Part shown: positions 1-60,742 of the stretch, piece after piece
Layout of the letters: each line of letters starts with the position of its first letter
Position numbering within the stretch: the first letter of the stretch is position 1
NCBI GenBank assembly: GCA_024279865.1
Contig: JAJRRC010000038.1
Span: 1 to 60,742, forward strand
Reading direction: 5' to 3'
DNA from: Planctomycetota bacterium
Lineage (GTDB): Bacteria; Planctomycetota; Phycisphaerae; Phycisphaerales; Phycisphaeraceae
Length of the DNA stretch: 60,742 bases
The notes under the pieces: generated by a model
Told to the model about the DNA's origin: nothing
The model's input: the letters and a program-made list of their open reading frames with translations, nothing else
The model's database searches: none
Program-made: the position numbers and the translations under genes

Positions 1-60
1 GGTCTCCGCTACGGTCTCGGCTGCGCCTCGCCCTCCGCTACGCCCGCCCCAACCCGCAGC

Positions 61-110
61 GTGACACATGACATTTCTATTGTCATAATAACCGTGACAC
101 TTCTATTGAG
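61..110. repeat. Short direct repeats, possible insertion-sequence edge
   Basis: Two near-identical copies of TGACATTTCTATTG / TGACACTTCTATTG lie at 69-82 and 95-108, 26 bp apart; the first also forms an inverted pair ATGACA...TGTCAT. I recall repeated GTGACATTTCTAT-type motifs at the ends of some integrase-core (rve) insertion sequences, so this may be the outer edge of such an element lying left of the window. No transposase is visible here, so this remains a guess. Confidence 0.3.
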
Positions 111-134
111 CGTTCACATATTTTTACTTTTTAC

Positions 135-162
135 TTGCTTTTCCGTTTAGTCATGGTACAAT
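135..162 (+). promoter_or_regulatory. Sigma-70-type promoter of the RNA helicase gene
   Basis: TTGCTT at 135-140 and TACAAT at 157-162 are separated by 16 bp, a good match to a housekeeping promoter. Transcription would start near 169 and give a 5' leader of about 200 bases before the helicase start at 371. Confidence 0.5.
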
Positions 163-290
163 ATCCGACTGCTGAGATTTACCTTCATGATGACTGCGTC
201 AGACAATGTGTCCGGGTCATCCCAAAAATAAAATCTTTTAGCTTGATAAACATGTGCTTCCTTGCTGTTTGTGCAGGGACACCTAAACTC

Positions 291-366
291 GCCACCAATA
301 CGGTGGCCTTGGTCTTTCCAACCGTCCGGCAGGTAAAGATTTATTTAACATGCCGGACCAGGAAAC
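291..366 (+). promoter_or_regulatory. Structured leader next to the helicase ribosome binding site
   Basis: An 8-bp perfect stem pairs GTCCGGCA (324-331) with TGCCGGAC (351-358). It ends directly before the AGGAAA ribosome-binding sequence at 360-365. A smaller hairpin GCCACC/GGTGGC lies just upstream (291-307). Position and long leader suggest translation or stability control, as is common for cold-responsive DEAD-box helicase messages, but this is inference. Confidence 0.4.
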
Positions 367-370
367 GATC

Positions 371-1837
371 ATGTCAGAACAGGCTCCCAATCCGCGCTCA
401 CGTCCCCGTAAGCGCCGTTCCAAAGACACCCGACCCGGCTCTAAAAATGGTGCCAGGCATCACTCCCGTGGCCGCTCTTCAGGACGTTCGCAGTCCCAAG
501 GGCACGCTCCAGAAGCGTCCTTGCCACCAGCATTGCCAAGAGAAGAATGGGCAGAACCTCAGGGCGCATTTCGCAGCCTGATCCCCAAACTTCAAAATGC
601 GGTGGCAGCCCAGGGCTATTCCACCCCAACCCCCATTCAAGAGCAGTGCATCAGCCAACTCCTCGATGGTGCCGACCTCATCGGAACCGCCCAAACAGGG
701 ACCGGCAAGACCGCTGCTTTTGTCCTGCCACTACTCCAACGGCTTGCTGAGGATCCTCAGCGACCTTCCCGTGGTACGCCTCGAGCATTGATCCTGGCTC
801 CCACCCGTGAACTAGCTGCCCAGATCGGCCAAAGCATTCAAGTCTACGGCCGCTACCTCAAACTCAACCACACCGTCATCTTCGGCGGCGTGAGCCAATT
901 CCAACAAGTCCGCTCACTGAACCGTGGAACCGATGTCCTCGTCGCCACTCCCGGCCGACTGCTGGACCTCATGGAACAAGGCTACATCCGACTGGACAAA
1001 GTCGATACCTTCATCCTTGACGAAGTCGACCGCATGCTGGACATGGGATTCATCCCGGACATCGAACGCGTCCTCTCAGAACTTCCAAAAAACCGTCAGA
1101 CCATGTTCTTCTCCGCCACCATGGCTCCGAAGATGCTCACTTTGGCTCACACCATGGTCGAAAATCCTGTCTTGGTCACCATCACGCCAGACAAGCCCGC
1201 GGTAGAACGAATCGAACAAAAAATTCTTTTTGTGGGCAAGAAAAACAAAGATGCGTTGCTCGTCTCGATGCTAAGCGAAATGGAATTTAACAAGGTCCTC
1301 ATCTTTACCCAGATGAAGCATGCTGCTGACCGCGTGGTGGACCACTTGTTTGAAGCTGGCCTGCGAAGTACTGCCATTCATGGCAATAAAAGCCAAGCAG
1401 CCCGCACCAAAGCCCTCGATAGCTTCAAACGCGGCCGCATTCGAATCCTCGTCGCCACCGATGTGGCAGCCCGCGGCCTAGACGTGGACGACATCACCCA
1501 TGTGATCAACTACGATCTTCCCATCGAAGCTGAAACGTACATCCACCGCATTGGCCGGACCGCTCGTGCGGGAGCTGATGGCGATGCGCTCTCCTTCTGC
1601 AGTGCTGAAGAACGGGCGTATCTGCGAGACATTGAACGCCTGCTGGGCCAAACCGTCCCCGTGGACATGGACCATGCATACCATTGCAATGAAGCTTACA
1701 ATTCCCGTCAACCTGCACCGCGTAACTTCGGTCGCGGACGTGGACGTGGCGGCGGCGGCGGTGGTGGTGGTCGCCACGGCGGCAAACGACGCGGCGGCGG
1801 TGGTAAACGTCCTTACAGCAAAAAACGTAGCCACTAA
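371..1837 (+). CDS. rhlE: DEAD-box-type ATP-dependent RNA helicase, RhlE-like
   Basis: Cytoplasmic ATP-dependent RNA helicase of the RhlE branch, 488 residues, likely remodelling rRNA or mRNA structure. All core motifs are in order: AQTGTGKT (about residue 107), PTREL, TPGRLLD, motif II, SATMAP, TDVAARGLD and HRIGRTARAG. Motif II reads DEVD (about residues 217-220) in place of the usual DEAD. The tail is a low-complexity Gly/Arg/Lys stretch typical of RNA-binding extensions, and the N-terminal 55 residues are basic and Ser/Arg-rich. The start at 371 was chosen because AGGAAA lies 5 bases before it; an in-frame ATG at 350 has no good ribosome-binding site. The gene stands alone, with its own promoter, leader hairpin and a strong terminator. 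Confidence 0.93.
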   Translation: MSEQAPNPRSRPRKRRSKDTRPGSKNGARHHSRGRSSGRSQSQGHAPEASLPPALPREEWAEPQGAFRSLIPKLQNAVAAQGYSTPTPIQEQCISQLLDGADLIGTAQTGTGKTAAFVLPLLQRLAEDPQRPSRGTPRALILAPTRELAAQIGQSIQVYGRYLKLNHTVIFGGVSQFQQVRSLNRGTDVLVATPGRLLDLMEQGYIRLDKVDTFILDEVDRMLDMGFIPDIERVLSELPKNRQTMFFSATMAPKMLTLAHTMVENPVLVTITPDKPAVERIEQKILFVGKKNKDALLVSMLSEMEFNKVLIFTQMKHAADRVVDHLFEAGLRSTAIHGNKSQAARTKALDSFKRGRIRILVATDVAARGLDVDDITHVINYDLPIEAETYIHRIGRTARAGADGDALSFCSAEERAYLRDIERLLGQTVPVDMDHAYHCNEAYNSRQPAPRNFGRGRGRGGGGGGGGRHGGKRRGGGGKRPYSKKRSH

Positions 1838-1880
1838 AAAATCAGCCGCAGAAACCCTTCTGCATGGCTTATCAAAATCA

Positions 1881-1919
1881 AAAGGAGTAGGTCATACCAT
1901 CAGACCTGCTCCTTTTTTT
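1881..1919 (+). terminator. Intrinsic terminator after the helicase
   Basis: AAGGAGTAGGTC pairs with GACCTGCTCCTT (one G-T wobble) around a 9-base loop and is followed by a run of seven T. It closes the helicase transcription unit. Confidence 0.85.
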
Positions 1920-1995
1920 ATTTGATTTTTTCAACCAGGACCCACGCATATGGGATTTTCCCCCAATGCTGAAACCTAACGGTTCCTACCCCCCC

Positions 1996-2042
1996 AGATC
2001 CGACTCTTCGCAAGGCCTCAGAGTGCGGCGTTGTGATGATCG
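1996..2042 (+). repeat. R2-type dispersed repeat copy a
   Basis: GATCCGACTCTTCG followed by a short hairpin and the tail GCGGCGTTGTGATGA. The same 5' block and tail recur at 3361, 14951, 22554, 32081, 45290, 48265 and 52296. This copy lies in the 396-base gap between the helicase and the next gene. The rest of that gap holds the helicase terminator and the promoter at 2126-2153. Confidence 0.6.
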
Positions 2043-2125
2043 TACGCTAACGTCTTGAAGTAAAAAACGTGCCCAAACGCCATATGCGTTGGCGATGACT
2101 TCTCAACGCCCATCAGCACGCCAGT

Positions 2126-2184
2126 TTGAGTTTCTTTAGACCCAAGCTACACTCGTTCTCAAAATATTCAGCAATCATGCTGAA
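2126..2184 (+). promoter_or_regulatory. Promoter and leader hairpin of the dehydrogenase gene
   Basis: TTGAGT (2126-2131) and TACACT (2148-2153) are 16 bp apart. The transcript would begin near 2160 and immediately form a hairpin TTCAGCA/TGCTGAA at 2167-2184, followed by a T-rich stretch. A 5' stem of this kind can stabilise a message or act as a weak terminator. Confidence 0.4.
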
Positions 2185-2233
2185 TTTATTCTGAAATAAA
2201 ATGCTTTGGCTAGCGGATACCGCTGCCCTGAAA

Positions 2234-3313
2234 ATGGAGCCTTCCTTGAAAAATTACAGTATTGCAGTGTATCCCGGTGACGGCATCGGCGTGGATGTGA
2301 CCGACGCGGCCATGTGTGTTCTGGACGCAGTCGCCCAAGCAGACGGATCATTTTCCCTAGACCAAACCCGATTCGACTGGGGAGCAGACTACTTCGACAA
2401 GCATGGCAAGCCCGCTCCAGATGACCTCCTGGATACCGTCCGACCCTTCAACGCCATCTTTCTCGGCGCGGTGGGCTATCCCTCTCGATACCCCGATCAT
2501 GTTTCACTGATCCCACTGGTCACCATCCGCCAAAAATTCGACCTCTATTCCTGCGTCCGCCCCGCTCGAACCTATCAAGGCGTGCGGTCTCTGCTTGCTT
2601 CAAACGCAACCATCGACATGGCTGTCGTACGTGAAAACTCCGAAGGCGAATACTTCACCTGTGGCGGACGATTCAAGCAAGGGTCTGATGATGAAATTGC
2701 CATTCAAACCGGCCTGCACAGTCGCAAGGGAATTGAACGGATTCTTCGTTTTGGTTTTGATTTGGCTCGCACCCGTCGCAATAAGTTGACCATGATTACC
2801 AAATCCAATGCCATGAAGTTTTCCATGGTCATGTGGGATAATGTGCTCGAACAAGTGCAAGGCGATTACCCTGATGTAGAAACCGACAAGCAGCACGTCG
2901 ACGCGGCAGCAATGAATTTTGTGCGTATGCCTGAGAAATTTGATGTGGTGGTGGCATCCAATCTCTTTGGCGATATTCTCACGGACCTGTCGGGCGCGAT
3001 CGTGGGCAGTTTGGGGCTCAACCCCTCAGCGAACCTTGACCCGACTCGTCAATTCCCTTCTTTGTTTGAACCGGTACATGGCTCAGCCCCGGACATTGCA
3101 GGCAAAGGCATTGCCAATCCAGTGGGCGCGATTTTGTCAGGTGCGATGATGCTTGATTGGCTCGGCGAAAAAGAGGCTGCGGCTCGCATTCAAACCGCGG
3201 TGGAACAATCTTTCGCTCAAGGCTGCCTCACCCCCGACGTCGGCGGCGATCTCACCACCGATCAAATGACTGAGGCAGTACTCGAACGCTTGGGCGTGGC
3301 GGTGGGGAATTAA
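2234..3313 (+). CDS. D-malate / tartrate dehydrogenase-type decarboxylating dehydrogenase
   Basis: NAD-dependent beta-decarboxylating dehydrogenase of the isocitrate/isopropylmalate family. It resembles E. coli DmlA (D-malate to pyruvate and CO2) and tartrate dehydrogenases more than LeuB or Icd: from memory, [33 protein letters not shown] and [16 protein letters not shown] all line up with DmlA. With the start at 2234 the protein is 359 residues, close to DmlA, and begins [19 protein letters not shown]. An in-frame ATG at 2201 would add 11 residues; neither start has a strong ribosome-binding site. The gene is monocistronic. Exact substrate cannot be told from sequence; 3-isopropylmalate or homoisocitrate are less likely alternatives. 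Confidence 0.82.
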
Positions 3314-3360
3314 CGCGGCTTAAAGCTTCAAGTATTCTGAATCCATGGTTCGCATTTTGG

Positions 3361-3413
3361 GGATCGGAACCCGGCCCATCACCCCGGGGGTTTAGGGCTC
3401 GGCGTTGTGATGA
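3361..3413 (+). repeat. R2-type dispersed repeat copy b
   Basis: GATCGGAACCCGGCCC...GGGCTCGGCGTTGTGATGACC, with a hairpin core and the conserved tail. It sits between two convergent genes, the commonest setting for this family in the window. Confidence 0.65.
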
Positions 3414-3498
3414 CCACAAACAATGACATTGGTTCCTCGTTCACATCCCCTTCTTTTTTCGTGTTTTTTGTGTTTTTTGTAGCTATTCCCCCAAAAGA

Positions 3499-3543
3499 AT
3501 AACCCGTAGAAGGATCTTACTTGAGATCGTCCTACAGGTTACA
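3499..3543 (-). terminator. Hairpin terminator between convergent genes
   Basis: AACCCGTAG...GGATC pairs imperfectly with GATC...CTACAGGTT. Read on the minus strand it is followed by TTATTCTTTT, so it could end the minus-strand PEP-CTERM pseudogene transcript. The poly-T is interrupted, so termination strength is uncertain. Confidence 0.4.
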
Positions 3544-3577
3544 GGGCTTCGATGGTGGCGAGGCCTAGATCATTCGA

Positions 3578-4040
3578 TTAGGCGGCCGCTTGTTTTCTGC
3601 GTCGTTTGAGGAGCATGACTGCACCGAGCATCATCAGCGACAGACTCGCGGGTTCGGGTACGGAGCTGGTGTCCACGACAAACAAAAAGTCATTGGTGCC
3701 GAGCTGTCCACCATTGGGAGCTTGCTCAAGCCAACCGGCAGAGGCGAGAACATCAAACTCCGAACCTGAAAATCCGGGGTCCCAAAGACGCCAACGATAT
3801 TGCAAGAACAAAGGCGTACCAAATTCATCCCACTGATTCGCACCAGTATAGGTATCGCCTTGCCCATTGATCGTGACACCTTAAAACTTCGCTTTCACTG
3901 TCCAATCCATGGGGACAACATCAGCTTGTGCATTGGACAGCCCCGCAAACGAAGCGGTGGCGGCAATGGTCAAAGCAGCAGAGATTCGGGTGAATCCGGT
4001 GAGCCAACGAGGCGTGTGGATCGCGCAAAGTGCGTATCAT
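3578..4040 (-). pseudogene. Decayed PEP-CTERM secreted protein gene
   Basis: The 3' end encodes a clear PEP-CTERM sorting signal: VPEPASLSLMMLGAVML followed by KRRRK. Such signals direct exosortase-dependent processing of exported proteins. Reading upstream in the same frame gives a sensible sequence (GDTYTGANQWDEF) until an in-frame TAA at about 3882. Beyond that stop the frame continues into a good signal peptide (ISAALTIAATASFAGLSNAQA). That signal-peptide frame has no start codon; the likely start is the ATG at 4040, preceded by AGGAAAGGGA, in another frame. The gene therefore carries one stop and probably one frameshift. The encoded protein would have been about 150 residues. Sequencing error is possible, but two independent lesions favour real decay. 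Confidence 0.72.
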
Positions 4041-4245
4041 TCTTTTCCCTTTCCTGAAATTGCGCCTAGGGGCAGAGCCCTCTTTCTCTTTTATGAGCAG
4101 GACAAGCAATACCTTTGAAATGGCAAGATACGAATGTTTTTAAAAAAAATCAGACCCACGCATCCCCCTTCCGGTTGTATCAATTAGCGTAGCATGGTAA
4201 GAAGGTGCTGTTATCCCGATTTTTTCAAAATAGGAATCATATCAC

Positions 4246-4884
4246 ATGGCCAAGGGACGCGACCTTAACAGCTATCAACAAAAAGTAGTCAAACGCTACT
4301 ACGACAACATTGACACTGCCATGACCCAAAAGCTAGGCGAGATGGTGTCTGACCTCTACCTTGCAGACACCGAAGCCAAAAGCAAACGGCTATGGGAACG
4401 TGTGAGTAAAGCAATGGCGAATCTAAAAGTTGAGCCAGACTTGATCGGGCCGATCATGCAAAAGAAAGATATTGAAAAATTGGCCTTGCTCATCGGCGAG
4501 CTGAGCATGGGAAACTTACAAAAAAAGCAGCCCTCCCAGCCGCCTCGCAAACGCCACGTCAACACCCCGCCCCTGGGGATGGCTCCCATAGCACCTGCTC
4601 CCCCACCTCCTGCGGCTATCAATACAGGTAAAACAAAAGATCCCGGAGCTCCTCCTTATGACCAGCCTTACCTGCGTCATGCGATGAAGCAATTCAAACG
4701 ACGAATCAAGCTTTCACGACTGGACGCGGAATCTGCCTTGGGACGTAGCCCGATGACGGGTGGTCATAGCAGTGGGATTGTGGCAATCTCGCCGCCGCCG
4801 GATTTTAAAATGGCCGTCTGGGAAGAACTCGTCAAACAAGGACGACTCAAAAAAGCGGGGAACAATCTTTATAGCATGCTGTAA
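4246..4884 (+). CDS. Hypothetical protein, 212 residues
   Basis: Function unknown. The N-terminal 90 residues are predicted helical and charged (YQQKVVKRYYDNIDTAMTQ, then LWERVSKAMANLKV). A Pro/Ala-rich linker follows at about residues 95-135. A conserved-looking C-terminal block of about 70 residues contains SRLDAESALGRSPMTGGH and ends in LKKAGNNLYSML. There is no signal peptide or membrane segment, so it should be cytoplasmic. The start at 4246 has AGGAAT upstream. It is a single gene facing the converging glycosyltransferase operon. I do not recognise the family; the layout (helical domain, linker, small basic domain) would suit a nucleic-acid or scaffold role, but nothing shows this directly. 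Confidence 0.75.
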   Translation: MAKGRDLNSYQQKVVKRYYDNIDTAMTQKLGEMVSDLYLADTEAKSKRLWERVSKAMANLKVEPDLIGPIMQKKDIEKLALLIGELSMGNLQKKQPSQPPRKRHVNTPPLGMAPIAPAPPPPAAINTGKTKDPGAPPYDQPYLRHAMKQFKRRIKLSRLDAESALGRSPMTGGHSSGIVAISPPPDFKMAVWEELVKQGRLKKAGNNLYSML

Positions 4885-4979
4885 AGATTCAAAAAAAAGT
4901 TTACTGAATCCTTAACGCTATTCGGCCGCGCAAGCTGTAAGCTTGCGGCTATTTCCGTATACAAAGACAGCTCTGACTC

Positions 4980-5073
4980 TAGAGCGCGTGATGCACTTTT
5001 GCGTCAGCATACTTGTTTTTCTCGTGTTTTTCCTTGGCGTCTCACAAGACGAAAAAGTGCATCACACGCTCTA
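4980..5073. mobile_element. MITE-like element A1 with terminal inverted repeats
   Basis: A 94-bp unit with imperfect inverted ends: TAGAGCGCGTGATGCACTTT on the left and the reverse complement of TAGAGCGTGTGATGCACTTT on the right. The interior (CAGCATACTTGTTTTT... CCTTGGCGTCTCACAAGAC) reappears, in reverse orientation, in the longer element at 13461-13633. It encodes nothing. The right end supplies the TAG stop codon of the membrane glycosyltransferase gene (5071-5073). Confidence 0.7.
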
Positions 5074-7284
5074 AGGCAACTCATACAAATTTACCGCACG
5101 ACCGGCGCTGAAAACTGATTTCCAACCGGTGGCGATCATTTGCTGGAGCATCGGGGGCGTCACGTCTGGATCAAACCCATACGTCGCGTGCAAGCGGGCT
5201 AGTTCACCCCAGTGAATCCAAACATGGGTAATCCCCTCTTGCTTGAGCCGAGCGGTCACGGCTTGAGGGTTGTGCCTAGCTTCCCGAATCCACTGGCCCA
5301 GTGGGCTTGGATCAAACGCACTGTGATACATGAACCGATTGCGGATATAGAGTGAGCGTGAAGAGTCGGCAATCAGGTACGTATATGAATCGGCAGGCAG
5401 GTGATTGATTATATGATCGCCCGTTATCAATTGGCCGGGCTTGGCCTGTTCTAACATTTGTTCAGTGGGCAACGAATCGATGAAATACCATGCAGACTGC
5501 TTGGCGACGATTTGCTGCTGAAAGAGTTGAATGGACAACCCGGTTCCCAAGCATATCCAAAGGGCCATGAGAGCGGTCATTGCCCTTTGGAATATTTTTT
5601 TTTGCGGGCAAGCCAGGCCCAACATCCATGTGCCGGGCAGTAGTAGCCAGATGAGGAATCGAGCTTGTAGGTGGGTCGCGGTTAACCAAAAGGCCAATTG
5701 AAATAGAAGCATCAGCCATAGTGCGATGGCGAGGCGTTTGTGTGAACCCGCTACAAGCAAGCTCAGCCCGCTGCCTAGGGCAAGAAGCCAGAAGGTGGGC
5801 ATTCCCCATTCTCGATCAAAGCGAGCGATATTCTGTGATTCGATTGATCCGGGCTGTCGGTAGCGGGTTCGGCCGAGGATGCTGCCGTAGCCTTCGTTGC
5901 AGAGCCATTGGCGGGCGATTTCAGAACTGCGTTGGCTCCAGGTGGTTTGATTGGCATGTCCGTCATCCCAGCGTTTCACATCAGCAGAAGACCAGTGGCC
6001 CGCCCCGAAGGTTTGTGTGGCCATGGGAAAGACGGGATTGCCTGTCTGGATCGTGTTGCGAGCTAGGTAAGGGCTCAGGACCAACAGGCCCGCACCAGCC
6101 GCCCAGAGAGCCCCGGTCCACTGACGGTCGGATTGAGCATTGAGCTTCAATAGAAACAATAAACCCACCGGAACCGCCAGCATTGGGCCTGCGGTTAATT
6201 TGGTCAGCGTGGCTGCGCCCACGAGAAGCCCGCAAGCGATCGCTGCCCGCTTGGAGGTGAGCGTGGTATCAAACGCCACGATCAAGGCAGTAGCCCCCAA
6301 CGCCAGTGCCAGCATTTCGTTGTACGCCAACGTTGAAACAATGATCGTCCAGGGAACGGTTAAGAAAGCCAAGCCAGCGAGCCGTCCCCAAAATCGATTG
6401 GTCTGACGTGCGACCCCTTGCCCAATGCACAGGCTGGTCAAAACAGCCATGGAAAAATGCAACATTTGGCAAGCATAGATCGCCCGATACACACTGCCCA
6501 TCAAACCCGCGAGATGAAGATATGCCACTTCCATCAGGCTGGGGAAGAAGCTGTAGACGTTGTGTTCAAGCCCCCGCATTTGGCCGAGGGCAAGCCATTC
6601 ACCGGGGAGTTGGAGGTGATAGCTCAAGACGTCATAGCCAAAGGCTTCGACCTTCCACAACGTGCCAGGCGGACAGCAACATGCCGTCAACGCCAAGGCA
6701 AGGATCGGCATGGCAGCCAATAGCACCCAAAAACAACGAAGACTGTCAGAAGAAGAATCCGGCCCTTCAGAAGACTTCAGGACTCGGCGTTGGGAGATAG
6801 CCGTGCTGCTCAATACAGGTGAATTTTCGGAGGGACTTCCGGGGGCGGGGGGACTTCCGGGGGCGGCGTTTTTGAATTGCCAGTATTGTTTGGCACTCAG
6901 AGCCAGCCCCACGAGCAAGACCGCCCATGGCACAATCCCGTGCATCAACCCAGCCCATGCCAAAAGCCAATCGAGCCAGAGCATGGTCGCCAAGCCCAAG
7001 CCGGTTTGAATAAGCAAGCCATCTAAAGCAAGCCAACGTCGCAACAGCGTGCCATAGCCCATGACGGCAAGCCAAAAACCTGCCAAGAGCGGAGCGGTAA
7101 CGACCAGTTGATAGATCACACCCCAGAATCGAATGGTCGGCAATGTTTTAAGGCCAGGTGAAGCGTCCGCTGGAAACGTTGCAACCCATCCGCCATGGGT
7201 CACAAACCACAGGCTACTTAGAAAACACCCGCCGAGCAGGAAGCTTTGTGTCCATCGTGATCGAAAAAAAGATGCCGTGTTCAC
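5071..7284 (-). CDS. GT-C-type multi-pass membrane glycosyltransferase (ArnT/PMT-like)
   Basis: Integral membrane protein of 737 residues with about a dozen hydrophobic segments. The block YDVLSYHLQLPGEWL followed by SFFPSLMEVAYLH resembles the acidic loop and early helices of GT-C (family 39-like) enzymes that use polyprenyl-phosphate sugars, so a lipid-linked sugar transfer at the membrane is likely; donor and acceptor are unknown. A loop of about 45 residues after the fourth or fifth segment (APGSPPAPGSPSENSP... LKSSEGPDSSSDSL) is encoded by R1 and R2 dispersed repeats and looks inserted. The start overlaps the hemA stop by 4 bases, so the two are translationally coupled. The stop codon lies inside element A1, so the original C-terminus may have been different. 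Confidence 0.75.
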   Translation of the reverse strand: MNTASFFRSRWTQSFLLGGCFLSSLWFVTHGGWVATFPADASPGLKTLPTIRFWGVIYQLVVTAPLLAGFWLAVMGYGTLLRRWLALDGLLIQTGLGLATMLWLDWLLAWAGLMHGIVPWAVLLVGLALSAKQYWQFKNAAPGSPPAPGSPSENSPVLSSTAISQRRVLKSSEGPDSSSDSLRCFWVLLAAMPILALALTACCCPPGTLWKVEAFGYDVLSYHLQLPGEWLALGQMRGLEHNVYSFFPSLMEVAYLHLAGLMGSVYRAIYACQMLHFSMAVLTSLCIGQGVARQTNRFWGRLAGLAFLTVPWTIIVSTLAYNEMLALALGATALIVAFDTTLTSKRAAIACGLLVGAATLTKLTAGPMLAVPVGLLFLLKLNAQSDRQWTGALWAAGAGLLVLSPYLARNTIQTGNPVFPMATQTFGAGHWSSADVKRWDDGHANQTTWSQRSSEIARQWLCNEGYGSILGRTRYRQPGSIESQNIARFDREWGMPTFWLLALGSGLSLLVAGSHKRLAIALWLMLLFQLAFWLTATHLQARFLIWLLLPGTWMLGLACPQKKIFQRAMTALMALWICLGTGLSIQLFQQQIVAKQSAWYFIDSLPTEQMLEQAKPGQLITGDHIINHLPADSYTYLIADSSRSLYIRNRFMYHSAFDPSPLGQWIREARHNPQAVTARLKQEGITHVWIHWGELARLHATYGFDPDVTPPMLQQMIATGWKSVFSAGRAVNLYELP
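6751..6867. repeat. R2 and R1 repeats inside the glycosyltransferase gene
   Basis: 6751-6798 carries AGAATCCGGCCCTTCAG... ACTCGGCGTTG, a copy of the R2 family, and 6834-6867 carries two R1 units (GACTTCCGGGGGCGG) 18 bp apart. Both keep the reading frame open and encode a hydrophilic loop. Confidence 0.7.
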
Positions 7285-8684
7285 AGTTTGGCAACCTGAT
7301 CAACGGAAGGGGCTTTTTCTTCTGTCTTTTTTTGTTCTTCTTCTTTTTCTTTTTTCCGTGGACAGACCGATGGCGGCGGCGTGGGCTGATTTTCATCCAC
7401 GCCATCTAGCTCAAACAAACGTCTCAACGCAGCTGCATAGAAAGCCAACGGCGCATCGGGATGACGATGATCAATTTGCGACAACGGCAAGTGTAAGATT
7501 TTATTAATCACCCGATGCGTATGCTCTCCCACCAAATCAGGCATGTTTTCGGGGGTGGTCGACTGTAATTTTCGCCGGGTCCGTTCGAGCTCTAATTCGC
7601 CAATATCCGTCAGCTTTTGTCTTAGCTGGCGAATCAATTGCCCCACGTCTCGATGTTGAATTTGGGACATGCACGCTCGCATGTCTTTGCCAATGAGTTC
7701 TTCTGCCGCTTGGACGTGCTCGGCACGCTGAGAGTGGGTCTGCTCGACGACCTGTTGCAAATCGTCAATGTTGTACAGATAAACATTACGCATCGCGCTC
7801 ACGGCAGCCTCAATATCCCGTGGCACCGCAATGTCCAACAAAAACAGTGGTTTAAAGCGTCTCTTCTTAAGAATCGGTTTGAGCTGTTCGACCGTGATGA
7901 TCGGGTCAGGCGAACCGGTGCTGCTAATGACGACATCAGCCTCGACAAGCAATTGGTCAAGGTCTTCGATGTTCCGAACGCCGCCTTGTTCAACGGTGAT
8001 GTTCAAGTGGTCGACAATGTCTGCGGCCCGCTGGCGTGTGCGATTGGCGAGCCACAGCTTTTTGGGGTGCAAGGCCTGGAGGTGACGCAGGGTGACTTCC
8101 GCCATTTCACCTGCGCCGATACCGACGACGACTTTGTCGCCGAAGTGATCAAAAATTTGCTGGGCGAAACTCACTGCCGTCGAAGCAATGGAGGTACGTC
8201 CTTCATCAATCCCGGTCTGAAGGCGAACGTGTTTGGCGGTGGTGATGGCCTGCTGAAACAATCGATGCAACGTGGGGCCTACGCCCCGCTGCTGGCAGGC
8301 GGTTTCGTAGGATCGTTTGACTTGGCCGAGGATCTGGGCTTCGCCGAGCACCATGGATTCCAAACCCGATGCCACGCGAAACAGATGACTGACCGCTTGT
8401 TCATTTTCACGGTGCACGGTGCATTGGGTTAGATCTTCAATCGAAACCTGACAAGAGTCACTGAGAAACTGGCGAAGGTCTTCTGCTTCGGGCGGTTCAT
8501 TAGAGGGATGGGCGGTGTAAATTTCCGTTCGGTTGCATGTGCTGAGAATTACAAATTCAGCACCGGGATAACGCTGCACCAAATCACGCCCCGCCTGGGC
8601 AAGATGCTCATTGGCAAAAGCTAACTTCTCCCGCAATTCCAACGGCATGGTTCTGTAACTGGCACTCAGTAAGGTTAATCTCAT
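7281..8684 (-). CDS. hemA: Glutamyl-tRNA reductase
   Basis: NADPH-dependent reduction of glutamyl-tRNA(Glu) to glutamate-1-semialdehyde, the first committed step of tetrapyrrole synthesis by the C5 pathway. The catalytic cysteine is Cys50 in STCNRTE. A Rossmann NADPH site (GIGAGEMAEV) follows at about residue 189, and the C-terminal helical dimerisation domain is present. The last 45 residues are unusual: a Lys/Glu-rich tail (KEKEEEQKKTEEK) follows a Pro-rich stretch and is probably disordered. The start ATG overlaps the upstream ccsA stop (TGATG), and its stop overlaps the glycosyltransferase start. Its position after precorrin-2 dehydrogenase and a HemX/CcsA-like protein mirrors the hemA-hemX arrangement of other bacteria. 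Confidence 0.96.
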   Translation of the reverse strand: MRLTLLSASYRTMPLELREKLAFANEHLAQAGRDLVQRYPGAEFVILSTCNRTEIYTAHPSNEPPEAEDLRQFLSDSCQVSIEDLTQCTVHRENEQAVSHLFRVASGLESMVLGEAQILGQVKRSYETACQQRGVGPTLHRLFQQAITTAKHVRLQTGIDEGRTSIASTAVSFAQQIFDHFGDKVVVGIGAGEMAEVTLRHLQALHPKKLWLANRTRQRAADIVDHLNITVEQGGVRNIEDLDQLLVEADVVISSTGSPDPIITVEQLKPILKKRRFKPLFLLDIAVPRDIEAAVSAMRNVYLYNIDDLQQVVEQTHSQRAEHVQAAEELIGKDMRACMSQIQHRDVGQLIRQLRQKLTDIGELELERTRRKLQSTTPENMPDLVGEHTHRVINKILHLPLSQIDHRHPDAPLAFYAAALRRLFELDGVDENQPTPPPSVCPRKKEKEEEQKKTEEKAPSVDQVAKL

Positions 8685-9604
8685 CAGTCCACCCCCCCCA
8701 ACATGGTGTAAGAGGGGGTGAGCTGCATCACCGACACCGTGGTCACAACGACCTTGGGCTCTTGAGAATCAGGACGCACCAACGGCTGGCGATGCGTGGC
8801 TCCAAAAACCGCAATCATCAAAAGCAAGCCCAAAAGACTGAGCCATGCAGCGCGTGAACCACGGAAATGCGTCGTATGACGCACATTCAAAAGCAATGCA
8901 TAAAGGCACCAAGCCAAGAAAGACAGCACCATCTTCGGGCCATACCACCAGCCTGCAGTTAGCTGCTCATGGCGGGCACTTACTTCAATAAAGCCAGTGA
9001 CCAGCCCAAGCGTCAAAAAGGAAAAGCCCACCATGGCAGAAACCACGATCAGTCGTTCAATCGTTTCAAGGCTCGCAAAACGGGTCACCGTGGCGAGCCT
9101 GCGTTTACTTCGTAATTTACGAGCAACGATGAGATAGGTCCCCCCACCCATGCCGCCTAGGACAATGGAGATAGCTCCCAAATAAACACTGATCAGATGA
9201 GCCGCTTTCCAGAAAGTATCTGGGCTGAATTGATAAAAGGTCCACCGGCTTGAACAAGTCGCCCACGCAAGCATCAAGGTGACCAGCGGGAATCCCACCA
9301 CGGCCAAGCCTCGGATGCGCCCGCGTTGCTGAAGGAATAGCAAAATCGGACACAACAAAGTAACCAACATAATCAAGCCATCCACATGCGACGTCAGCGG
9401 ACGCCAACCATGATGGACAACTGATAAGCGATAGATAAACAACAGCAGGCTGCTAAGGGTAATCACCCCGAACAAGGAGTATTGCAGTTGCCGCACCCCC
9501 TTTTGTTCACCAGAACGGCAAACATGGACCACCACTACAATGCTCGCGATCACCCCCAATAAAGTGAGCAACCCCAGCACAATCGTACTAATTGAAAGAT
9601 CCAT
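8684..9604 (-). CDS. ccsA: CcsA/HemX-like cytochrome c assembly membrane protein
   Basis: Multi-pass membrane protein of 306 residues in the CcsA/CcmC/HemX family, which handle haem at the membrane for cytochrome c maturation or influence HemA levels. About eight hydrophobic segments are visible. Histidines in WRPLTSHVDG and WKAAHLISVYLG, and the conserved tryptophans of SARHEQLTAGWWYGPK, correspond to the haem-handling loops of the family. The start at 9604 was chosen because the sirC stop ends 1 base before it and AAGGT lies upstream; an earlier in-frame ATG would overlap sirC by 50 bases. A HemX role (regulating glutamyl-tRNA reductase) is as likely as CcsA, given the adjacent hemA. Confidence 0.85.
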   Translation of the reverse strand: MDLSISTIVLGLLTLLGVIASIVVVVHVCRSGEQKGVRQLQYSLFGVITLSSLLLFIYRLSVVHHGWRPLTSHVDGLIMLVTLLCPILLFLQQRGRIRGLAVVGFPLVTLMLAWATCSSRWTFYQFSPDTFWKAAHLISVYLGAISIVLGGMGGGTYLIVARKLRSKRRLATVTRFASLETIERLIVVSAMVGFSFLTLGLVTGFIEVSARHEQLTAGWWYGPKMVLSFLAWCLYALLLNVRHTTHFRGSRAAWLSLLGLLLMIAVFGATHRQPLVRPDSQEPKVVVTTVSVMQLTPSYTMLGGVD

Positions 9605-9605
9605 T

Positions 9606-10262
9606 TTAAGACTTACCTTCTGCCTGATGTTCGGGGTCTGCCACTGCCTGATCAATCATCAAACTACAATACACCCGCAAGGCTTCAGTTCCTTCACACT
9701 GCAAAATACGCATCGCCTCTGTGTCGGTCAACTTCTCTAGCAACGTATGACGAAGTTGAACGTCTGCTACTTTTTGCTGAATCGCAATCCGAAAAGGTGC
9801 GACCACTTCCAATAGGATCGGCCAATGAGGGCCCAGCGTATCAGAAAACTTTCGACGTAAAATCGCAGAAGCTGACGCACTAATCCCGCCCGTGTAAACC
9901 GCCAATGTGACCGGTCCATGATGAGCATGCGCCGGGATCACCACATCACCAAGCTGCGGTTCATCCACCCGGTTGACTAAAATTCCCGCTTTGGTGGCCA
10001 GTTCCCAGACGTGGCGATTGATCTGCAAGTCATCCGTCGCGGCAATGACCAGATAGACCCCTTGAAGGTCTGATTCGTCAAATGTGCGTAAATGTGTCTT
10101 TAAGTCCATGTCCCCAAAAGCTGGGTCTAACTGCGTTGCCACCACCGTCACGCAAGCTCCTGCTTCAAGCAGGCTGCCGGCACGACGAACCGCCACCTTG
10201 CCTCCGCCGACGATCAGGCAAGATCGTTGATCCACATTGAGCATAACAGGAAGATGTCGCAT
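9606..10262 (-). CDS. Precorrin-2 dehydrogenase / sirohydrochlorin ferrochelatase-type (SirC/CysG N-terminal)
   Basis: NAD-dependent oxidation of precorrin-2 to sirohydrochlorin in sirohaem synthesis; some members also insert iron. A Rossmann site CLIVGGGKVAVRRAGSL lies at about residues 15-31, with VIAATDD and NRVDEPQLGDVVIPA following, and SASASAILRRK corresponds to the conserved SPALAR/K region of CysG. The 218-residue length matches stand-alone SirC/Met8p proteins and it lacks the methyltransferase half of CysG. It starts the sirC-ccsA-hemA-glycosyltransferase run. Sirohaem would serve sulfite or nitrite reduction; cysH is encoded at 15175-15930. Confidence 0.88.
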   Translation of the reverse strand: MRHLPVMLNVDQRSCLIVGGGKVAVRRAGSLLEAGACVTVVATQLDPAFGDMDLKTHLRTFDESDLQGVYLVIAATDDLQINRHVWELATKAGILVNRVDEPQLGDVVIPAHAHHGPVTLAVYTGGISASASAILRRKFSDTLGPHWPILLEVVAPFRIAIQQKVADVQLRHTLLEKLTDTEAMRILQCEGTEALRVYCSLMIDQAVADPEHQAEGKS

Positions 10263-10341
10263 AGCTGCCTATGGTAACGAAGAATCCCTATTGCCAACAC
10301 CACAGAACAAAGAAAGTTCAAATGCCCCAAGCGATGGGCGA

Positions 10342-11151
10342 TTACTGGCGTTGGGCCCGCCGCAGCCGTTTGCGTTGGCTCGCCCCCCAGCCCCATTGAC
10401 ACAACCGATCCATCAGCCAAGGTGAAAGCCTTCTGGCCCACCATAAAACCCGAGCCAATGGGGTAATCACCACCAACGCGCGGTTGGCTCCAATGGCCTT
10501 GACCGTGCGATCAGCCACCGTTTGAGCGGTGCAACAAACCCACGCTGGAGGTGATTTGGATTCATCTGCAAAAAAAGTGGTGTCCCCGACAAATCCCGGG
10601 CAAATGGCGCTCACCCCTAACCCTGTCCCGGCATATTCAGCACGCAACGCTTCGGTAAAACCCAACAAAGCAAACTTGCTGGTCTGATACATAGCAATTT
10701 TGCGATAAGACACCAGCCCAAACATCGAACAAATATTCACGACATGGGACTGGTCCTGAGCTTCAAGCACAGGCAATAACTCATGGGTCAATTGAATGGG
10801 AGCATGAAGGTTCACCGCCAATAATTGCCGCCAATGTTCCTCTGCCATATCACGCATCGGGCCATAGTGGCAAAGACCTGCATTGTTAATCAACAGATGA
10901 ATCGCCCCCATCTGCTCACGAATCACTTGCACACTGGCGGTAATTTGAGCGGGGTCTGTCAGATCGCAAACATGGGCCATGGCTTGAATGCCATGCTCAC
11001 GGGCCTCTTGAGCGACCGCTTCTAAGGCAGAACCGTCCAGGTCCAACAAGCACAAGTCCATCCCCTGCTTGGCCAGCGTCAGCGCAAGACAACGGCCAAT
11101 GCCACGGGCCGCTCCGGTAATCAATGCTTTTCGACCGCGTAATTGCTTCAT
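10342..11151 (-). CDS. Short-chain dehydrogenase/reductase (second of a pair)
   Basis: NAD(P)-dependent oxidoreductase of 269 residues. Classical SDR motifs are present: TGAARGIG at about residue 12, NNAG, and the catalytic YQTSK with an upstream Ser (CSMFG). The C-terminal 60 residues are basic with a hydrophobic stretch (LARVLWWARRLSPWL), suggesting membrane association. The start (MKQLRGRKAL) overlaps the upstream SDR stop by 4 bases (ATGA); a longer upstream reading would overlap that gene by 70 bases and was not chosen. Substrate unknown; related proteins act on lipids or are annotated generically. Confidence 0.85.
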   Translation of the reverse strand: MKQLRGRKALITGAARGIGRCLALTLAKQGMDLCLLDLDGSALEAVAQEAREHGIQAMAHVCDLTDPAQITASVQVIREQMGAIHLLINNAGLCHYGPMRDMAEEHWRQLLAVNLHAPIQLTHELLPVLEAQDQSHVVNICSMFGLVSYRKIAMYQTSKFALLGFTEALRAEYAGTGLGVSAICPGFVGDTTFFADESKSPPAWVCCTAQTVADRTVKAIGANRALVVITPLARVLWWARRLSPWLMDRLCQWGWGASQRKRLRRAQRQ

Positions 11152-11918
11152 ATCTTTCGATTCACCATCATCGCAATGCGCACTGAAAAATAGCGAGGCG
11201 ACCACTTTGCAGCCCACACCAATAATTTATTACGCCACCCCGGAATCACCACACGCTTGCCTTTGAGCATCCCCTCATAGCCTTGTTGTGCCACGGTCTG
11301 GGCACTCATGCCTTTACTCACAGCAGAGCGAGGGCTCGAGGCACGTTCAAAAAATTCCGTCACCGTCGCGCCCGGGCAAAGTGTTGTCACCGTCACGCCC
11401 TGATGACGCATCTCCACCACCAACGCATCGGATAAATTCAACAAATAGGCTTTGGAGGCAAAATAGTTTGCCATCAAAGGACCCGATTGAAAGGCTGCCA
11501 CCGAGGCGACATTGAGAATCTTTCCAGACCCTTGCTTGATAAAATCTTTGCCAAACAACAATATCAATCCAGCCGCGGCGGTGATGTTGACAGCAATCAA
11601 ATCCATTTCAGCTTGCAAATCATTTTCGGCAAATTTGCCATGATTGCCAAAGCCAGCATTGTTCACCAGCACGTCAACGGCAATGCCGCGATCTGTCAGC
11701 TCCGCATGAATCTGGGCTGCTGCCTGCGAATCGGTCAAGTCCTTGACCAAGACAGTGACCTTGACTCCATGTTCTGAAAAAACCTCTTGAGCCAATTGGT
11801 TTAGCTGGGCTTCATTGCGCGCAACAAGAACGAGGTTCACCCCATCACGGGCAAAACACCAAGCCAATTCCCTGCCGATGCCAGAGGACGCGCCGGTAAT
11901 TAATGCTGTGGAGGCCAC
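11148..11918 (-). CDS. Short-chain dehydrogenase/reductase, DltE-like (first of a pair)
   Basis: 256-residue NAD(P)-binding oxidoreductase with TGASSGIG at about residue 7, NNAGFG, catalytic Ser in VASVAAFQSG and YFASK. The LVARNEAQLNQLA block and the basic C-terminus (RNKLLVWAAKWSPRYFSVR) match the DltE/YqjQ-like subgroup often tied to lipid or fatty-acid derivative reduction. It is the first gene of the minus-strand run and is translationally coupled to the next SDR. About 160 bases separate it from the divergent rarA. Substrate unknown. Confidence 0.85.
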   Translation of the reverse strand: MASTALITGASSGIGRELAWCFARDGVNLVLVARNEAQLNQLAQEVFSEHGVKVTVLVKDLTDSQAAAQIHAELTDRGIAVDVLVNNAGFGNHGKFAENDLQAEMDLIAVNITAAAGLILLFGKDFIKQGSGKILNVASVAAFQSGPLMANYFASKAYLLNLSDALVVEMRHQGVTVTTLCPGATVTEFFERASSPRSAVSKGMSAQTVAQQGYEGMLKGKRVVIPGWRNKLLVWAAKWSPRYFSVRIAMMVNRKI

Positions 11919-12078
11919 CTTGTCATTCCTTCATACAAACAATCATTCAAACCAGTAAGAGGGGTTACTTTATAGCGGCATGGACCGATGACACAAGTTT
12001 CAAGGGGTGTGTTTTTGAAGTTGCATCCCCGAAAAAAAGAAAAAAACGGTATGGGCCACTTCTTTGTATCATGGTGAT

Positions 12079-13443
12079 ATGTCAGGCCTTTGGGATCAGA
12101 AAAAACGTGAACACCGCCGCCAAGCTCAACCGCTCGCCCAGCGGATGCGCCCCCGCACGCTTGAAGAATTTTCAGGCCAAGACCATCTCCTAGGCCCCGG
12201 CAAGCTCTTACGCCGCATCCTCGAAGCAGACCGCATGACCAGCGTCATCTTCTTCGGCCCACCAGGCACCGGCAAAACCACCCTCGCCAAACTCATCGCT
12301 CAATACACCAAACGACGTTTTGAGCAAGCCAATGCCGTGGCCGTCGGCGTCAAAGAAGTTCGACAAATCCTCGCCCGCGCCCGGGAATGCCTCGAAAATG
12401 ATGGCCAGCAAACCATCCTCTTTCTCGATGAAATCCACCGGTTCAACCGAGCTCAACAAGATGTCTTGCTCGGCGATGTCGAACGGGGCATTGTGACGCT
12501 GATTGGTGCGACCACGGAAAATCCTTTTTTCTCGATCAACTCGGCACTGGTGAGCCGTTCACAGATTTTTGAATTTGAACCACTCACCGAAGACCAGATT
12601 AAAGAAGTCGTCCAAAATGCCGCGTCGGACTCTGAACGTGGGTTTGGAGAAATGGATTTACAACTGCAAGAGGATGCCCTTGCCCACTGGGCCAAAGTCA
12701 GTGATGGCGATGCCCGCCGAGCGCTTGCAGCCCTGGAAATCGCAGTCCTCAGTAGCCCCCCCCAAGAAGGGCAACCCCTGGTCATTGATTTAGACATTGC
12801 TCAGGAATCGATCCAAACCAAAGCCGTCGTCTACGATGCCACCGGCGATGGTCATTACGACACCATCTCCGCATTCATCAAATCCATGCGAGGCAGCGAC
12901 CCAGACGCAGCGGTCTACTGGCTCGCCAAAATGCTTCATGGGGGCGAAGACCCACGCTTTATCGCAAGACGTATTGCCATCCTCGCCAGCGAAGACATCG
13001 GCAACGCAGACCCCCGAGCCCTGACCATCGCAGACGCTGCCTACCAAATCACCGAACGCATCGGCATGCCCGAATGCCAACTCACCTTGGCCCAAGCAGC
13101 CATCTACATGGCCACCGCACCCAAAAGCAATGCCTCCGCCCTTGCCATCTGGGCGGCAATGAAAGACGTGAAACAAGGACGCACCGTCGCAGTCCCCCGC
13201 CATCTCCGCGACGGCCACTACGCAGGGGCCGCCAAGCTAGGCAATGCCTCGGACTACCAATCCGCTCATCAAAGTAAAACAGGCTACGTTGACCAGGAAT
13301 ACCTCGGCGTTGAAGTCAACTATTATCAACCCACCGAACGAGGCTACGAACAACGAATCGGACAATATCTTCAGTGGATCGAAAATCAACAAGACAAACC
13401 GACTGTTTCAGTTGATAATGGAACTTCGCAGCAACACGCGTAA
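12079..13443 (+). CDS. rarA: Replication-associated recombination protein A (MgsA/RarA AAA+ ATPase)
   Basis: AAA+ ATPase of 454 residues acting at stalled replication forks. Walker A GPPGTGKT lies at about residues 60-67, Walker B FLDEIHRFN at about 120, the sensor GATTENPFF after it, and the C-terminal MgsA tetramerisation domain carries SMRGSDPDAAVYWLAKM and YMATAPKSN. The length is standard. The start at 12079 gives MSGLWDQ; a TTG at 12064 is possible. There is no clear ribosome-binding site, but TATCAT lies exactly 6 bases before the ATG, so the message may be leaderless. The last codons run into element A2 sequence 18 bases after the stop. Confidence 0.94.
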   Translation: MSGLWDQKKREHRRQAQPLAQRMRPRTLEEFSGQDHLLGPGKLLRRILEADRMTSVIFFGPPGTGKTTLAKLIAQYTKRRFEQANAVAVGVKEVRQILARARECLENDGQQTILFLDEIHRFNRAQQDVLLGDVERGIVTLIGATTENPFFSINSALVSRSQIFEFEPLTEDQIKEVVQNAASDSERGFGEMDLQLQEDALAHWAKVSDGDARRALAALEIAVLSSPPQEGQPLVIDLDIAQESIQTKAVVYDATGDGHYDTISAFIKSMRGSDPDAAVYWLAKMLHGGEDPRFIARRIAILASEDIGNADPRALTIADAAYQITERIGMPECQLTLAQAAIYMATAPKSNASALAIWAAMKDVKQGRTVAVPRHLRDGHYAGAAKLGNASDYQSAHQSKTGYVDQEYLGVEVNYYQPTERGYEQRIGQYLQWIENQQDKPTVSVDNGTSQQHA

Positions 13444-13460
13444 AAAGACGTGCAAAGATT

Positions 13461-13633
13461 TAGAGCGCGTGATGCACTTTTTCGTCTTGTCAGACCCCCC
13501 GGGCGCCGTTTTTCCCGTGTTTTACCGCTGTGTGGATCAGCACAGGCGATGTTTCGCATCGTCGAGCATGAGACACCAAGGCAAAACACTGTAAAAACAA
13601 GTATGCTGACGCAAAAGTGCATCACACGTTCTA
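13461..13633. mobile_element. MITE-like element A2 with terminal inverted repeats
   Basis: 173-bp relative of A1 in the opposite orientation. The ends are TAGAGCGCGTGATGCACTTT and the reverse complement of TAGAACGTGTGATGCACTTT. The right half (GAGACACCAAGGCAAAACAC... AACAAGTATGCTGACGC) matches the A1 interior. About 80 extra bases lie in the left half, including CCCCCCGGGCGCC. It separates rarA from the L,D-transpeptidase gene and would sit in the transpeptidase 5' region. No protein is encoded. Confidence 0.72.
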
Positions 13634-13662
13634 GAGAATGTTTGAATAGGAAACCTTGCTTT

Positions 13663-14922
13663 ATGGCTTTACCTTCACAAACCGGCCGCGCATCAGGACC
13701 CAGTGCCCGTGTGACCCATCGACGCAATCATCGCACCCGACGACGCTTTTTAATACTGGTGGCAATGGTAACGATCATCGGCGGCGGTTGGTGGTGGTGG
13801 AGCCCCAGTGAAAGTGAACAAGCAACCAATACCAACGTGGCTCTCGAACCCAATAACGCTCAAGCCCCCGTTCCCATCCCTGCCGTGGTTCCCAAACCCA
13901 CGCCCTTTACCATAACGCCCCAAACACCCACAAAAACCCAGCCCCCGGCCCCCCCGGCCCCCCCGGCCCCCCCGGCTCCCCCGGTCACACCCACCCAGGA
14001 AACACACCCCTCCAAACCCACTGTTTCACCGCCCCCCGCAACGCCGGTCTTGGTCTCGCTCCCGGAAATTGATCCGCAAACCGTTTCAATGTCCAGTGAA
14101 CCTTCAGAGCCGAGCGTTGAGCCTGACATGCCGATTTTGACCCATGCGACCGTGGCTAAAAAAATGAATGTGGGTCTGACCCTGATCAAACAAGGCCAAC
14201 TCGTCCAGGCGCGTGCTTTGCTCAGCGAACTACTTTTTGACCCACAACAAAAACTCGCCAAAGCCAACGCACGCATCATCCGAACCGAACTGGCCAAAGT
14301 AAATGATGAACTCATTTTTTCCCGCAGAATTGCACCCGATGATCCACTGACAGTGGCGTATACCATCAAAGCGGGTGATTATCTTGGACCCATTGCCAAA
14401 AAATATCGCGTGACTTACCCGTTGCTCGAACAAATCAACAAAGTCAAAGCCACACGCATTTGGCCCGGCTTACGGATGAAACTTCTGCGTGGACCGTTTC
14501 ATGGGATCGTCGACAAAACCGATTACCGAATGGACATCTATGCCAACCACCCCACCACAGGACAACGGCTATTTATTGCAAGCTACCCCGTCGGGCTTGG
14601 CGAACAAGACTCAACCCCCCTCGGCCAATGGATCGTCAAGCCCGCAGGCAAAGCACAAAACCCTTCGTGGCCTGACCCACGCTCTGGCAAATTTTACAAA
14701 GCGGACGACCCCCAAAACCCCATCGGGGAATACTGGATCGGCCTAGCTGGAACCGACGAACGAACCCAAGGCAAACAAGGCTATGGCATCCACGGAACCC
14801 TCGACTCCGACAGCATCGGACAACAACGATCCATGGGCTGTATCCGCATGCTCGATGGACACCTCAGCCGAGTCTTTAATCTACTGGTCGAACGATACAG
14901 CACCGTGGAAATTCAACGGTAA
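13663..14922 (+). CDS. L,D-transpeptidase (YkuD) with LysM domain
   Basis: Cell-envelope enzyme of 419 residues. A basic N-terminus and one hydrophobic segment (RRFLILVAMVTIIGGGWWWW, about residues 28-47) anchor it in the inner membrane facing the periplasm. A Pro-rich linker with (PPA)n encoded by a 9-bp repeat follows, then a helical region, a LysM peptidoglycan-binding motif (YTIKAGDYLGPIAKKYRVT) and a YkuD catalytic domain with His377 and the SMGCIRM nucleophile (Cys393). It would make 3-3 cross-links or attach proteins to peptidoglycan. The start at 13663 has TAGGAAA upstream; reading further upstream would translate element A2. Together with dapL it supports a diaminopimelate-containing wall. 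Confidence 0.9.
   Translation: MALPSQTGRASGPSARVTHRRNHRTRRRFLILVAMVTIIGGGWWWWSPSESEQATNTNVALEPNNAQAPVPIPAVVPKPTPFTITPQTPTKTQPPAPPAPPAPPAPPVTPTQETHPSKPTVSPPPATPVLVSLPEIDPQTVSMSSEPSEPSVEPDMPILTHATVAKKMNVGLTLIKQGQLVQARALLSELLFDPQQKLAKANARIIRTELAKVNDELIFSRRIAPDDPLTVAYTIKAGDYLGPIAKKYRVTYPLLEQINKVKATRIWPGLRMKLLRGPFHGIVDKTDYRMDIYANHPTTGQRLFIASYPVGLGEQDSTPLGQWIVKPAGKAQNPSWPDPRSGKFYKADDPQNPIGEYWIGLAGTDERTQGKQGYGIHGTLDSDSIGQQRSMGCIRMLDGHLSRVFNLLVERYSTVEIQR
13945..13985 (+). repeat. In-frame 9-bp GC repeat (GGCCCCCCC)n in the transpeptidase linker
   Basis: Four tandem copies of a 9-bp unit encode Pro-Pro-Ala repeats. The period keeps the frame, as in the other GC-rich repeats inside genes of this window. 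Confidence 0.65.
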
Positions 14923-14950
14923 AGTGCAGCACAACGATCTGTCACGACTA

Positions 14951-15034
14951 AGAAGAATCCGACTCTTCGGCCCCCGGAGGGACCTCAGCGTTCGGCTTGA
15001 AAAATAGCTGCACGCATACTGCGTGCGCGGGTAA
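14951..15034 (+). repeat. R2 copy d plus palindrome R4 between convergent genes
   Basis: 14951-15000 reads AGAATCCGACTCTTCGG... CAGCGTTCGGCTTG (R2 family). It is followed at 15010-15026 by a palindrome GCACGCA-TAC-TGCGTGC, also found at 27399-27417 and 55181-55197, here followed by T-rich sequence. The palindrome could act as a weak terminator for the transpeptidase gene. Confidence 0.6.
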
Positions 15035-15117
15035 GTTTTTTTACACGCAGACGCTTGAATTCATAAAACGCTCAAACATTTTTAAAAATAAAAATGCCAC
15101 ACAGAATCCTTCGGCAT

Positions 15118-15151
15118 CTTACTGACAACTGACAACTGATCGCTGATAACT
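15118..15151 (+). repeat. R5 heptad repeat (TGACAAC/TGATCGC/TGATAAC)
   Basis: TTAC followed by four consecutive heptads TGACAAC TGACAAC TGATCGC TGATAAC. It lies just after the cysH stop. Related heptad runs occur at seven other places in the window. Confidence 0.6.
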
Positions 15152-15174
15152 AAAAAAAACGCTCGTTTTTTAGA

Positions 15175-15930
15175 TTACAACCCACTGGAATGGCGGCTAT
15201 CTTCTTCGGCCTCATTCGTGGGTAGGTGCAGGCCACACTCTTGACGCAGGCCATGAAAACGTGTGTCGCGTTCATCTTTATCGTCTGCCGTGATCGGCCG
15301 CGATGAATGGGTATCACCCACGGTGGCGTAGCCCTTGTCATGCAAGGGATGCTCGGGCAGGTTGTGCTTGATGCGATATTCATACTTCTCTTTAGCGGTC
15401 CACTTGAGAATGGGATGAATTTTAATTGTGTCGCCCTGCAATTCCACCGCCCGAAGCGTGGCACGAAAAGCGGTCTGTTTAGCGCCAAGGCCAGCGATCC
15501 AAGCTTTGGCGTTTAACTGCTTCAGCGCGCGAGCCATGGGCTCACCTTTGGTTAATTGAAAATACTGATCGTATTCTGCATCGCCTTTTTCCCACAGTCG
15601 GCCGTGAACCGCTTCGATATGAGCCGTCGATAGACGTGGAGCAAACCAATGCACATTCAATCCCAATTGCTCGGTCAACTGGTTGGCAAATTGATACGTT
15701 TCAGGAAATAAATACCCCGTATCAATTGCCACCACAGACACATCTTGTTTGATGCTGGAAACCAGGTGCAACATCACCGCAGCGCCCACGCCAAAGCTTG
15801 AGGTCAGCATGATATCATCGCCAAACGTATCAACAGCCCACTGAATAATCTGCGTGGGTGACGCATCAGCCAACTGCTCGTTCACAGCATCCAAATCAAT
15901 ATTCTGAGGCATGGTCATGGTGGTAGACAC
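15175..15930 (-). CDS. cysH: Phosphoadenylyl-sulfate (PAPS) reductase
   Basis: Thioredoxin-dependent reduction of PAPS (or APS) to sulfite in assimilatory sulfate reduction. The 251-residue protein has the nucleotide-binding SSFGVGAAVMLHLV, DTGYLFPETY and the catalytic ECGLH with Cys232. The two paired-cysteine motifs that hold the 4Fe-4S cluster of APS reductases are absent, so the cluster-free PAPS type is favoured. The C-terminal tail EEDSRHSSGL is acidic. No sulfite reductase or ATP sulfurylase is in the window, but the precorrin-2 dehydrogenase for sirohaem is 5 kb away. It is transcribed alone and converges with the transpeptidase gene. Confidence 0.93.
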   Translation of the reverse strand: MSTTMTMPQNIDLDAVNEQLADASPTQIIQWAVDTFGDDIMLTSSFGVGAAVMLHLVSSIKQDVSVVAIDTGYLFPETYQFANQLTEQLGLNVHWFAPRLSTAHIEAVHGRLWEKGDAEYDQYFQLTKGEPMARALKQLNAKAWIAGLGAKQTAFRATLRAVELQGDTIKIHPILKWTAKEKYEYRIKHNLPEHPLHDKGYATVGDTHSSRPITADDKDERDTRFHGLRQECGLHLPTNEAEEDSRHSSGL

Positions 15931-16097
15931 GGCTTGTGTTCAACTCCTGATACGCATTACGTTTTTTCTAACGTATTAAAAACTTCTTCGCTTAGAGCCT
16001 GTGAATCACAAGAAGCACAGAACTTCAACACGATTGGCAACAATCATGAGCCACGTATTGTAGACATTTGCCCCGATAGAACCAAATTTGAAGGAGA

Positions 16098-18275
16098 TCA
16101 ACTACCGAAAAGGATGTTTTTAAAGAAGATACAGAAAAAAATTACGCCCAGGAAAATGTGAGCCAGACCGACATAGCCAATGAGGTTCCGTGTCGAGCCA
16201 TCAACCCACATCAAAGGACGATTGACCAATTGACACACCCAATCAAGCCCAGGCCCCATGCGAGGCCCCAGAGATCGGGGTATCTCCATCACTTTCCCAA
16301 TCAGGGTGCGGACTATCCCTGTTTTGGGATTTTGGATGGCATCTAATGATTCCCCCGGCATGTTGTCTGTCGGAGCGGCCGCAGCGGCAACCTGAGATTG
16401 AGCTTGCCCCGCTTGCGGCGAAGAGGTCCCTGTTGCCATGGCAGCAGAGGCAGGCTTCTGAGCCACCTGTCCCATCATTTCAGACATATCTGGCAAATCT
16501 GCCAGCGATTGGGCAGAAGATTCTTCAATCTCGCTGGCGACTTCATCGGGCGCTTCAAAGCAGCCTTCAAGGTCCAGTTCATCAACCGCTTCTGAACCAT
16601 CTAAGTCAAGAGTTTCTGGAGATGAACCTGTTTCAACCAACTCGGCATCTTCTGATTGAACCGCTGCATTTTGAACGTCTTGCGGAGAATCAAAGCCTCC
16701 TTCCAATTCATCTTCGCCGACCAAAGCAGCTTCCTCGCCAGACACGATTGGTTGGGATAGCTGATTTTCCTTTGCCTCAACCGTAGAGGGGTCTAATTCT
16801 TGGCCTGTGATCTCTGACACCGAAGCAAAGGCACCTTCAATCGGCAATCCTGTATCGGACGACCCTGAAGTGCCTGCCAAATCCGAGGTTTCAAAGGTAT
16901 CCGCCACCGCATCGTCGGCCTGTTCAGCGAGCAAGGAGTCAATCTGATCCAGATCAACTGCCGTGTCTTGTGGTAAGTCTTCTTGTCCTGATGTCGCTGC
17001 CTCGGGAGCAGCCTCGGCAACGGGTGCGGGGGAGGGCTGTTGAAATAATGCGTCAAGTTCACTGGCCAGATCATCGATACCCAATCCTTCTTCGGATTGA
17101 ATCGGGGCTGGCTCGGGGGGACTCGGTGCAGCAGCTTGAACAGGAACTGTTTGAGCTGCGGGGGAACCGGGGGAACCGGGGGAAGCGGGGGAAGGTTCAT
17201 CTGCCCCGCCACCAAATAGCTTTTCAATGTCCTCAGCAGACATCTCAACAGACTCATCAGCAACCGGGACCGCTGGAGCTTCAACGGCTGTCGTGGGAGC
17301 AGCCTCGGCAACGGGTGCGGGCGAGGGCTGTTGAACTACCGCGTCCAGTTCACTGGCCAGATCATCGATACCCAATCCTTCTTCGGATTGAATCGGGGCT
17401 GGCTCGGGGGCACTCGGTGCAGAAGCTTGAACAGGAGCTGTTTGAGCTTCGGGGGAACCGGGGGAACCGGGGGAGCCGGGGGAAGGTTCATCTGCCCCGC
17501 CACCAAATAGCTTTTCAATGTCCTCAGCAGACATCTCACCAGGCTCATCAGCAACCGGGACCGCTGGAGCTTCAACGGCTGTCGTGGGAGCAGCCTCGGC
17601 AATGGGTGCGGGGGTGGGCTGTTGAAATAACGCGTCAAGTTCACTGGCCAGATCATCAATACCCAATCCTTCTTCGGATTGAGTTTTATCTGGCTCGGGG
17701 GGACTCGGTGCAGCAGCTTGAACAGGAGCTATTTGAGCTTCGGGGGAACCGGGGGAAGGTTCATCTGCCCCGCCACCAAATAGCTTTTCAATGTCCTCAG
17801 CAGACATCTCAACAGACTCATCAGCAACCGGAGTTGCTGGGGCAGATGGAGCTTCTGATGCTGTTTGTGATTGGGTTGCTTGGTCAATCGCTTGGTCAAT
17901 CGCCGCTTCGAGCCCCACCTCTTCGGTCAGAGCCTCCACCTCGACAAGCACTTGATCTGCCAAATTTCGAGAATGATCCACTGCTTCTAAGGGAGCGGGA
18001 ACTTGGGGAGCTTCCGTAGGAGTGAGGGAAACTTCCGGGGGTACTTCCGGGGGTACTTCCGGGGGTACTTCCGGGGGGGCTTCCGGGGGGGGAGCTTTGG
18101 GGATGAACGTAGGGACACCATCGTCACCCACCACCTGCTGAGCGTCGAGCAGGCCTGGCTGAACGTTTTCAACCTGGTCTAAAATCGCATCGAGCTGCTG
18201 TTCGATGGTCAGCTCGATATCCTGATTTTCAACCTCGGCCGCATCCTGCGACTGATTCACTTCTTCTGAGGCCAC
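16098..18275 (-). CDS. Large acidic repeat protein with C-terminal membrane anchor and recurring D-[IL]-x-x-[LI][FL] motifs
   Basis: 725 residues, very rich in Ala, Pro, Glu, Ser and Asp. Three tandem copies of a 91-97-residue unit (about residues 150-420) each contain MSAEDIEKLFGGG and, 40-50 residues later, LGIDDLASELDALFQQ. Related single motifs follow or precede them (VDLDQIDSLLAEQ, TIEQQLDAILDQV). The units are separated by Pro-rich stretches, including PPEVPPEV and (SPG)n encoded by R1-type repeats. Near the C-terminus a basic amphipathic stretch is followed by one transmembrane helix (IGYVGLAHIFLGVIFFCIFF). There is no signal peptide, so the long region should be cytoplasmic with a tail anchor. 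The motifs resemble the EIDALL peptide at the FliM N-terminus that binds phospho-CheY; that is a motif resemblance only. Function unknown; I call it a possible tethering scaffold. Confidence 0.7.
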   Translation of the reverse strand: MASEEVNQSQDAAEVENQDIELTIEQQLDAILDQVENVQPGLLDAQQVVGDDGVPTFIPKAPPPEAPPEVPPEVPPEVPPEVSLTPTEAPQVPAPLEAVDHSRNLADQVLVEVEALTEEVGLEAAIDQAIDQATQSQTASEAPSAPATPVADESVEMSAEDIEKLFGGGADEPSPGSPEAQIAPVQAAAPSPPEPDKTQSEEGLGIDDLASELDALFQQPTPAPIAEAAPTTAVEAPAVPVADEPGEMSAEDIEKLFGGGADEPSPGSPGSPGSPEAQTAPVQASAPSAPEPAPIQSEEGLGIDDLASELDAVVQQPSPAPVAEAAPTTAVEAPAVPVADESVEMSAEDIEKLFGGGADEPSPASPGSPGSPAAQTVPVQAAAPSPPEPAPIQSEEGLGIDDLASELDALFQQPSPAPVAEAAPEAATSGQEDLPQDTAVDLDQIDSLLAEQADDAVADTFETSDLAGTSGSSDTGLPIEGAFASVSEITGQELDPSTVEAKENQLSQPIVSGEEAALVGEDELEGGFDSPQDVQNAAVQSEDAELVETGSSPETLDLDGSEAVDELDLEGCFEAPDEVASEIEESSAQSLADLPDMSEMMGQVAQKPASAAMATGTSSPQAGQAQSQVAAAAAPTDNMPGESLDAIQNPKTGIVRTLIGKVMEIPRSLGPRMGPGLDWVCQLVNRPLMWVDGSTRNLIGYVGLAHIFLGVIFFCIFFKNILFGS
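17031..17830 (-). repeat. Three coding repeats of 273-291 bp
   Basis: Near-identical blocks recur about every 291 and 273 bp (for example GCCACCAAATAGCTTTTCAA at about 17204, 17495 and 17767). The length difference comes from changes in the number of 9-bp GGGGGAACC units. High nucleotide identity suggests recent duplication or gene conversion. Confidence 0.85.
18031..18094 (-). repeat. R1 array, 12-bp period, in frame
   Basis: Tandem ACTTCCGGGGGT units with a 12-bp period encode Pro-Pro-Glu-Val repeats near the N-terminus of the large repeat protein. The same unit and peptide occur in flhG at 58351-58403. Confidence 0.8.
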
Positions 18276-18388
18276 GTGCGTCCATTCCTTTCCAAACGAT
18301 CAGCAATCCGTTGCCACCAACCCATCAAGAGAAAAAGAAGACCCTCAATCAGGCTTCGGGCTTCATTTCTGATATCTTTTATCTTAAC

Positions 18389-18420
18389 TCTGACAACTAA
18401 AAACGGACCGCTGATAACTT
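18389..18420 (+). repeat. R5 heptad repeat copy upstream of rsmE
   Basis: TGACAAC ... CGC TGATAAC TTA: a degenerate two- to three-heptad copy 45 bases before the rsmE start. Confidence 0.45.
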
Positions 18421-18462
18421 AATATATCGACCGTCTTCCCAAAGGACTCGAAAGATTCATTC

Positions 18463-19221
18463 ATGCACCGCTTGCTCATCCATCTTAACGACGCATCACC
18501 TATGCCAGAGCCTTTTTTACCGGACGTTCTTATTGAGCCCGATAAGGAAGAGGCTCGACATGCCATCAAAGTGCTTCGGCTACATGAAGGAGACGATGTT
18601 GAGCTGCTCAATGGGCAGGGTTCGGTCGCACAAGGCAAGATCACACAGATCAAGCCCAAACTGCTCATCAAGGTCACGGAGGTCACGCAAGTTGAGCCGC
18701 TGTCTCCGCACCTCACACTGGCCACAGCCATTCCCAAGGGCGGGCGGGCCGGCGACATGGTCAATCAGTTGAGCCAGTTAGGCGTGGACTGCCTGATCCC
18801 CTTGCAAACCCAGCGAGGCGTGGTGAAACCCCGGGAAAACAAACTCCAACGTTTTGAACGCATTGCTCAAGAGTCTGCCAAGCAGTGCGGGCGAGCCCAC
18901 TTGATGCACTTGGCCAAACCGCAAACACTTGCTCAACTTGCCGACCAACCTTTTGACGAAAAACGCATCGGCCTCCCCACTGCCCCCACCCCCGCCCCCG
19001 GAAGCGACCCCGGTTTCCCCAACAACACCCTTGGCCATGCTTCGAGTCCCGCCCCCGCCACGGTATTGGTGGTCATTGGCCCAGAGGGTGGATTCACCGA
19101 TGAAGAGATCCAGGTTGCCACGGAAGCTGGATTTATACCTTGGCGATTTGCCCCGCATATTCTTCGGATTGAAACGGCGGCCGTGGCAGCGGCAGCCATT
19201 TGGCGATCTTTTTCAACATGA
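18463..19221 (+). CDS. rsmE: 16S rRNA m3U1498 methyltransferase
   Basis: SPOUT-class methyltransferase that methylates N3 of U1498 of 16S rRNA. Family signatures include LRLHEGDDVELLNGQG in the PUA-like N-terminal domain, ATAIPKGGRAGDMV, and the SAM-binding knot GPEGGFTDEEI and LRIETAAVAA at the C-terminus. The protein is 252 residues. Before the knot, a loop (PTAPTPAPGSDPGFP, about residues 170-185) is encoded by an R1-type GC repeat and looks like an in-frame insertion. The start ATG is preceded by AAAGGA at some distance. It is followed 84 bases later by a small gene in the same direction. Confidence 0.94.
   Translation: MHRLLIHLNDASPMPEPFLPDVLIEPDKEEARHAIKVLRLHEGDDVELLNGQGSVAQGKITQIKPKLLIKVTEVTQVEPLSPHLTLATAIPKGGRAGDMVNQLSQLGVDCLIPLQTQRGVVKPRENKLQRFERIAQESAKQCGRAHLMHLAKPQTLAQLADQPFDEKRIGLPTAPTPAPGSDPGFPNNTLGHASSPAPATVLVVIGPEGGFTDEEIQVATEAGFIPWRFAPHILRIETAAVAAAAIWRSFST
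18978..19020 (+). repeat. R1-type GC repeat inside rsmE
   Basis: CCCCCACCCCCGCCCCCGG followed by AAGCGACCCCGG. It codes for a Pro/Ala/Gly-rich loop ahead of the SAM-binding knot. Confidence 0.6.
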
Positions 19222-19305
19222 TCTATTGAAGGTTCTTCTGCTGTTTAGCCGATCTTTTTTTGTATCGTATCGAACAAACCCATATAGTCACCAAGGAATC
19301 TCATC

Positions 19306-19521
19306 ATGATCTTACAAATCCCCGTGACGCGGATGTACGAAGTTCACATCGATTCTGAAGACGGACAGCCAACTCGACCTTCTGCACGCCAAGCCAAAGA
19401 ACAAGCCAGCCAATGGTCCATCGAACGCATCGAAGCCGAAGGCAACCTCGTGCAAGTTCGCAGCGGACATGCTCAGGTCATCTGTCTGGATTATGCTGAC
19501 GACATGCCCTGCACCGACTGA
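19306..19521 (+). CDS. Small hypothetical protein, 71 residues
   Basis: Acidic small protein (MILQIPVTRMYEVHIDSEDG... CLDYADDMPCTD) with an AAGGAA ribosome-binding site 8 bases before the ATG. No signal peptide, membrane segment or zinc motif, although two Cys lie near the C-terminus. A sensible start, ribosome site and codon use support it as real. It may be co-transcribed with rsmE. I do not recognise the family. Confidence 0.6.
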   Translation: MILQIPVTRMYEVHIDSEDGQPTRPSARQAKEQASQWSIERIEAEGNLVQVRSGHAQVICLDYADDMPCTD

Positions 19522-19540
19522 AACTTGGGCAACTCAAATA

Positions 19541-19586
19541 TCGTTTGACCCCTTGTTGACCCCTTGTTGAACCCTGTCAACAAGGA
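19541..19586 (+). repeat. Direct and inverted repeats, possible regulatory stem
   Basis: TTGACCCCTTGTTGACCCC is a direct repeat, and CCTTGTTGA (19562-19570) pairs perfectly with TCAACAAGG (19577-19585) over a 6-base loop. There is no T run, so it is not a typical terminator. It lies between the small gene and the enolase-superfamily gene and could be an operator or mRNA 3' stem. Confidence 0.4.
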
Positions 19587-19717
19587 AGTGGGACTCTACG
19601 CTCGTAACAGACAGCCACAAAGCTCAACAGGAATCTCCCTACACAATTCAATGGACAACAGACTTATTCGTAACGGTACGCTAGAGTCGCATTGAATGGC
19701 CGTGTATGATTTTAATT

Positions 19718-21121
19718 ATGAGCAAATCCACTGATATCCAAGTCGTTGAAGCCACGCTGTATTACTTGCCGATGCAAATGCGTGTGCCGTTGAAGTTCGG
19801 CAGCGAAACGATCCATCAAATTACGTGCGCCCGTGTGCGCGTCACCGTCCAGGATACTGCGGGCAACCAAGCAACCGGCTGGGGCGAAACGCCACTAAGC
19901 GTGACTTGGGTTTGGCCTAGCACGCTGGGATACGACCCACGCCACGTGGCCATGCAAGCGGTCTGCCAAACGCTGACGGAAAAAATCACGCAATTCAAAC
20001 ACAGCGGTCACCCCCTAGAAATCGGTCACGCCTTCATCGAAGATGAATTGCCCAAACTGCTTGATATTGCCAACGCAGACAAAGCTGCCGACGAACACAT
20101 GCCTTACCTCGCAGCACTGGTCAGCTTCTCCGCTTTCGATATCGCCATTCATGATGCCTTTGGCAACCTCTTGGGCGTGCCCACCTATGACACCTACAAC
20201 AGCCAGTACATGAACCAAGATCTCTCAGCATTCCTGGCCCCGGCCCCCGATACAGAAGTCCGCTTTGAAGGACAATACCCAGCAGACTTCCTCGCTGAAG
20301 AAGTACCAACCAAACTCACAACCTGGCATCTCGTCGGCGGTGTCGACCCACTCACCGTAGACGACGCAACTGGCAACGAACCCAACGACGAACACCCCGT
20401 CTTCCTCGACGAATGGATTCAATCCAACGGCCTCAAAGCGCTCAAAATCAAACTCCGAGGCAACGACCTCCCATGGGACTACCAACGCATGGTCGCCATC
20501 GGAAAACTTGCCATCCAATACGATGTCTCTTGGCTTAGTCCAGACTTCAATTGCACCGTGACCGACCCCGCTTACGTCAATCAAATTCTAGACCGCCTGC
20601 GTGATAAACATCCACGAATCTATGGCATGGTGCTTTATGTCGAGCAACCCTTCCCACATGATCTCCAAGCCAATCGAATTGATGTACACAGCGTTTCAGC
20701 ACGCAAGCCATTGTTCATGGATGAAAGTGCCCATGATTGGAAATTCGTCCAACTCGGCCGCAGCCTTGGCTGGACGGGCGTAGCGCTTAAAACCTGTAAA
20801 ACACAAACAGGCGCGCTCTTGAGTTTATGTTGGGCCAAAGCCCATGGCATGCCGTTGATGGTGCAGGATCTCACCAACCCGACCTTGGCGATGATCCCCC
20901 ATGTACAACTAGCCGCCCACGCAAAAACCATCATGGGCGTGGAAGTAAACTCCATGCAGTTCTACCCAGACGCGTCAGCCCCCGAAGCAAAAATTCATCA
21001 TGGCCTCTACCAAAGACGCCACGGCATTTTAGATTTGTCCACGCTCGGCCCCACAGGCATGGGCTATCGAGTCGATGAAATTAAACGAGAACTACCCGAA
21101 CCTGCCTGTTCATTTCAATAG
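19718..21121 (+). CDS. Enolase-superfamily enzyme (muconate lactonizing / dipeptide epimerase-like subgroup)
   Basis: 467-residue member of the mandelate racemase/muconate lactonizing superfamily, which abstracts a proton next to a carboxylate using Mg2+. Metal ligands are visible in the expected order: Asp in SPDFNC, Glu in LYVEQPF and Asp in MDESAHD. The Lys-x-Lys motif LKIKLRG before them and the Lys in GVALKTCKT after them place it in the MLE-type subgroup with lysines on both sides. It is longer than the usual 350-400 residues because of an extended lid region (about residues 90-230). Substrate unknown; sugar acids, muconates and dipeptides are all possible. The GntR/LacI-type regulator converges 175 bases downstream and could be linked. 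Confidence 0.85.
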   Translation: MSKSTDIQVVEATLYYLPMQMRVPLKFGSETIHQITCARVRVTVQDTAGNQATGWGETPLSVTWVWPSTLGYDPRHVAMQAVCQTLTEKITQFKHSGHPLEIGHAFIEDELPKLLDIANADKAADEHMPYLAALVSFSAFDIAIHDAFGNLLGVPTYDTYNSQYMNQDLSAFLAPAPDTEVRFEGQYPADFLAEEVPTKLTTWHLVGGVDPLTVDDATGNEPNDEHPVFLDEWIQSNGLKALKIKLRGNDLPWDYQRMVAIGKLAIQYDVSWLSPDFNCTVTDPAYVNQILDRLRDKHPRIYGMVLYVEQPFPHDLQANRIDVHSVSARKPLFMDESAHDWKFVQLGRSLGWTGVALKTCKTQTGALLSLCWAKAHGMPLMVQDLTNPTLAMIPHVQLAAHAKTIMGVEVNSMQFYPDASAPEAKIHHGLYQRRHGILDLSTLGPTGMGYRVDEIKRELPEPACSFQ

Positions 21122-21296
21122 ATCTGATACCAATCATGTTTCAAACTCGCGTGTTTTGTGATTCGCGGAGATTGAATTGATAAGACTTGATGATGACCTG
21201 CCCCCAAACTATGTACCAGCCGTTATGAGAGTCGGGTGATCCTTTGCCATCACAAAATTCTCCTTCTGCCAAAGATCCGCCAAAACACAACCCCCC

Positions 21297-22427
21297 CTAT
21301 CCAATCCGAGCCACACTGCCCCGATCATCAAACGTCAACGGAATATCTAAACAAAAAACATGCCAAGGCTCATCAGCCAAAGTAATCGCTGCCTCGACCA
21401 CCGAACGCATCAAAGTCGCGTAATCATGCACGAACATGCTCACCGGCACATCAACAGGCACACCCTTCACCGACTCGGCGACCAACGAAATATCTTGACC
21501 TAAAACCAAACCTCGGTCTGCCAATTTCTGAGCAATCAATTGAACTGACTGCGGCTGAAGTGTGCGGCAATAAATAGCTGTCGGCGGATTGGGCTGATCC
21601 AATAACGCCAAAACCTCATCTCCGACCCATGTGAGATGCTCTGATAAATTCTTATAAGACAACAAACGGAATGAATCCCGAGGCACATCCGAAAAACCTG
21701 CCTCCACGCACTGAGCATAAAACTCCTTACGCCAACGCTCACCAGACGCATCCGTCGAATCCACCGCCACCATCGCAATGCGACGATGACCCTGCTCGTA
21801 AAACATCCTTGCCGAACGACGAATAATCTCCAACGTCACGTCCCGCACAAAAGACATCCCCAGCGTTGCCACCGAACCATCGCCGGGGCGATCTAAAATC
21901 AAGGGGATTTTTCGACGCTTAAACTCTAAAATAGTCTCCGCATCTTTGGGCAAACCCAACATGATCGCGCAATCTGAATCAAATGACGCAATATAATCCA
22001 TGTCCAAAGGCAACTGATCACTATTAGGAATAAAACCCACATGACAACCCAAAGATTGACCCGCCAGAATCAGATTTTTTAACAAAGCCCCCGCATAGCT
22101 ATCGCTTAAAATGCCTTCATGTTCTGCAAGACTGGCAAATCGCCCCAACACCCCCAATGAAATGGTATGCGCCTCTTGCTCGGCAGAGGCTACGAAAACA
22201 CCCTTCCCCATCACAAATTTCAAAGGCAGCTTTTCGCCCAGCCGTTTCAACGCCACCCCCGCGGTCCCCGGATGAATGCCAAATTGCTTGGATAACTCAC
22301 TGCGAGAAGGTAAGCGGTCACCCTCACGGTATTCCCCTGCCTCAATCGCCTGCCCCAAATAATCGACCATCCGGTCAATGGCAGATTCACGACTGCCACG
22401 CTTTACTTTTTCAATGGTCTGTGCCAT
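21297..22427 (-). CDS. GntR-type transcription regulator with LacI-like effector domain
   Basis: 376-residue DNA-binding regulator. An N-terminal winged helix-turn-helix of GntR type (EYREGDRLPSRSELSKQFGIHPGTAGVALKRL, in part) is fused to a periplasmic-binding-protein-like domain as in LacI/AraR-type regulators (SLGVLGRFASL, GHRRIAMV, PPTAIYC). It probably senses a small ligand such as a sugar. The start at 22427 was preferred over a GTG 9 bases upstream because AGGAAGAAG then has normal spacing. It converges with the enolase-superfamily gene, a plausible target. In the effector domain, GCHVGFIPNSDQL and MLGLPKDAETI take the places of the usual ligand-contact loops. Confidence 0.88.
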   Translation of the reverse strand: MAQTIEKVKRGSRESAIDRMVDYLGQAIEAGEYREGDRLPSRSELSKQFGIHPGTAGVALKRLGEKLPLKFVMGKGVFVASAEQEAHTISLGVLGRFASLAEHEGILSDSYAGALLKNLILAGQSLGCHVGFIPNSDQLPLDMDYIASFDSDCAIMLGLPKDAETILEFKRRKIPLILDRPGDGSVATLGMSFVRDVTLEIIRRSARMFYEQGHRRIAMVAVDSTDASGERWRKEFYAQCVEAGFSDVPRDSFRLLSYKNLSEHLTWVGDEVLALLDQPNPPTAIYCRTLQPQSVQLIAQKLADRGLVLGQDISLVAESVKGVPVDVPVSMFVHDYATLMRSVVEAAITLADEPWHVFCLDIPLTFDDRGSVARIG

Positions 22428-22553
22428 GCGGATCACTTCTTCCTGATAATTCCCATTTCAACTTAATATTGACCTCACAATGCGAGGTCGTGTCATTATT
22501 CCCGCCTTCGCATGGGTTGTCAAGTAAAACCTTGCCGCAGGCAACCGTCCATC

Positions 22554-22601
22554 GCATGCTTCACGCCCAAGGGCGTGAAGCATGCGGCGTTGTGATGGCC
22601 A
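22554..22601. repeat. Perfect 32-base palindrome with R2 tail
   Basis: GCATGCTTCACGCCC, AA, then GGGCGTGAAGCATGC form a 15-bp perfect stem with a 2-base centre. It is followed directly by GGCGTTGTGATGG, the tail of the R2 family. It lies upstream of the GntR-type gene. Confidence 0.7.
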
Positions 22602-22702
22602 AACGCCATCTATTTCGACCAACCAATATCCCCTCGCGGAAACACCTTCAAAGCGACCTTGAAATTTATACGGGGAAAAAACGTAGATTTCAAAATATTT
22701 TT

Positions 22703-22724
22703 TCTGACTGATAAATGATAGCTC
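22703..22724 (+). repeat. R5 heptad repeat copy
   Basis: CTGAC TGATAAA TGATAGC TCC directly before the tRNA-Val terminator. Confidence 0.4.
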
Positions 22725-22726
22725 CA

Positions 22727-22772
22727 AAAAAAACAGCCCCGCAAACCGTGGTGGTTTGCGGGGCTGTTTTTA
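22727..22772 (-). terminator. Strong bidirectional terminator after tRNA-Val
   Basis: ACAGCCCCGCAAACC pairs perfectly with GGTTTGCGGGGCTGT around a short loop, with A8 on one side and T5 on the other. On the minus strand it follows the tRNA 3' end by 3 bases. Confidence 0.9.
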
Positions 22773-22774
22773 AT

Positions 22775-22847
22775 GGGTGATACAGGACTCGAACCTGTGA
22801 CTTCTTCCTTGTAAGGGAAGCGCTCTAGCCAACTGAGCTAATCACCC
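22775..22847 (-). tRNA. tRNA-Val (anticodon UAC)
   Basis: Complete cloverleaf on the minus strand: acceptor GGGTGAT/ATCACCC, D arm AGCTCAGTTGGCTAGAGC, anticodon stem CTTCC/GGAAG with loop CTTACAA (anticodon TAC), and T arm CAGGTTCGAGTCCTG. The 3' CCA is not encoded. It lies 23 bases after the dapL stop and may be processed from the same transcript. Confidence 0.96.
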
Positions 22848-22870
22848 TTTGTGCATGGTCTGAACGGAGA

Positions 22871-24109
22871 TTATACCGTCTTGAATTGTTTTTTCAGGCG
22901 AGCCATCGCTTCGTTGATGTTTTCTCGACTGTTGAACGCACTAATGCGGAAATAGCCTTCACCTGAAGCACCAAAGCCGCTACCAGGGGTGCCCACGATG
23001 TGACAGTTGGCGAGCAACTGATCAAAGAAGTCCCAACTGGGCAAACGGTCCGGGGTTTTGAGCCAAACGTAAGGCGCATTTTCGCCGCCATAGACTGCAA
23101 AGCCTAGCTCCTTGAGCGTGGCTCGCACAATCGAAGCATTTTCCATGTAGCACTCGACGAGTTGGCGGGTTTGTTGCTGTCCTGCTTTGGAGTAGACGGC
23201 TGCTGCACCGCGTTGGACGACGTAAGATGCGCCGTTGAATTTGGTGCAGTGACGACGGTTCCAGAGTTGGTGCAGGGAGACGTCGGTGCCATCGGAAGCT
23301 TTGCCGGTAAGTTCTTTGGGGACGACGAGGAAGCCGCAGCGCATGCCTGTGAAGCCTGCGTTTTTGGAGAAGCTTCGACTTTCGATGGCCACTTCACGGG
23401 CGCCTTCGATTTCATAAATCGAACGAGGCAACGAGTCGTCGGTGATAAAGGCTGCATAGGCTGCATCAAACAAAATGATCGAATTGTTTTGCTTGGCATA
23501 CTGCACCCATTGGGTCAATGCCTCGCGGCTCATCACTGCACCGGTGGGATTGTTGGGCGAACAGAGATAGATCACGTCGACCTTCTGGTCGGGCAAGCTG
23601 GGAGCGAAATTATTTTCGTCGGTCATGGGGAGATAGACGAGTCCTTCGTATTCACCTTGTTCATTGGCGGGGCCGGTGTTGCCGGCCATAACATTGGTAT
23701 CGACGTAGACGGGATAGACGGGATCGGTGACGGCAATGACATTGCCTTTGCCGAGGATATCTAGGAAGTTGCCTGTATCGCATTTGGCTCCGTCTGAGAT
23801 GAAGATTTCATCGGGGGAGACGTTGCAGTTGCGATCTTGATAGTCGGTTTTGGCGATAGCGTTTCGGAGAAAGTCGTAGCCTTGCTCTGGGCCGTAGCCG
23901 TGGAACTGGTCACGGGTTGCTTGTTCGTCGATGGCATCGTGCATGGCTTGCACGATGGCTGGGGGGAGTGGTTCGGTGACATCGCCGATGCCTAGTTTTA
24001 TGACCGGGGCATCGGGATTGGCTTTTTGAAAGGCCCCGACACGTCGTCCGATTTCGGGAAAGAGGTAGCCAGCGGTGAGCTTGAGGAAGTGGTCATTAAT
24101 GGTTGCCAT
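22871..24109 (-). CDS. dapL: LL-diaminopimelate aminotransferase
   Basis: PLP-dependent aminotransferase converting tetrahydrodipicolinate directly to LL-2,6-diaminopimelate, the short route to lysine and peptidoglycan diaminopimelate. Signatures are [11 protein letters not shown] at the N-terminus, DGAKCDTGN, the [10 protein letters not shown] pocket, and the PLP lysine Lys249 in [11 protein letters not shown]. Length (412) is typical. The start at 24109 (MATINDHF) fits the family; a TTG two codons upstream is the alternative. The gene is followed by tRNA-Val. DapL is common in chlamydiae, planctomycetes and plants, which fits the proposed host. Confidence 0.96.
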
Positions 24110-24207
24110 GAGCAAAAAACTTTCACACGAATCTAAATAGAGAACAAGAAAAAAAAGAAGTCGATCAAGCAGACGGTTGCATCTTGAGCAACCTGGTTAT
24201 CTCTGCT

Positions 24208-24242
24208 CTTACTGATATCTAACGGCTAATAGCTGAAAGCTG
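24208..24242 (+). repeat. R5 heptad repeat copy
   Basis: TTAC TGATATC TAACGGC TAATAGC TGAAAGC TG: five degenerate heptads ending 3 bases before the outer-membrane protein stop codon. Confidence 0.5.
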
Positions 24243-24244
24243 TT

Positions 24245-25201
24245 TCAGAAACTCACATTGAGTTGAACGCTGACGTAGGGTTCGTCGCTGGCATCGAGGA
24301 TGGATCGGGTTTCACGAACATCAAAGCCGCGATCAAATTCCTGGCTAAAAGCATAGCCCCCTGCCACGGCCAATTGCACTTGGCCAGCAGGTGTCCAAAC
24401 GATGCCTGCTTCGAGAAGACGCTGGGTGAACAAGACGCGACGGCGATCTGAATCATTGTTGTTCAAACGGTAGGCATCAAGTCGGTTGGCAAACTTGCCA
24501 AATAGTTCGACAGTTTCATTGACTTCATAGCCCACTCGGACATCCGCGGTAAAGGGAACTGCGTAATCCAGTTGCCAGGTCCAACGGTCGTCCGGTGTCC
24601 AGGTGATCGAGTTGGTAGGAAAGCCCAAGGTATAGGTCAATTGATCGCTGTACTGATGGGTGTAGGCAAAGGCGGGCAAGGGCAGGTCTGGGAAAAAGGT
24701 GCGATTGCCGTTGTAGTCGACGAGGAGTTGGAGGATTGATTTTTCGTCGAGTTCGGTGGTAAAGATGAGGTCCGCTTTGCCGTACCATGCGTTGCCGTCG
24801 GCATAGGGGGAGTCGCCGTTGTAGCCTAACCCGGCCACGACATCGACGGTCCAACCTTGAAATTCACCCACACGGGCGCCCAAGGCAACGGACTGATCCA
24901 CCAACGCATTGGGCAACAAAGTCGAAGTGCTGTTAATGTTCACCGCTTTGATGGCTGCACCAAAGGTAAGTTGCAAGTCATCATCACTCACGCGCCAGCG
25001 GCCGGCCGCATCATAGGTTTGTAGTTGAATACCGGTAGAGGTCCCATCGATATCACCCTTGCCCTGGAAGGCTGCTTGGACTTGGACATCTGCTTGTTGA
25101 CCTTCACCGAGGGGAATCATCATCAATTCCGGGCCGGTCTGGGCGTAAGCGACATTGAGGCTCATCGCCAGCACGAGAAGGGTCATTGTCTTGATTTTCA
25201 T
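24245..25201 (-). CDS. Outer-membrane beta-barrel protein
   Basis: 318 residues with an 18-20-residue signal peptide (MKIKTMTLLVLAMSLNVAYA, cleaved after AYA). The mature part alternates hydrophobic and polar residues in many amphipathic strands and ends in VQLNVSF, the C-terminal Phe used as a signal for outer-membrane barrel insertion. Lengths of strands and the aromatic girdle (WTVDVVAGLGYNGD, WTWQLDYAVPF) fit a barrel of about 12-14 strands. Ligand unknown; it resembles uncharacterised DUF6268-type barrels in style, which I cannot confirm. The start at 25201 has AGGAG 8 bases upstream. It is divergent from folP over 90 bases. Confidence 0.75.
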   Translation of the reverse strand: MKIKTMTLLVLAMSLNVAYAQTGPELMMIPLGEGQQADVQVQAAFQGKGDIDGTSTGIQLQTYDAAGRWRVSDDDLQLTFGAAIKAVNINSTSTLLPNALVDQSVALGARVGEFQGWTVDVVAGLGYNGDSPYADGNAWYGKADLIFTTELDEKSILQLLVDYNGNRTFFPDLPLPAFAYTHQYSDQLTYTLGFPTNSITWTPDDRWTWQLDYAVPFTADVRVGYEVNETVELFGKFANRLDAYRLNNNDSDRRRVLFTQRLLEAGIVWTPAGQVQLAVAGGYAFSQEFDRGFDVRETRSILDASDEPYVSVQLNVSF

Positions 25202-25255
25202 GATTGTTGCTCCTGATTTTCTTTGAGTAAGAAATACGATCATAACTGCTCAGCA

Positions 25256-25284
25256 TTGCGTTGCAATGCGACTGCTTTGATAAT
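25256..25284 (+). promoter_or_regulatory. Candidate leaderless promoter of folP
   Basis: TTGCGT (25256-25261), 17 bp, GATAAT (25279-25284), then only 6 bases to the ATG at 25291. Transcription would begin at or next to the start codon, and no ribosome-binding site is visible. Confidence 0.45.
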
Positions 25285-25290
25285 GGGCTC

Positions 25291-26154
25291 ATGAAGCAAT
25301 TACCCTTGGCTCACCATCGCGTGTTGGACTTGGATCATCCAAGGATTATGGGGATTCTAAATGTCACGCCTGACAGTTTTTCCGATGGGGGTGTGTATGA
25401 AGCAATCGAGCAAGCAATTTCGCATTGCCAAACGATGCTAGAGCAGGGTGCGACGATTTTGGATATTGGAGGGGAATCCACTCGGCCTGGGGCATCTCGT
25501 GTGGACGAAGCTGAACAAATCAAACGGACACAACCAGTCATCCAACGGCTGGCAGAAGTTTGCCCCCAGGCAATTTTGAGCATTGATACCACGCATAGTG
25601 CGGTGGCGAAGGCTGCCCTAGAAGCTGGGGCGCATCTTATTAATGATGTCTCAGCAGGTGAGGAAGACCCGGCAATCCTGACGTTGGCCGCTCAACACAA
25701 CGCCCCCATTGTCCTGATGCACAAGCAAGGCAACCCCGCGACGATGCAGGACGCTCCGACTTATCAAGACGTGGTTGCCGAGGTCAAGACTTATCTATTA
25801 GGACGAGCTGAAGTGGCAATGCAAGCGGGCGTTCCCAAAAACCAAATCATTCTGGACCCGGGGATCGGGTTCGGCAAGACCACCGCCCACAACCTGGCCC
25901 TTCTTCAAGAACTCGATCAATTGGTCGACACGGGCTACCCGATTTTACTGGGCGCTAGCCGCAAGCGATTCTTGGGTGATGCTTGCACCCTTGATGGCAA
26001 AACCCCACAACCAAACGACTGCGTTGGTGCGACATGCGCGACCACCGCCATGGGCGTCACCGCGGGGGTCCACCTGTTTCGGGTGCATGATGTCCAAGCC
26101 AATCGCCAGGCAGCCGATGTCACCTGGGCGATCCAGCATGGGCTACTGGGCTAA
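25291..26154 (+). CDS. folP: Dihydropteroate synthase
   Basis: Condenses 6-hydroxymethyl-dihydropterin pyrophosphate with 4-aminobenzoate in folate synthesis; the target of sulfonamides. TIM-barrel signatures are complete: MGILNVTPDSFSDGG, DIGGESTRPGA, DTTHSAVA, NDVSAG, LDPGIGFGKT and GASRKRFLG. Length 287 is normal. The ATG at 25291 was chosen; a TTG at 25261 would add 10 residues but would overlap the proposed -35/-10 region. The 3' end overlaps the convergent YHS lipoprotein gene by 12 bases. Confidence 0.96.
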   Translation: MKQLPLAHHRVLDLDHPRIMGILNVTPDSFSDGGVYEAIEQAISHCQTMLEQGATILDIGGESTRPGASRVDEAEQIKRTQPVIQRLAEVCPQAILSIDTTHSAVAKAALEAGAHLINDVSAGEEDPAILTLAAQHNAPIVLMHKQGNPATMQDAPTYQDVVAEVKTYLLGRAEVAMQAGVPKNQIILDPGIGFGKTTAHNLALLQELDQLVDTGYPILLGASRKRFLGDACTLDGKTPQPNDCVGATCATTAMGVTAGVHLFRVHDVQANRQAADVTWAIQHGLLG

Positions 26155-26457
26155 AACAGCAACGTATTTTGCAGGATCTGTATTAAAGGCTTTGATGCAA
26201 TCATCGCAGCAAAGTCCATATTCTTTGCCGTTGAAGGTGACGGTGGTTCCGTTGGCGTTCACCGCATTCCCGGTGATGGGGCATTTGGAATTCACGGCCG
26301 CGGCAGCAGGCTGACTGGTCGGCACAGGGGTTGGCGCTTCGATCCCATGATCGTGGCCGTCATGGTCATGGTCATGCCCTGCATGCTCATCTTCTGAGCC
26401 ACAGCCCACAAACATGCCACAAGCAAGTACCAAAATCGCCATTGTCAGATATTTCAT
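26143..26457 (-). CDS. His-rich YHS-domain lipoprotein
   Basis: 104-residue predicted lipoprotein. The signal peptide MKYLTMAILVLACGMFVGC ends in a lipobox cysteine. It is followed by a metal-binding stretch HAGHDHDHDGHDHG and a YHS-like domain (CPITGNAVNANG... FNGKEYGLCCDDCIKAF) with four Cys. Together these suggest metal (Cu, Zn or Ni) binding or sensing at the envelope. The start at 26457 has GGGAG upstream. The gene converges with folP and overlaps its end. No metal transporter lies beside it, so the partner is unknown. Confidence 0.82.
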   Translation of the reverse strand: MKYLTMAILVLACGMFVGCGSEDEHAGHDHDHDGHDHGIEAPTPVPTSQPAAAAVNSKCPITGNAVNANGTTVTFNGKEYGLCCDDCIKAFNTDPAKYVAVLAQ

Positions 26458-26832
26458 CAAAAAAACTCCCATAAAATAAGTGTGGCTAAATTATAGCATA
26501 TTTGAGCCTATTGTCTCCCCGGGCCATCTTAACACTTTTAAATCTGATTATCTTCTTAAAGTCGATTTGAACCCAAGCAGAAACAAGTATTTAGGCCACG
26601 GTGAACCATTTTCATTGCAACCATTTTGTTCGCAACAAGTTAGGTGACCCAAGCATCCTTTTTTCCAAAAAAACAAACCTTCAAAAGAAGGTCTGCCCAA
26701 TCAATATCAGTAATATTTTCTTGTTTTTTATAGGACGAAAGATAGACCTATACGCAAATAAAGCTATAATATGAATTAACTTATCGAATTGACAAGCAAT
26801 TGTTTTTTCCTTCAAGTCTTAATCCGTGTATG
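26458..26832. other. AT-rich intergenic region without a gene
   Basis: The first three quarters of the 490-base gap between the YHS lipoprotein and flgM are AT-rich with no open reading frame of quality. A small hairpin AACCTTC/GAAGGT lies at about 26681. TATAAT at 26765-26770 could be a -10 box with a weak -35. I see no known RNA family. Confidence 0.5.
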
Positions 26833-26840
26833 GGCGATAA
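26812..26840 (+). promoter_or_regulatory. Possible sigma-28 (FliA) promoter of flgM
   Basis: GGCGATAA at 26833-26840 matches the FliA -10 consensus GCCGATAA at 7 of 8 positions. TCAAGTCT at 26812-26819 resembles the -35 TAAAGTTT, but the spacing is 13 where 11 is usual. FliA control of flgM is well known in other bacteria. Confidence 0.35.
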
Positions 26841-26948
26841 TGAAGTGTGTAAGGAAGCTGAGTTGCAAAACGCCAAAGAGCTGATTTAAAAACTGTCTGG
26901 CAAGCAAACGCGACCTCGTGAAACGCAACTTCAGAAGGAGTTAAATCC

Positions 26949-27233
26949 ATGAATGACATTGCCCCCATCGGACGTCCTGCCCCTACTGATCTTCGCGGCA
27001 CCAGCCGTACCCGCAGTTCCGAAGACCAGTCCACCTCGCCCACACGCCAAGGTGATCAGGTTGAATTTTCTGATGCCGCTCGATTGCTTAGCCAGTTGCG
27101 GCAATTGCCCGATGTCAGACAGCACCTCGTCGACAACGTGCGGGCCGCCATTGCCGACGGCACCTACGAAACGGATGAAAAAATCAGTGCTGCCGTCGAC
27201 GGTCTGCTCGGCGAATTGGCCTCGGAAGTCTAA
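26949..27233 (+). CDS. flgM: Anti-sigma-28 factor FlgM
   Basis: 94-residue FlgM-family protein that holds flagellar sigma factor FliA inactive until the hook is complete and FlgM is exported. The C-terminal half is diagnostic: VEFSDAARLLSQLRQLPDVR followed by VRAAIADGTYETDEKISAAVDGLLGEL. The N-terminal 35 residues are low-complexity and probably disordered, as usual. AAGGAG lies 9 bases before the ATG. It stands alone, more than 30 kb from the flhA-flhF-flhG genes in this window, with its own terminator. Confidence 0.88.
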   Translation: MNDIAPIGRPAPTDLRGTSRTRSSEDQSTSPTRQGDQVEFSDAARLLSQLRQLPDVRQHLVDNVRAAIADGTYETDEKISAAVDGLLGELASEV

Positions 27234-27279
27234 AGCCAAAAGTCCTCGCACGGATGAGGTTTTTACAAATGAAATAGGA

Positions 27280-27317
27280 AACGCATCCTGTCAAAGGCTG
27301 GCAGGATGCGTTTTTTT
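27280..27317 (+). terminator. Intrinsic terminator after flgM
   Basis: ACGCATCCTG pairs with CAGGATGCGT around a small loop, followed by seven T. Confidence 0.9.
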
Positions 27318-27398
27318 GTAAAAGCAATCACTTGCCCATTTGGGGTGTGACAAGTACCCACCAGAACGTTTCCCATCATTGCCCGCTATCTGCCAACG

Positions 27399-27417
27399 CG
27401 CACGCAGTATGCGTGCG
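27399..27417. repeat. Palindrome R4 copy
   Basis: CGCACGCA-GTA-TGCGTGCG between the convergent flgM and ABC-F genes; same core as at 15010 and 55181. Confidence 0.6.
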
Positions 27418-27512
27418 ACTGCTTTTCAAGCAATCTAGTCCGACTGAAAACAGTTAATAATGATGCAAAATGACCGAAAGAAACAGCCGCAAGCGTTTTG
27501 TTCACAAACGCA

Positions 27513-29471
27513 TTAACCCCGGGCGGCCCATTCTTCCTCTAGAGGAGTCAATTCCTCACGAAGCGCATCACGACGCTGTTGATAATCCTTGACCTTGGTG
27601 CCATCACGATAGATAGCCGGGTCTGCCAGCGAGCCGTCAATGTCCGACAACGCTTGTTCAATTGTCATGATGCGTTGTTCGAGTTTTTCCATGCTCAATT
27701 TGGTCAGAGCACCTGAACGCTTGGGCTTGGATTGTATTTGCGGCTTGGGCTGAGGCTTGGGTTTGGACGCTGTTTTTTTGGTTTTGACAGGCTTCACGTC
27801 CACGGGCGTGGGGGTCAGTTCGCCTTGGGTATATTGGCTATAGTTGCCCCAGACGTGCTTGGCGTTGCCTTGGCCATCAAAAATAATCAGTTGATCCACG
27901 AGGTGATCCAGGAGCATTCGATCATGGCTGATGAGGATGAGGGTTCCGCCGCCACGGGTTTTTTCACCCCAGCCTTCGCGGTCGGCTGTGAACATTTCCA
28001 GAGCCTCTTCGAGTTTTTGAGAACTGAGTACATCAAGGTGATTGGTCGGTTCGTCCAGCACCAGCAGGTTGTGTTCGCCAGCCATCAAGGCTGCCAAGGC
28101 AACTCGGGCGCGTTCGCCACCCCTGAGTAGGCCGAGGGTTTGTTCTTGGTCGTCGCCGGTGAATAAGAATGCGCCAGCGAGGTTTCGGGCGATTTGGCCT
28201 GATTCACCGGGGACATGTTTGGAGAGATATTCGATAATGGTCAGATGGGGCGCCATGTCTGCATGGGTTTGACGAAAGTGGCCGATTTGGACTTGAGCGC
28301 CAAGGCGGGTTTCACCACTGCTAGCTTGCTGTTCTCCGAGGAGACATCGCACGAGGGTACTTTTTCCTGCACCGTTTGGGCCGATGATCCCGATTCGGTC
28401 GCCTCGACGAACGATGAGGTCCAGATTTTTAAACAAAGGTTTATTGCCATCGTCGTAGACTTTGCTGAGTCCTTCACAGGAGAGGATCATGTCCCCCGCT
28501 CGCGGGGGCGCGGGGAGGTCCAGCGACATGACATCTAGTTCAAGGGGACGATCGACTTGTTTTTGGTCGATAAAACGTTCGAGTCGTTTCTCGCGGCCGC
28601 GGGCTTGTTTGGATCGCTGGCCTGAGCGGTATCGGTCGATGAAGCCTTTTTCCTGTCGGATTTTGTCTTGTTGTTTTTCGTAGACTCGCTGGGCGACCAT
28701 GCGGCGTTCGGTGCGTAATTCGGTGTATTTGGCGAAGTTGCCTGGATAGTCAAAGACCCGGCCGACTTCGACTTCATAAATGGTGCTGACGACCCGATCC
28801 AAAAGCCAACGGTCATGGCTAATAAGGATCACGGCCCCGCGATAGTTGATCAAATAGTTTTCTAGCCATTCACGGCCAGCAATATCCAGATGGTTCGTCG
28901 GTTCATCTAAGAGCAACAGGTCCGGCTCCGTGAGCAACAGCTTGGCCAGAGCCAAGCGGCCTTTTTGGCCACCAGAGAGATCTTCGACTTTCACGTCGAA
29001 AGTCTCGTTGCCGAGGCCCAAGCCATGAAGAGCTTGATCGATTTGATGATCGACGGCATAGCCTCCAGCAGCCTGCATTTTGTGTTCAAGTTTTTCGTAA
29101 CGTTTGAGCAGTTTCTCCAATGCCGAGCCTTGGGTATCGGCCATTTGCTCGGTCAATGCGTGGAGTTGTTGGTGCATGGCGTCCAGACCTGCAAAGACCG
29201 TGGCTGCTTCTTCGCGTAAGGTGCGATTGAGGTCTAAATCGGGGTCTTGGTGGAGATAGCCAGCAGTGGCGCCCCGGGTGAGTTGGATTTGTCCGGATCC
29301 GGGTTTAAGGTTTCCGATGCCTGCAATGAGCTTCATGAGGGTGCTCTTCCCCTGCCCGTTGCGGCCGACCATGCCGACGTGCTCACCCTGTTCGAGCGTT
29401 AAATTCACGCCATCGAGAACGATGTGATCTCCGTAGCCAAACTTTAAATTTGAAATACCTAAAATTGCCAT
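27513..29471 (-). CDS. ABC-F family ATPase (Uup/YheS-like)
   Basis: 652-residue soluble protein with two ABC ATPase domains and no membrane part. Domain 1 has GRNGQGKST, signature LSGGQKGR and LLLDEPTNHLD. Domain 2 has GPNGAGKST, a variant signature LRGGERAR and LVLDEPTNHLD. A charged interdomain linker (YEKQQDKIRQEKGFIDRYR) and a C-terminal Lys/Pro linker plus a coiled coil (MEKLEQRIMTIEQAL... LTPLEEEW) match the Uup/YheS type. ABC-F proteins act on ribosomes, from translation rescue to antibiotic resistance; Uup is also tied to branched DNA. A housekeeping translation role is most likely. It is a single gene. Confidence 0.9.
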   Translation of the reverse strand: MAILGISNLKFGYGDHIVLDGVNLTLEQGEHVGMVGRNGQGKSTLMKLIAGIGNLKPGSGQIQLTRGATAGYLHQDPDLDLNRTLREEAATVFAGLDAMHQQLHALTEQMADTQGSALEKLLKRYEKLEHKMQAAGGYAVDHQIDQALHGLGLGNETFDVKVEDLSGGQKGRLALAKLLLTEPDLLLLDEPTNHLDIAGREWLENYLINYRGAVILISHDRWLLDRVVSTIYEVEVGRVFDYPGNFAKYTELRTERRMVAQRVYEKQQDKIRQEKGFIDRYRSGQRSKQARGREKRLERFIDQKQVDRPLELDVMSLDLPAPPRAGDMILSCEGLSKVYDDGNKPLFKNLDLIVRRGDRIGIIGPNGAGKSTLVRCLLGEQQASSGETRLGAQVQIGHFRQTHADMAPHLTIIEYLSKHVPGESGQIARNLAGAFLFTGDDQEQTLGLLRGGERARVALAALMAGEHNLLVLDEPTNHLDVLSSQKLEEALEMFTADREGWGEKTRGGGTLILISHDRMLLDHLVDQLIIFDGQGNAKHVWGNYSQYTQGELTPTPVDVKPVKTKKTASKPKPQPKPQIQSKPKRSGALTKLSMEKLEQRIMTIEQALSDIDGSLADPAIYRDGTKVKDYQQRRDALREELTPLEEEWAARG

Positions 29472-29625
29472 AGGGCGACAAGCCTAAAGGCAGAACCCTG
29501 CGGGGGCAAGTGTTGCCACGTCAATCAATCGTCATAAAACGCACAGTCTGACTGATCCACCCCCAAGATTTATTTCCTTGTGTTTAAAGATGGCCTAGGG
29601 CACAAACGTACGATAGGTTCCGGTC

Positions 29626-30966
29626 ATGCGTTTTCGTCGTAATTTGATTATTGTTGTGGGTCATGGCTTTCGTTCGGACGTTCTAAGCGATGCCCAGGCA
29701 TGGCCTACCCATACACCTAATTTAGATAAACTTGCCCAACGTGGCCTAAGGTTGATCGGGACCAGTGCCTGCCCGGCAGACCCTGGGGGCATGCTGAGCC
29801 TCATGACAGGTATGCATGCCAGACAACATGGCGTGATTACCCAAGACCAGGCACCACTTTTGTGTGATGGTTGGCCTGCCCAGCTTCAAGACGCAGACTA
29901 CCACGTTGTTGGTGTCGGCCGCGTGGGCATGTTCAAACAACACCTTGACCAAAGCGTTGTCGTCGAAAACGAACAAACCCTCGAAGCTTCCAAATGTGCC
30001 TACCTCCAAGCAATCATCCAACGCGGACGGTTTGACGACATTGTGACCCAGCGACGCCAACGCCTTCGGTACGGCCCATTCGCACCGGCTGGCCTGGCGA
30101 TTGAACCCGATGACGACATTGATGGCTTTATCGCCCAGCAGGCCACTGAAGCACTGGAAAAAATGCCTTTGGATCGTCCTTGGGCTCTACTGGTCTTTTT
30201 CAGTGGCCCGGGAAATGACCTGCCTGCCCCCCGTTTGTACAACGACCTGGTCGAAGCAAACGATCTGGTCGGCGATTTTGTCCCAGCAGACCTCTCAAAA
30301 ACCAATATCCTCGCGGAACTGGATTACCCCCGAGTCCAACTTCAACGCCTCACCCGCACGGGCATTGCTGATATTCGGCGTCACTATCTCGGCCGCGTGG
30401 GGTTGATCGATCACGGCATCGGCTGTCTGGCCAAAGCCCTCCAAACGCGATCCGATCACGACCGCACCTGGTCGGTGGTCACCGCAGACCGAGGCCAACT
30501 CCTCGGCGAGCAAGGCCTCATCGGACACCGATCTTTCCTCGGACCTGCCTTGGAAGTCCCCCTCATCATCACCCCACCGACCCAAGCACCGCCCAATCGG
30601 TCCACCGATGACCTCATCAGCACCACCGATGTGGCGGCAACCATTGCCGCTCTCGCTGGCTGTGATTCCCCCCCTAGCTGTGAAGGCAGATCTCTCTTGC
30701 CTCTGCTGGCGGGTAATGAAATGACCGACCCGTTCACGGGCCTGATCAGTGAATTTGGACATCGCCTGCTCTTAGAGACAGAACGCTACAAGGTTATTTT
30801 TAACACCGAAAAGCGTAAAGCTTTAGGACTCTACGATGTCCTAAACGACCCCGATGAAACTCAAAATCTGATGGAACAACCCGTCGCAAGCAACCTGCTG
30901 GACGCTTTGAGATGGCGATTGGCCGATACGCTGTTGGGACTGCGTGCCAACCAGCGGTACGTTTAA
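29626..30966 (+). CDS. Sulfatase-fold protein without active-site residues
   Basis: 446-residue alkaline-phosphatase/sulfatase-fold protein, recognisable by NLIIVVGHGFRSD, THTPNLDKLAQRG, LSLMTGMHARQHGV, TADRGQLLGEQGLIGH and the family C-terminus LYDVLNDPDETQNLM. The catalytic features are lost: the metal-binding DD of the first strand is GH; anchoring on LMTG, the CxPxR formylglycine site is replaced by DPGGM; the GKxH motif reads GRVG; and DHG reads DRG. It is therefore probably a pseudoenzyme with a binding or regulatory role, or acts by another chemistry. There is no signal peptide. The frame is intact over its whole length, which argues for retained function. It is transcribed alone, divergent from the ABC-F gene. 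Confidence 0.78.
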   Translation: MRFRRNLIIVVGHGFRSDVLSDAQAWPTHTPNLDKLAQRGLRLIGTSACPADPGGMLSLMTGMHARQHGVITQDQAPLLCDGWPAQLQDADYHVVGVGRVGMFKQHLDQSVVVENEQTLEASKCAYLQAIIQRGRFDDIVTQRRQRLRYGPFAPAGLAIEPDDDIDGFIAQQATEALEKMPLDRPWALLVFFSGPGNDLPAPRLYNDLVEANDLVGDFVPADLSKTNILAELDYPRVQLQRLTRTGIADIRRHYLGRVGLIDHGIGCLAKALQTRSDHDRTWSVVTADRGQLLGEQGLIGHRSFLGPALEVPLIITPPTQAPPNRSTDDLISTTDVAATIAALAGCDSPPSCEGRSLLPLLAGNEMTDPFTGLISEFGHRLLLETERYKVIFNTEKRKALGLYDVLNDPDETQNLMEQPVASNLLDALRWRLADTLLGLRANQRYV

Positions 30967-31027
30967 CCAACCCTTACGGGGTATTTTACCCTATCTATTA
31001 TTATTTTAAAAAAAACAGTTCAGCGAC

Positions 31028-31055
31028 TTGCATCCTGAGTTTTCACGGGTATAAT
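31028..31055 (+). promoter_or_regulatory. Sigma-70-type promoter upstream of the YdjY gene
   Basis: TTGCAT (31028-31033), 16 bp, TATAAT (31050-31055). One of the best promoter matches in the window. Transcription would begin near 31062. Confidence 0.6.
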
Positions 31056-31061
31056 TTCGAC

Positions 31062-31148
31062 ATCGTTTGGGAGTCAAACTCCTGAACGCTTACAATTGCC
31101 CCCGGAAGGGCTCGGCTTGACTTCGGTCTTGCCGGGCCTATTTTTTTG
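31062..31148 (+). ncRNA. Short leader or small RNA ending in an intrinsic terminator
   Basis: Between the promoter and the YdjY start lies a short region with a small hairpin GGAGT-CAA-ACTCC and then GGCTCGGC (31109-31116) pairing with GCCGGGCC (31131-31138), followed by TATTTTTTT. The T run ends 11 bases before the start codon. It is either a stand-alone RNA of about 85 bases or an attenuator that controls the downstream gene. It does not match 4.5S RNA or any riboswitch I know. Confidence 0.4.
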
Positions 31149-31158
31149 GGATTAGGCC

Positions 31159-31917
31159 ATGAATCTTTTCTGCATCATAATGATCCTCTGCTCGCTTTTG
31201 ACTGCCCTGCCGGCGGTTACGGCATCCCCCGAAGCCGCAGCCTCGCCAACGTTGCCCACAACACCCCTTGACAAAACTACCCTGCCACACGTGCAGGTCA
31301 ATCAGCAAGAACGCTATATTGATCTCCAAGCAACCGTGGTCTTGCGTGAAGGTGACTGGCTGGAACTTCTGGCCTGTTCACCTAACTCCCGCGAGCATGA
31401 AGCAATCCTCACGCTCAAAGTAAAGCCAAGCCATCTGCACTTGGCCCTGTTGATGCTTGGCCTAGAGCCGGGCAAACCCATGTCGTGGGAACACCCTCAA
31501 ACAAACCCCTCCCCCCAAACAACCTCTGACATCAAACGCCAAGTGGCCCCTCAAATCATCCCGCCACAAGGCCCCAAGATCGCGGTGACCCTTATTTTGC
31601 CTAGCAAGAACAACACGGCTATGGAAATCCCTGCCAACCGATGGATTTTAGATGCCACGACCCAACAACCGATGCTCGACAACATCTGGCTTTTTACAGG
31701 CTCTAGCTTCGTCAATTGGAACGGGCAACGCGTCTACCGTGCCGATGTCAACGGCACCCTGCTCTCACTGGTCAATTTCGGCGATGATGTCCTTGCCCGC
31801 CCCACCGAACTTACCTCGCAAAACGACAATGCACGCTGGCAACCCAACACGCCACAAATACCACCCGTCGGAACAGCAATCACGGTTCGCTTGCGACCGA
31901 TGGTTCCCAAAAAATAA
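31159..31917 (+). CDS. Secreted YdjY-domain protein
   Basis: 252-residue protein with an N-terminal signal peptide (about residues 1-22, ending in VTA). The body matches the YdjY-domain pattern typical of planctomycetes: YIDLQATVVLREGDWLELLAC, REHEAILTLKVKPSHLHLALLMLGLEPGKP, GSSFVNWNGQRVYRADVNG and the C-terminal VGTAITVRLRP. It should be exported to the periplasm; its function is unknown across the family. A weak ribosome-binding site and a terminator directly before the start suggest attenuation. It is a single gene. Confidence 0.82.
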   Translation: MNLFCIIMILCSLLTALPAVTASPEAAASPTLPTTPLDKTTLPHVQVNQQERYIDLQATVVLREGDWLELLACSPNSREHEAILTLKVKPSHLHLALLMLGLEPGKPMSWEHPQTNPSPQTTSDIKRQVAPQIIPPQGPKIAVTLILPSKNNTAMEIPANRWILDATTQQPMLDNIWLFTGSSFVNWNGQRVYRADVNGTLLSLVNFGDDVLARPTELTSQNDNARWQPNTPQIPPVGTAITVRLRPMVPKK

Positions 31918-31966
31918 GATGGTAAGACGTTCTATTACTAGAGCATCACAAAACCATCTGGCCCGT

Positions 31967-32082
31967 TTAGAGCACCTCACACTCAGGGATCGTGGCTTGA
32001 TGATCCGTAATCGCCTTGGCAACCTCGTTTATGCAGTTTCCCCCAGTGACAGGACGCTACGCATGACCGTTAAACGCTCTAA
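31967..32082. mobile_element. Dispersed element B1 (116 bp)
   Basis: Bounded by TTAGAGC and GCTCTAA. It is about 90 percent identical, in inverse orientation, to 52340-52456, including an uninterrupted identical core of more than 50 bases. No coding capacity. It sits between the YdjY gene and the convergent tRNA-Arg, adjacent to R2 copy f. Confidence 0.85.
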
Positions 32083-32123
32083 AAGAATCCGACTCTTCAG
32101 AAGACCTTCGAATTCGGCTTTGT
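32081..32123 (+). repeat. R2-type dispersed repeat copy f
   Basis: AGAATCCGACTCTTCAGAAG ... ATTCGGCTTTGTCATC, abutting element B1. Degenerate at the tail. Confidence 0.5.
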
Positions 32124-32130
32124 CATCAAA

Positions 32131-32168
32131 CAAAAAAAAAAGACGCAAGCGATGAAGCTTGCGTCTTT
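32131..32168 (-). terminator. Intrinsic terminator after tRNA-Arg
   Basis: On the minus strand AAAGACGCAAGC pairs with GCTTGCGTCTTT around a 6-base loop, followed by a run of T. Confidence 0.85.
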
Positions 32169-32189
32169 AGACTTCCCAAAAGGAAGTAA

Positions 32190-32263
32190 TACGGGCGGAG
32201 GGACTCGAACCCCCAACCTGCTGATCCGAAGTCAGCTGCTCTATCCAATTGAGCTACGCCCGC
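32190..32263 (-). tRNA. tRNA-Arg (anticodon UCG)
   Basis: Minus-strand cloverleaf: acceptor GCGGGCG paired with CGCCCGT (one G-U), D arm AGCTCAATTGGATAGAGC, anticodon stem GCTGA/TCAGC with loop CTTCGGA (anticodon TCG), T arm GGGGGTTCGAGTCCCTC. The CCA end is not encoded. Confidence 0.95.
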
Positions 32264-32326
32264 ACTGGGTTGGAGGTAGCATATCGCCCACCTTCACGAT
32301 GGGCAACTATAGACCCGCCCAACGAC

Positions 32327-33574
32327 TCAGGCTGCTTGAGCCAAAGAACCTGTCAATCGATCATAAACCTGCATCATCCGCGTCATGCGAGACGCAAAGG
32401 TAAAGTGCGTTTCAATCCGCTGGCGAGCCTGCTGAACCTTTTGATGGCATAAAGAAACATCCGCCATCTGGGATTGAATCATGGCCGGCCACTGATCGGG
32501 TTGCTCCGTCGGCAAAATCACACCACAACGGCCATCATCCAGCAAATCCCGCACGCCTCCCACATCCGTCGCTGCCACCAGAACGCCCATGGCCATCGCT
32601 TCAAGCACCACATTGGGCAAGCCTTCGGTATGGCTAGGCAAAAGCAGCAAATCCATTGCTTCATAAAAACGCTGAGAAGAAGTCTGCCACCCGTGAAAAA
32701 CAACCCGATCATGCACGTTGAGCTGGCGAGCCAAACGTTCAAGGCTCTCACGTTGGGGACCGTCACCAATCAAATGCAATTGGGCATGGGGCAGATGGGG
32801 CATGGCCTTCACCGCGCGATCCACACCTTTTTCAATACTTAGCCGCCCGACCACGCCGATGACCAAAGAGGCCGAAGGCTGATCCTCTGTAAGAATGCTC
32901 AATTGGGACTTGGCTTGCAATGGTGTTTGGCGACGCACGTATTCTTCAGGGCGAATGGCATTGGGGATATAGGTCAATCGATCTGCCGAGATCCCCAATT
33001 TCAAACAATGATCGTACAACGTGGGACTCACCACAATCACCTCGTCGTAACGCTTGAGGCAATGGTTGTCCAGATGGTAATAGAGCTTGGTTCGCAGGGT
33101 ATCCCAGGTCCAGCCATGCACGGTGCTGACGAGTTTAAGCCCGGGACATTGCCTCTTGACGAGCAAGCCCAGCAAGTTGGATTTGTAATCGTGGCCATGC
33201 CAAATTCGAATGTGGCGTTGTTGGCAAAGCTGAACTAGGCGTCGAAGCGTGTCCCAGTCCAAGGCCCCTTTTTCAGGTAGTTCCACCAAATCACATTGCT
33301 CTTGGGTGGCCTGATTTCTTAAAGCTTCAAAGCTCTCATCATCACGCGGATACATATACGCAGCGGTCGACCGATAACGAGCAGGGTCCAGATATTGTGC
33401 TGAACGCATGATGGTTTTATCTGGCCCGCCACCACAATTAGAAACCACGCGGACATGAAGAATTTCCGTCACCTGGCCCGGTCGGCCATCAATGGATGCC
33501 GACCGAAGGGCCACGTGAAACTTTTCCCTCTCCGCCCTGTCATTTTTTGCATGTGCCAGCGTATAATTCTTCAT
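32327..33574 (-). CDS. Glycosyltransferase family 4
   Basis: GT-B-fold retaining glycosyltransferase, 415 residues from the ATG at 33574 (a GTG at 33595 is the alternative). The N-terminal acceptor domain contains VVSNCGGGPDKTIMR; the donor domain has IGVVGRLSIEKGVDRAVKAM, LIGDGPQRESLE and the nucleotide-sugar signature PSHTEGLPNVVLEAMAMG with the two catalytic-region glutamates. It is expected at the cytoplasmic face of the inner membrane, building a surface glycan. It is the last of four minus-strand genes with the radical SAM protein, O-ligase and GT9, and an R5 heptad copy separates it from the radical SAM gene. Confidence 0.92.
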   Translation of the reverse strand: MKNYTLAHAKNDRAEREKFHVALRSASIDGRPGQVTEILHVRVVSNCGGGPDKTIMRSAQYLDPARYRSTAAYMYPRDDESFEALRNQATQEQCDLVELPEKGALDWDTLRRLVQLCQQRHIRIWHGHDYKSNLLGLLVKRQCPGLKLVSTVHGWTWDTLRTKLYYHLDNHCLKRYDEVIVVSPTLYDHCLKLGISADRLTYIPNAIRPEEYVRRQTPLQAKSQLSILTEDQPSASLVIGVVGRLSIEKGVDRAVKAMPHLPHAQLHLIGDGPQRESLERLARQLNVHDRVVFHGWQTSSQRFYEAMDLLLLPSHTEGLPNVVLEAMAMGVLVAATDVGGVRDLLDDGRCGVILPTEQPDQWPAMIQSQMADVSLCHQKVQQARQRIETHFTFASRMTRMMQVYDRLTGSLAQAA

Positions 33575-33612
33575 GTGGTTGGCATTCAAAAGCACGTTTG
33601 GGATGGTCTTTT

Positions 33613-33633
33613 CTTACTGACAGCTGATAGCTT
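33613..33633 (+). repeat. R5 heptad repeat copy
   Basis: CTTAC TGACAGC TGATAGC TTC between the GT4 and radical SAM genes, ending 2 bases before the radical SAM stop codon. Confidence 0.55.
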
Positions 33634-33635
33634 CT

Positions 33636-34862
33636 TTAAAGCATATATCCCGGACATTGGGCGCAAGGGTTTCCTTGGGCTTGTTCGTCTGAAACTTTCT
33701 TTTTGAAGCTCCGTCGGGCAGCCTGATACTTTGGGCCGTTCCAGACTTTTCCAAAGGGTTGTTCGAGCACGTTGCCCATGTCGTCGGCCTGTTCAAAGCT
33801 GCCGCAGCAGGTGGACACGTCGCCGTCCCAGTTAATCACGCTCGACCGCCAGGGCCAAGAGCAGTTCATGGTCTTGTTGCCGTTGAACTGATCACCTTGA
33901 ATGGACTTGCCTGCGAGGATTTCCTGGTAGGGTTCCAAGGCATAGGATTTGTCTTTGGGAAGCCATTGTTTGATATGGGTTTTAATTTTTTTCTCAAGCA
34001 AGTCCGGTGCCAATCCCAACGGCTGTAGTTTTTGATCCTTGTCCTGGAATCGAATATTCAAAGAGGCGGTGGAAAACACGGTCTTGCAGCCAAGCTCTTC
34101 AGCCAATTGTGTAAAAGCTTCTCTTTCATGTTCATTGTGACGGGTGACGACAAAGTTCAACTGCACTTGCGGGGTGCTGCTTTTGAGGCGTTCACGGGTT
34201 GCGATGATGTGTCGAATTTTATCCACTGCTTCTTCAAAGTTTTTGCCTGGCTGATACAGTTCATAGGTTTCTTGCGACGCTCCATGCAGGGAACAGGTCA
34301 TCAGGTCCAGTCCACTTTTGACCAATTCTTCAGCTTGTCCTTTGCCGGGCTTAAAGGCATGGAGGTTGGAACTGATATAGGTCCAGACACCTTGATCATG
34401 GGCATAGCGAATCATTTTATAAATGTCAGGCACAATCAGCGGATCACCCCACATCGACAGGTCCAAACCAAACAGGGTTCGCTTGAGTTGATCGATCAAG
34501 GTCTGGAATTTTTCAAGGGACATCTGTCCCTTAGAGCGTCCTTGGATTCCCAAACCTGTGGGACAAAGTTGGCAACGGGTGTTACAGATATTGGTCGATT
34601 CAATTTTCATGTTATACGGCCGACCGAATACCTTTTCGGTCTTGAGCCAAAACTGAACATTCACCGCAGCCATGTTCGCGATTTTGGTGCATGTCAGATA
34701 GTTCCGATTGCGCCACAAATAGAACACGCCACGAGCCACAAAGTCCGCTATCTTAGCGAACATTCGCAAGGGTTTTGCCATGCGAGGCTTGGTTTTAAGC
34801 CGTTCTGTATAAGCCACCGCACGCGCGAGCCGCCCATTCATATAAAGATTCAATGTGCTCAT
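33636..34862 (-). CDS. Radical SAM protein with SPASM-like C-terminal cluster motif
   Basis: 408 residues. The radical SAM 4Fe-4S motif is Cys93, Cys97, Cys100 (CNTRCQLC). A C-terminal Cys-rich region (MNCSWPWRS, STCCGSFE, NPCAQCPGYM) matches SPASM auxiliary-cluster proteins. SPASM members modify peptides, sugars or other small molecules. Within a glycan cluster it may modify a sugar or a lipid-linked precursor; this is inference. The N-terminal 80 residues form a helical extension. The start overlaps the O-ligase stop by 4 bases (ATGA), showing translational coupling. Confidence 0.87.
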   Translation of the reverse strand: MSTLNLYMNGRLARAVAYTERLKTKPRMAKPLRMFAKIADFVARGVFYLWRNRNYLTCTKIANMAAVNVQFWLKTEKVFGRPYNMKIESTNICNTRCQLCPTGLGIQGRSKGQMSLEKFQTLIDQLKRTLFGLDLSMWGDPLIVPDIYKMIRYAHDQGVWTYISSNLHAFKPGKGQAEELVKSGLDLMTCSLHGASQETYELYQPGKNFEEAVDKIRHIIATRERLKSSTPQVQLNFVVTRHNEHEREAFTQLAEELGCKTVFSTASLNIRFQDKDQKLQPLGLAPDLLEKKIKTHIKQWLPKDKSYALEPYQEILAGKSIQGDQFNGNKTMNCSWPWRSSVINWDGDVSTCCGSFEQADDMGNVLEQPFGKVWNGPKYQAARRSFKKKVSDEQAQGNPCAQCPGYML

Positions 34863-36268
34863 GGGATTAAAATTCCTCTAATAATAGAAGGAACCGGGCA
34901 GACTTGGGGTTCACGTTCAAGCTCTTGATTTTTATCATGAGCAGATTTGAGGCCATCAGGGGAATGATGGGCGTGGGAACCTTGCATGTGTTCGATATGC
35001 TTCATGGCCACGTGAGGCAAGATGCCCGCAAGAACGATGAGAAGCCATGGCAATTCAACGACTTCCATGGAGAGAAAAACCGCTCCAAATGCGAAGATTA
35101 AAATGCTTCCTTCACAGCCCAACGCCAGGGGAATGACCTGACGGGTCAAGCGGTCGGGCTCACGGTCGGGATGTTCTTTTTCATAGTCATCGAGATAGTC
35201 GCTGCACAAAATCCGTGATCGTCTTAAGCTCCAAAGAGCTGCACAAAGAATGGCGATGTAAGTGGCCATCGCAGGAATGCCAGAGTCTGCTGCAATTTGG
35301 ATGTATTGGCTATGAATGGTTCGACCAATCTTGTCTCCGCCATAGTTCTGAATAAAGAACTTGGAGTTACGAATTCCCTGTCCTGACAAAGGATGATCCA
35401 AGGCAATCTGCCAGCCGGCGGACCAACTATCAAACCTCAACTGAGCACTGGCATCACTTTCAAAATTTGAAGAAGAACGGAAGCGTTCACGAATTTCTTC
35501 ACCCGCCAAAAAGGAGATCGCCACCATCCCAATCACGGCAATAAGACCTGCTTGGAAACGAGGGCGATGGTTCAAAAGAATCCAGACCACGCCCACAATG
35601 GCTGAAACCATCGCACCGCGTGAATAGCTCATCAGCATGGCATGGAGCATCAAAATCGCAGCACCCCAGCAACCCAATCGCACCCAGCGATTCTTGGCTG
35701 AGACGGCAAATGCGTAGGCCAGGGGAATTCCCATGGCAAACATTAAGCCCGCACCGTTGTTGTCTAGACCGCCGTAGCCTTTGTGATAGATATCCAGACG
35801 ACCTTCCGCAAAGTAGAGATAGTTAATTTCCCATGCAATGTAAGTCAGCACCAACACGATCATGCCGATCATGGTGCGTACCTGCCACAGGCGATCAATC
35901 ACGACACTGGCAATGAGTGCCATGGCCAGAATCTTGGCGTATTCAATGGCCCAGTATTGAGCGGTCTGGGGGTCATACGCGTTGACGGCACTACCCATCA
36001 TCAGAATGGTAAAAGCCACAATCAACGTCGGTACGAGCTGAAGCTTGAGTCGGAAAAAACCGCGTCCTGCGTTAATCATCAGACTGACAAACACAATAAT
36101 GGCGGCAAACAACGACCATCGTAATTCCATTGGCAACGCCCAGTTCCATAGGTACTGAGGCCGCAACACCGCAAGGGTGTAATACAGCAAGATACCCCAG
36201 AACGGATGGTAAATAGCACCAAACCCGCCTAGAACTGTCGCTGCTATAAGGAATATTAAATGTTTCAT
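34859..36268 (-). CDS. O-antigen/O-glycosylation ligase-like membrane protein
   Basis: 469-residue multi-pass membrane protein with 10-12 helices and the Wzy/WaaL-type periplasmic loop (LRFDSWSAGWQIALDHPLSGQGI... HSQYIQIAADSGIPA). The N-terminus (HPFWGILLYYTLAVLRPQYLWNWALP) resembles the O-glycosylation ligases associated with exosortase systems. It would transfer an undecaprenyl-linked glycan onto an acceptor at the periplasmic face. The C-terminal 60 residues are hydrophilic and His-rich (HMQGSHAHHSPDG). The start at 36268 has GAGGAT upstream. The presence of a PEP-CTERM relic in the window fits this assignment. No exosortase gene is in the window. Confidence 0.82.
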   Translation of the reverse strand: MKHLIFLIAATVLGGFGAIYHPFWGILLYYTLAVLRPQYLWNWALPMELRWSLFAAIIVFVSLMINAGRGFFRLKLQLVPTLIVAFTILMMGSAVNAYDPQTAQYWAIEYAKILAMALIASVVIDRLWQVRTMIGMIVLVLTYIAWEINYLYFAEGRLDIYHKGYGGLDNNGAGLMFAMGIPLAYAFAVSAKNRWVRLGCWGAAILMLHAMLMSYSRGAMVSAIVGVVWILLNHRPRFQAGLIAVIGMVAISFLAGEEIRERFRSSSNFESDASAQLRFDSWSAGWQIALDHPLSGQGIRNSKFFIQNYGGDKIGRTIHSQYIQIAADSGIPAMATYIAILCAALWSLRRSRILCSDYLDDYEKEHPDREPDRLTRQVIPLALGCEGSILIFAFGAVFLSMEVVELPWLLIVLAGILPHVAMKHIEHMQGSHAHHSPDGLKSAHDKNQELEREPQVCPVPSIIRGILIP

Positions 36269-36334
36269 TTGAAACGTATCCTCGAACATCGAGAACCATC
36301 CTTTCTCAACTTGATGGCATACTCATTTGAATCC

Positions 36335-37540
36335 TCAACTAGCCTGGCGTAACACAGGCAAAGACACACGCTCGACAACTTCGTCAGAGCGTTTTAAAAC
36401 ACGTCCAATGGCAACCACCGCTTCGCCCACCTCGACAGCATCAAGGCAAACGTCGCTTTGATTGCAAGTTCGTTTGTAGCATGGGCCACAAGGCACTTGG
36501 GCGACGAGCTTTTCACCTCGCCCAAACAACGTAATTTCTTGTTCACAAGTCGGGCCGAAAAAGGCCACCACCTGTTTTTCCAAAGCAATCGCCACGTGCA
36601 TCGCCATGGTGTCCCCACTGAACAACGCATCGCACAAGCTGACCAGTGCCACGAATGCCATCTCGCTATTTTCCGTGCCGCCGTCGAAGACACCTTCGCC
36701 AAGGCTGGCATTTTGAAGCAGGCTTAACATCTGATCAATCGTGGGGCGTTCATCCGGACCGCCAAGCAAAATAATCTGTAAGGAAAGATCTTCTGCTTTG
36801 AGCTGTTCGATCAATTGAACCTGTTTGGGTCCAGGCCACATTTTGTTTGCAAACACCGCACCCGCGCCGACATTGATTCCCAACGTGCGTTGACGACGGT
36901 TCCAACCCAGACGGCCAAGCTTGGCCATCTGTGATTCGCGTAACGCATCATCTAGGGGAAGTTCATAACGCTGGCCTTCATAAGACCAGCCCAGTGCACC
37001 GTAAACCAACTGTGGGTAACTCTGAGTATTGTGATTAAATTTAAGTTCGTCAGACAAGCCAAGCTGAAAATAATCAACCGCTTCATCATTAAAAGGGATC
37101 GGCGTGCCCACGGAACTCAAACCCACGCCAAGCTTGTAAGGGCTCTGAAGCGACATCGCCAAGCTGCAAGGCTCTGGTTCTTTGTCCAGACAAATCACCA
37201 GATCAAACTGCTCGCCAAGCAACGGCATCACTGCCATCGCATCAAAATTCACCACCCGTTCAATCTGATGATGGTTTTGAATCATGCGGGCTGCATTGGG
37301 ACGGGTGACCCAGGTAATCTGGCTGTTGGGATATTGCTCTTTGAGGCTGGGCAAAATGCACAACGTCCGAATCACATCACCCAACGCACCGAGCTTGACC
37401 ACGCAAATACGAGAGTCAAACGGTTCATACCGGTTACAGCTTGGACAAAGTCGGTTCTCGACACAAGGACGATCCCCTAAATAGTGCCGACAGTCTGCCG
37501 CGATGGGCGAAGAAGGCGAGTTGGAAATTTTTATACGCAT
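36335..37540 (-). CDS. Glycosyltransferase family 9 (heptosyltransferase-like)
   Basis: 401-residue GT-B enzyme of the ADP-heptose:LPS heptosyltransferase family. Core signatures are VVKLGALGDVIRTLCILPSLKE, WVTRPNAARM, LGINVGAGAVFANKMWPGPK and the donor-site CDALFSGDTMAMHVAIALEKQVVAFFGP, split here in reading. It carries an extra N-terminal region of about 45 residues with four Cys (CRHYLGDRPC... CPSCNRYEP) that could bind zinc, plus a Cys-rich loop CGPCYKRTC near the C-terminus. It likely adds heptose or a similar sugar to a surface glycolipid. It heads the minus-strand glycan cluster, with an R1 repeat array just upstream. Confidence 0.9.
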   Translation of the reverse strand: MRIKISNSPSSPIAADCRHYLGDRPCVENRLCPSCNRYEPFDSRICVVKLGALGDVIRTLCILPSLKEQYPNSQITWVTRPNAARMIQNHHQIERVVNFDAMAVMPLLGEQFDLVICLDKEPEPCSLAMSLQSPYKLGVGLSSVGTPIPFNDEAVDYFQLGLSDELKFNHNTQSYPQLVYGALGWSYEGQRYELPLDDALRESQMAKLGRLGWNRRQRTLGINVGAGAVFANKMWPGPKQVQLIEQLKAEDLSLQIILLGGPDERPTIDQMLSLLQNASLGEGVFDGGTENSEMAFVALVSLCDALFSGDTMAMHVAIALEKQVVAFFGPTCEQEITLFGRGEKLVAQVPCGPCYKRTCNQSDVCLDAVEVGEAVVAIGRVLKRSDEVVERVSLPVLRQAS

Positions 37541-37550
37541 TACAGAGTCA

Positions 37551-37580
37551 TTCCGGGGGGTTCCGGGGGGTTCCGGGGGT
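37551..37580. repeat. Intergenic R1 array with 10-bp period
   Basis: Three exact tandem TTCCGGGGG(G/T) decamers. This is the non-coding counterpart of the R1 arrays in genes, whose periods are 9 or 12. It lies 10 bases upstream of the GT9 start codon. Confidence 0.85.
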
Positions 37581-37997
37581 TGAACGTGCCAAAACGGCCA
37601 ACCCGTACAGTCGCTACAATCGGAACAAAAGTTCCCCCACTTAATCTCACAATCCCTTTTTACAGAAAAAATAAATCTCTAATAAACGGTTCCACTGACT
37701 GCCCTCGAACATCAAACCCAAACGCCCCTCTCATGCCCAGCCACCTTCGAGGCAACCTCCACAGACAACTTCAGCCCATCACCTTTTTGGTTATGGGACA
37801 TACCGCGCCCAAAGGCGGAACTTTTGGGCTTATCAAACCCGTCAACACGATGAATATAAATACGTTGTGATACGCATTGCGTATTCTTTTTGCGCGTTAA
37901 GAATTTGATAAACCCTTGTCAATGCAGAATCAGCAAAGAACAACCGGCACGAATTTGGTTCGGAATTGGTATTGCTCGCTTGGATAAAGGAATCGCC
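37581..37997. other. Intergenic region between divergent genes
   Basis: No convincing gene. Near its right end ATACGC-ATT-GCGTAT (about 37870) is a small palindrome followed by CTTTTT; a similar TGATACGCATTACGT lies upstream of cysH at about 15950. The promoter of the FkbM gene must be in this stretch but I cannot assign it. Confidence 0.4.
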
Positions 37998-38732
37998 ATG
38001 TTATTTACAGGATTGGCCAGTTTGGCCCAACGTTTTCGCCGCTCCCCGCAACCGATCGTGACACTTAATTCCCAAAAGGGTCAGGACCACTGGGTCATTC
38101 ACGATATTTTCAACGGCAAACGTGAGGGCTTCTTCCTGGAAATGGGCGCAGCCGACGGCATCAACCTCAGCAACACGCTAGTCCTTGAACGAGATTTTGG
38201 CTGGAACGGCATCTGCATTGAGCCCAACCCCAAATTCTTCAAAACACTCCAACAAAACCGCCAATGTATCTGCCAAAATATTTGTGCTGACGACGAGGCC
38301 GGCGAAGTCTCCTTCATCCTTGCCGCCGAGTACGGCGGGATCATCGACACCGACACCGACAACAATCAAGATGTGCGAGCAGATGCGCTAAACGATGCCC
38401 ATGAAGCGGGACGCATCGTGACCTGCCAAGCCCGCCCGCTAGCAGACATTCTCGATGAATGTGGTGCTCCGCCAGTCATTGACTACTTCAGCCTTGATGT
38501 TGAAGGAGCTGAAGAGCGGGTCCTGCGTCATTTTCCCTTTGACCGGTACACGTTCTTAACGCTGACGATTGAACGCCCCACGCCGCTGCTGAATCAGATT
38601 TTATTGGAACAAAACGGGTACGTCTTCGTAAAAAATGTGCGTTCAGACACGTTTTATGTTCATGAATCCATTGCGAATTTTGATCAGATCAAAAAGTTGC
38701 CGTTCCAGCAGACCGGCCGTAAGGTGGCCTAA
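37998..38732 (+). CDS. FkbM-family methyltransferase
   Basis: 244-residue SAM-dependent methyltransferase. The SAM site FFLEMGAADGINLSNTLVLE and the downstream GICIEPNPKFF match the FkbM family, followed by YFSLDVEGAEERVL. FkbM proteins methylate hydroxyl groups of sugars and other metabolites, and often occur in polysaccharide clusters. Its position beside the GT9/O-ligase/radical SAM/GT4 genes suggests glycan O-methylation. The start at 37998 has AAAGGA 7 bases upstream; reading 36 codons further upstream gives an unlikely sequence. Confidence 0.88.
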   Translation: MLFTGLASLAQRFRRSPQPIVTLNSQKGQDHWVIHDIFNGKREGFFLEMGAADGINLSNTLVLERDFGWNGICIEPNPKFFKTLQQNRQCICQNICADDEAGEVSFILAAEYGGIIDTDTDNNQDVRADALNDAHEAGRIVTCQARPLADILDECGAPPVIDYFSLDVEGAEERVLRHFPFDRYTFLTLTIERPTPLLNQILLEQNGYVFVKNVRSDTFYVHESIANFDQIKKLPFQQTGRKVA

Positions 38733-38911
38733 GTCTTGCCAGGTTGTTCAATCTACAAATTGACCCAACCTTGGTAGGCCCTTGGTGACCAAACACCAAT
38801 CGGGCGATAAGATATACCCGTCGGGTCTGGTAAGTTATCCAGCGATTAAAAAACAGGTGGCTGCTTCAAGCAAACAGCCACATACACAAGCAATCGGAAC
38901 TCTCAATTGTA

Positions 38912-39670
38912 ATGGGTCTAAAGAACATGGGACGACGCAAAAAAATAGATTCGGTCGTGTTCTACACTTATCCCAAGCTCATCTTTGCTTGGCCAGTGGT
39001 GATACTCGGGCCACTGCTATGGCTACTCACCGGTGCTGGTGGCAACGAAGAAGTGATCGGATGGGCCTATCTCATTGTGCTGTCACTGGTGATTTTAACG
39101 CTCAGTGTGGACATTGAACGCAACCATGCAGCCTTCTGGGCTGTGGCCATGGCCATGTTCTTCTTTCTAGGCAAATGGCTCAGTGAAGCCAAGGGGTTCA
39201 CCCTGTTCGGCGATGTCTACAATTTTCTAGGCGGCCTAGACGTTTCCTATGACCGTGGATTTGGACTGGCATTAAGTTTAACCCTGGCAGTCCCCTACTC
39301 GGTCATGATCGTCTGGACCCGCTTACAACATCGCTGGCGTATCACCCACAATGAATTTGAACATTATTCTTGGGGTCGCTCGGATGACTCTTTGGCTCGC
39401 GGGGCCAAGCGGGTTCGTAGTACGTACCCGGATTTATTGGAATTTTTACTCTGCGGCGCGGGGACACTCATTGTCTACTCAGCCACAGGTCGAACTGAAT
39501 TGCGACGCATCCCGCATGTGCCTTGGCTTTTTCTGGTGCGTAAACGCATCAACCGATTGCTCGAGTCCACGTCCGTCACCCCGTACAACAGTGACATCGA
39601 AGAATCCGCCAATGAAGAAGACGACCGCGGCGGCGGTTCTAGCTTCGGCAACGACAGCGATGCGCTTTAA
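38912..39670 (+). CDS. Hypothetical multi-pass membrane protein
   Basis: 252 residues with four or five transmembrane segments in the N-terminal half (FAWPVVILGPLLWLL, AYLIVLSLVILTL, HAAFWAVAMAMFFFLGKWL, ALSLTLAVPYSVMIVW). A cytoplasmic domain of about 120 residues follows (RITHNEFEHYSWGRSDDSLARGAKR... LRRIPHVPWLFLVRKRINRLLE) and the tail is acidic and Gly/Ser-rich. The PH-like pattern ITHNEFEHYSWGRSDDSLARGAKRV resembles bacterial membrane-anchored PH-type domains only loosely. Function unknown. Starts at 38912 or 38927 are both possible. Confidence 0.72.
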   Translation: MGLKNMGRRKKIDSVVFYTYPKLIFAWPVVILGPLLWLLTGAGGNEEVIGWAYLIVLSLVILTLSVDIERNHAAFWAVAMAMFFFLGKWLSEAKGFTLFGDVYNFLGGLDVSYDRGFGLALSLTLAVPYSVMIVWTRLQHRWRITHNEFEHYSWGRSDDSLARGAKRVRSTYPDLLEFLLCGAGTLIVYSATGRTELRRIPHVPWLFLVRKRINRLLESTSVTPYNSDIEESANEEDDRGGGSSFGNDSDAL

Positions 39671-39696
39671 AGCTTTTTTCTGAGAACCTTTCTTTC

Positions 39697-40440
39697 ATGC
39701 TCAACTGGATCGAAAAAAAATGTAGCCGTTTTGCCATCCCCCATCTGACATGGATCTTGATGGGCGGGCAGGGTTTGTTCTTTTTGGCCTGCACGGCAGA
39801 CCCGACGTTACTCCATCAATTGGACCTGCGGCCGGACAAAGTCTTTGCGGGGGAATTCTGGCGGGTTCTGGTTTTTATGTTCATTCCTCAGACACTCAGA
39901 CCCATTTGGTTTGCGGTGAGCTTGTGGTTTCTCTATTGGGTTGGCACCACCCTGGAAAACCACTGGGGAGATGCGAAATACAACGCGTTCATCCTCATTG
40001 GATACCTCGCAACCGTGGCCAGCTCCTTTTGCTTTCCCCATGTACCAGGGACCAATTTCTACCTTATCACATCGATCTTTTTGGCCTTTGCGTATTTGTA
40101 TCCTGACTTTCAAATCCTGCTGTTCTTCATTATCCCCGTCAAGGTGAAATACCTGGCTATTTTCCAGTGGTGCATTTTGAGTCTTCAACTGGTCGGCAGC
40201 TCTTGGCCTACGAAAATTCTTATTTTGGCTGCAGTGCTGAATTTCTTCATCTTTTTTGGCAAGGATATGGTACAGCGAGCGATTACCAGTCAAAAAAATG
40301 TAAAACGCAAAGCCGAAAACATTCGTCAGAAAAACGAACCTTTCCACGAATGCAGTGTTTGCAAACGAACCGACAAAACCAATCCACAATTGCACTTTCG
40401 CTATGCCCCGGCCAATGATGGGACCGCATGCTTTTGTTAA
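39697..40440 (+). CDS. Rhomboid-like membrane protein without catalytic serine
   Basis: 247 residues with six hydrophobic segments arranged as in rhomboids: GEFWRVLVFMFIPQ after the first helix, then GTTLENHWGDAKYNAFILIGYLATV. The GxSG protease motif expected in the fourth helix is missing (FYLITSIFLAFAYLYPDF), so it is probably a non-proteolytic rhomboid relative. The C-terminal 45 residues are cytoplasmic and end in a possible zinc ribbon (CSVCKRTD... GTACFC). It follows the previous membrane protein by 26 bases and probably shares its transcript. Confidence 0.78.
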   Translation: MLNWIEKKCSRFAIPHLTWILMGGQGLFFLACTADPTLLHQLDLRPDKVFAGEFWRVLVFMFIPQTLRPIWFAVSLWFLYWVGTTLENHWGDAKYNAFILIGYLATVASSFCFPHVPGTNFYLITSIFLAFAYLYPDFQILLFFIIPVKVKYLAIFQWCILSLQLVGSSWPTKILILAAVLNFFIFFGKDMVQRAITSQKNVKRKAENIRQKNEPFHECSVCKRTDKTNPQLHFRYAPANDGTACFC

Positions 40441-40488
40441 GAACATTTACCGTCAGGCAATGCTGCCTAAACCCAATCTGGACCTCCC

Positions 40489-41109
40489 ATGATTCGTCGC
40501 GCCCATATTCGAGACATTGCCCAGCTTGGCAGGATCATCAATGATTGTGCCGAGCTTGGTGTCATGCTCCACCGTTCGCTCGAAGACCTCTATGAACATG
40601 CACGCGATTTTCACGTGATTGAAGATGAAGGCCAAATCGTCGGCGTCTGCGGCCTAAGTATCATCTGGGCCGACCTCGCCGAAGTTTACGCATTGGCCAT
40701 CGTACCCTCCCATCGTAGCAAAGGACTCGGTAGAAAACTCGTCCAAGCAGCCATTGAGGATGCTCAAGAACTGGGCCTCGCCCGTTTGATGTCATTAACC
40801 TATGAACGAGCTTTTTTTAAAAAGCTGGGCTTCGAGGTCGTAGATCGTCTGGACTTGCCGATGAAGGTCTGGAGCGAATGTGCCGGCTGCCCGAAGAATC
40901 AAGCCTGTGACGAAATTGCCATGATTCGCCAACTGGATGTACCCCCCATCCATGCGCCCAAGCCCGCATCCCCCTTGTCCACCATGGTGGAATTGCCCAT
41001 CCTCATCCCCCCCGCCCCCGGAAGTTTTCCATCGGACACACCACCCGCCCCTGGCCTGGCCCTCGAAAAAGCCCCCGACAACTCCTCTGACGGTTCTTCT
41101 GGAGATTGA
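40489..41109 (+). CDS. GNAT N-acetyltransferase (ArgA/YhbS-like)
   Basis: 206 residues. The first 150 form a GNAT domain: MIRRAHIRDIAQLGRIIN, EVYALAIVPSHRSKGLGRKLVQ (acetyl-CoA loop) and LTYERAFFKKLGFEVVD. This subgroup resembles the acetyltransferase part of N-acetylglutamate synthases (ArgA-like), with MKVWSECAGCPKNQACDE before the end. The C-terminal 50 residues are Pro/Ser-rich (PPAPGSFPSDTPPAPG), derived from R1 repeats, and look added. The stop is 4 bases before the mfd start codon, so the two genes are coupled. Confidence 0.87.
   Translation: MIRRAHIRDIAQLGRIINDCAELGVMLHRSLEDLYEHARDFHVIEDEGQIVGVCGLSIIWADLAEVYALAIVPSHRSKGLGRKLVQAAIEDAQELGLARLMSLTYERAFFKKLGFEVVDRLDLPMKVWSECAGCPKNQACDEIAMIRQLDVPPIHAPKPASPLSTMVELPILIPPAPGSFPSDTPPAPGLALEKAPDNSSDGSSGD
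41012..41030 (+). repeat. R1-type GC repeat inside the acetyltransferase tail
   Basis: CCCGCCCCCGGAAGT, encoding Pro-Ala-Pro-Gly-Ser; the same peptide arises from R1 units in the GT-C glycosyltransferase and rsmE. Confidence 0.65.
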
Positions 41110-41113
41110 TCGC

Positions 41114-44100
41114 GTGGCCCAACCAACCAATGCCTGGCTCAATCATCTTTTGCATGCTCCTTCGGTCGAGCAGCTTGTTCAACGGCTGAGCCAATCACCT
41201 CAAAAACGGCTCGTCGCCCAAGGTAGCCAAGGGTCCAGTGCGGCCTTGCTCGCAGGTGCCATCGCCATTCGTACCCAACAACCCGTGCTCTTGGTGGTCG
41301 CCCACCTTGATGATGCGGACCATGCGATTGAAGACTTGGCGTTGTGGTCCCAAGCAGGCCATCCACTTGAACGTCATTCGTTTGGCGCGTTGGAAGTTTT
41401 GCCCGGCGAAACCAATACCAGTCTAGAACTGTTGGCAGAACGATTAGCGCTAGTCCAAAAACTCAATGGAGCCCACAACTTTGACCACAGCGTGATCGTC
41501 ACGCCCATTGCAGCCTTGATGCAAGCGGTCCCACTGCCTGCGGCCATGGCACAATTGGCTTTAACGCTGAAAGTGGGCGATGAATATTCGCCTGGCAATT
41601 TGGCGACATGGCTCACCGATGCAGGCTATCAGCGGATCGAAGGCATCGAGCAGCCAGGAGATTTTTCCATCCGAGGCGGCATCGTCGATATCTACCCCCC
41701 CACCGGAACCAATGAAGACCCCATCCGCCTCGACTACTTCGGCGACGAAATCGAGAGCATCTGCGGAGTCGATCCAAACACCCTCGGCTCAGGCACACGA
41801 CTGAAACAAATCCAACTCATCAGTGCCAAGCTTGAAGGCTTACAAAATGATGATCAAACGACAAGCCTATGGTCTTTGCTGCCTGACAACATTGCCGTCG
41901 TCATGCACGAGGTCATGGAACTCTCCGAGCAAGCAAGGGGATACTTTGAACGGCTAACCAACCCGGTGGGCATCTACTCGCCGGGCGCGGTTTTCCGAGC
42001 GCTCACCGCTAGACCTCACATCGAAGTCAACCAATACAGTTCCACCTCCAAAGAGGACCGAGCCATCACGCTACCCATTGGGTCCTTGGCTCCCTTTGCA
42101 CAGCAAGCGTCCGATGCCGTCAAGGAACTGGGCGAGCTATGTGAAGACCCCACCCGACAAGTCAACGTACTCTGCTCTCAACGGGCAGAGCATGACCGCC
42201 TCATCGCCTTGATTGAAGAACATATCAAGCCCGCCTGTCCGAACCTCCACGTTTGTGTGGGCTATCTGCACCGTGGTTTTCGCTGGCAGACCGATGAAGG
42301 CGAACTGGCTCTGATTCCACATCAGGAATTGTTTCATCGTTACGATTTACGCACCTCGATTCGCAGACTAGGCAGCACACACACAGCAGCGAGCCGCGCG
42401 ACCGATGCGTTTTTAGATCTTAGCCCCGGCGACTATGTCGTCCATGCAGATCATGGCGTGGCCATCTTCCGCGGTCTACGCTACATGAAGCCCAAAAAAG
42501 CCCCCCCCGGAAGCACCCCCGGAAAAACCACCGGAAAGTCCCCCACACACAGCAAAATCCCCGGAAAAAAAACTTCCGGGGGGGGGGAAGAGTTTCTTAC
42601 TTTGGAATTTGCTTCTCGGGTTTTGGTGCATGTTCCGGTTTCACAGATTGATCGTGTGTCTCGCTACATCGGCGGATTCGAAGGCAAGCCTTCACTGTCC
42701 AAAGTCGGCGGCAAACGGTGGGACAAACAAAAAGAACAAGTCCAAGAAGCAGTCAAAGACATGGCTGGGGAATTACTTCGCGTACAGGCAGCCCGTGCCG
42801 CGATGCCTGGCATCTGCTTTCCATCGGACACCCCTTGGCAAACGGAATTTGAAGCAGCCTTCCCCTACGAAGAAACCGAAGACCAACTCGTCGCCATTGC
42901 CTCAACTAAAAAAGACATGGCCACCAATCGGCCGATGGACCGACTCATCTGTGGCGATGTGGGCTTTGGTAAAACCGAAGTCGCCATTCGCGCAGCCTTC
43001 AAAGCAGCACAACATGGCAAACAAGTAGCAGTCTTGGTTCCCACCACCGTTTTGGCGGAACAACACGAACGCACCTTCCGCAGTCGCATGGCAGACTACC
43101 CCGTGCGCATCGAAGCATTGAGCCGTTTTAAAACCACAGGCCAACAAAAATAAACCATCGAATGGCTCGCCCAAGGGCAAGTGGACATCATCATCGGCAC
43201 CCACCGTTTGCTCAGCCAAGACATCCGGTTTAAAGACCTTGGCCTCGTCATCATCGACGAAGAGCAGCGTTTTGGTGTGGAACACAAAAACAGGCTTTTA
43301 CAATTTCGTTTGACGGCAGACGTGATGACCCTTTCAGCCACGCCGATCCCACGCACGCTGCATATGTCCATGTTGGGATTGCGGGACATCAGCTCTTTGA
43401 CCATTGCCCCAGCAGACCGACGTGCGATTGTGACGGAAGTCATTTCTTACAACGAAACCCGCGTCAAACTGGCCATCATTCGTGAAATGAACCGTAATGG
43501 ACAAACTTTTTACCTGCACAACCGGGTGGGTGATATTCAAGCCGTCGCCGCGGAAGTGAAGCGTTTGGTCCCTGATGCGCGAGTCATTGTGGGGCATGGC
43601 CAAATGGGTGCTCATGAGATGGAAGAGGTCATGCTCAAGTTCACCCGTCGTCAAGCAGATGTTTTGGTCTGCACCACGATCATTGAATCAGGCATTGATA
43701 TTCCCACCGCCAATACGATTCTCATTGACAATGCAGATCGCTTCGGGCTTGCAGATCTACATCAGCTTCGCGGCCGCGTCGGGCGATACAAACATCGAGC
43801 GTATTGTTATTTGATGCTCTCACCGGACCGCCCTGTCACGGACAAAGCCATCAAGCGATTGCGTGCCATTGAACAATACAACATGCTCGGCGCGGGTTTC
43901 AAAATTGCCATGCGTGACTTGGAAATTCGCGGCGCGGGGAATATTCTCGGCGCGGAGCAGTCAGGCCACATCGCAGCGGTGGGTTATGACATGTATTGTC
44001 AATTGCTCGAACAAGCTGCCAAACGATTGCGACGTGAGCGTGTGGTGGAGCCGACACAAACGCATTTGGAATTACACGCCAGCGGGCAACTTCCCAAAAG

Positions 44101-44500
44101 TTACATCAGTTCCGACAAGTTCCGTATGGAAGCGTACCGCCGTTTGAGTCGGGCTGTTTCGATGGAAGAATTCACGGCCGTGATCAGCGATCTGACCGAT
44201 GCGTATGGCAAGCCTCCGCCGCCGGCACAGCTTTTTATTGATCTACTGGAAATCAGGCTCGCTGCGGCCTTGCTGGATGTGGATGCGTTGAATCTTCAGG
44301 GACCGGACCTGATCTTCCGCACACCCAGCCCCAAAGCCTTGCTTGAGGTTTTAGAGGGCGCCCCCGGTCGGGTGAGCCTCATTGACGAGACAACGATTTA
44401 CTTCCGTCCGCCGACGAACTATCTCCAGCCCATTGGCACGCTGTTGGCGATCTTGCGAAAGCTCTTGGTTCGCCCCCAACGCGCCCCCGGGCGCTGTTAG
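41114..44500 (+). pseudogene. mfd: Transcription-repair coupling factor with in-frame stop
   Basis: Mfd displaces stalled RNA polymerase and recruits UvrA. The reading frame has all domains: UvrB-homology modules (FSIRGGIVDIYPP), the RNA-polymerase-interacting domain (GDYVVHADHGVAIFRG, about codon 439), translocase motifs GDVGFGKTEVA (about codon 614), PTTVLAEQHERTF, DEEQRFGVEHKN, SATPIPRTLHMS, GRVGRYKHRAY and a C-terminal domain. A TAA at 43151-43153 interrupts it between translocase motifs Ia and II; the frame continues unchanged afterwards (TIEWLAQGQVDIIIGTHRLL). This is a single nonsense change, not a frameshift. Without it the product would be 1128 codons, normal for Mfd. The start is a GTG with GGAG 9 bases upstream. 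An R1-encoded insert lies in the polymerase-interacting domain. It could be a real null allele, two fragments, or a sequencing error. Confidence 0.85.
42502..42590 (+). repeat. R1-type repeat insert in the Mfd polymerase-interacting domain
   Basis: CCCCCCCCGGAAGCACCCCCGG and related units, ending in ACTTCCGGGGGGGGG. They encode a Pro/Gly/Lys/Ser-rich loop of about 30 residues between RYMKPKK and EEFLTLEFAS, between two strands of the CarD-like fold. Confidence 0.75.
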
Positions 44501-44517
44501 CTTGCGGCTGTTGTCCG

Positions 44518-44523
44518 TATAAT
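44518..44523 (+). promoter_or_regulatory. -10 box of gph
   Basis: TATAAT in GTTGTCCGTATAATCTCGC, 40 bases before the gph start. A similar GGCTATTTCCGTGTATACT precedes rpoZ. The -35 is weak. Confidence 0.35.
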
Positions 44524-44541
44524 CTCGCTTCTTTTTTTATT

Positions 44542-44577
44542 CTTACTGATTGCTGAATCGCTGATGGCTGATAGCTT
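44542..44577 (+). repeat. R5 heptad repeat that runs into the gph start codon
   Basis: TTAC TGATTGC TGAATCGC TGATGGC TGATAGC T. The third heptad variant TGATGGC contains the ATG of gph, so the first codons (Met-Ala-Asp-Ser) are repeat-derived. Confidence 0.65.
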
Positions 44578-45235
44578 AAAAAAATTCAACGCTGTTATTT
44601 TTGATCTTGATGGGACGCTTGCTGACACGCTGGGTGATATTGCCTCGGCAGCCAATCATGCCTTTGCGCAACTGGGGTTTCCCATTCGAGAGGTTGCCGA
44701 CTTTCGCTATCTGGCAGGCCAGGGGTTGCGGCCCTTGTTCGTCGATGCGTTACCCGACGAGGCCCCTGCGATGATTGATCAGGGAGTCGCTTTGTTCCGT
44801 AAATATTATGCGGTTCACAATGAGGATCAATCCAAACCCTACGATGGCATTGCAGACCTGCTTGATAGCCTGACGGAACATCAAATTAAAAAAGCCATTC
44901 TCAGCAACAAACCCGACACCCCCACCCAGCAAGTCGCCAACACCATGTTCAAAGCATGGGATTTTGACCAGGTTTTGGGCCATCGTGAACCCAATCCACT
45001 GAAGCCTGACCCCACGTCGGCTCTGGCAATGGCCAGCGACCTTAGAACCACGCCAGATCGCTGTATGTATGTCGGCGACACGATGGTGGACATGCAAACC
45101 GCCAAGCGGGCAGGGATGTATGCAGTGGGCGTGTTGTGGGGATTCCGCGATGAAGCTGAACTGCGTGAACATGGAGCGGACGCGATTGTTTCAACGCCAT
45201 GTGAAATTGCCGAATTATTGGGAATCACGGGGTAA
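44564..45235 (+). CDS. gph: Phosphoglycolate phosphatase (HAD family)
   Basis: 223-residue HAD-superfamily hydrolase with cap subclass 1, most like Gph, which removes 2-phosphoglycolate formed during DNA repair and oxygenase side reactions. Motif I is VIFDLDGTLADT (nucleophile and acid Asp), motif II ILSNKP, motif III KPDPTSALAMA and motif IV YVGDTMVDMQTAKRAG. The start is formed inside an R5 heptad repeat and lacks a ribosome-binding site, so the native start is uncertain; the family motif begins only 8 codons later. Related phosphatases (pyrophosphatase PpaX, phosphonatase) cannot be excluded. Confidence 0.88.
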   Translation: MADSLKKFNAVIFDLDGTLADTLGDIASAANHAFAQLGFPIREVADFRYLAGQGLRPLFVDALPDEAPAMIDQGVALFRKYYAVHNEDQSKPYDGIADLLDSLTEHQIKKAILSNKPDTPTQQVANTMFKAWDFDQVLGHREPNPLKPDPTSALAMASDLRTTPDRCMYVGDTMVDMQTAKRAGMYAVGVLWGFRDEAELREHGADAIVSTPCEIAELLGITG

Positions 45236-45289
45236 AAGAGAGCAATGCGATTGAGACGTTTTTCAATTGATCTGTCGCTTTGTTACAAG

Positions 45290-45344
45290 GGGAATCCGGC
45301 CCTTCAGCCCCGGAGTGCTTCAGGGCTCGGCGTGTGATGACGCC
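45290..45344 (+). repeat. R2-type dispersed repeat copy g
   Basis: GGAATCCGGCCCTTCAGCCC ... AGGGCTCGGCGTGTGATGA, nearly identical to copy h at 48265-48317, between convergent genes. Confidence 0.85.
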
Positions 45345-45403
45345 ACGCTAAAGAACAACCCCAATAGCGAAGCTTTCAACCTATTAAAAACGTGGAAATA
45401 AGT

Positions 45404-45892
45404 TTACGACGTTTCACTTGCCGTGATTGCCTCGGCGAGTCCTGCTCGCCATTCCATGTAGCGATAGGGAATCGCGTGGGTTTCATGTAGCTGTTTGATC
45501 TGCGTTTGAAATTGTTCGTACAACGCTTGTTGCCAATCTTCGCCGCCAAGCTGACAGTAAAAAATGCGACAACCCAACGGACGCATGCAATGGGCGGTGC
45601 AACGTTTGTCGATTTGCCAAGGGCATGCTTCTAGCAAATCAATCGTGGGCAAGGCCTCTGTTTGTTGCTCCAGAAACCATGCGATTTCCAGGCCACACAC
45701 ATAGAGCCGATGCCCAAAGGCATTGAAATCACAACACCTTCCACTGGACTGGCAGACCGGCTGATACGCTGCAATCTGTTCATCAATTTGAACGTAGAGC
45801 TGACGCACTGCCGTATCCACCGCAGTCTCGTTGGCGGCCTTGGCCCACTGATGCCACAGTTTTATTTGATCGGGTGTCGGTATCTCAGTCAT
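45404..45892 (-). CDS. YkgJ-type cysteine-cluster protein (second of a pair)
   Basis: 162-residue protein with a cysteine pattern of the YkgJ/CxxxCxxCC family: CQSSGRCCDFNAF and then CPWQIDKRCTAHCMRPLGCRIFYC in part. Such proteins are thought to bind zinc or an iron-sulfur cluster. Function unknown. The start at 45892 overlaps the upstream gene's end by 8 bases; longer readings would overlap it by more than 200 bases and were rejected. It is adjacent to another protein of the same family, suggesting a functional pair. Confidence 0.8.
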   Translation of the reverse strand: MTEIPTPDQIKLWHQWAKAANETAVDTAVRQLYVQIDEQIAAYQPVCQSSGRCCDFNAFGHRLYVCGLEIAWFLEQQTEALPTIDLLEACPWQIDKRCTAHCMRPLGCRIFYCQLGGEDWQQALYEQFQTQIKQLHETHAIPYRYMEWRAGLAEAITASETS

Positions 45893-46343
45893 GGCTGTCA
45901 CGGGTGATACGAATATCTTCAATGGGATAAAACTTGCCTTGGCCTTTGAGGCTGTTGGCCATGCCCGGACAACGACGGGCCGCATCTTCCCATGCTTGGG
46001 GACTGACCATATTTTCAGGCCAAAACGGCCAGGTACGACACTGGTGTGGCCTTGCGTTGTAAAGAGAGCATCCCCGCTTGCCTTGTTCATCGGCTTTTAG
46101 AAACACGCAATCATATTCCCCCAGAGCATTGCGAGTTTCATTGAGCGTGCGTTTGCCAAGTTCGCTGCGGGTGTATTGACTCAAAAAATCAAACAGCGTG
46201 ATCCCCAAGAAATCTGCCATGGCTTGGCCTTCGTCTTCCTCAAACCAGACATAGCCTTGGGAACCTGTACAACAGTTGCCACTTTGGGTGCAGGAAAAGT
46301 GCAGGCCTTGTTCATACCATTCGGATTTGGAGTCGGTGGGCAT
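45885..46343 (-). CDS. YkgJ-type cysteine-cluster protein (first of a pair)
   Basis: 152 residues. FSCTQSGNCCTGSQGYVWF is the canonical N-terminal cysteine cluster, followed by GCSLYNARPHQCRTWPFWPE, the family's C-x-C/HPxxCRxWPF motif. Probably binds Zn2+ or Fe-S; no enzymatic role is established for the family. It is coupled to the next gene by an 8-base overlap, and 28 bases separate it from the DUF167 gene upstream, so the three likely form one operon. Confidence 0.87.
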   Translation of the reverse strand: MPTDSKSEWYEQGLHFSCTQSGNCCTGSQGYVWFEEDEGQAMADFLGITLFDFLSQYTRSELGKRTLNETRNALGEYDCVFLKADEQGKRGCSLYNARPHQCRTWPFWPENMVSPQAWEDAARRCPGMANSLKGQGKFYPIEDIRITRDSHD

Positions 46344-46371
46344 CGTCGAAGCATTCTAACAACAGACGGGT

Positions 46372-46689
46372 TTAACGTGATACCCATGTTTCCAAACAAG
46401 CCACCAAGGCCCGCTCATCAATCCCGGTCAACCGCACGGTTTTAAGCGGACAGGTCATCCCGGCAACGACGGTCACGTCCCGTGCGGACAACCCAAAAAT
46501 CTTCGCAAGTAGCTTACAAATGGCTTTGTTGGCCTTGCCTGCTTCGGGGGGCGAAGCGACAGTCATCTTCAATCGGTCGCCTAATAAACCCATCACACGT
46601 GACCGGCTGGCGTTGGGAATGGCCTTGATTCGGAGTCGAATCCCGTCGGGTTGAATTTGGTAAATAAAATTTATTTTGGTCTCTGACAT
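46372..46689 (-). CDS. DUF167/YggU family protein
   Basis: 105-residue small conserved protein. RLRIKAIPNASRSRVMGLLGDRLKMTVASPPEAGKANKAICKLLAK (shown only in outline) and DVTVVAGMTCPLKTVRLTG match the YggU/DUF167 pattern. Structures in the family show an alpha/beta fold; the function is unknown, though it often lies near division or amino-acid genes. Its start is only 34 bases from the divergent sulfatase start, leaving almost no room for promoters. Confidence 0.9.
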   Translation of the reverse strand: MSETKINFIYQIQPDGIRLRIKAIPNASRSRVMGLLGDRLKMTVASPPEAGKANKAICKLLAKIFGLSARDVTVVAGMTCPLKTVRLTGIDERALVACLETWVSR

Positions 46690-46723
46690 TGCAGTTAAGA
46701 TACTCGACCGTTAGCCTTTAGGC

Positions 46724-48187
46724 ATGCCGAACCTGATTTTCTTGATGGCTGACCAGTTGCGCTTCGATATGCTCGGAGCTTATGGCGATCACCAATGTGA
46801 CACGCCGAACCTTGATGCGTTGACTGAGCAGAGTACCGTTTTTGAGCAACACCACACGCCTTGCCCTTTGTGTGTGCCTGCGAGAAGCAGTCTGATGACG
46901 GGTTTGTACCCCTATCAACATGGCGCGACCATCAACGGTTGGCTCCGCGAAGAACGTTCTCATGGCATGGTCCGTGAGGGGTTGGATCTCTTGCCCAATC
47001 GACTCAGCGATGCAGGCTATCACGTGATTCATGCAGGGGTTCAGCATGTGAGGCTTGCGGGTCATTTTGAAAAAGCGTGTGACCGGACGCGATTTATTGG
47101 GCCGTTGTCTGCGGGCCGTCATCATCGGGATTTGCGTAAGCGTGGGTTGATGCTTCCGGACATGGATGCGTTTCGTGATCCAGTCGTCGAACACAATCAA
47201 GAACAACCGATCACCACGGTGGGGACCAGTTCGCGCACTGCGGTTTGGCCGTTACGGAAAGATTTATTTTACGATGCCACGCTGACCCGTCGCATGGTGC
47301 GGGCGATTGATAAGCATGACACGGATCAGCCGTTGTGCTTAATGGGCATGTTCTGGCTTCCGCATCCGCCGTTATGGGTTCCTCGTCACTGGGCGCATCT
47401 GAAACATCCCGAGCAGGTCCAATTGCCTGAGACGATTGGGCAGTGGTATCCGGGCATGCCTGCGTTGCAATTATCGAATCTGCCTGGGCAGCTTGGCAGC
47501 CATGTCCCCATTGAACATTGGGCTCATGTCTGGGCGTTGTACATGGGTATGGTCACGATGTTGGATTCTTGCATCGGAGAAATCACCGATGCGTTGAAGC
47601 GTCAAAACATGTTCGATGATACGGTGATTGTGTTTACGTCGGATCATGGGGAGATGCTGGGCAGCCATCGGTTGTATCAAAAGATGTGTCTTTATGATGA
47701 AGCAGTCCGTGTGCCGTTGCTGGTCAAAACGCCTGGCCAGAAAAATGCCAGGCGGGTATCGGAAATGAGCGATCACCTGGACCTCACCGCCACGCTATTA
47801 GATTATGCGGGACAGGAATCCATCAACGACTCCTCGGGGCGCAGCTTGCGATCCCTCGCTGAAGGACACCCCAACAACCGTCCCCGACGCGAACTATTCG
47901 CAGCCTACGATGGTAACTCCGGCCGAGGCTACCGCCATCGCATGATCCGAACCTCCACCCATAAATTTATCCACAACGTCGGCGATCATCCCGAACTGTA
48001 CGACATGATCGAAGACCCCCACGAAACACGAAACTTTGCAGGCAATCCCAAAGTAGCGCCCCTGCAAAACCGCCTGGCAGAAAAACTCAATCACTGGCTC
48101 GATCAAATGAACGACGATCAACCCAGAGCTCCCATCATGGACATCCCCGCTGAAGAAGAAAAAAAAACCGAACCGAGCGACGAATAA
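46724..48187 (+). CDS. Sulfatase (Cys-type, formylglycine-dependent)
   Basis: 487-residue sulfatase of the arylsulfatase/choline-sulfatase-like group. The formylglycine site is CVPARSSLMTG with Cys50, matching CxPxR. Metal residues are in FLMADQLRFD and FTSDHGEMLGSH. The usual GKWH motif is altered to GVQH, keeping the His. The C-terminal LYDMIEDPHETRNFAGN is typical. There is no signal peptide, so a cytoplasmic or unconventional location is likely. Many planctomycetes carry large numbers of sulfatases for sulfated polysaccharides; this protein's substrate is unknown. It is divergent from the DUF167 gene. Confidence 0.9.
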   Translation: MPNLIFLMADQLRFDMLGAYGDHQCDTPNLDALTEQSTVFEQHHTPCPLCVPARSSLMTGLYPYQHGATINGWLREERSHGMVREGLDLLPNRLSDAGYHVIHAGVQHVRLAGHFEKACDRTRFIGPLSAGRHHRDLRKRGLMLPDMDAFRDPVVEHNQEQPITTVGTSSRTAVWPLRKDLFYDATLTRRMVRAIDKHDTDQPLCLMGMFWLPHPPLWVPRHWAHLKHPEQVQLPETIGQWYPGMPALQLSNLPGQLGSHVPIEHWAHVWALYMGMVTMLDSCIGEITDALKRQNMFDDTVIVFTSDHGEMLGSHRLYQKMCLYDEAVRVPLLVKTPGQKNARRVSEMSDHLDLTATLLDYAGQESINDSSGRSLRSLAEGHPNNRPRRELFAAYDGNSGRGYRHRMIRTSTHKFIHNVGDHPELYDMIEDPHETRNFAGNPKVAPLQNRLAEKLNHWLDQMNDDQPRAPIMDIPAEEEKKTEPSDE

Positions 48188-48264
48188 CCCTCGAAAGTTG
48201 GGAGCGGAAAAAACGAACGCACTGTGAGCGTGTTTTAATTCCACCTGCTATGTTTTGGGATAAG

Positions 48265-48317
48265 GGGAATCCGGCCCTTCAGCCCCGGAGGGCTTCAGGG
48301 CTCGGCGTTGTGATGAC
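48265..48317 (+). repeat. R2-type dispersed repeat copy h (best example)
   Basis: GGAATCC, then a hairpin whose arms are GCCCT...AGCCC and GGGCT...AGGGC around a CGGA loop, with symmetric TC bulges on both sides, and then CTCGGCGTTGTGATGA. It lies between convergent genes. Confidence 0.88.
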
Positions 48318-48418
48318 TACCTGATAAACAGTTTCACTTTGTGAGACGCTTTCACACACGCCCCCAGAGCCATCATGTGTTGGCGCACCACACGACACTT
48401 GTGCAGCATCATCTTCTC

Positions 48419-48439
48419 TTACTGATCGCTTGAAACTTA
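48419..48439 (+). repeat. R5 heptad repeat copy at the uvrC stop
   Basis: CTTAC TGATCGC TTGAAAC TTA; the final TTA is the complement of the uvrC stop codon. Confidence 0.45.
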
Positions 48440-49777
48440 TTTCCCGATGACTTTTTTGCGTCGCAAAATATGGTGGTAATGCTGGGCAAATCGATGGGCT
48501 TCATCACGGATCGCCTGGCAAATTTTTAAACCCGAATTCGTCCGCCCCAGCTTGATCGGCTCACCGCTACCTTGTTTGTAAATCCACTCTTGCTTCTTGG
48601 CCAATGAAATCACCATCGGCGGCTTCACCGACAACGTTTCAAACACATCAAACGCCGCATGTAATTGTCCAAGCCCGCCATCAATCACAATGACATCGGG
48701 GTACAACTCATGCCCCTCGCCAGCCTGACGATAGCGACGTGACACCACTTCACGAATCGACGCGTAATCATCGTTGCCCCCCTCGACGGTCTTGATGCGA
48801 TAACGTCGATACTCACTTTTCAAAGGCTTGCCATCGACAAAACAAACCTTGGACCCCACCGTCTCGCCACCTTGGAGGTGAGCGATGTCAATACACTCAA
48901 TGCACCGAATGGCTTCGTCCATGCCCAACGACTTTTGCAAAGAGGCCAACCCTTTGGCAGGATCGACATAGAATGATTCGGCTTCGGGCTGCCAACCCTG
49001 ACTGACCTTGCCCCGTTCATCGAGTTTTTCCAAGGCCCGAATTTGATCCCGCAAGACCGCAGCCTGTTCAAATTGCAAATTTTTGGCAGCCTCTGCCATT
49101 TCCTTTTTTAATTCGCGGAGCATCACCGAACGCTTGGACTCTAAAAATTGCACAAACCGCTTGATGTCCTGACGGTAGTCCGCTTGACTGATTTTCGCCC
49201 CACACGGAGCGCTGCATTGCTTGATGGGATAGAGCAAACACGGGCGGAAGCGACGACGCGAATCGTCTGCCTCGTCAATGTCCAGATGACAGGTGCGAAA
49301 ACGAAACACCCGTTGAAGCAACTGGACCGACTCACGCAAGGCATACACATTGGTAAACGGGCCAAGCACTTTAGCACCCCGGTATTTTTCATCCTGTGGC
49401 TGACGGGTAATAAACACGCCCGGAAAATCATCCCGCATCGTGATGACCAAATACGGAAAGGTCTTATCATCGGTGAGCAAAGTATTAAAGCGAGGATGAA
49501 TATCCTTGATGAGCCTGTTCTCGGTGAGAAGTGCTTCCCACTCACCTTCGCACTCGATAATGTCAAAATCAGCGATCAGATCAAGCATGGGTTGTTTTTT
49601 GGGGCCCAAGTCTGCTGAAGGTTGAAAATAGCTGCTGACTCGGTCGGGCAAGTTGGCTGCTTTGCCGACGTAGAGAACCCGTCCTTGTGGATCTTGCATC
49701 AAATAAACGCCGGGCTGCTTGGGCAAAGCGTGCGCTTTTTTGAGAAGTTGTTGAAGTTTTTCGACTTGATTGGCCAT
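48437..49777 (-). CDS. uvrC: Excinuclease ABC subunit C, short form lacking the helix-hairpin-helix domain
   Basis: UvrC makes both incisions in nucleotide excision repair. The N-terminal GIY-YIG nuclease (PGVYLMQDPQGRVLYVGKA), the Cys-rich region with CLLYPIKQCSAPC, the UVR UvrB-binding segment (NLQFEQAAVLRDQIRALEKL) and the RNase H-like nuclease (ECIDIAHLQGGETVGS, VIDGGLGQLHAA, QAIRDEAHRFAQHYHHILRRKK) are present. The protein ends there, at 446 residues against about 600 normally; the C-terminal tandem helix-hairpin-helix DNA-binding domain is missing. No remnant of it is visible downstream, where an R5 repeat begins at the stop. The start at 49777 has TATAAT 6 bases upstream, so the message may be leaderless. 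Confidence 0.9.
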   Translation of the reverse strand: MANQVEKLQQLLKKAHALPKQPGVYLMQDPQGRVLYVGKAANLPDRVSSYFQPSADLGPKKQPMLDLIADFDIIECEGEWEALLTENRLIKDIHPRFNTLLTDDKTFPYLVITMRDDFPGVFITRQPQDEKYRGAKVLGPFTNVYALRESVQLLQRVFRFRTCHLDIDEADDSRRRFRPCLLYPIKQCSAPCGAKISQADYRQDIKRFVQFLESKRSVMLRELKKEMAEAAKNLQFEQAAVLRDQIRALEKLDERGKVSQGWQPEAESFYVDPAKGLASLQKSLGMDEAIRCIECIDIAHLQGGETVGSKVCFVDGKPLKSEYRRYRIKTVEGGNDDYASIREVVSRRYRQAGEGHELYPDVIVIDGGLGQLHAAFDVFETLSVKPPMVISLAKKQEWIYKQGSGEPIKLGRTNSGLKICQAIRDEAHRFAQHYHHILRRKKVIGK

Positions 49778-49923
49778 CTGCGGATTATAGGCACTGATGC
49801 CCAATCTCAAAAAACGACTTGACGAAACCCATTAAAACGCTATTCTTTGGCGTTCTGCCAGTATCGGTCTGATCACCGTCCTGGCAATCGATTTTTACTG
49901 ACGTTCAAGGAAACCCGACTATA

Positions 49924-50000
49924 GGCTCCGGACCTGTAAAATCCGGTAGCCCCGCAAGCCCCGCCAACACAAGAGCTTAACGCTTGGCGGAATGAAGGAA
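49924..50000 (+). promoter_or_regulatory. Structured 5' leader of fusA
   Basis: Two stems precede the start: GGCTCCGGA (49924-49932) with TCCGGTAGCC (49942-49951), and CCGCCAA (49961-49967) with TTGGCGG (49984-49990). The second ends 4 bases before the AAGGAA ribosome site (49995-50000). This suggests translational control, as expected for a ribosome-factor gene outside its usual operon. It does not match a known riboswitch. Confidence 0.4.
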
Positions 50001-50006
50001 AAACCA

Positions 50007-52154
50007 ATGGCCACGACTACAACCCCGACCGACAAAAAACTCAGCGTACTACAGCGATACCGCAACTTTGGTATCTGTGCTCATATTGACGCTGGTAAAA
50101 CCACCGTGACCGAACGTGTGCTTTACTACACAGGCAAAACCTACAAAATCGGTGAAGTCCACGACGGCACCGCCACCATGGACTTCCTCGTTGAAGAACA
50201 AGAACGTGGCATCACCATTCAGTCTGCAGCCACCACCTGCCCCTGGACCCACAAAGGCATCGAGTACACGATGAACCTCATCGACACCCCCGGACACGTC
50301 GACTTCACCATCGAAGTCGAACGCTCCATGCGTGTCCTTGATGGTGCCGTGGTCGTCTTTGATGCCAAAGAAGGCGTCGAAGCCCAGTCTGAAACAGTGT
50401 GGCGTCAAGCTGACCGCTACGACGTCCCCCGCATCTGCTTCATCAACAAGATGGACAAAATGGCGGCAGACTTTGCCTTTAGCTTCAACTCCATCATCGA
50501 ACGACTCGGTGCCAATCCCGTGGCCGTCCAAATTCCAATCGGTGCAGCTGATACCTTCCAAGGCGTCATCGACCTCTTGGAAATGAAAGCCTTCTACTTC
50601 TCCACTGAAGACATGGGTGCCAAAGTCGAAGAACGCGAAATCCCCGAAGAACTCGTCGCAGAAGCTGAAAAATGGCGTCACACCCTCATCGAAAAAGTCG
50701 CTGAGCTTGACGAAGAATTGACCGAAAAATACCTCATGGACGAGGACATCAGCATTGACGAAGTCAAAAAAGCACTCCGTCAAGGCACCATCGACCGCGT
50801 AATCTGCCCAACCTTCGCAGGTTCAGCACTGAAAAACATCGGTGTCCAGCGTCTGCTCGACGGCGTCATTGATTACCTTCCCAATCCCACCGAAGTTCCT
50901 CCCGTCGATGGGACCGATGTCAACGACAAAGAAAAGAAGATCACCCGTGAGCATGATGCCTCGGTTCCATTCTCCGCTTTGGCGTTTAAAGTCGTCTCCG
51001 ATCAGCATGGTGACCTGACCTACATCCGCGTCTACTCCGGCACACTGGAAAAAGGCTCTCGCGTCCTCAACACCACCACGGGCAAACGTGAAATCATCTC
51101 ACGCATCTTTGAAATGCACGCCAAGGAACGTCTCGCACAAGACGTGGTGCGTGCAGGCCAAATTGTCGCCATCGTCGGTCTTAAAAACACCATCACAGGT
51201 GACACCCTCTGCGATCCCAACGATCCCATCGTGCTCGAACGCATGGAATTCCCTGACCCCGTCATCAGCATGAGCATCGAACCTGCGACCCAGGCAGACA
51301 AAGACAAACTTTCTGAAGCACTCGTGGTGATTCGTCGCGAAGACCCTTCTTTCCGTAGCCATTACAACGACGAAACTGGCCAAACCATTATCGCTGGCAT
51401 GGGTGAACTTCACTTGGAAATCATTTCCAACAAGCTCATCCGTGACATGAAGATCGGCGTCAACGTCGGCAAACCTCGCGTGGCTTACAAAGAAACCATC
51501 GTCGGCACAGCCGAAGCACGCGGTCTGCATAAGAAACAGTCCGGCGGTCGTGGTCAGTTCGGTGATGCCACCATCACCATTGAACCTTACTCTGCGGCTC
51601 AGGCTAAAGAAGAGGAATTGAAATTCAAAGACGGCATGACCTTCGAAAACAAAATCTCAGGCGGCACCATTCCCCGTGAATACATTCCGAGCGTTGAAGC
51701 GGGTTGCCGCTCTGCCGCCAAGAGTGGTGTGCTCGCTGGTTACCCTCTGCTGAACACCAAGATTTCTCTCATCGATGGTTCATACCATGATGTCGACTCC
51801 TCGCAGATTGCTTTTGAACAAGCGGGCGTTCTCGCTTTCCGCGAAGCTTGCCGCAAGGCTGGGTTGGCTTTGCTTGAGCCGTTCATGAAGATCATCGTGA
51901 CCACCCCCGAAGACTTTGTGGGCAACGTCAGTGGCGACCTTAACCGTCGTCGTGCGATCATTGCTGAAACTGAGCAACGGGCCAACACCCGCATCGTCAC
52001 CGCTGAAGCACCGCTGAGCGAAATGTTCGGCTACGCCAGCACGTTGCGTGGCATGACCCAGGGTCGTGCGAGCTTCTCCATGGAGCCGCTCGAATACCGC
52101 GTTGTTCCCAACAATATTGCCAAGGGCATCCTTGAAGGCAAAGAAGAAGACTAA
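50007..52154 (+). CDS. fusA: Translation elongation factor G
   Basis: GTPase that drives translocation on the ribosome, 715 residues. The G domain has [19 protein letters not shown] (P-loop), [14 protein letters not shown] (switch I), DTPGHVDF and NKMD; domains II-V follow, including GGRGQFGD and the domain [11 protein letters not shown]. All core features are those of canonical EF-G. The start at 50007 (MATTTTP) has AAGGAA 6 bases upstream; an ATG five codons earlier lies inside the leader stem region. It is separate from the rpsL-rpsG-tuf cluster that usually holds fusA, and has its own leader and terminator. Confidence 0.96.
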
Positions 52155-52188
52155 ACCACTGGGGCCATCGCCCTTGTGAAACGATTCA

Positions 52189-52228
52189 AAGCCAGCTGCG
52201 AGCATCCCGCTTGCAGCTGGCTTTTTTT
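52189..52228 (+). terminator. Intrinsic terminator after fusA
   Basis: AAGCCAGCTGC pairs with GCAGCTGGCTT around a loop of about 16 bases, followed by seven T. Confidence 0.88.
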
Positions 52229-52295
52229 GTAGACATTTTTTTATCGACTTTGTAAAAAAATAGAAAGAGACGCTCTTTGCTTGCGTCTTCGTCAT

Positions 52296-52331
52296 GGGGA
52301 ATCCGACTCTTCGGCCCTCAGAATACGGCTT
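52296..52331 (+). repeat. R2-type dispersed repeat copy i
   Basis: GGGAATCCGACTCTTCGGCC ... AATACGGCTTTTCC, degenerate tail, immediately left of element B2. A fragment AAGGGCCGGATTCTTCTTAC at 52512-52532 is the same family on the other strand. Confidence 0.6.
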
Positions 52332-52339
52332 TTCCAAAT

Positions 52340-52456
52340 TTTAGAGCGTTTAACGGTCATGCGTAGCGGCCCTGTCACTGGGGGAAACTGCATAAACGAG
52401 GTTGCCAAGGCGATTACGGATCATCAAGCCGTGATACCTGAGTGTCACGTGCTCTC
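52340..52456. mobile_element. Dispersed element B2 (117 bp)
   Basis: TTAGAGCG...GTGCTCTC. Inverse-orientation copy of B1 at 31967-32082, differing mainly in the first 30 bases and by a small indel. Both copies abut R2 repeats and lie between convergent genes. Confidence 0.85.
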
Positions 52457-52569
52457 TCTCATCCAGCGTGTTCTCCCAAGCCATCACAAGCCGAGTCCTG
52501 AAGTCCGCTAAAGGGCCGGATTCTTCTTACCCAACAAACAGACCAGACACACAGATACCTTTGAAAAAA

Positions 52570-52722
52570 ATCCTAGAAATGACCGGAGGTTCAGAGGGCC
52601 TCCCTAGTAAACCTCCGGGGATGGACTTCTAGCAAGGGGGAACCCCCGAGGACTTGCCAGACGCTTCTGGCAAACTTCTGGCAAACTTCCGAGGGAATTT
52701 CCGGGAAAATTTCCGGGGGGGC
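52570..52722. repeat. Degenerate R1-rich block
   Basis: Runs of ACCGGAGG, AACCTCCGGGG, ACTTCTGGCAA (twice), ACTTCCGAGGG, ATTTCCGGG and TTTCCGGGGGGG up to the purF stop codon. It looks like a decayed or growing array of R1-type units with periods of 10-12. Confidence 0.7.
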
Positions 52723-54138
52723 TTAGGGAAACATTTTGAGTTGATGGCGTTCAAGGTCCAGCTTGTTCACTGGCTGCTCCACATTCAATCGGTAGTTCCC
52801 GCTAAAGCAAGCATTGCAATAACTGTCATTGGGATGGGTCACACAGGAGAGCATGCCATCGAGTGTCAGGTAATGCAGTGAATCGACGCCTAGGAAATCT
52901 GCAATTTGTTTTTCGGTCCGAGCGGTGGCGATCAACTGTTTGGGATCTTGAAAGTCGATGCCGAAGTAACAGGGATGACGGATCGGCGGGCAGCTAATTC
53001 GCAGATGGATCTCCCGAGCACCAGCTCGGCGCAACTGTTCCATCTTCGCGCGGGTGGTGGTGCCTCGCACAATGGAATCATCGACCACAACAATTCGCTT
53101 GCCGTTGATGATATCACGCACCACGTTGAGTTTGAGCTGCACCGCGGTGTTGCGTTGACTTTGTGTGGGCTTAATAAAAGTACGTCCCACATAGCGATTG
53201 GGGACGATTCCCTCTCGATAAGGAATGCCACTGGCTCGAGAATAGCCCAGAGCGGCACTGCGGCCCGAGTCAGGCATCGGAATGATGCAATCCACCTCCA
53301 CGGGCGCTTCTTTGGCAAGTGTCTCTCCGAGCGACTCACGAACGATCTGGACCGTTTCACCAAAGACCTGGGAACTGGGATTGGCAAAATAAACATGTTC
53401 AAAAATACAGTGAGCAGGCTGCTGAACTTCCGCAAAGCGACGCGAGGACATACCTTTGTCGCTGATGGTCACAATCTCGCCTGGCTCGACCTCACGCAAA
53501 AAAGTTGCGCCAATGGCATCCAACGCCACCGTCTCACTAGCCACACAGGAAAAGCCCCCAGGCGTTGTGCCGATCACCAGAGGTCGAAACCCCCAGGGAT
53601 CACGAACCACTTCCAGACGGTCCTTAAACAGAAATACAAGGCTATACGCACCTTGCAAGTGCTGGAGGGTTTCCACCAAGGGGTCCGTATGGCTCAAATG
53701 ATGAGCTGCCAACAGGTGAATAATCACTTCCGTATCGGTGGTGGTCCGGTAGATGTGACCACGCTGCTCATATTCATCTCGTAAAATTTTGGAATTAATC
53801 AAGTTGCCATTGTGTCCCAACGCCACTTGGCCGCCGATATATTCGCGTAACAGTGGTTGGGCGTTTTCAGGAACACTTGAACCGGTGGTGGAATAGCGGT
53901 TGTGTCCGATCGCAGCATTGGAATCGGTCAGTGTATCTAGGACCGATTTCTTGAAGATTTCCGAGACGAGTCCCATGCCCACATGAGCGCGCAATAGGTT
54001 TCCGTCGGTCACGGCAATGCCTGCAGATTCTTGCCCACGATGTTGCTGGGCGTAAAGTCCGATATAGGCCAAATTCGCACTATCCGGATCCCCCCAAACG
54101 CCGAATACGCCACACTTATGTTTTGCTTCTTCAGTCAT
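52723..54138 (-). CDS. purF: Amidophosphoribosyltransferase
   Basis: First step of de novo purine synthesis: PRPP plus glutamine to 5-phosphoribosylamine. A short propeptide MTEEAKHK precedes the catalytic Cys9 (CGVFGVWGD), followed by the glutaminase motifs QHRGQESAGI and HNRYST. The PRPP site is VVVDDSIVRGTTT. Cysteines in CPPIRHPCYFG and YCNACFSG match the Bacillus-type enzyme with a 4Fe-4S cluster and processed propeptide. 471 residues is normal. It is transcribed alone, divergent from rpoZ, and its stop codon abuts an R1 block. Confidence 0.96.
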   Translation of the reverse strand: MTEEAKHKCGVFGVWGDPDSANLAYIGLYAQQHRGQESAGIAVTDGNLLRAHVGMGLVSEIFKKSVLDTLTDSNAAIGHNRYSTTGSSVPENAQPLLREYIGGQVALGHNGNLINSKILRDEYEQRGHIYRTTTDTEVIIHLLAAHHLSHTDPLVETLQHLQGAYSLVFLFKDRLEVVRDPWGFRPLVIGTTPGGFSCVASETVALDAIGATFLREVEPGEIVTISDKGMSSRRFAEVQQPAHCIFEHVYFANPSSQVFGETVQIVRESLGETLAKEAPVEVDCIIPMPDSGRSAALGYSRASGIPYREGIVPNRYVGRTFIKPTQSQRNTAVQLKLNVVRDIINGKRIVVVDDSIVRGTTTRAKMEQLRRAGAREIHLRISCPPIRHPCYFGIDFQDPKQLIATARTEKQIADFLGVDSLHYLTLDGMLSCVTHPNDSYCNACFSGNYRLNVEQPVNKLDLERHQLKMFP

Positions 54139-54254
54139 GTTTTAGTTGCTTACATCCTGCCGTCCTGAACGGCGTTGTCGGGTAAAAACTCAAAGGTAAC
54201 GCCACATACCAGTCAGGTCAAACCTCTAGCCACCACAAAAGACCTTTGTAAAAA

Positions 54255-54283
54255 TTGTAAAATTGGCTATTTCCGTGTATACT
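54255..54283 (+). promoter_or_regulatory. Promoter of rpoZ-coaC
   Basis: TTGTAA (54255-54260), 17 bp, TATACT (54278-54283). Transcription would start near 54290, 26 bases before the rpoZ start. Confidence 0.6.
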
Positions 54284-54315
54284 GCATGGCTCGACGCAAT
54301 ACAGGAGTCCGTAGC

Positions 54316-54525
54316 ATGATTGAAGCCCTCAAAGATGACAGCATCGTCCACAAGATCGGTGGTCGCTTCAAATTTACCGCCCTTATCCAACATCGCATCC
54401 GCGAATTAATGGATGGCGCTCGCCCGTTGATTGATCGCAACGGCCGCACGGACTTTGAAATCGCAGTCCAAGAAATCGTCGAAGGTAAAATCGCCTACGA
54501 AGCGGCCAACAGCGACGACGACTAA
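54316..54525 (+). CDS. rpoZ: RNA polymerase omega subunit
   Basis: 69-residue small subunit that helps assemble RNA polymerase. KIGGRFKFTALIQHRIRELMDGARPLID corresponds to the conserved N-terminal segment (outline) with KFTAxxxxxxRxxxL, and EIAVQEIVEGKI to the conserved C-terminal helix. The ATG at 54316 has AGGAG 8 bases upstream; an in-frame ATG at 54286 lies before that ribosome site, near the transcription start. The operon partner coaC follows after 29 bases, an arrangement (rpoZ next to dfp/coaBC) seen in many bacteria. Confidence 0.88.
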   Translation: MIEALKDDSIVHKIGGRFKFTALIQHRIRELMDGARPLIDRNGRTDFEIAVQEIVEGKIAYEAANSDDD

Positions 54526-54554
54526 AGCTAAAGCCAAACCCAACAGGAGCGATA

Positions 54555-55145
54555 ATGACCTCCCAAACTGCTTTGGCCTCTGAGGAAACTTGGGCAACAG
54601 GTCGAACCATTCTCGTTGCCGTCACCGGCGGCATCGCCTGTTATAAAACAGCGACCCTTGTTAGCAAACTCGCCCAAAGCGGCGCGTCTGTTCGTGTCAT
54701 CATGACCGACGCTGCCACGTGTTTTGTCACCCCGCTGACCTTTGAAGCCTTGTCAGGCAAACGGGTCTTAACGAGCTTGTGGGAATCTGACGACCGTCCT
54801 GATGCCCAACATATCAGCCTCGCCCGCGATTGCGACCTGTTCGTCATTGCCCCGGCAACCGCCAATATTCTTGCAAAAATAGCCCATGGCCTGTGCGACG
54901 ATCTTGTCAGCACGGTGGCTTGCGCGATCCCTGCTCAAACCCCGGCCCTGCTGGCCCCGGCCATGAACGCGGACATGTGGGCCAATCCCCTTGTTGAGAA
55001 AAATGTTCAAATTCTCAAAAATTGGCGTCACTGGCATTTTGTTGGCCCAGAATCTGGCTGGCAAGCTTGCCGCACCAATGGGGCCGGCCGCATGAGTGAG
55101 CCTCTGGCGATCCTTGAGGCCATCAAACAACATCTCGCTGGCTAA
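54555..55145 (+). CDS. coaC: Phosphopantothenoylcysteine decarboxylase (CoaC domain)
   Basis: FMN-dependent decarboxylation of phosphopantothenoylcysteine in coenzyme A synthesis. Flavoprotein signatures: VAVTGGIACYKT, catalytic His86 in DAQHISL, APATANILAKIAHGLCDDL, the PAMNADMW motif, and the substrate clamp GWQACRTNGAGRM with its active Cys. At 196 residues it holds only the CoaC half; the CoaB (synthetase) half of the usual bifunctional Dfp must be encoded elsewhere. AGGAG lies 9 bases upstream of the start. Co-transcribed with rpoZ. Confidence 0.93.
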   Translation: MTSQTALASEETWATGRTILVAVTGGIACYKTATLVSKLAQSGASVRVIMTDAATCFVTPLTFEALSGKRVLTSLWESDDRPDAQHISLARDCDLFVIAPATANILAKIAHGLCDDLVSTVACAIPAQTPALLAPAMNADMWANPLVEKNVQILKNWRHWHFVGPESGWQACRTNGAGRMSEPLAILEAIKQHLAG

Positions 55146-55180
55146 CGCTTTTTTATCATTTCCTGCCGCCCGCCAGATGC

Positions 55181-55207
55181 GCACGCAGTCTGCGTGCAGC
55201 TGTTTTT
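55181..55207 (+). terminator. R4 palindrome serving as terminator after coaC
   Basis: GCACGCA-GTC-TGCGTGC followed by AGCTGTTTTTTT. Same palindrome family as at 15010 and 27399. Confidence 0.6.
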
Positions 55208-55294
55208 TTAGTTCAATGCGGATACCGCTTGCCAAAACCACGCACTGTCGAGAAAATGGCCTTTTCAATTCAACCTGTTCAATGGAGTTATTGC

Positions 55295-56752
55295 ATGTCT
55301 GCCTCTGGATCAAAGCGTCCCAACGTCATTGTGTTTTTTACCGACCAACAGCGATGGGATGCGTCAGGCTTACATGGCAATCCACTGGACCTGATGCCTA
55401 ACTTCGACCGGTTGGCCCGACAAGGAACCCATGTCGCCAACTCTTTTACCTGTCAACCGGTGTGCGGCCCAGCCCGAGCGTGCTTGCAAACAGGAACCTA
55501 CGCAACCACCAACGGCTGCTACCGCAACGGCATGTCATTGCCTGCTGAAATGCCGAACTTGGCGACTTCTTTTCGTGAAGCAGGCTACAAAACTGGATAC
55601 ATCGGCAAGTGGCATTTGGCAGATGACCTGCCTATCTCCAATGACGATGGTGGACATGCGTGTTGGCGTGGTGCGGCAAATGAAGAGCCCCATGGCGGAC
55701 CCGTTGCCCAAGCCCAACGAGGCGGGTATGAATACTGGCTTGCGTCCAATGTGTTAGAAATGACCTCAGATTCCTATGACACATGGCTGTTTGATGAAGA
55801 CCACAAGGCGGTCCATTTGCCCGGGTATCGTGTGGATGCTCAGACCGATGCGATGATCCGGTATGTGGATCAACACAAGGACGAGCCGTTTTTCCTGTTC
55901 AGCTCTTTTCTAGAACCTCATCATCAGAATCATGTGGATGATTACCCTGCACCCGATGGGTATCGCGAACGGTATACGGGTCGTTGGACACCGCCTGACC
56001 TGGCGGCCTTGCCCAGTTCCAATGAGAATTGGCCCAACTACACCGGCGGCAGCACCCAGCACCACCTCGGCGGTTACTGGGGCATGATCAAACGCCTAGA
56101 CGAAGCCTTGGGACGACTGATTGATTCCCTAAAAAGCCTGAATTTACTGGACAACACGATTATTTTGTTCACGTCCGACCATGCCTGTCATTTCAAAACC
56201 CGTAACAAAGAGTACAAGCGAAGTTGTCATGAATCGTCGATTCGTGTGCCGACGATGCTGCATGGTCCGGGCTTGATGGGGGGTGGCGAACTTTCCCAAA
56301 TGGTCAGTTTGGTGGACCTGCCTGCGACACTGCTCGATGCTGCGGGAATTGAGATTCCTTCGACCATGCAGGGACGGAGTATCTTGCCGTTGCTCAAAGG
56401 TCAGACTGAAGATTGGCCCCAAGAAGCATTCGTTCAGATTAGTGAAGATTCACTGGGGCGTGCGGTTCGGACCAAGCGTTGGAAGTATTGCGTGACCGCC
56501 CCCCCGGAAGTGTCGCCGTATCAACCGAGTTCGGAGGTTTATGTGGAATCTCATTTGTATGACTTGCAGCACGATCCGTATGAACTGCGAAATCTGATTG
56601 AGACTCAGGCCCATCAGCCGGTACGTGACGTGATGCGTCAACGCCTCTTGCGACGCATGATCGAGATTGGCGAATCCGAGCCACGCATTGAACTCGCCGA
56701 GATCACATTCACAGGCCAAGCCAGCGTCACCGAAGCGGAGGCTTGGCAGTAG
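55295..56752 (+). CDS. Sulfatase (Cys-type, formylglycine-dependent)
   Basis: 485-residue sulfatase with an intact active site: VIVFFTDQQRWD, formylglycine motif CGPARACLQTG (Cys57), GYIGKWHLAD and FTSDHACHFKTRNKEYKR. The last motif is characteristic of the arylsulfatase subgroup with an extended DHG loop. There is no signal peptide. The start at 55295 has TGGAGT upstream; an earlier start would add 22 unlikely residues. An R1-like CCCCCCCGGAAGTGT at about 56505 encodes APPEVSP near the C-terminus. Substrate unknown. The 3' end is directly joined to the AbiEii-like remnant. Confidence 0.9.
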   Translation: MSASGSKRPNVIVFFTDQQRWDASGLHGNPLDLMPNFDRLARQGTHVANSFTCQPVCGPARACLQTGTYATTNGCYRNGMSLPAEMPNLATSFREAGYKTGYIGKWHLADDLPISNDDGGHACWRGAANEEPHGGPVAQAQRGGYEYWLASNVLEMTSDSYDTWLFDEDHKAVHLPGYRVDAQTDAMIRYVDQHKDEPFFLFSSFLEPHHQNHVDDYPAPDGYRERYTGRWTPPDLAALPSSNENWPNYTGGSTQHHLGGYWGMIKRLDEALGRLIDSLKSLNLLDNTIILFTSDHACHFKTRNKEYKRSCHESSIRVPTMLHGPGLMGGGELSQMVSLVDLPATLLDAAGIEIPSTMQGRSILPLLKGQTEDWPQEAFVQISEDSLGRAVRTKRWKYCVTAPPEVSPYQPSSEVYVESHLYDLQHDPYELRNLIETQAHQPVRDVMRQRLLRRMIEIGESEPRIELAEITFTGQASVTEAEAWQ

Positions 56753-56754
56753 AT

Positions 56755-56901
56755 CAAATTCAATCGAAACACGATGGCCCAGATACAATGCCACAGCCGT
56801 CCCCCCACACAACACAAATGAGGTGGGACACCTACCAACTCATCCCACAATTGCCGTTGCGGTTCTTGAAGAACAGACAAATTGGGCTTAAAAGTAATCA
56901 T
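56755..56901 (-). pseudogene. Remnant of an AbiEii/DUF1814-like nucleotidyltransferase gene
   Basis: The minus-strand reading from the ATG at 56901 gives MITFKPNLSVLQEPQRQLWDEL, the usual N-terminus of AbiEii-like nucleotidyltransferase-fold proteins. After PPHL the frame must shift by one base (a T lost from a TTT run) to continue as FVLCGGTAVALYLGHRVSIEFDL, the family's GG-T/S...DFD catalytic signature. The sequence then ends at the sulfatase stop codon; the remaining 200 or so residues are absent. AbiEii is the toxin of type IV abortive-infection systems, and related genes also occur without defence roles. It is a relic only and not expected to be active. Confidence 0.75.
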
Positions 56902-56913
56902 TCAACCCATGGC

Positions 56914-57276
56914 CTATTCTTCTGGCAGTGTATAGACACAACCGGAGGAACGGGTTTCCCACATTTTAATTTTCCATAAATGGGGCAACGCAGGCTTTAA
57001 TCGATCACCAATCCAACGGGCGATGTTCTCGACGGTGGGATTTTCGAGGCCTTCAATATCGTTGAGCTGATAATGGTCGAGTTGGTTGAGTAGTGGTTCA
57101 AAGGCCACTTTGATGTCTGCCAAATCATGGATCCAGCCGGTATGGGGATCGACCTTGCCGCGGGTATAAATCTCAACGACGTAGGTATGTCCATGCACAC
57201 GAGCACACTTGTGGCCAGCGGGGACGTGAGGAAGCCAATGGGCAGCCTCAAATGTAAATGTTTTAAAAAGTTCCAT
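56914..57276 (-). CDS. queD: 6-carboxytetrahydropterin synthase
   Basis: Converts 7,8-dihydroneopterin triphosphate to 6-carboxy-5,6,7,8-tetrahydropterin in queuosine precursor (preQ0) synthesis. The 120-residue protein has zinc histidines His13, His28 and His30 (FEAAHWLP, CARVHGHTY) and catalytic Cys24, plus HDLADIK and ENPTVENIARWI with the conserved Glu. Length and all motifs are standard. No other que gene lies in the window. An R5 heptad pair sits 9 bases upstream of the start, where a ribosome site would be expected; none is seen. Confidence 0.95.
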   Translation of the reverse strand: MELFKTFTFEAAHWLPHVPAGHKCARVHGHTYVVEIYTRGKVDPHTGWIHDLADIKVAFEPLLNQLDHYQLNDIEGLENPTVENIARWIGDRLKPALPHLWKIKMWETRSSGCVYTLPEE

Positions 57277-57282
57277 TTTTTC

Positions 57283-57303
57283 AAGCTATCAGTTGTCAGT
57301 AAG
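57283..57303 (-). repeat. R5 heptad repeat copy upstream of queD
   Basis: On the minus strand CTTAC TGACAAC TGATAGC TTGAAAAA ATG: the repeat forms the immediate 5' region of queD. Confidence 0.6.
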
Positions 57304-57372
57304 ATAAAATACAGATACGAATAAAAAAAACGCTTCACCATGTTATGCGATCAAATGCGATCTGTCTGTTTT

Positions 57373-58452
57373 TTAATCGCGTCGCATCCAGCGGGTCATG
57401 CGTTGGAACAAGCCTCCGCCGTCGGGAATCTTGGCCAGACGGTCTACCCGCTTGGCGAGTGTTCGGACGCACTGGGCAGCTTCACTGCGTGGAGCGGACA
57501 AGATGAACGGCTTCTGGGCCCGGACGGCTTTGGGGACAGCCATGTCGTGCATGATATGCCCCGCATAAAGGATATTCAAAGATAAAAACTGGCGACACAC
57601 CGCATCAAGCCGTTGATAAACGCGATGGCCTTCTTCACGGGAATGTGCCATATTAACCAGCAACCTGATATCCAGATCGGTCTTGCGATTGGCCAAGGTT
57701 TTAAGCACCGCATACGCATCTGTAATAGCGGTGGGCTCGGGAGTTGTGACCACGAGAATTTGATCGGCCCCCAGGGCAAAACCCAGCACATTCGAAGATA
57801 CGCCAGCACCGGTATCCAGAAGAATCACGTCCACTTCGGATTCTAATTCATAGATTTGCTGAACCAGTCGATCCCGTTCATGTGGGGTCATGTCTGCAAT
57901 TTGAGCGAGGCCAGAAGCACCGGGAACCAATTTAAATCCACCTGGTGCGTCAATCATCACGTCACGCAATCGACGTTTGCCTGTCACAACCTCAGCCAAA
58001 GTAGCCCCCACGGGAACATTGCATAACACATCTGCATTGGCGGTCCCTAAATCCGCATCAAAGAGGACCACCCGTCTGCCTGCCTGGGCAAGTTGAATGG
58101 CCAAGTTGATTGAGACATTGGATTTTCCAACACCTCCTTTACCGCTGGTCACGGCGATGATTCGTGCGCGGGATTGGTGAGAAGTCGTTCGAGGCAAGGC
58201 CGTGGCCTCGGCTCTCTGGGCTGCTTCAAAGAGAGCCTGTGCTGAAGGGTCGATCTGTGTGGGTGGCTTTGGCCGCGACCTAGGCAGAGGCGTGATACTG
58301 GGAGGCACGACTGCGGTCTTTTGAGCCACAACCGGGGATACAACCGGGGATACTTCCGGGGGCACTTCCGGGGGGACTTCCGGGGGGACTTCCGGGGGGG
58401 GGGCGGCAGCCACCATTTTGCGAAGGGCTTGAGCTTGGTCGAGTGTGGTCAT
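57373..58452 (-). CDS. flhG: Flagellar number/placement ATPase FlhG (MinD-like)
   Basis: 359-residue MinD/ParA-type ATPase. The deviant Walker A is SGKGGVGKSN (residues 103-112), switch I DADLGTANADVLCN, and DTGAGVSSNVLGF, followed by TPEPTAITDAYAVLK, as in FlhG/YlxH. It controls flagellar number and place together with FlhF. The N-terminal 90 residues are an extension of unusual make-up: PPEVPPEV repeats and a Pro/Arg-rich region, encoded partly by an R1 array at 58351-58403; the FlhG DQAxxLR motif that stimulates FlhF is visible at the very N-terminus (DQAQALRKM). It overlaps the flhF stop by 4 bases. Confidence 0.93.
   Translation of the reverse strand: MTTLDQAQALRKMVAAAPPPEVPPEVPPEVPPEVSPVVSPVVAQKTAVVPPSITPLPRSRPKPPTQIDPSAQALFEAAQRAEATALPRTTSHQSRARIIAVTSGKGGVGKSNVSINLAIQLAQAGRRVVLFDADLGTANADVLCNVPVGATLAEVVTGKRRLRDVMIDAPGGFKLVPGASGLAQIADMTPHERDRLVQQIYELESEVDVILLDTGAGVSSNVLGFALGADQILVVTTPEPTAITDAYAVLKTLANRKTDLDIRLLVNMAHSREEGHRVYQRLDAVCRQFLSLNILYAGHIMHDMAVPKAVRAQKPFILSAPRSEAAQCVRTLAKRVDRLAKIPDGGGLFQRMTRWMRRD
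58351..58403 (-). repeat. In-frame R1 array in flhG
   Basis: Five or so ACTTCCGGGGG(G/C) units with a 12-bp period, encoding Pro-Pro-Glu-Val repeats directly after the DQAQALR motif. Confidence 0.85.
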
Positions 58453-59924
58453 CTATCAAGTTCTCCGCCAATGACCAATTCGGCCAATCGCTTGCAGCCG
58501 GTGGGTTCGATTTGATGAGGAACTTCCTGCCCGGTGGTGATATAACTTAACTGCTTACCCACCTGATGGCTCACATTGAGCAAAACGCCAAAAGAAACTG
58601 CCTCGTCGAGCTTGGTAAAAATGATCCGATCCGTACGCACATCACTAAACCGCTCAACGGCTTCAAGCATCACGTTTTGTGTACAAGTCGAGGCCAAGAC
58701 CAAATGTACTTCATGGGGCTTGGCTGTTTGGATAAAAGTTTTGAGTTGTTCGAGCTTCGGATCATCCCGTTGGGAACGGCCGGCCGTATCAATCAACACC
58801 ACTTCACAGCCGGCACATTTGGCCAAAGCGGCATCGAGTTCAGCAATGGTATTGGCGACATGCAATGGGATGCCGATGATATCCGCATAGGTGCGTAGCT
58901 GATCGACGGCCGCGATGCGGTAGGTATCGAGCGTGATCAATCCCACATGGCGAGCTTGCTTGAGTTTAAAGGTTGCTGCGAGCTTGGCGATGGTCGTGGT
59001 TTTCCCCACGCCGGTCGAGCCGACCAGTGCAATGACGCGTGGACGGCCGTCTTCGGTGGGCTCTAGCACCCAGTCATCTGTATGGATTGGAATAAATTGT
59101 TCAATGGCCTGACGAACGGCCAAGCGAACTTTGTCCAAGTCTTTGAGATCATCTGCTGTGAGTTTTTCGCTCACGCTTGTCACGATTTCCTGAGCGATTT
59201 CTTCGGTGACTTCCTGTTTAAGCAAATTCATGTACTGGTCAAACAACGCATCAGGTAAATCCGTCGGCCCCGTCTTTTCTTGACCTTGCTGCTGTTGCTT
59301 CATCATGCGTTCAACCATGCGTCGAACGCATTGCATTTCCGTAGCCAACTGATCAGCCTTGGCCTGCGCCCCCGCCCCCGGAAGTGTCTCCGGGGTTCTC
59401 ATTGGCTGTGCGTCAGGCAACGTCCCCAAGGACGTCGCCACAGGGGCGGCCACACTTGAAGCTGTGCCAGAAAGACCCAGTGAGCCTGCCTGGGGAGAGG
59501 CTGTGATCGTTGCAGCCTGTGCAACGGGCGTTTGCTCTGCGATAGCGGCTGCATAGGTGCGGCGGATCAACTCCCCTGCCCCGCCTTTGGCCATGGCTTG
59601 GCCAAAGGTTTGTTCCGTTGGAGCAGCAGCAGCAGCCGCAGCGCGTGGAGGCTGGGTGTACGCTTGAGCGTGTAGCCTGTTGCGTGGCGAGGGTCTTTCA
59701 TTTGCACCCCGCGATTGGAGCCTGGGGGCAGACCGTGTCTTACGAGCTTTTGAAGCAAGGTCACTGCCCTTGGCCGCAGTCACTTCCACGGCAGACTTAG
59801 CCCCGATGCCCAAGATCCCCCCCCGTTTCACCGTGCGTGTGTGAATCACCACCGCGTCAGATCCCAGATGAAGTCTCACCTGGGTCAACGCTTGAGCCAT
59901 GGTTAATGCTGTAAAAGTTTTCAT
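58449..59924 (-). CDS. flhF: Flagellar biosynthesis GTPase FlhF
   Basis: SRP-type GTPase that marks the site of flagellum assembly, 491 residues. The G domain has GSTGVGKTTTIAKLA, DTYRIAAVDQL, DTAGRSQRD and TKLDEAVSFG. The N-terminal basic domain (MKTFTALTMAQALTQVRLHLGSDAVVI in part) is followed by a long, Ala/Pro-rich region of about 150 residues, which contains an R1-derived GAGAQAKADQL stretch at 59368-59395. The start at 59924 (MKTFTAL) is the FlhF-typical N-terminus. It is coupled to flhG by an ATGA overlap and preceded by flhA. Confidence 0.94.
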   Translation of the reverse strand: MKTFTALTMAQALTQVRLHLGSDAVVIHTRTVKRGGILGIGAKSAVEVTAAKGSDLASKARKTRSAPRLQSRGANERPSPRNRLHAQAYTQPPRAAAAAAAPTEQTFGQAMAKGGAGELIRRTYAAAIAEQTPVAQAATITASPQAGSLGLSGTASSVAAPVATSLGTLPDAQPMRTPETLPGAGAQAKADQLATEMQCVRRMVERMMKQQQQGQEKTGPTDLPDALFDQYMNLLKQEVTEEIAQEIVTSVSEKLTADDLKDLDKVRLAVRQAIEQFIPIHTDDWVLEPTEDGRPRVIALVGSTGVGKTTTIAKLAATFKLKQARHVGLITLDTYRIAAVDQLRTYADIIGIPLHVANTIAELDAALAKCAGCEVVLIDTAGRSQRDDPKLEQLKTFIQTAKPHEVHLVLASTCTQNVMLEAVERFSDVRTDRIIFTKLDEAVSFGVLLNVSHQVGKQLSYITTGQEVPHQIEPTGCKRLAELVIGGELDR

Positions 59925-60032
59925 ATTCAATATCCAACCCCTTGTAATTCTTGTGAGGCATTTCCATGACGACCAAGCTGTTTTTGCCACGTACATCTGT
60001 GGCTATTTTTTTCTAGCATTCAAACGACTTCC

Positions 60033-60742
60033 TTAACGAGACATTTCATACCCAGCGGGTGTGTTTTGTGAATCCAGTTGTACAACGCCCACGGCTTCAA
60101 CGGCCACGCCCTTACTTATTTCGTTATAACCGAGAACGGCGGCATTGGGTAAATGAGGCTCAATCAAATTACGCACAGCCGCCCGCGCAGGCGGTGAAGC
60201 CAAGACCACAGGTTGATGGCCTGCTTCGATGAGCCGTTGCAATTCACCCACGATGGCGGTGGTGATTCGGGTCGCCACCACGGGGGGAATCGATACGGTG
60301 GTGCCTTCGGGACTGCGATCAATGAAGCCTGTAATCTGGTCTTCGAGCGTCGGGTCCAGGCTCACGCAAAATAGTTTGGGTTCGGTCTGATAGCCCGGCT
60401 GCATGGTGTCCGCCCCCTCAGCAGGAACCTGTTCAACATATTGATTGCAGATGGTGCGACGCAGAGCATTGCGAACATATTCCGTCAGAACATCCATGTC
60501 CTGGGTTCGGGTCGCCCAGTCGCCAAGCGTTTCGATAATGGTTTCCAAATCGCGGACAGGCACACGTTCTCGAAGCAGATTCTGAAGCACTTTCTGCAAT
60601 TCGCCGGGCTCGACCAAGGCAGCCTTGTCTGCATCAGAACCGAGAACTTCTTCGACAAGCTTGGGAGCTTTCTCTTTGATCTGGGTAATGAGGTTGTTGG
60701 TTTCCTCACGGTTGAGCAATTCATAGGCGTGGTTCTTGACGA
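60033..60742 (-). CDS. flhA: Flagellar export protein FlhA, C-terminal part (runs off the window)
   Basis: The last 235 or so residues of FlhA, the flagellar type III export gate component; the gene continues beyond base 60742. LLNREETNNLI (family: LLTRQEVQ), LQNLLRERVPVRDLETIIETL and the downstream VRNALRRTICNQY are characteristic of the cytoplasmic nonamer-ring domain that binds export chaperones. The order flhA-flhF-flhG on one strand is the common flagellar arrangement. 108 bases separate it from flhF, with no strong terminator visible. Confidence 0.95.
   Translation of the reverse strand, partial: VKNHAYELLNREETNNLITQIKEKAPKLVEEVLGSDADKAALVEPGELQKVLQNLLRERVPVRDLETIIETLGDWATRTQDMDVLTEYVRNALRRTICNQYVEQVPAEGADTMQPGYQTEPKLFCVSLDPTLEDQITGFIDRSPEGTTVSIPPVVATRITTAIVGELQRLIEAGHQPVVLASPPARAAVRNLIEPHLPNAAVLGYNEISKGVAVEAVGVVQLDSQNTPAGYEMSR

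Follow-up and report, generated by a model that had tools for sequence, protein, structure and literature searches.

R2, a high-copy REP-like palindromic repeat in a genome of the Phycisphaeraceae

Relation of R2 to described REP families

In the passages of the survey by Di Nocera et al. 2013 (PMC3733652) drawn on here, REPs were sorted into the GTAG and CGTC superfamilies and described as located between convergent and co-directional genes, with some copies residing within genes, many of them genes of replication and repair. The CGTC REPs, which according to these passages are not associated with transposase genes, include the Rickettsia repeats RPE-4 and RPE-6, with stems of 8–9 bp and intragenic copies; stems in this superfamily start with A-T pairs, and the loops comprise 4–5 nt. 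Many more untagged REP families were considered likely in the same passages, and the question of what moves transposase-less families was left open there. The TnpA enzymes of the IS200/IS605 group act on single-stranded hairpins, as stated in the part of PMC6006769 cited here.

The repeat R2 described in this study was found in a 60,742-nucleotide stretch of Planctomycetota DNA (contig JAJRRC010000038.1, positions 1 to 60,742; hereafter the window), and further copies were recovered from the remaining genome. Pseudopilin-like sequences in this genome suggest a planctomycete host near Phycisphaerae. With the GTAG REP/RAYT system, as far as it is described in the cited passages (PMC3733652), R2 shares a short, tagged hairpin whose loop varies, a large number of copies, oppositely oriented pairs, a location at gene ends, and intragenic copies; as in REPs, its copies are numerous, dispersed, and preferentially placed 3' of genes. 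However, GTAG is absent from the 15 tags that cover 149 of the 150 aligned copies, the tag being mostly GAAT, and the R2 hairpin is followed, on the side away from the tag, by a conserved tail that does not pair; no RAYT was found in its genome. All nine close pairs are inverted, resembling BIME/REPIN dimers, yet R2 occurs mostly as single copies, with 17 out of 150 being members of close pairs. An 8-bp stem, intragenic copies, and a search of the genome that yielded no transposase for the family are features in common with the CGTC REPs, as characterized in the same passages (PMC3733652). In its own genome, however, the R2 tail mostly reads CGTT, CTTT, or CATT, and a CGTC/TGTC/CCTC tag was not seen; moreover, the stem starts with C-G (142 out of 150 copies), and the loops vary widely instead of comprising 4–5 nt (PMC3733652). 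In the related genome G006, however, CGTC directly follows the CGG foot in some copies, and R2 may be related to the CGTC REPs. As for the IS200/IS605 elements, an IS200 gene is present in the R2-bearing genome, but the boundary of this element starts with CTAAACCACTACCGGCTGAAGCCGGTAG and not with R2. Since the GTAG tag is lacking and, in its own genome, neither a CGTC tag nor an A-T start of the stem was observed, R2 is filed here as a REP-like family outside both superfamilies. It was not recognised as previously described in the literature searched, which comprised the top-ranked papers only and hence provides weak evidence of absence. The unusual interest of R2 lies solely in the question of what spread it.

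Copies, structure and genomic placement of R2

A stem-loop followed by the tail CGGCGTTGTGATGA was confirmed at positions 48265–48317 of the window, as proposed by an earlier, sequence-only reading of this DNA. The R2 unit at this locus (48267–48316, plus strand) is composed of the GAAT tag (48267–48270), the hairpin (48271–48305), and the tail CGTTGTGATGA (48306–48316); the corresponding covariance-model match extends from 48259 to 48333 and achieved 70 bits, this copy being a training row of the model. The model was built on 29 aligned rows, namely 26 of the 30 exact-tail loci and three window copies without exact tail, with loci L004, L020, L027, and L028 omitted as shorter-looking or poorly aligned. 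All nine positions named by the sequence-only reading, which had claimed at least eight copies, were scored by the model, six of them being training rows and the one at 22533 being weak.

Among the remaining plus-strand copies in the window, those at 1988–2056 (64.3 bits) and 3359–3430 (54.2 bits) feature the exact tail and are located in co-directional gaps, and a further one (6747–6815) resides with open frame within a membrane-protein-like gene encoded on the minus strand (5071–7284; weak family resemblance, 30.8 bits vs. a cut-off of 100). Convergent gaps harbour the copies at 32077–32145 (50.9 bits, tail variant CTTTGTCA), 45284–45357 (63.8 bits, tail short by one base), and 14947–15020 (27.3 bits, tail variant CTTGAAAAATAGC), the latter running into an R1 palindrome, GCACGCATACTGCGTGCGCG, at 15010–15029 (plus strand). 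A degenerate copy in a convergent gap (52291–52348, 21.5 bits) represents one half of an inverted pair, its tail-to-tail partner on the minus strand (52465–52531, 42.7 bits) being a tenth copy, absent from the earlier list. The weak match at 22533–22615 (17.7 bits, E 0.014), located in a co-directional gap, has a fully paired stem and the tail CGGCGTTGTGATGG at 22585–22598. The copies at 1988, 3359, 6747, 32077, 45284, and 48259 served as training rows, and the matches at 52465, 14947, 52291, and 22533 are independent of model training. In total, five of the nine listed copies lie in convergent gaps, three in co-directional gaps, and one inside a gene, in agreement with the five or six convergent-gap copies and the single copy in a coding sequence originally reported. 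Rfam at gathering scores, applied to the window, returned two tRNAs and nothing for R2.

The strong evidence for the tail comes from the whole genome, in which the exact sequence CGGCGTTGTGATGA occurs 33 times (16 forward, 17 reverse) compared to zero matches for the reversed pattern. Its conservation among the listed copies did not hold as stated, since only three of the nine carry it exactly. Two further tails are near-exact (22585 with one mismatch and 45284 without one base), and the remaining four have diverged (CGGCGTTGGGAGAT, CGGCTTGAAAAATAG, CGGCTTTGTCATCA, and CGGCTTTTCC). Allowing up to three mismatches, 17 tail matches were detected in the window, representing a modest excess over shuffled sequences (mean 6.9, largest 12). 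The GAATCCG lead, likewise described as conserved, is exact in six of the nine copies. Furthermore, the stem at 22554 had been regarded as totally different from the others; it is not unique, since in copy L003 an identical upper stem with perfect pairing (GCTTCACGCCC..GGGCGTGAAGC) precedes the exact tail. L003 retains the ATTCG foot, which the window copy does not have. In substance, the earlier observation is thus real and was confirmed in part.

Genome-wide, at least 146 covariance-model matches were obtained from the 3.4 Mb genome, with 150 out of 1376 candidates scored. Analysis of 755,295 bases, comprising extracted stretches and the window, yielded 153 model matches, of which the best 150 were aligned and the three weakest left out. 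On a strict reading, 28 of the 33 copies with exact tail are included in this set; no fewer than four copies that are known or have the exact tail (L003, L017, L026, and L028) lie outside the stretches behind it. Flanks were analyzed for 148 and folding energies for 149 of the 150 copies. In public genome contigs, four stretches with the 20-base pattern were found, all scoring 16.4–17.6 bits by the model and judged to be chance matches, and viral contigs contained no match to this pattern.

The usual R2 unit is approximately 65–80 nt long and consists, in this order, of a purine run, the GAAT tag, a CCG foot, five more stem pairs, TC, an apical hairpin, TC or TT, five stem bases, a bulge, and a CGG foot. 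GAAT was present in 112 and AAAT in 13 of the 150 copies, and the CCG/CGG foot in 123. The flank preceding the tag is purine-rich, with A or G at position -1 in 91% of 148 copies. Paired changes partly maintain the 8-bp stem, which contains one unpaired base on its 3' side (T in 129 and G in 18 of 150). The internal loop is of the TC/TC or TC/TT type, its commonest form corresponding to tandem G.A on the other strand; on the 3' side, TC was found in 90 and TT in 28 copies, opposite TC in the commonest pairings. RPE-like repeats have an internal loop of the GA/GA type in common. The apical hairpin is freely variable and differs considerably in length between copies.

The tail starts with CNTTGTGAT in 77 of the 150 copies, with CNTTGTCA in 13, with forms of the CTTGAAAA type in ten, and with other forms otherwise; about half of the copies follow the conserved pattern CNTTGTGAT-nn-YYGCANGC, and 30 carry the full tail CGTTGTGATGA. 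Among the 77 copies with a CNTTGTGAT tail, conservation extends approximately 22 bases beyond the hairpin and then ends. A second hairpin after the tail is present, mostly in decayed form: a perfect stem of at least 6 bp was found in 17 of the 150 copies, compared to about 3.8 expected from shuffles. A resemblance of the tail to integron attC sites was considered and set aside by eye.

Pairing of the stem was evaluated on two alignments. In the independent 29-row alignment made by MAFFT, pairing was seen in 92.7% of 232 cells, and 21 cells had changed on both sides compared to a shuffle mean of 7.5, a value reached in none of 500 shuffles; two coarser measures of covariation in the same alignment stayed at shuffle level (two-sided-change pairs, 2 vs. 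1.9; further pair types, 7 vs. 7.2). In the alignment of 150 rows, which was fitted to this structure and therefore leans towards it, 91.6% of 1191 cells were paired, with slid controls reaching 4–51%, and 137 cells had changed on both sides compared to 47 in shuffles (0 out of 500 as high). Regarding the strand that folds, RNA energies make the opposite strand the more stable one in 134 of 149 copies and DNA energies in 111 of 149, and C.A cells exceed G.T cells on the written strand (68 vs. 25). These values give a hint, but no more, that the strand opposite to the written one is the folding strand, because 48 of the 68 C.A cells fall on one base pair (this pair is non-standard as written in 55 of 148 copies, and would be G.T on the other strand in these 48), and a single inherited subfamily may account for most of them.

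To place the copies relative to genes, coding sequences were called by a small codon-usage script that accepts only open frames and predicts starts approximately. The 150 copies were assigned to convergent gaps (80), co-directional gaps (52), divergent gaps (6), gene interiors (6), and stretch ends (6), so that 80 of the 138 classifiable intergenic copies are convergent and six divergent. Since the stretches are centred on R2 copies, the R2-containing gaps were set against the R2-free gaps of the same stretches. Among gaps of at least 70 bases, the convergent type accounted for 74 out of 127 with R2 versus 26 out of 260 without, and the divergent type for 6 out of 127 versus 85 out of 260. R2 copies hence accumulate on the downstream side of genes and are depleted from divergent (promoter) gaps, the head side being located at a median distance of 70 nt from the stop codon. 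Close neighbours (≤300 bp) formed inverted pairs in nine out of nine cases, six with tails and three with heads inward, and some of these pairs could represent two copies placed independently in one gap. Orientation in co-directional gaps was even (24 same, 28 opposite). Among the co-directional copies with an A- or G-rich flank, 28 of 42 were oriented opposite to the upstream gene and 14 in the same direction; for the remaining flanks, none was opposite and ten out of ten were the same.

Six of the 150 copies reside inside called genes, with no in-frame stop in any of them, an observation that is partly circular because the gene caller takes open frames only. Independent support was obtained from homology on both sides of the copy, namely for MurC, PriA, and, less cleanly, a metal ATPase, all three of which were named by NCBIfam above the cut-offs. 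In MurC, query residues 335–402 are extra relative to the solved homologue 9ir5, whose chain is continuous at this point, and R2 encodes residues 373–398. The R2 peptide of PriA (224–249) lies inside region 138–286, which the best PriA chain in the PDB left unaligned and which is preceded and followed by homologous sequence; that of the metal ATPase falls into a region where chain 3j08 has gaps. The genes carrying copies at L179 and L181 received no name from any search run. The full tail was kept in none of the six intragenic copies. With their R2 copies, MurC and PriA offer natural test cases for the tolerance of proteins to inserts of this kind.

Some further features were observed in genes of this kind. 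The murC gene (L184, 1884–3533) contains an insert of 68 residues between two Mur ligase blocks, which consists of R2 plus other repeats and is longer than R2 alone. In G006, an aconitase-like gene (L100, 187–1182; named by eye) contains an R2-like hairpin close to its C-terminal end, read in frame as KPSPERSEGPD.

Distribution in relatives and the question of a mobilising enzyme

The abundant exact tail is peculiar to the genome studied, since among 60 relatives only three showed a match, with one each. The core hairpin is patchily distributed among relatives. The full model detected R2 at E ≤0.01 in 10 out of 101 genomes, with many copies only in G006 (16) and in the R2-bearing genome itself (49 under the stricter filters applied), values that are undercounts because of these filters and a limit on the candidates scored. 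The hairpin pattern recovered hairpins in genomes for which the model search had reported zero or one. The hairpin-only pattern matched in 7 out of 397 genomes of the class (own genome 88, G022 24, G062 23, G014 19, G045 9, G009 6, and G018 1), and its reversed control yielded zero in every genome. Six of these seven genomes, the R2-bearing one included, belong to the same family, where the core hairpin thus extends to other genera, and represent 6 out of its 15 members in the draw; G045 is a member of another family of the order, and G006 lies outside the 397-genome draw. Variable stem bases change together between genomes (e.g., GGG..CCC and GCC..GGC), and several R2-like copies in G006 form inverted pairs. 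Because related hairpins occur in relatives, a comparison of gene contents could help to home in on the enzyme.

Mobilisation by a RAYT, as suggested by the sequence-only reading, found no support in these data, and the REP/BIME-like part of that interpretation agrees with the copy number, the tagged hairpin with exchangeable apex, the placement at gene ends, the few inverted pairs, and the intragenic copies. Two Y1_Tnp matches were detected in the genome, an IS200-type transposase gene (L031, 1447–1914; 148.6 bits vs. a cut-off of 55) and a partial copy of it at a contig end (end of L032; 99% identical over 299 bases), and no R2 hairpin was present in the available flanks of either. The ends of this IS200 element were rejected as a source of R2, as the boundary shared by its two copies, mentioned above, is not R2. 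With about 150 copies in a genome whose Y1 matches are limited to an IS200 gene and its fragment, R2 constitutes a well-defined case of a REP-like family for which no associated transposase was found. A RAYT-like protein of one relative gave no match in the genome, in a search run without positive control. Overall, Y1_Tnp matches were present in 16 of the 17 genomes searched, own genome included (8 out of 8 with the hairpin and 8 out of 9 without). In hairpin-bearing relatives, which harbour 27 Y1 matches, 13 of the 14 scanned Y1 loci had no hairpin within approximately 1.5 kb, and at the 14th (L100) a single, one-sided copy was found, located in the adjacent aconitase-like gene. In G006, two proteins scored 60.1 and 40.1 bits against the RAYT model NF047646, short of its cut-off of 80. 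A target-site duplication was not detected, the mean longest shared word being 4.70 compared to 4.65 in re-paired controls, and empty sites were not demonstrable because no same-genus genome was among the relatives returned.

Our results indicate that R2 is probably a REP-like family of palindromic repeats, approximately 65–80 nt in length and present in at least 146 copies, that was spread by an enzyme acting in trans. The form in which copies spread would be a hairpin of single-stranded DNA, perhaps made by the strand complementary to the written one; the enzyme, not found here, would have been lost, would lie outside the assembly, or would be of a non-RAYT type, and selection would then clear copies from promoters and most genes. 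Putative roles at 3' ends, such as mRNA stability or the insulation of convergent transcripts, would be secondary. The REP-like architecture, comprising the tag, a stem with bulge and internal loop, the apical hairpin, and inverted pairs, would also suit a conventional REP/REPIN moved by a dedicated RAYT, and the wide occurrence of Y1_Tnp (16 out of 17 genomes), together with the two sub-cut-off proteins of G006, points in this direction. Such a RAYT may reside in the missing part of the assembly, which is 95.7% complete, or may since have been lost. However, no RAYT-like gene was found in this copy-richest genome, Y1_Tnp also occurs in eight of nine relatives without the hairpin, the scanned Y1 loci (14 of the 27 matches) showed no nearby hairpin apart from the one-sided case, and the tag is mostly GAAT instead of GTAG, which makes a RAYT origin unlikely.

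The placement data would likewise suit bidirectional terminators or stabilisers of mRNA 3' ends that are kept by selection and are not mobile, as 80 of 138 copies occupy convergent gaps at a median head-side distance of 70 nt from the stop codon, and the purine-rich flank means that the opposite strand reads hairpin-ATTC-pyrimidines. A weak hint in the same direction comes from the 70 copies with an A-rich flank, of which 17 versus nine in co-directional gaps are oriented such that a T-rich stretch follows the hairpin. Nevertheless, the tail side lacks a T-run (3.1 T in 8 nt), copies in co-directional gaps have no preferred orientation (24 vs. 28), copies reside inside murC and priA, the distribution among relatives is patchy, and the conserved unpaired tail is left unexplained, so that a purely regulatory origin is decidedly unlikely. 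Finally, a unit of 65–80 nt in high copy number would be compatible with a MITE moved by a DDE transposase, but with neither a signal of target-site duplication nor, by eye, a terminal inverted repeat beyond the hairpin itself, this origin appears highly improbable.

The neighbouring R1 palindrome and other repeats

A second palindrome, R1 (GCACGCTnACAGCGTGCGCGTC and variants), gave 74 pattern matches in the R2-bearing genome (control 0) and is located in the window at 4926–4956, 15002–15031, 27396–27426, and 55177–55207. In G014, 21 matches were found (control 1), whose compensated stem differs but is paired to the same degree, and the other six genomes searched contained zero or one. Out of 46 R1-like matches, 27 lie within 120 bases of R2, a share that is inflated because the stretches were chosen around R2. 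R2 runs directly into R1 at window position 14947 and at L163 and L176.

A more far-reaching reading, which goes beyond the REP-like family preferred above and appears rather doubtful, is that R2 and the often-following R1 form one modular, single-strand mobile system. A non-RAYT enzyme acting in trans would then recognise this system by two signals, the TC/TC loop (tandem G.A) and the conserved tail that stays unpaired, and several genera of the family would possess an activity that mobilises hairpins and places them, with the frame intact, also inside genes (e.g., murC and priA).

The window also contains arrays whose 12-base units resemble ACTTCCGGGGGT, at 18014–18119, 52668–52749, and 58311–58428. 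Peptides of the GTSGG and PGSSPGSS type, which similar 12-base units can encode, occur inside R2-bearing genes, e.g., murC and priA. The R2 hairpin at L161 (2897–3045) encloses an R1 unit and may represent a nested insertion.
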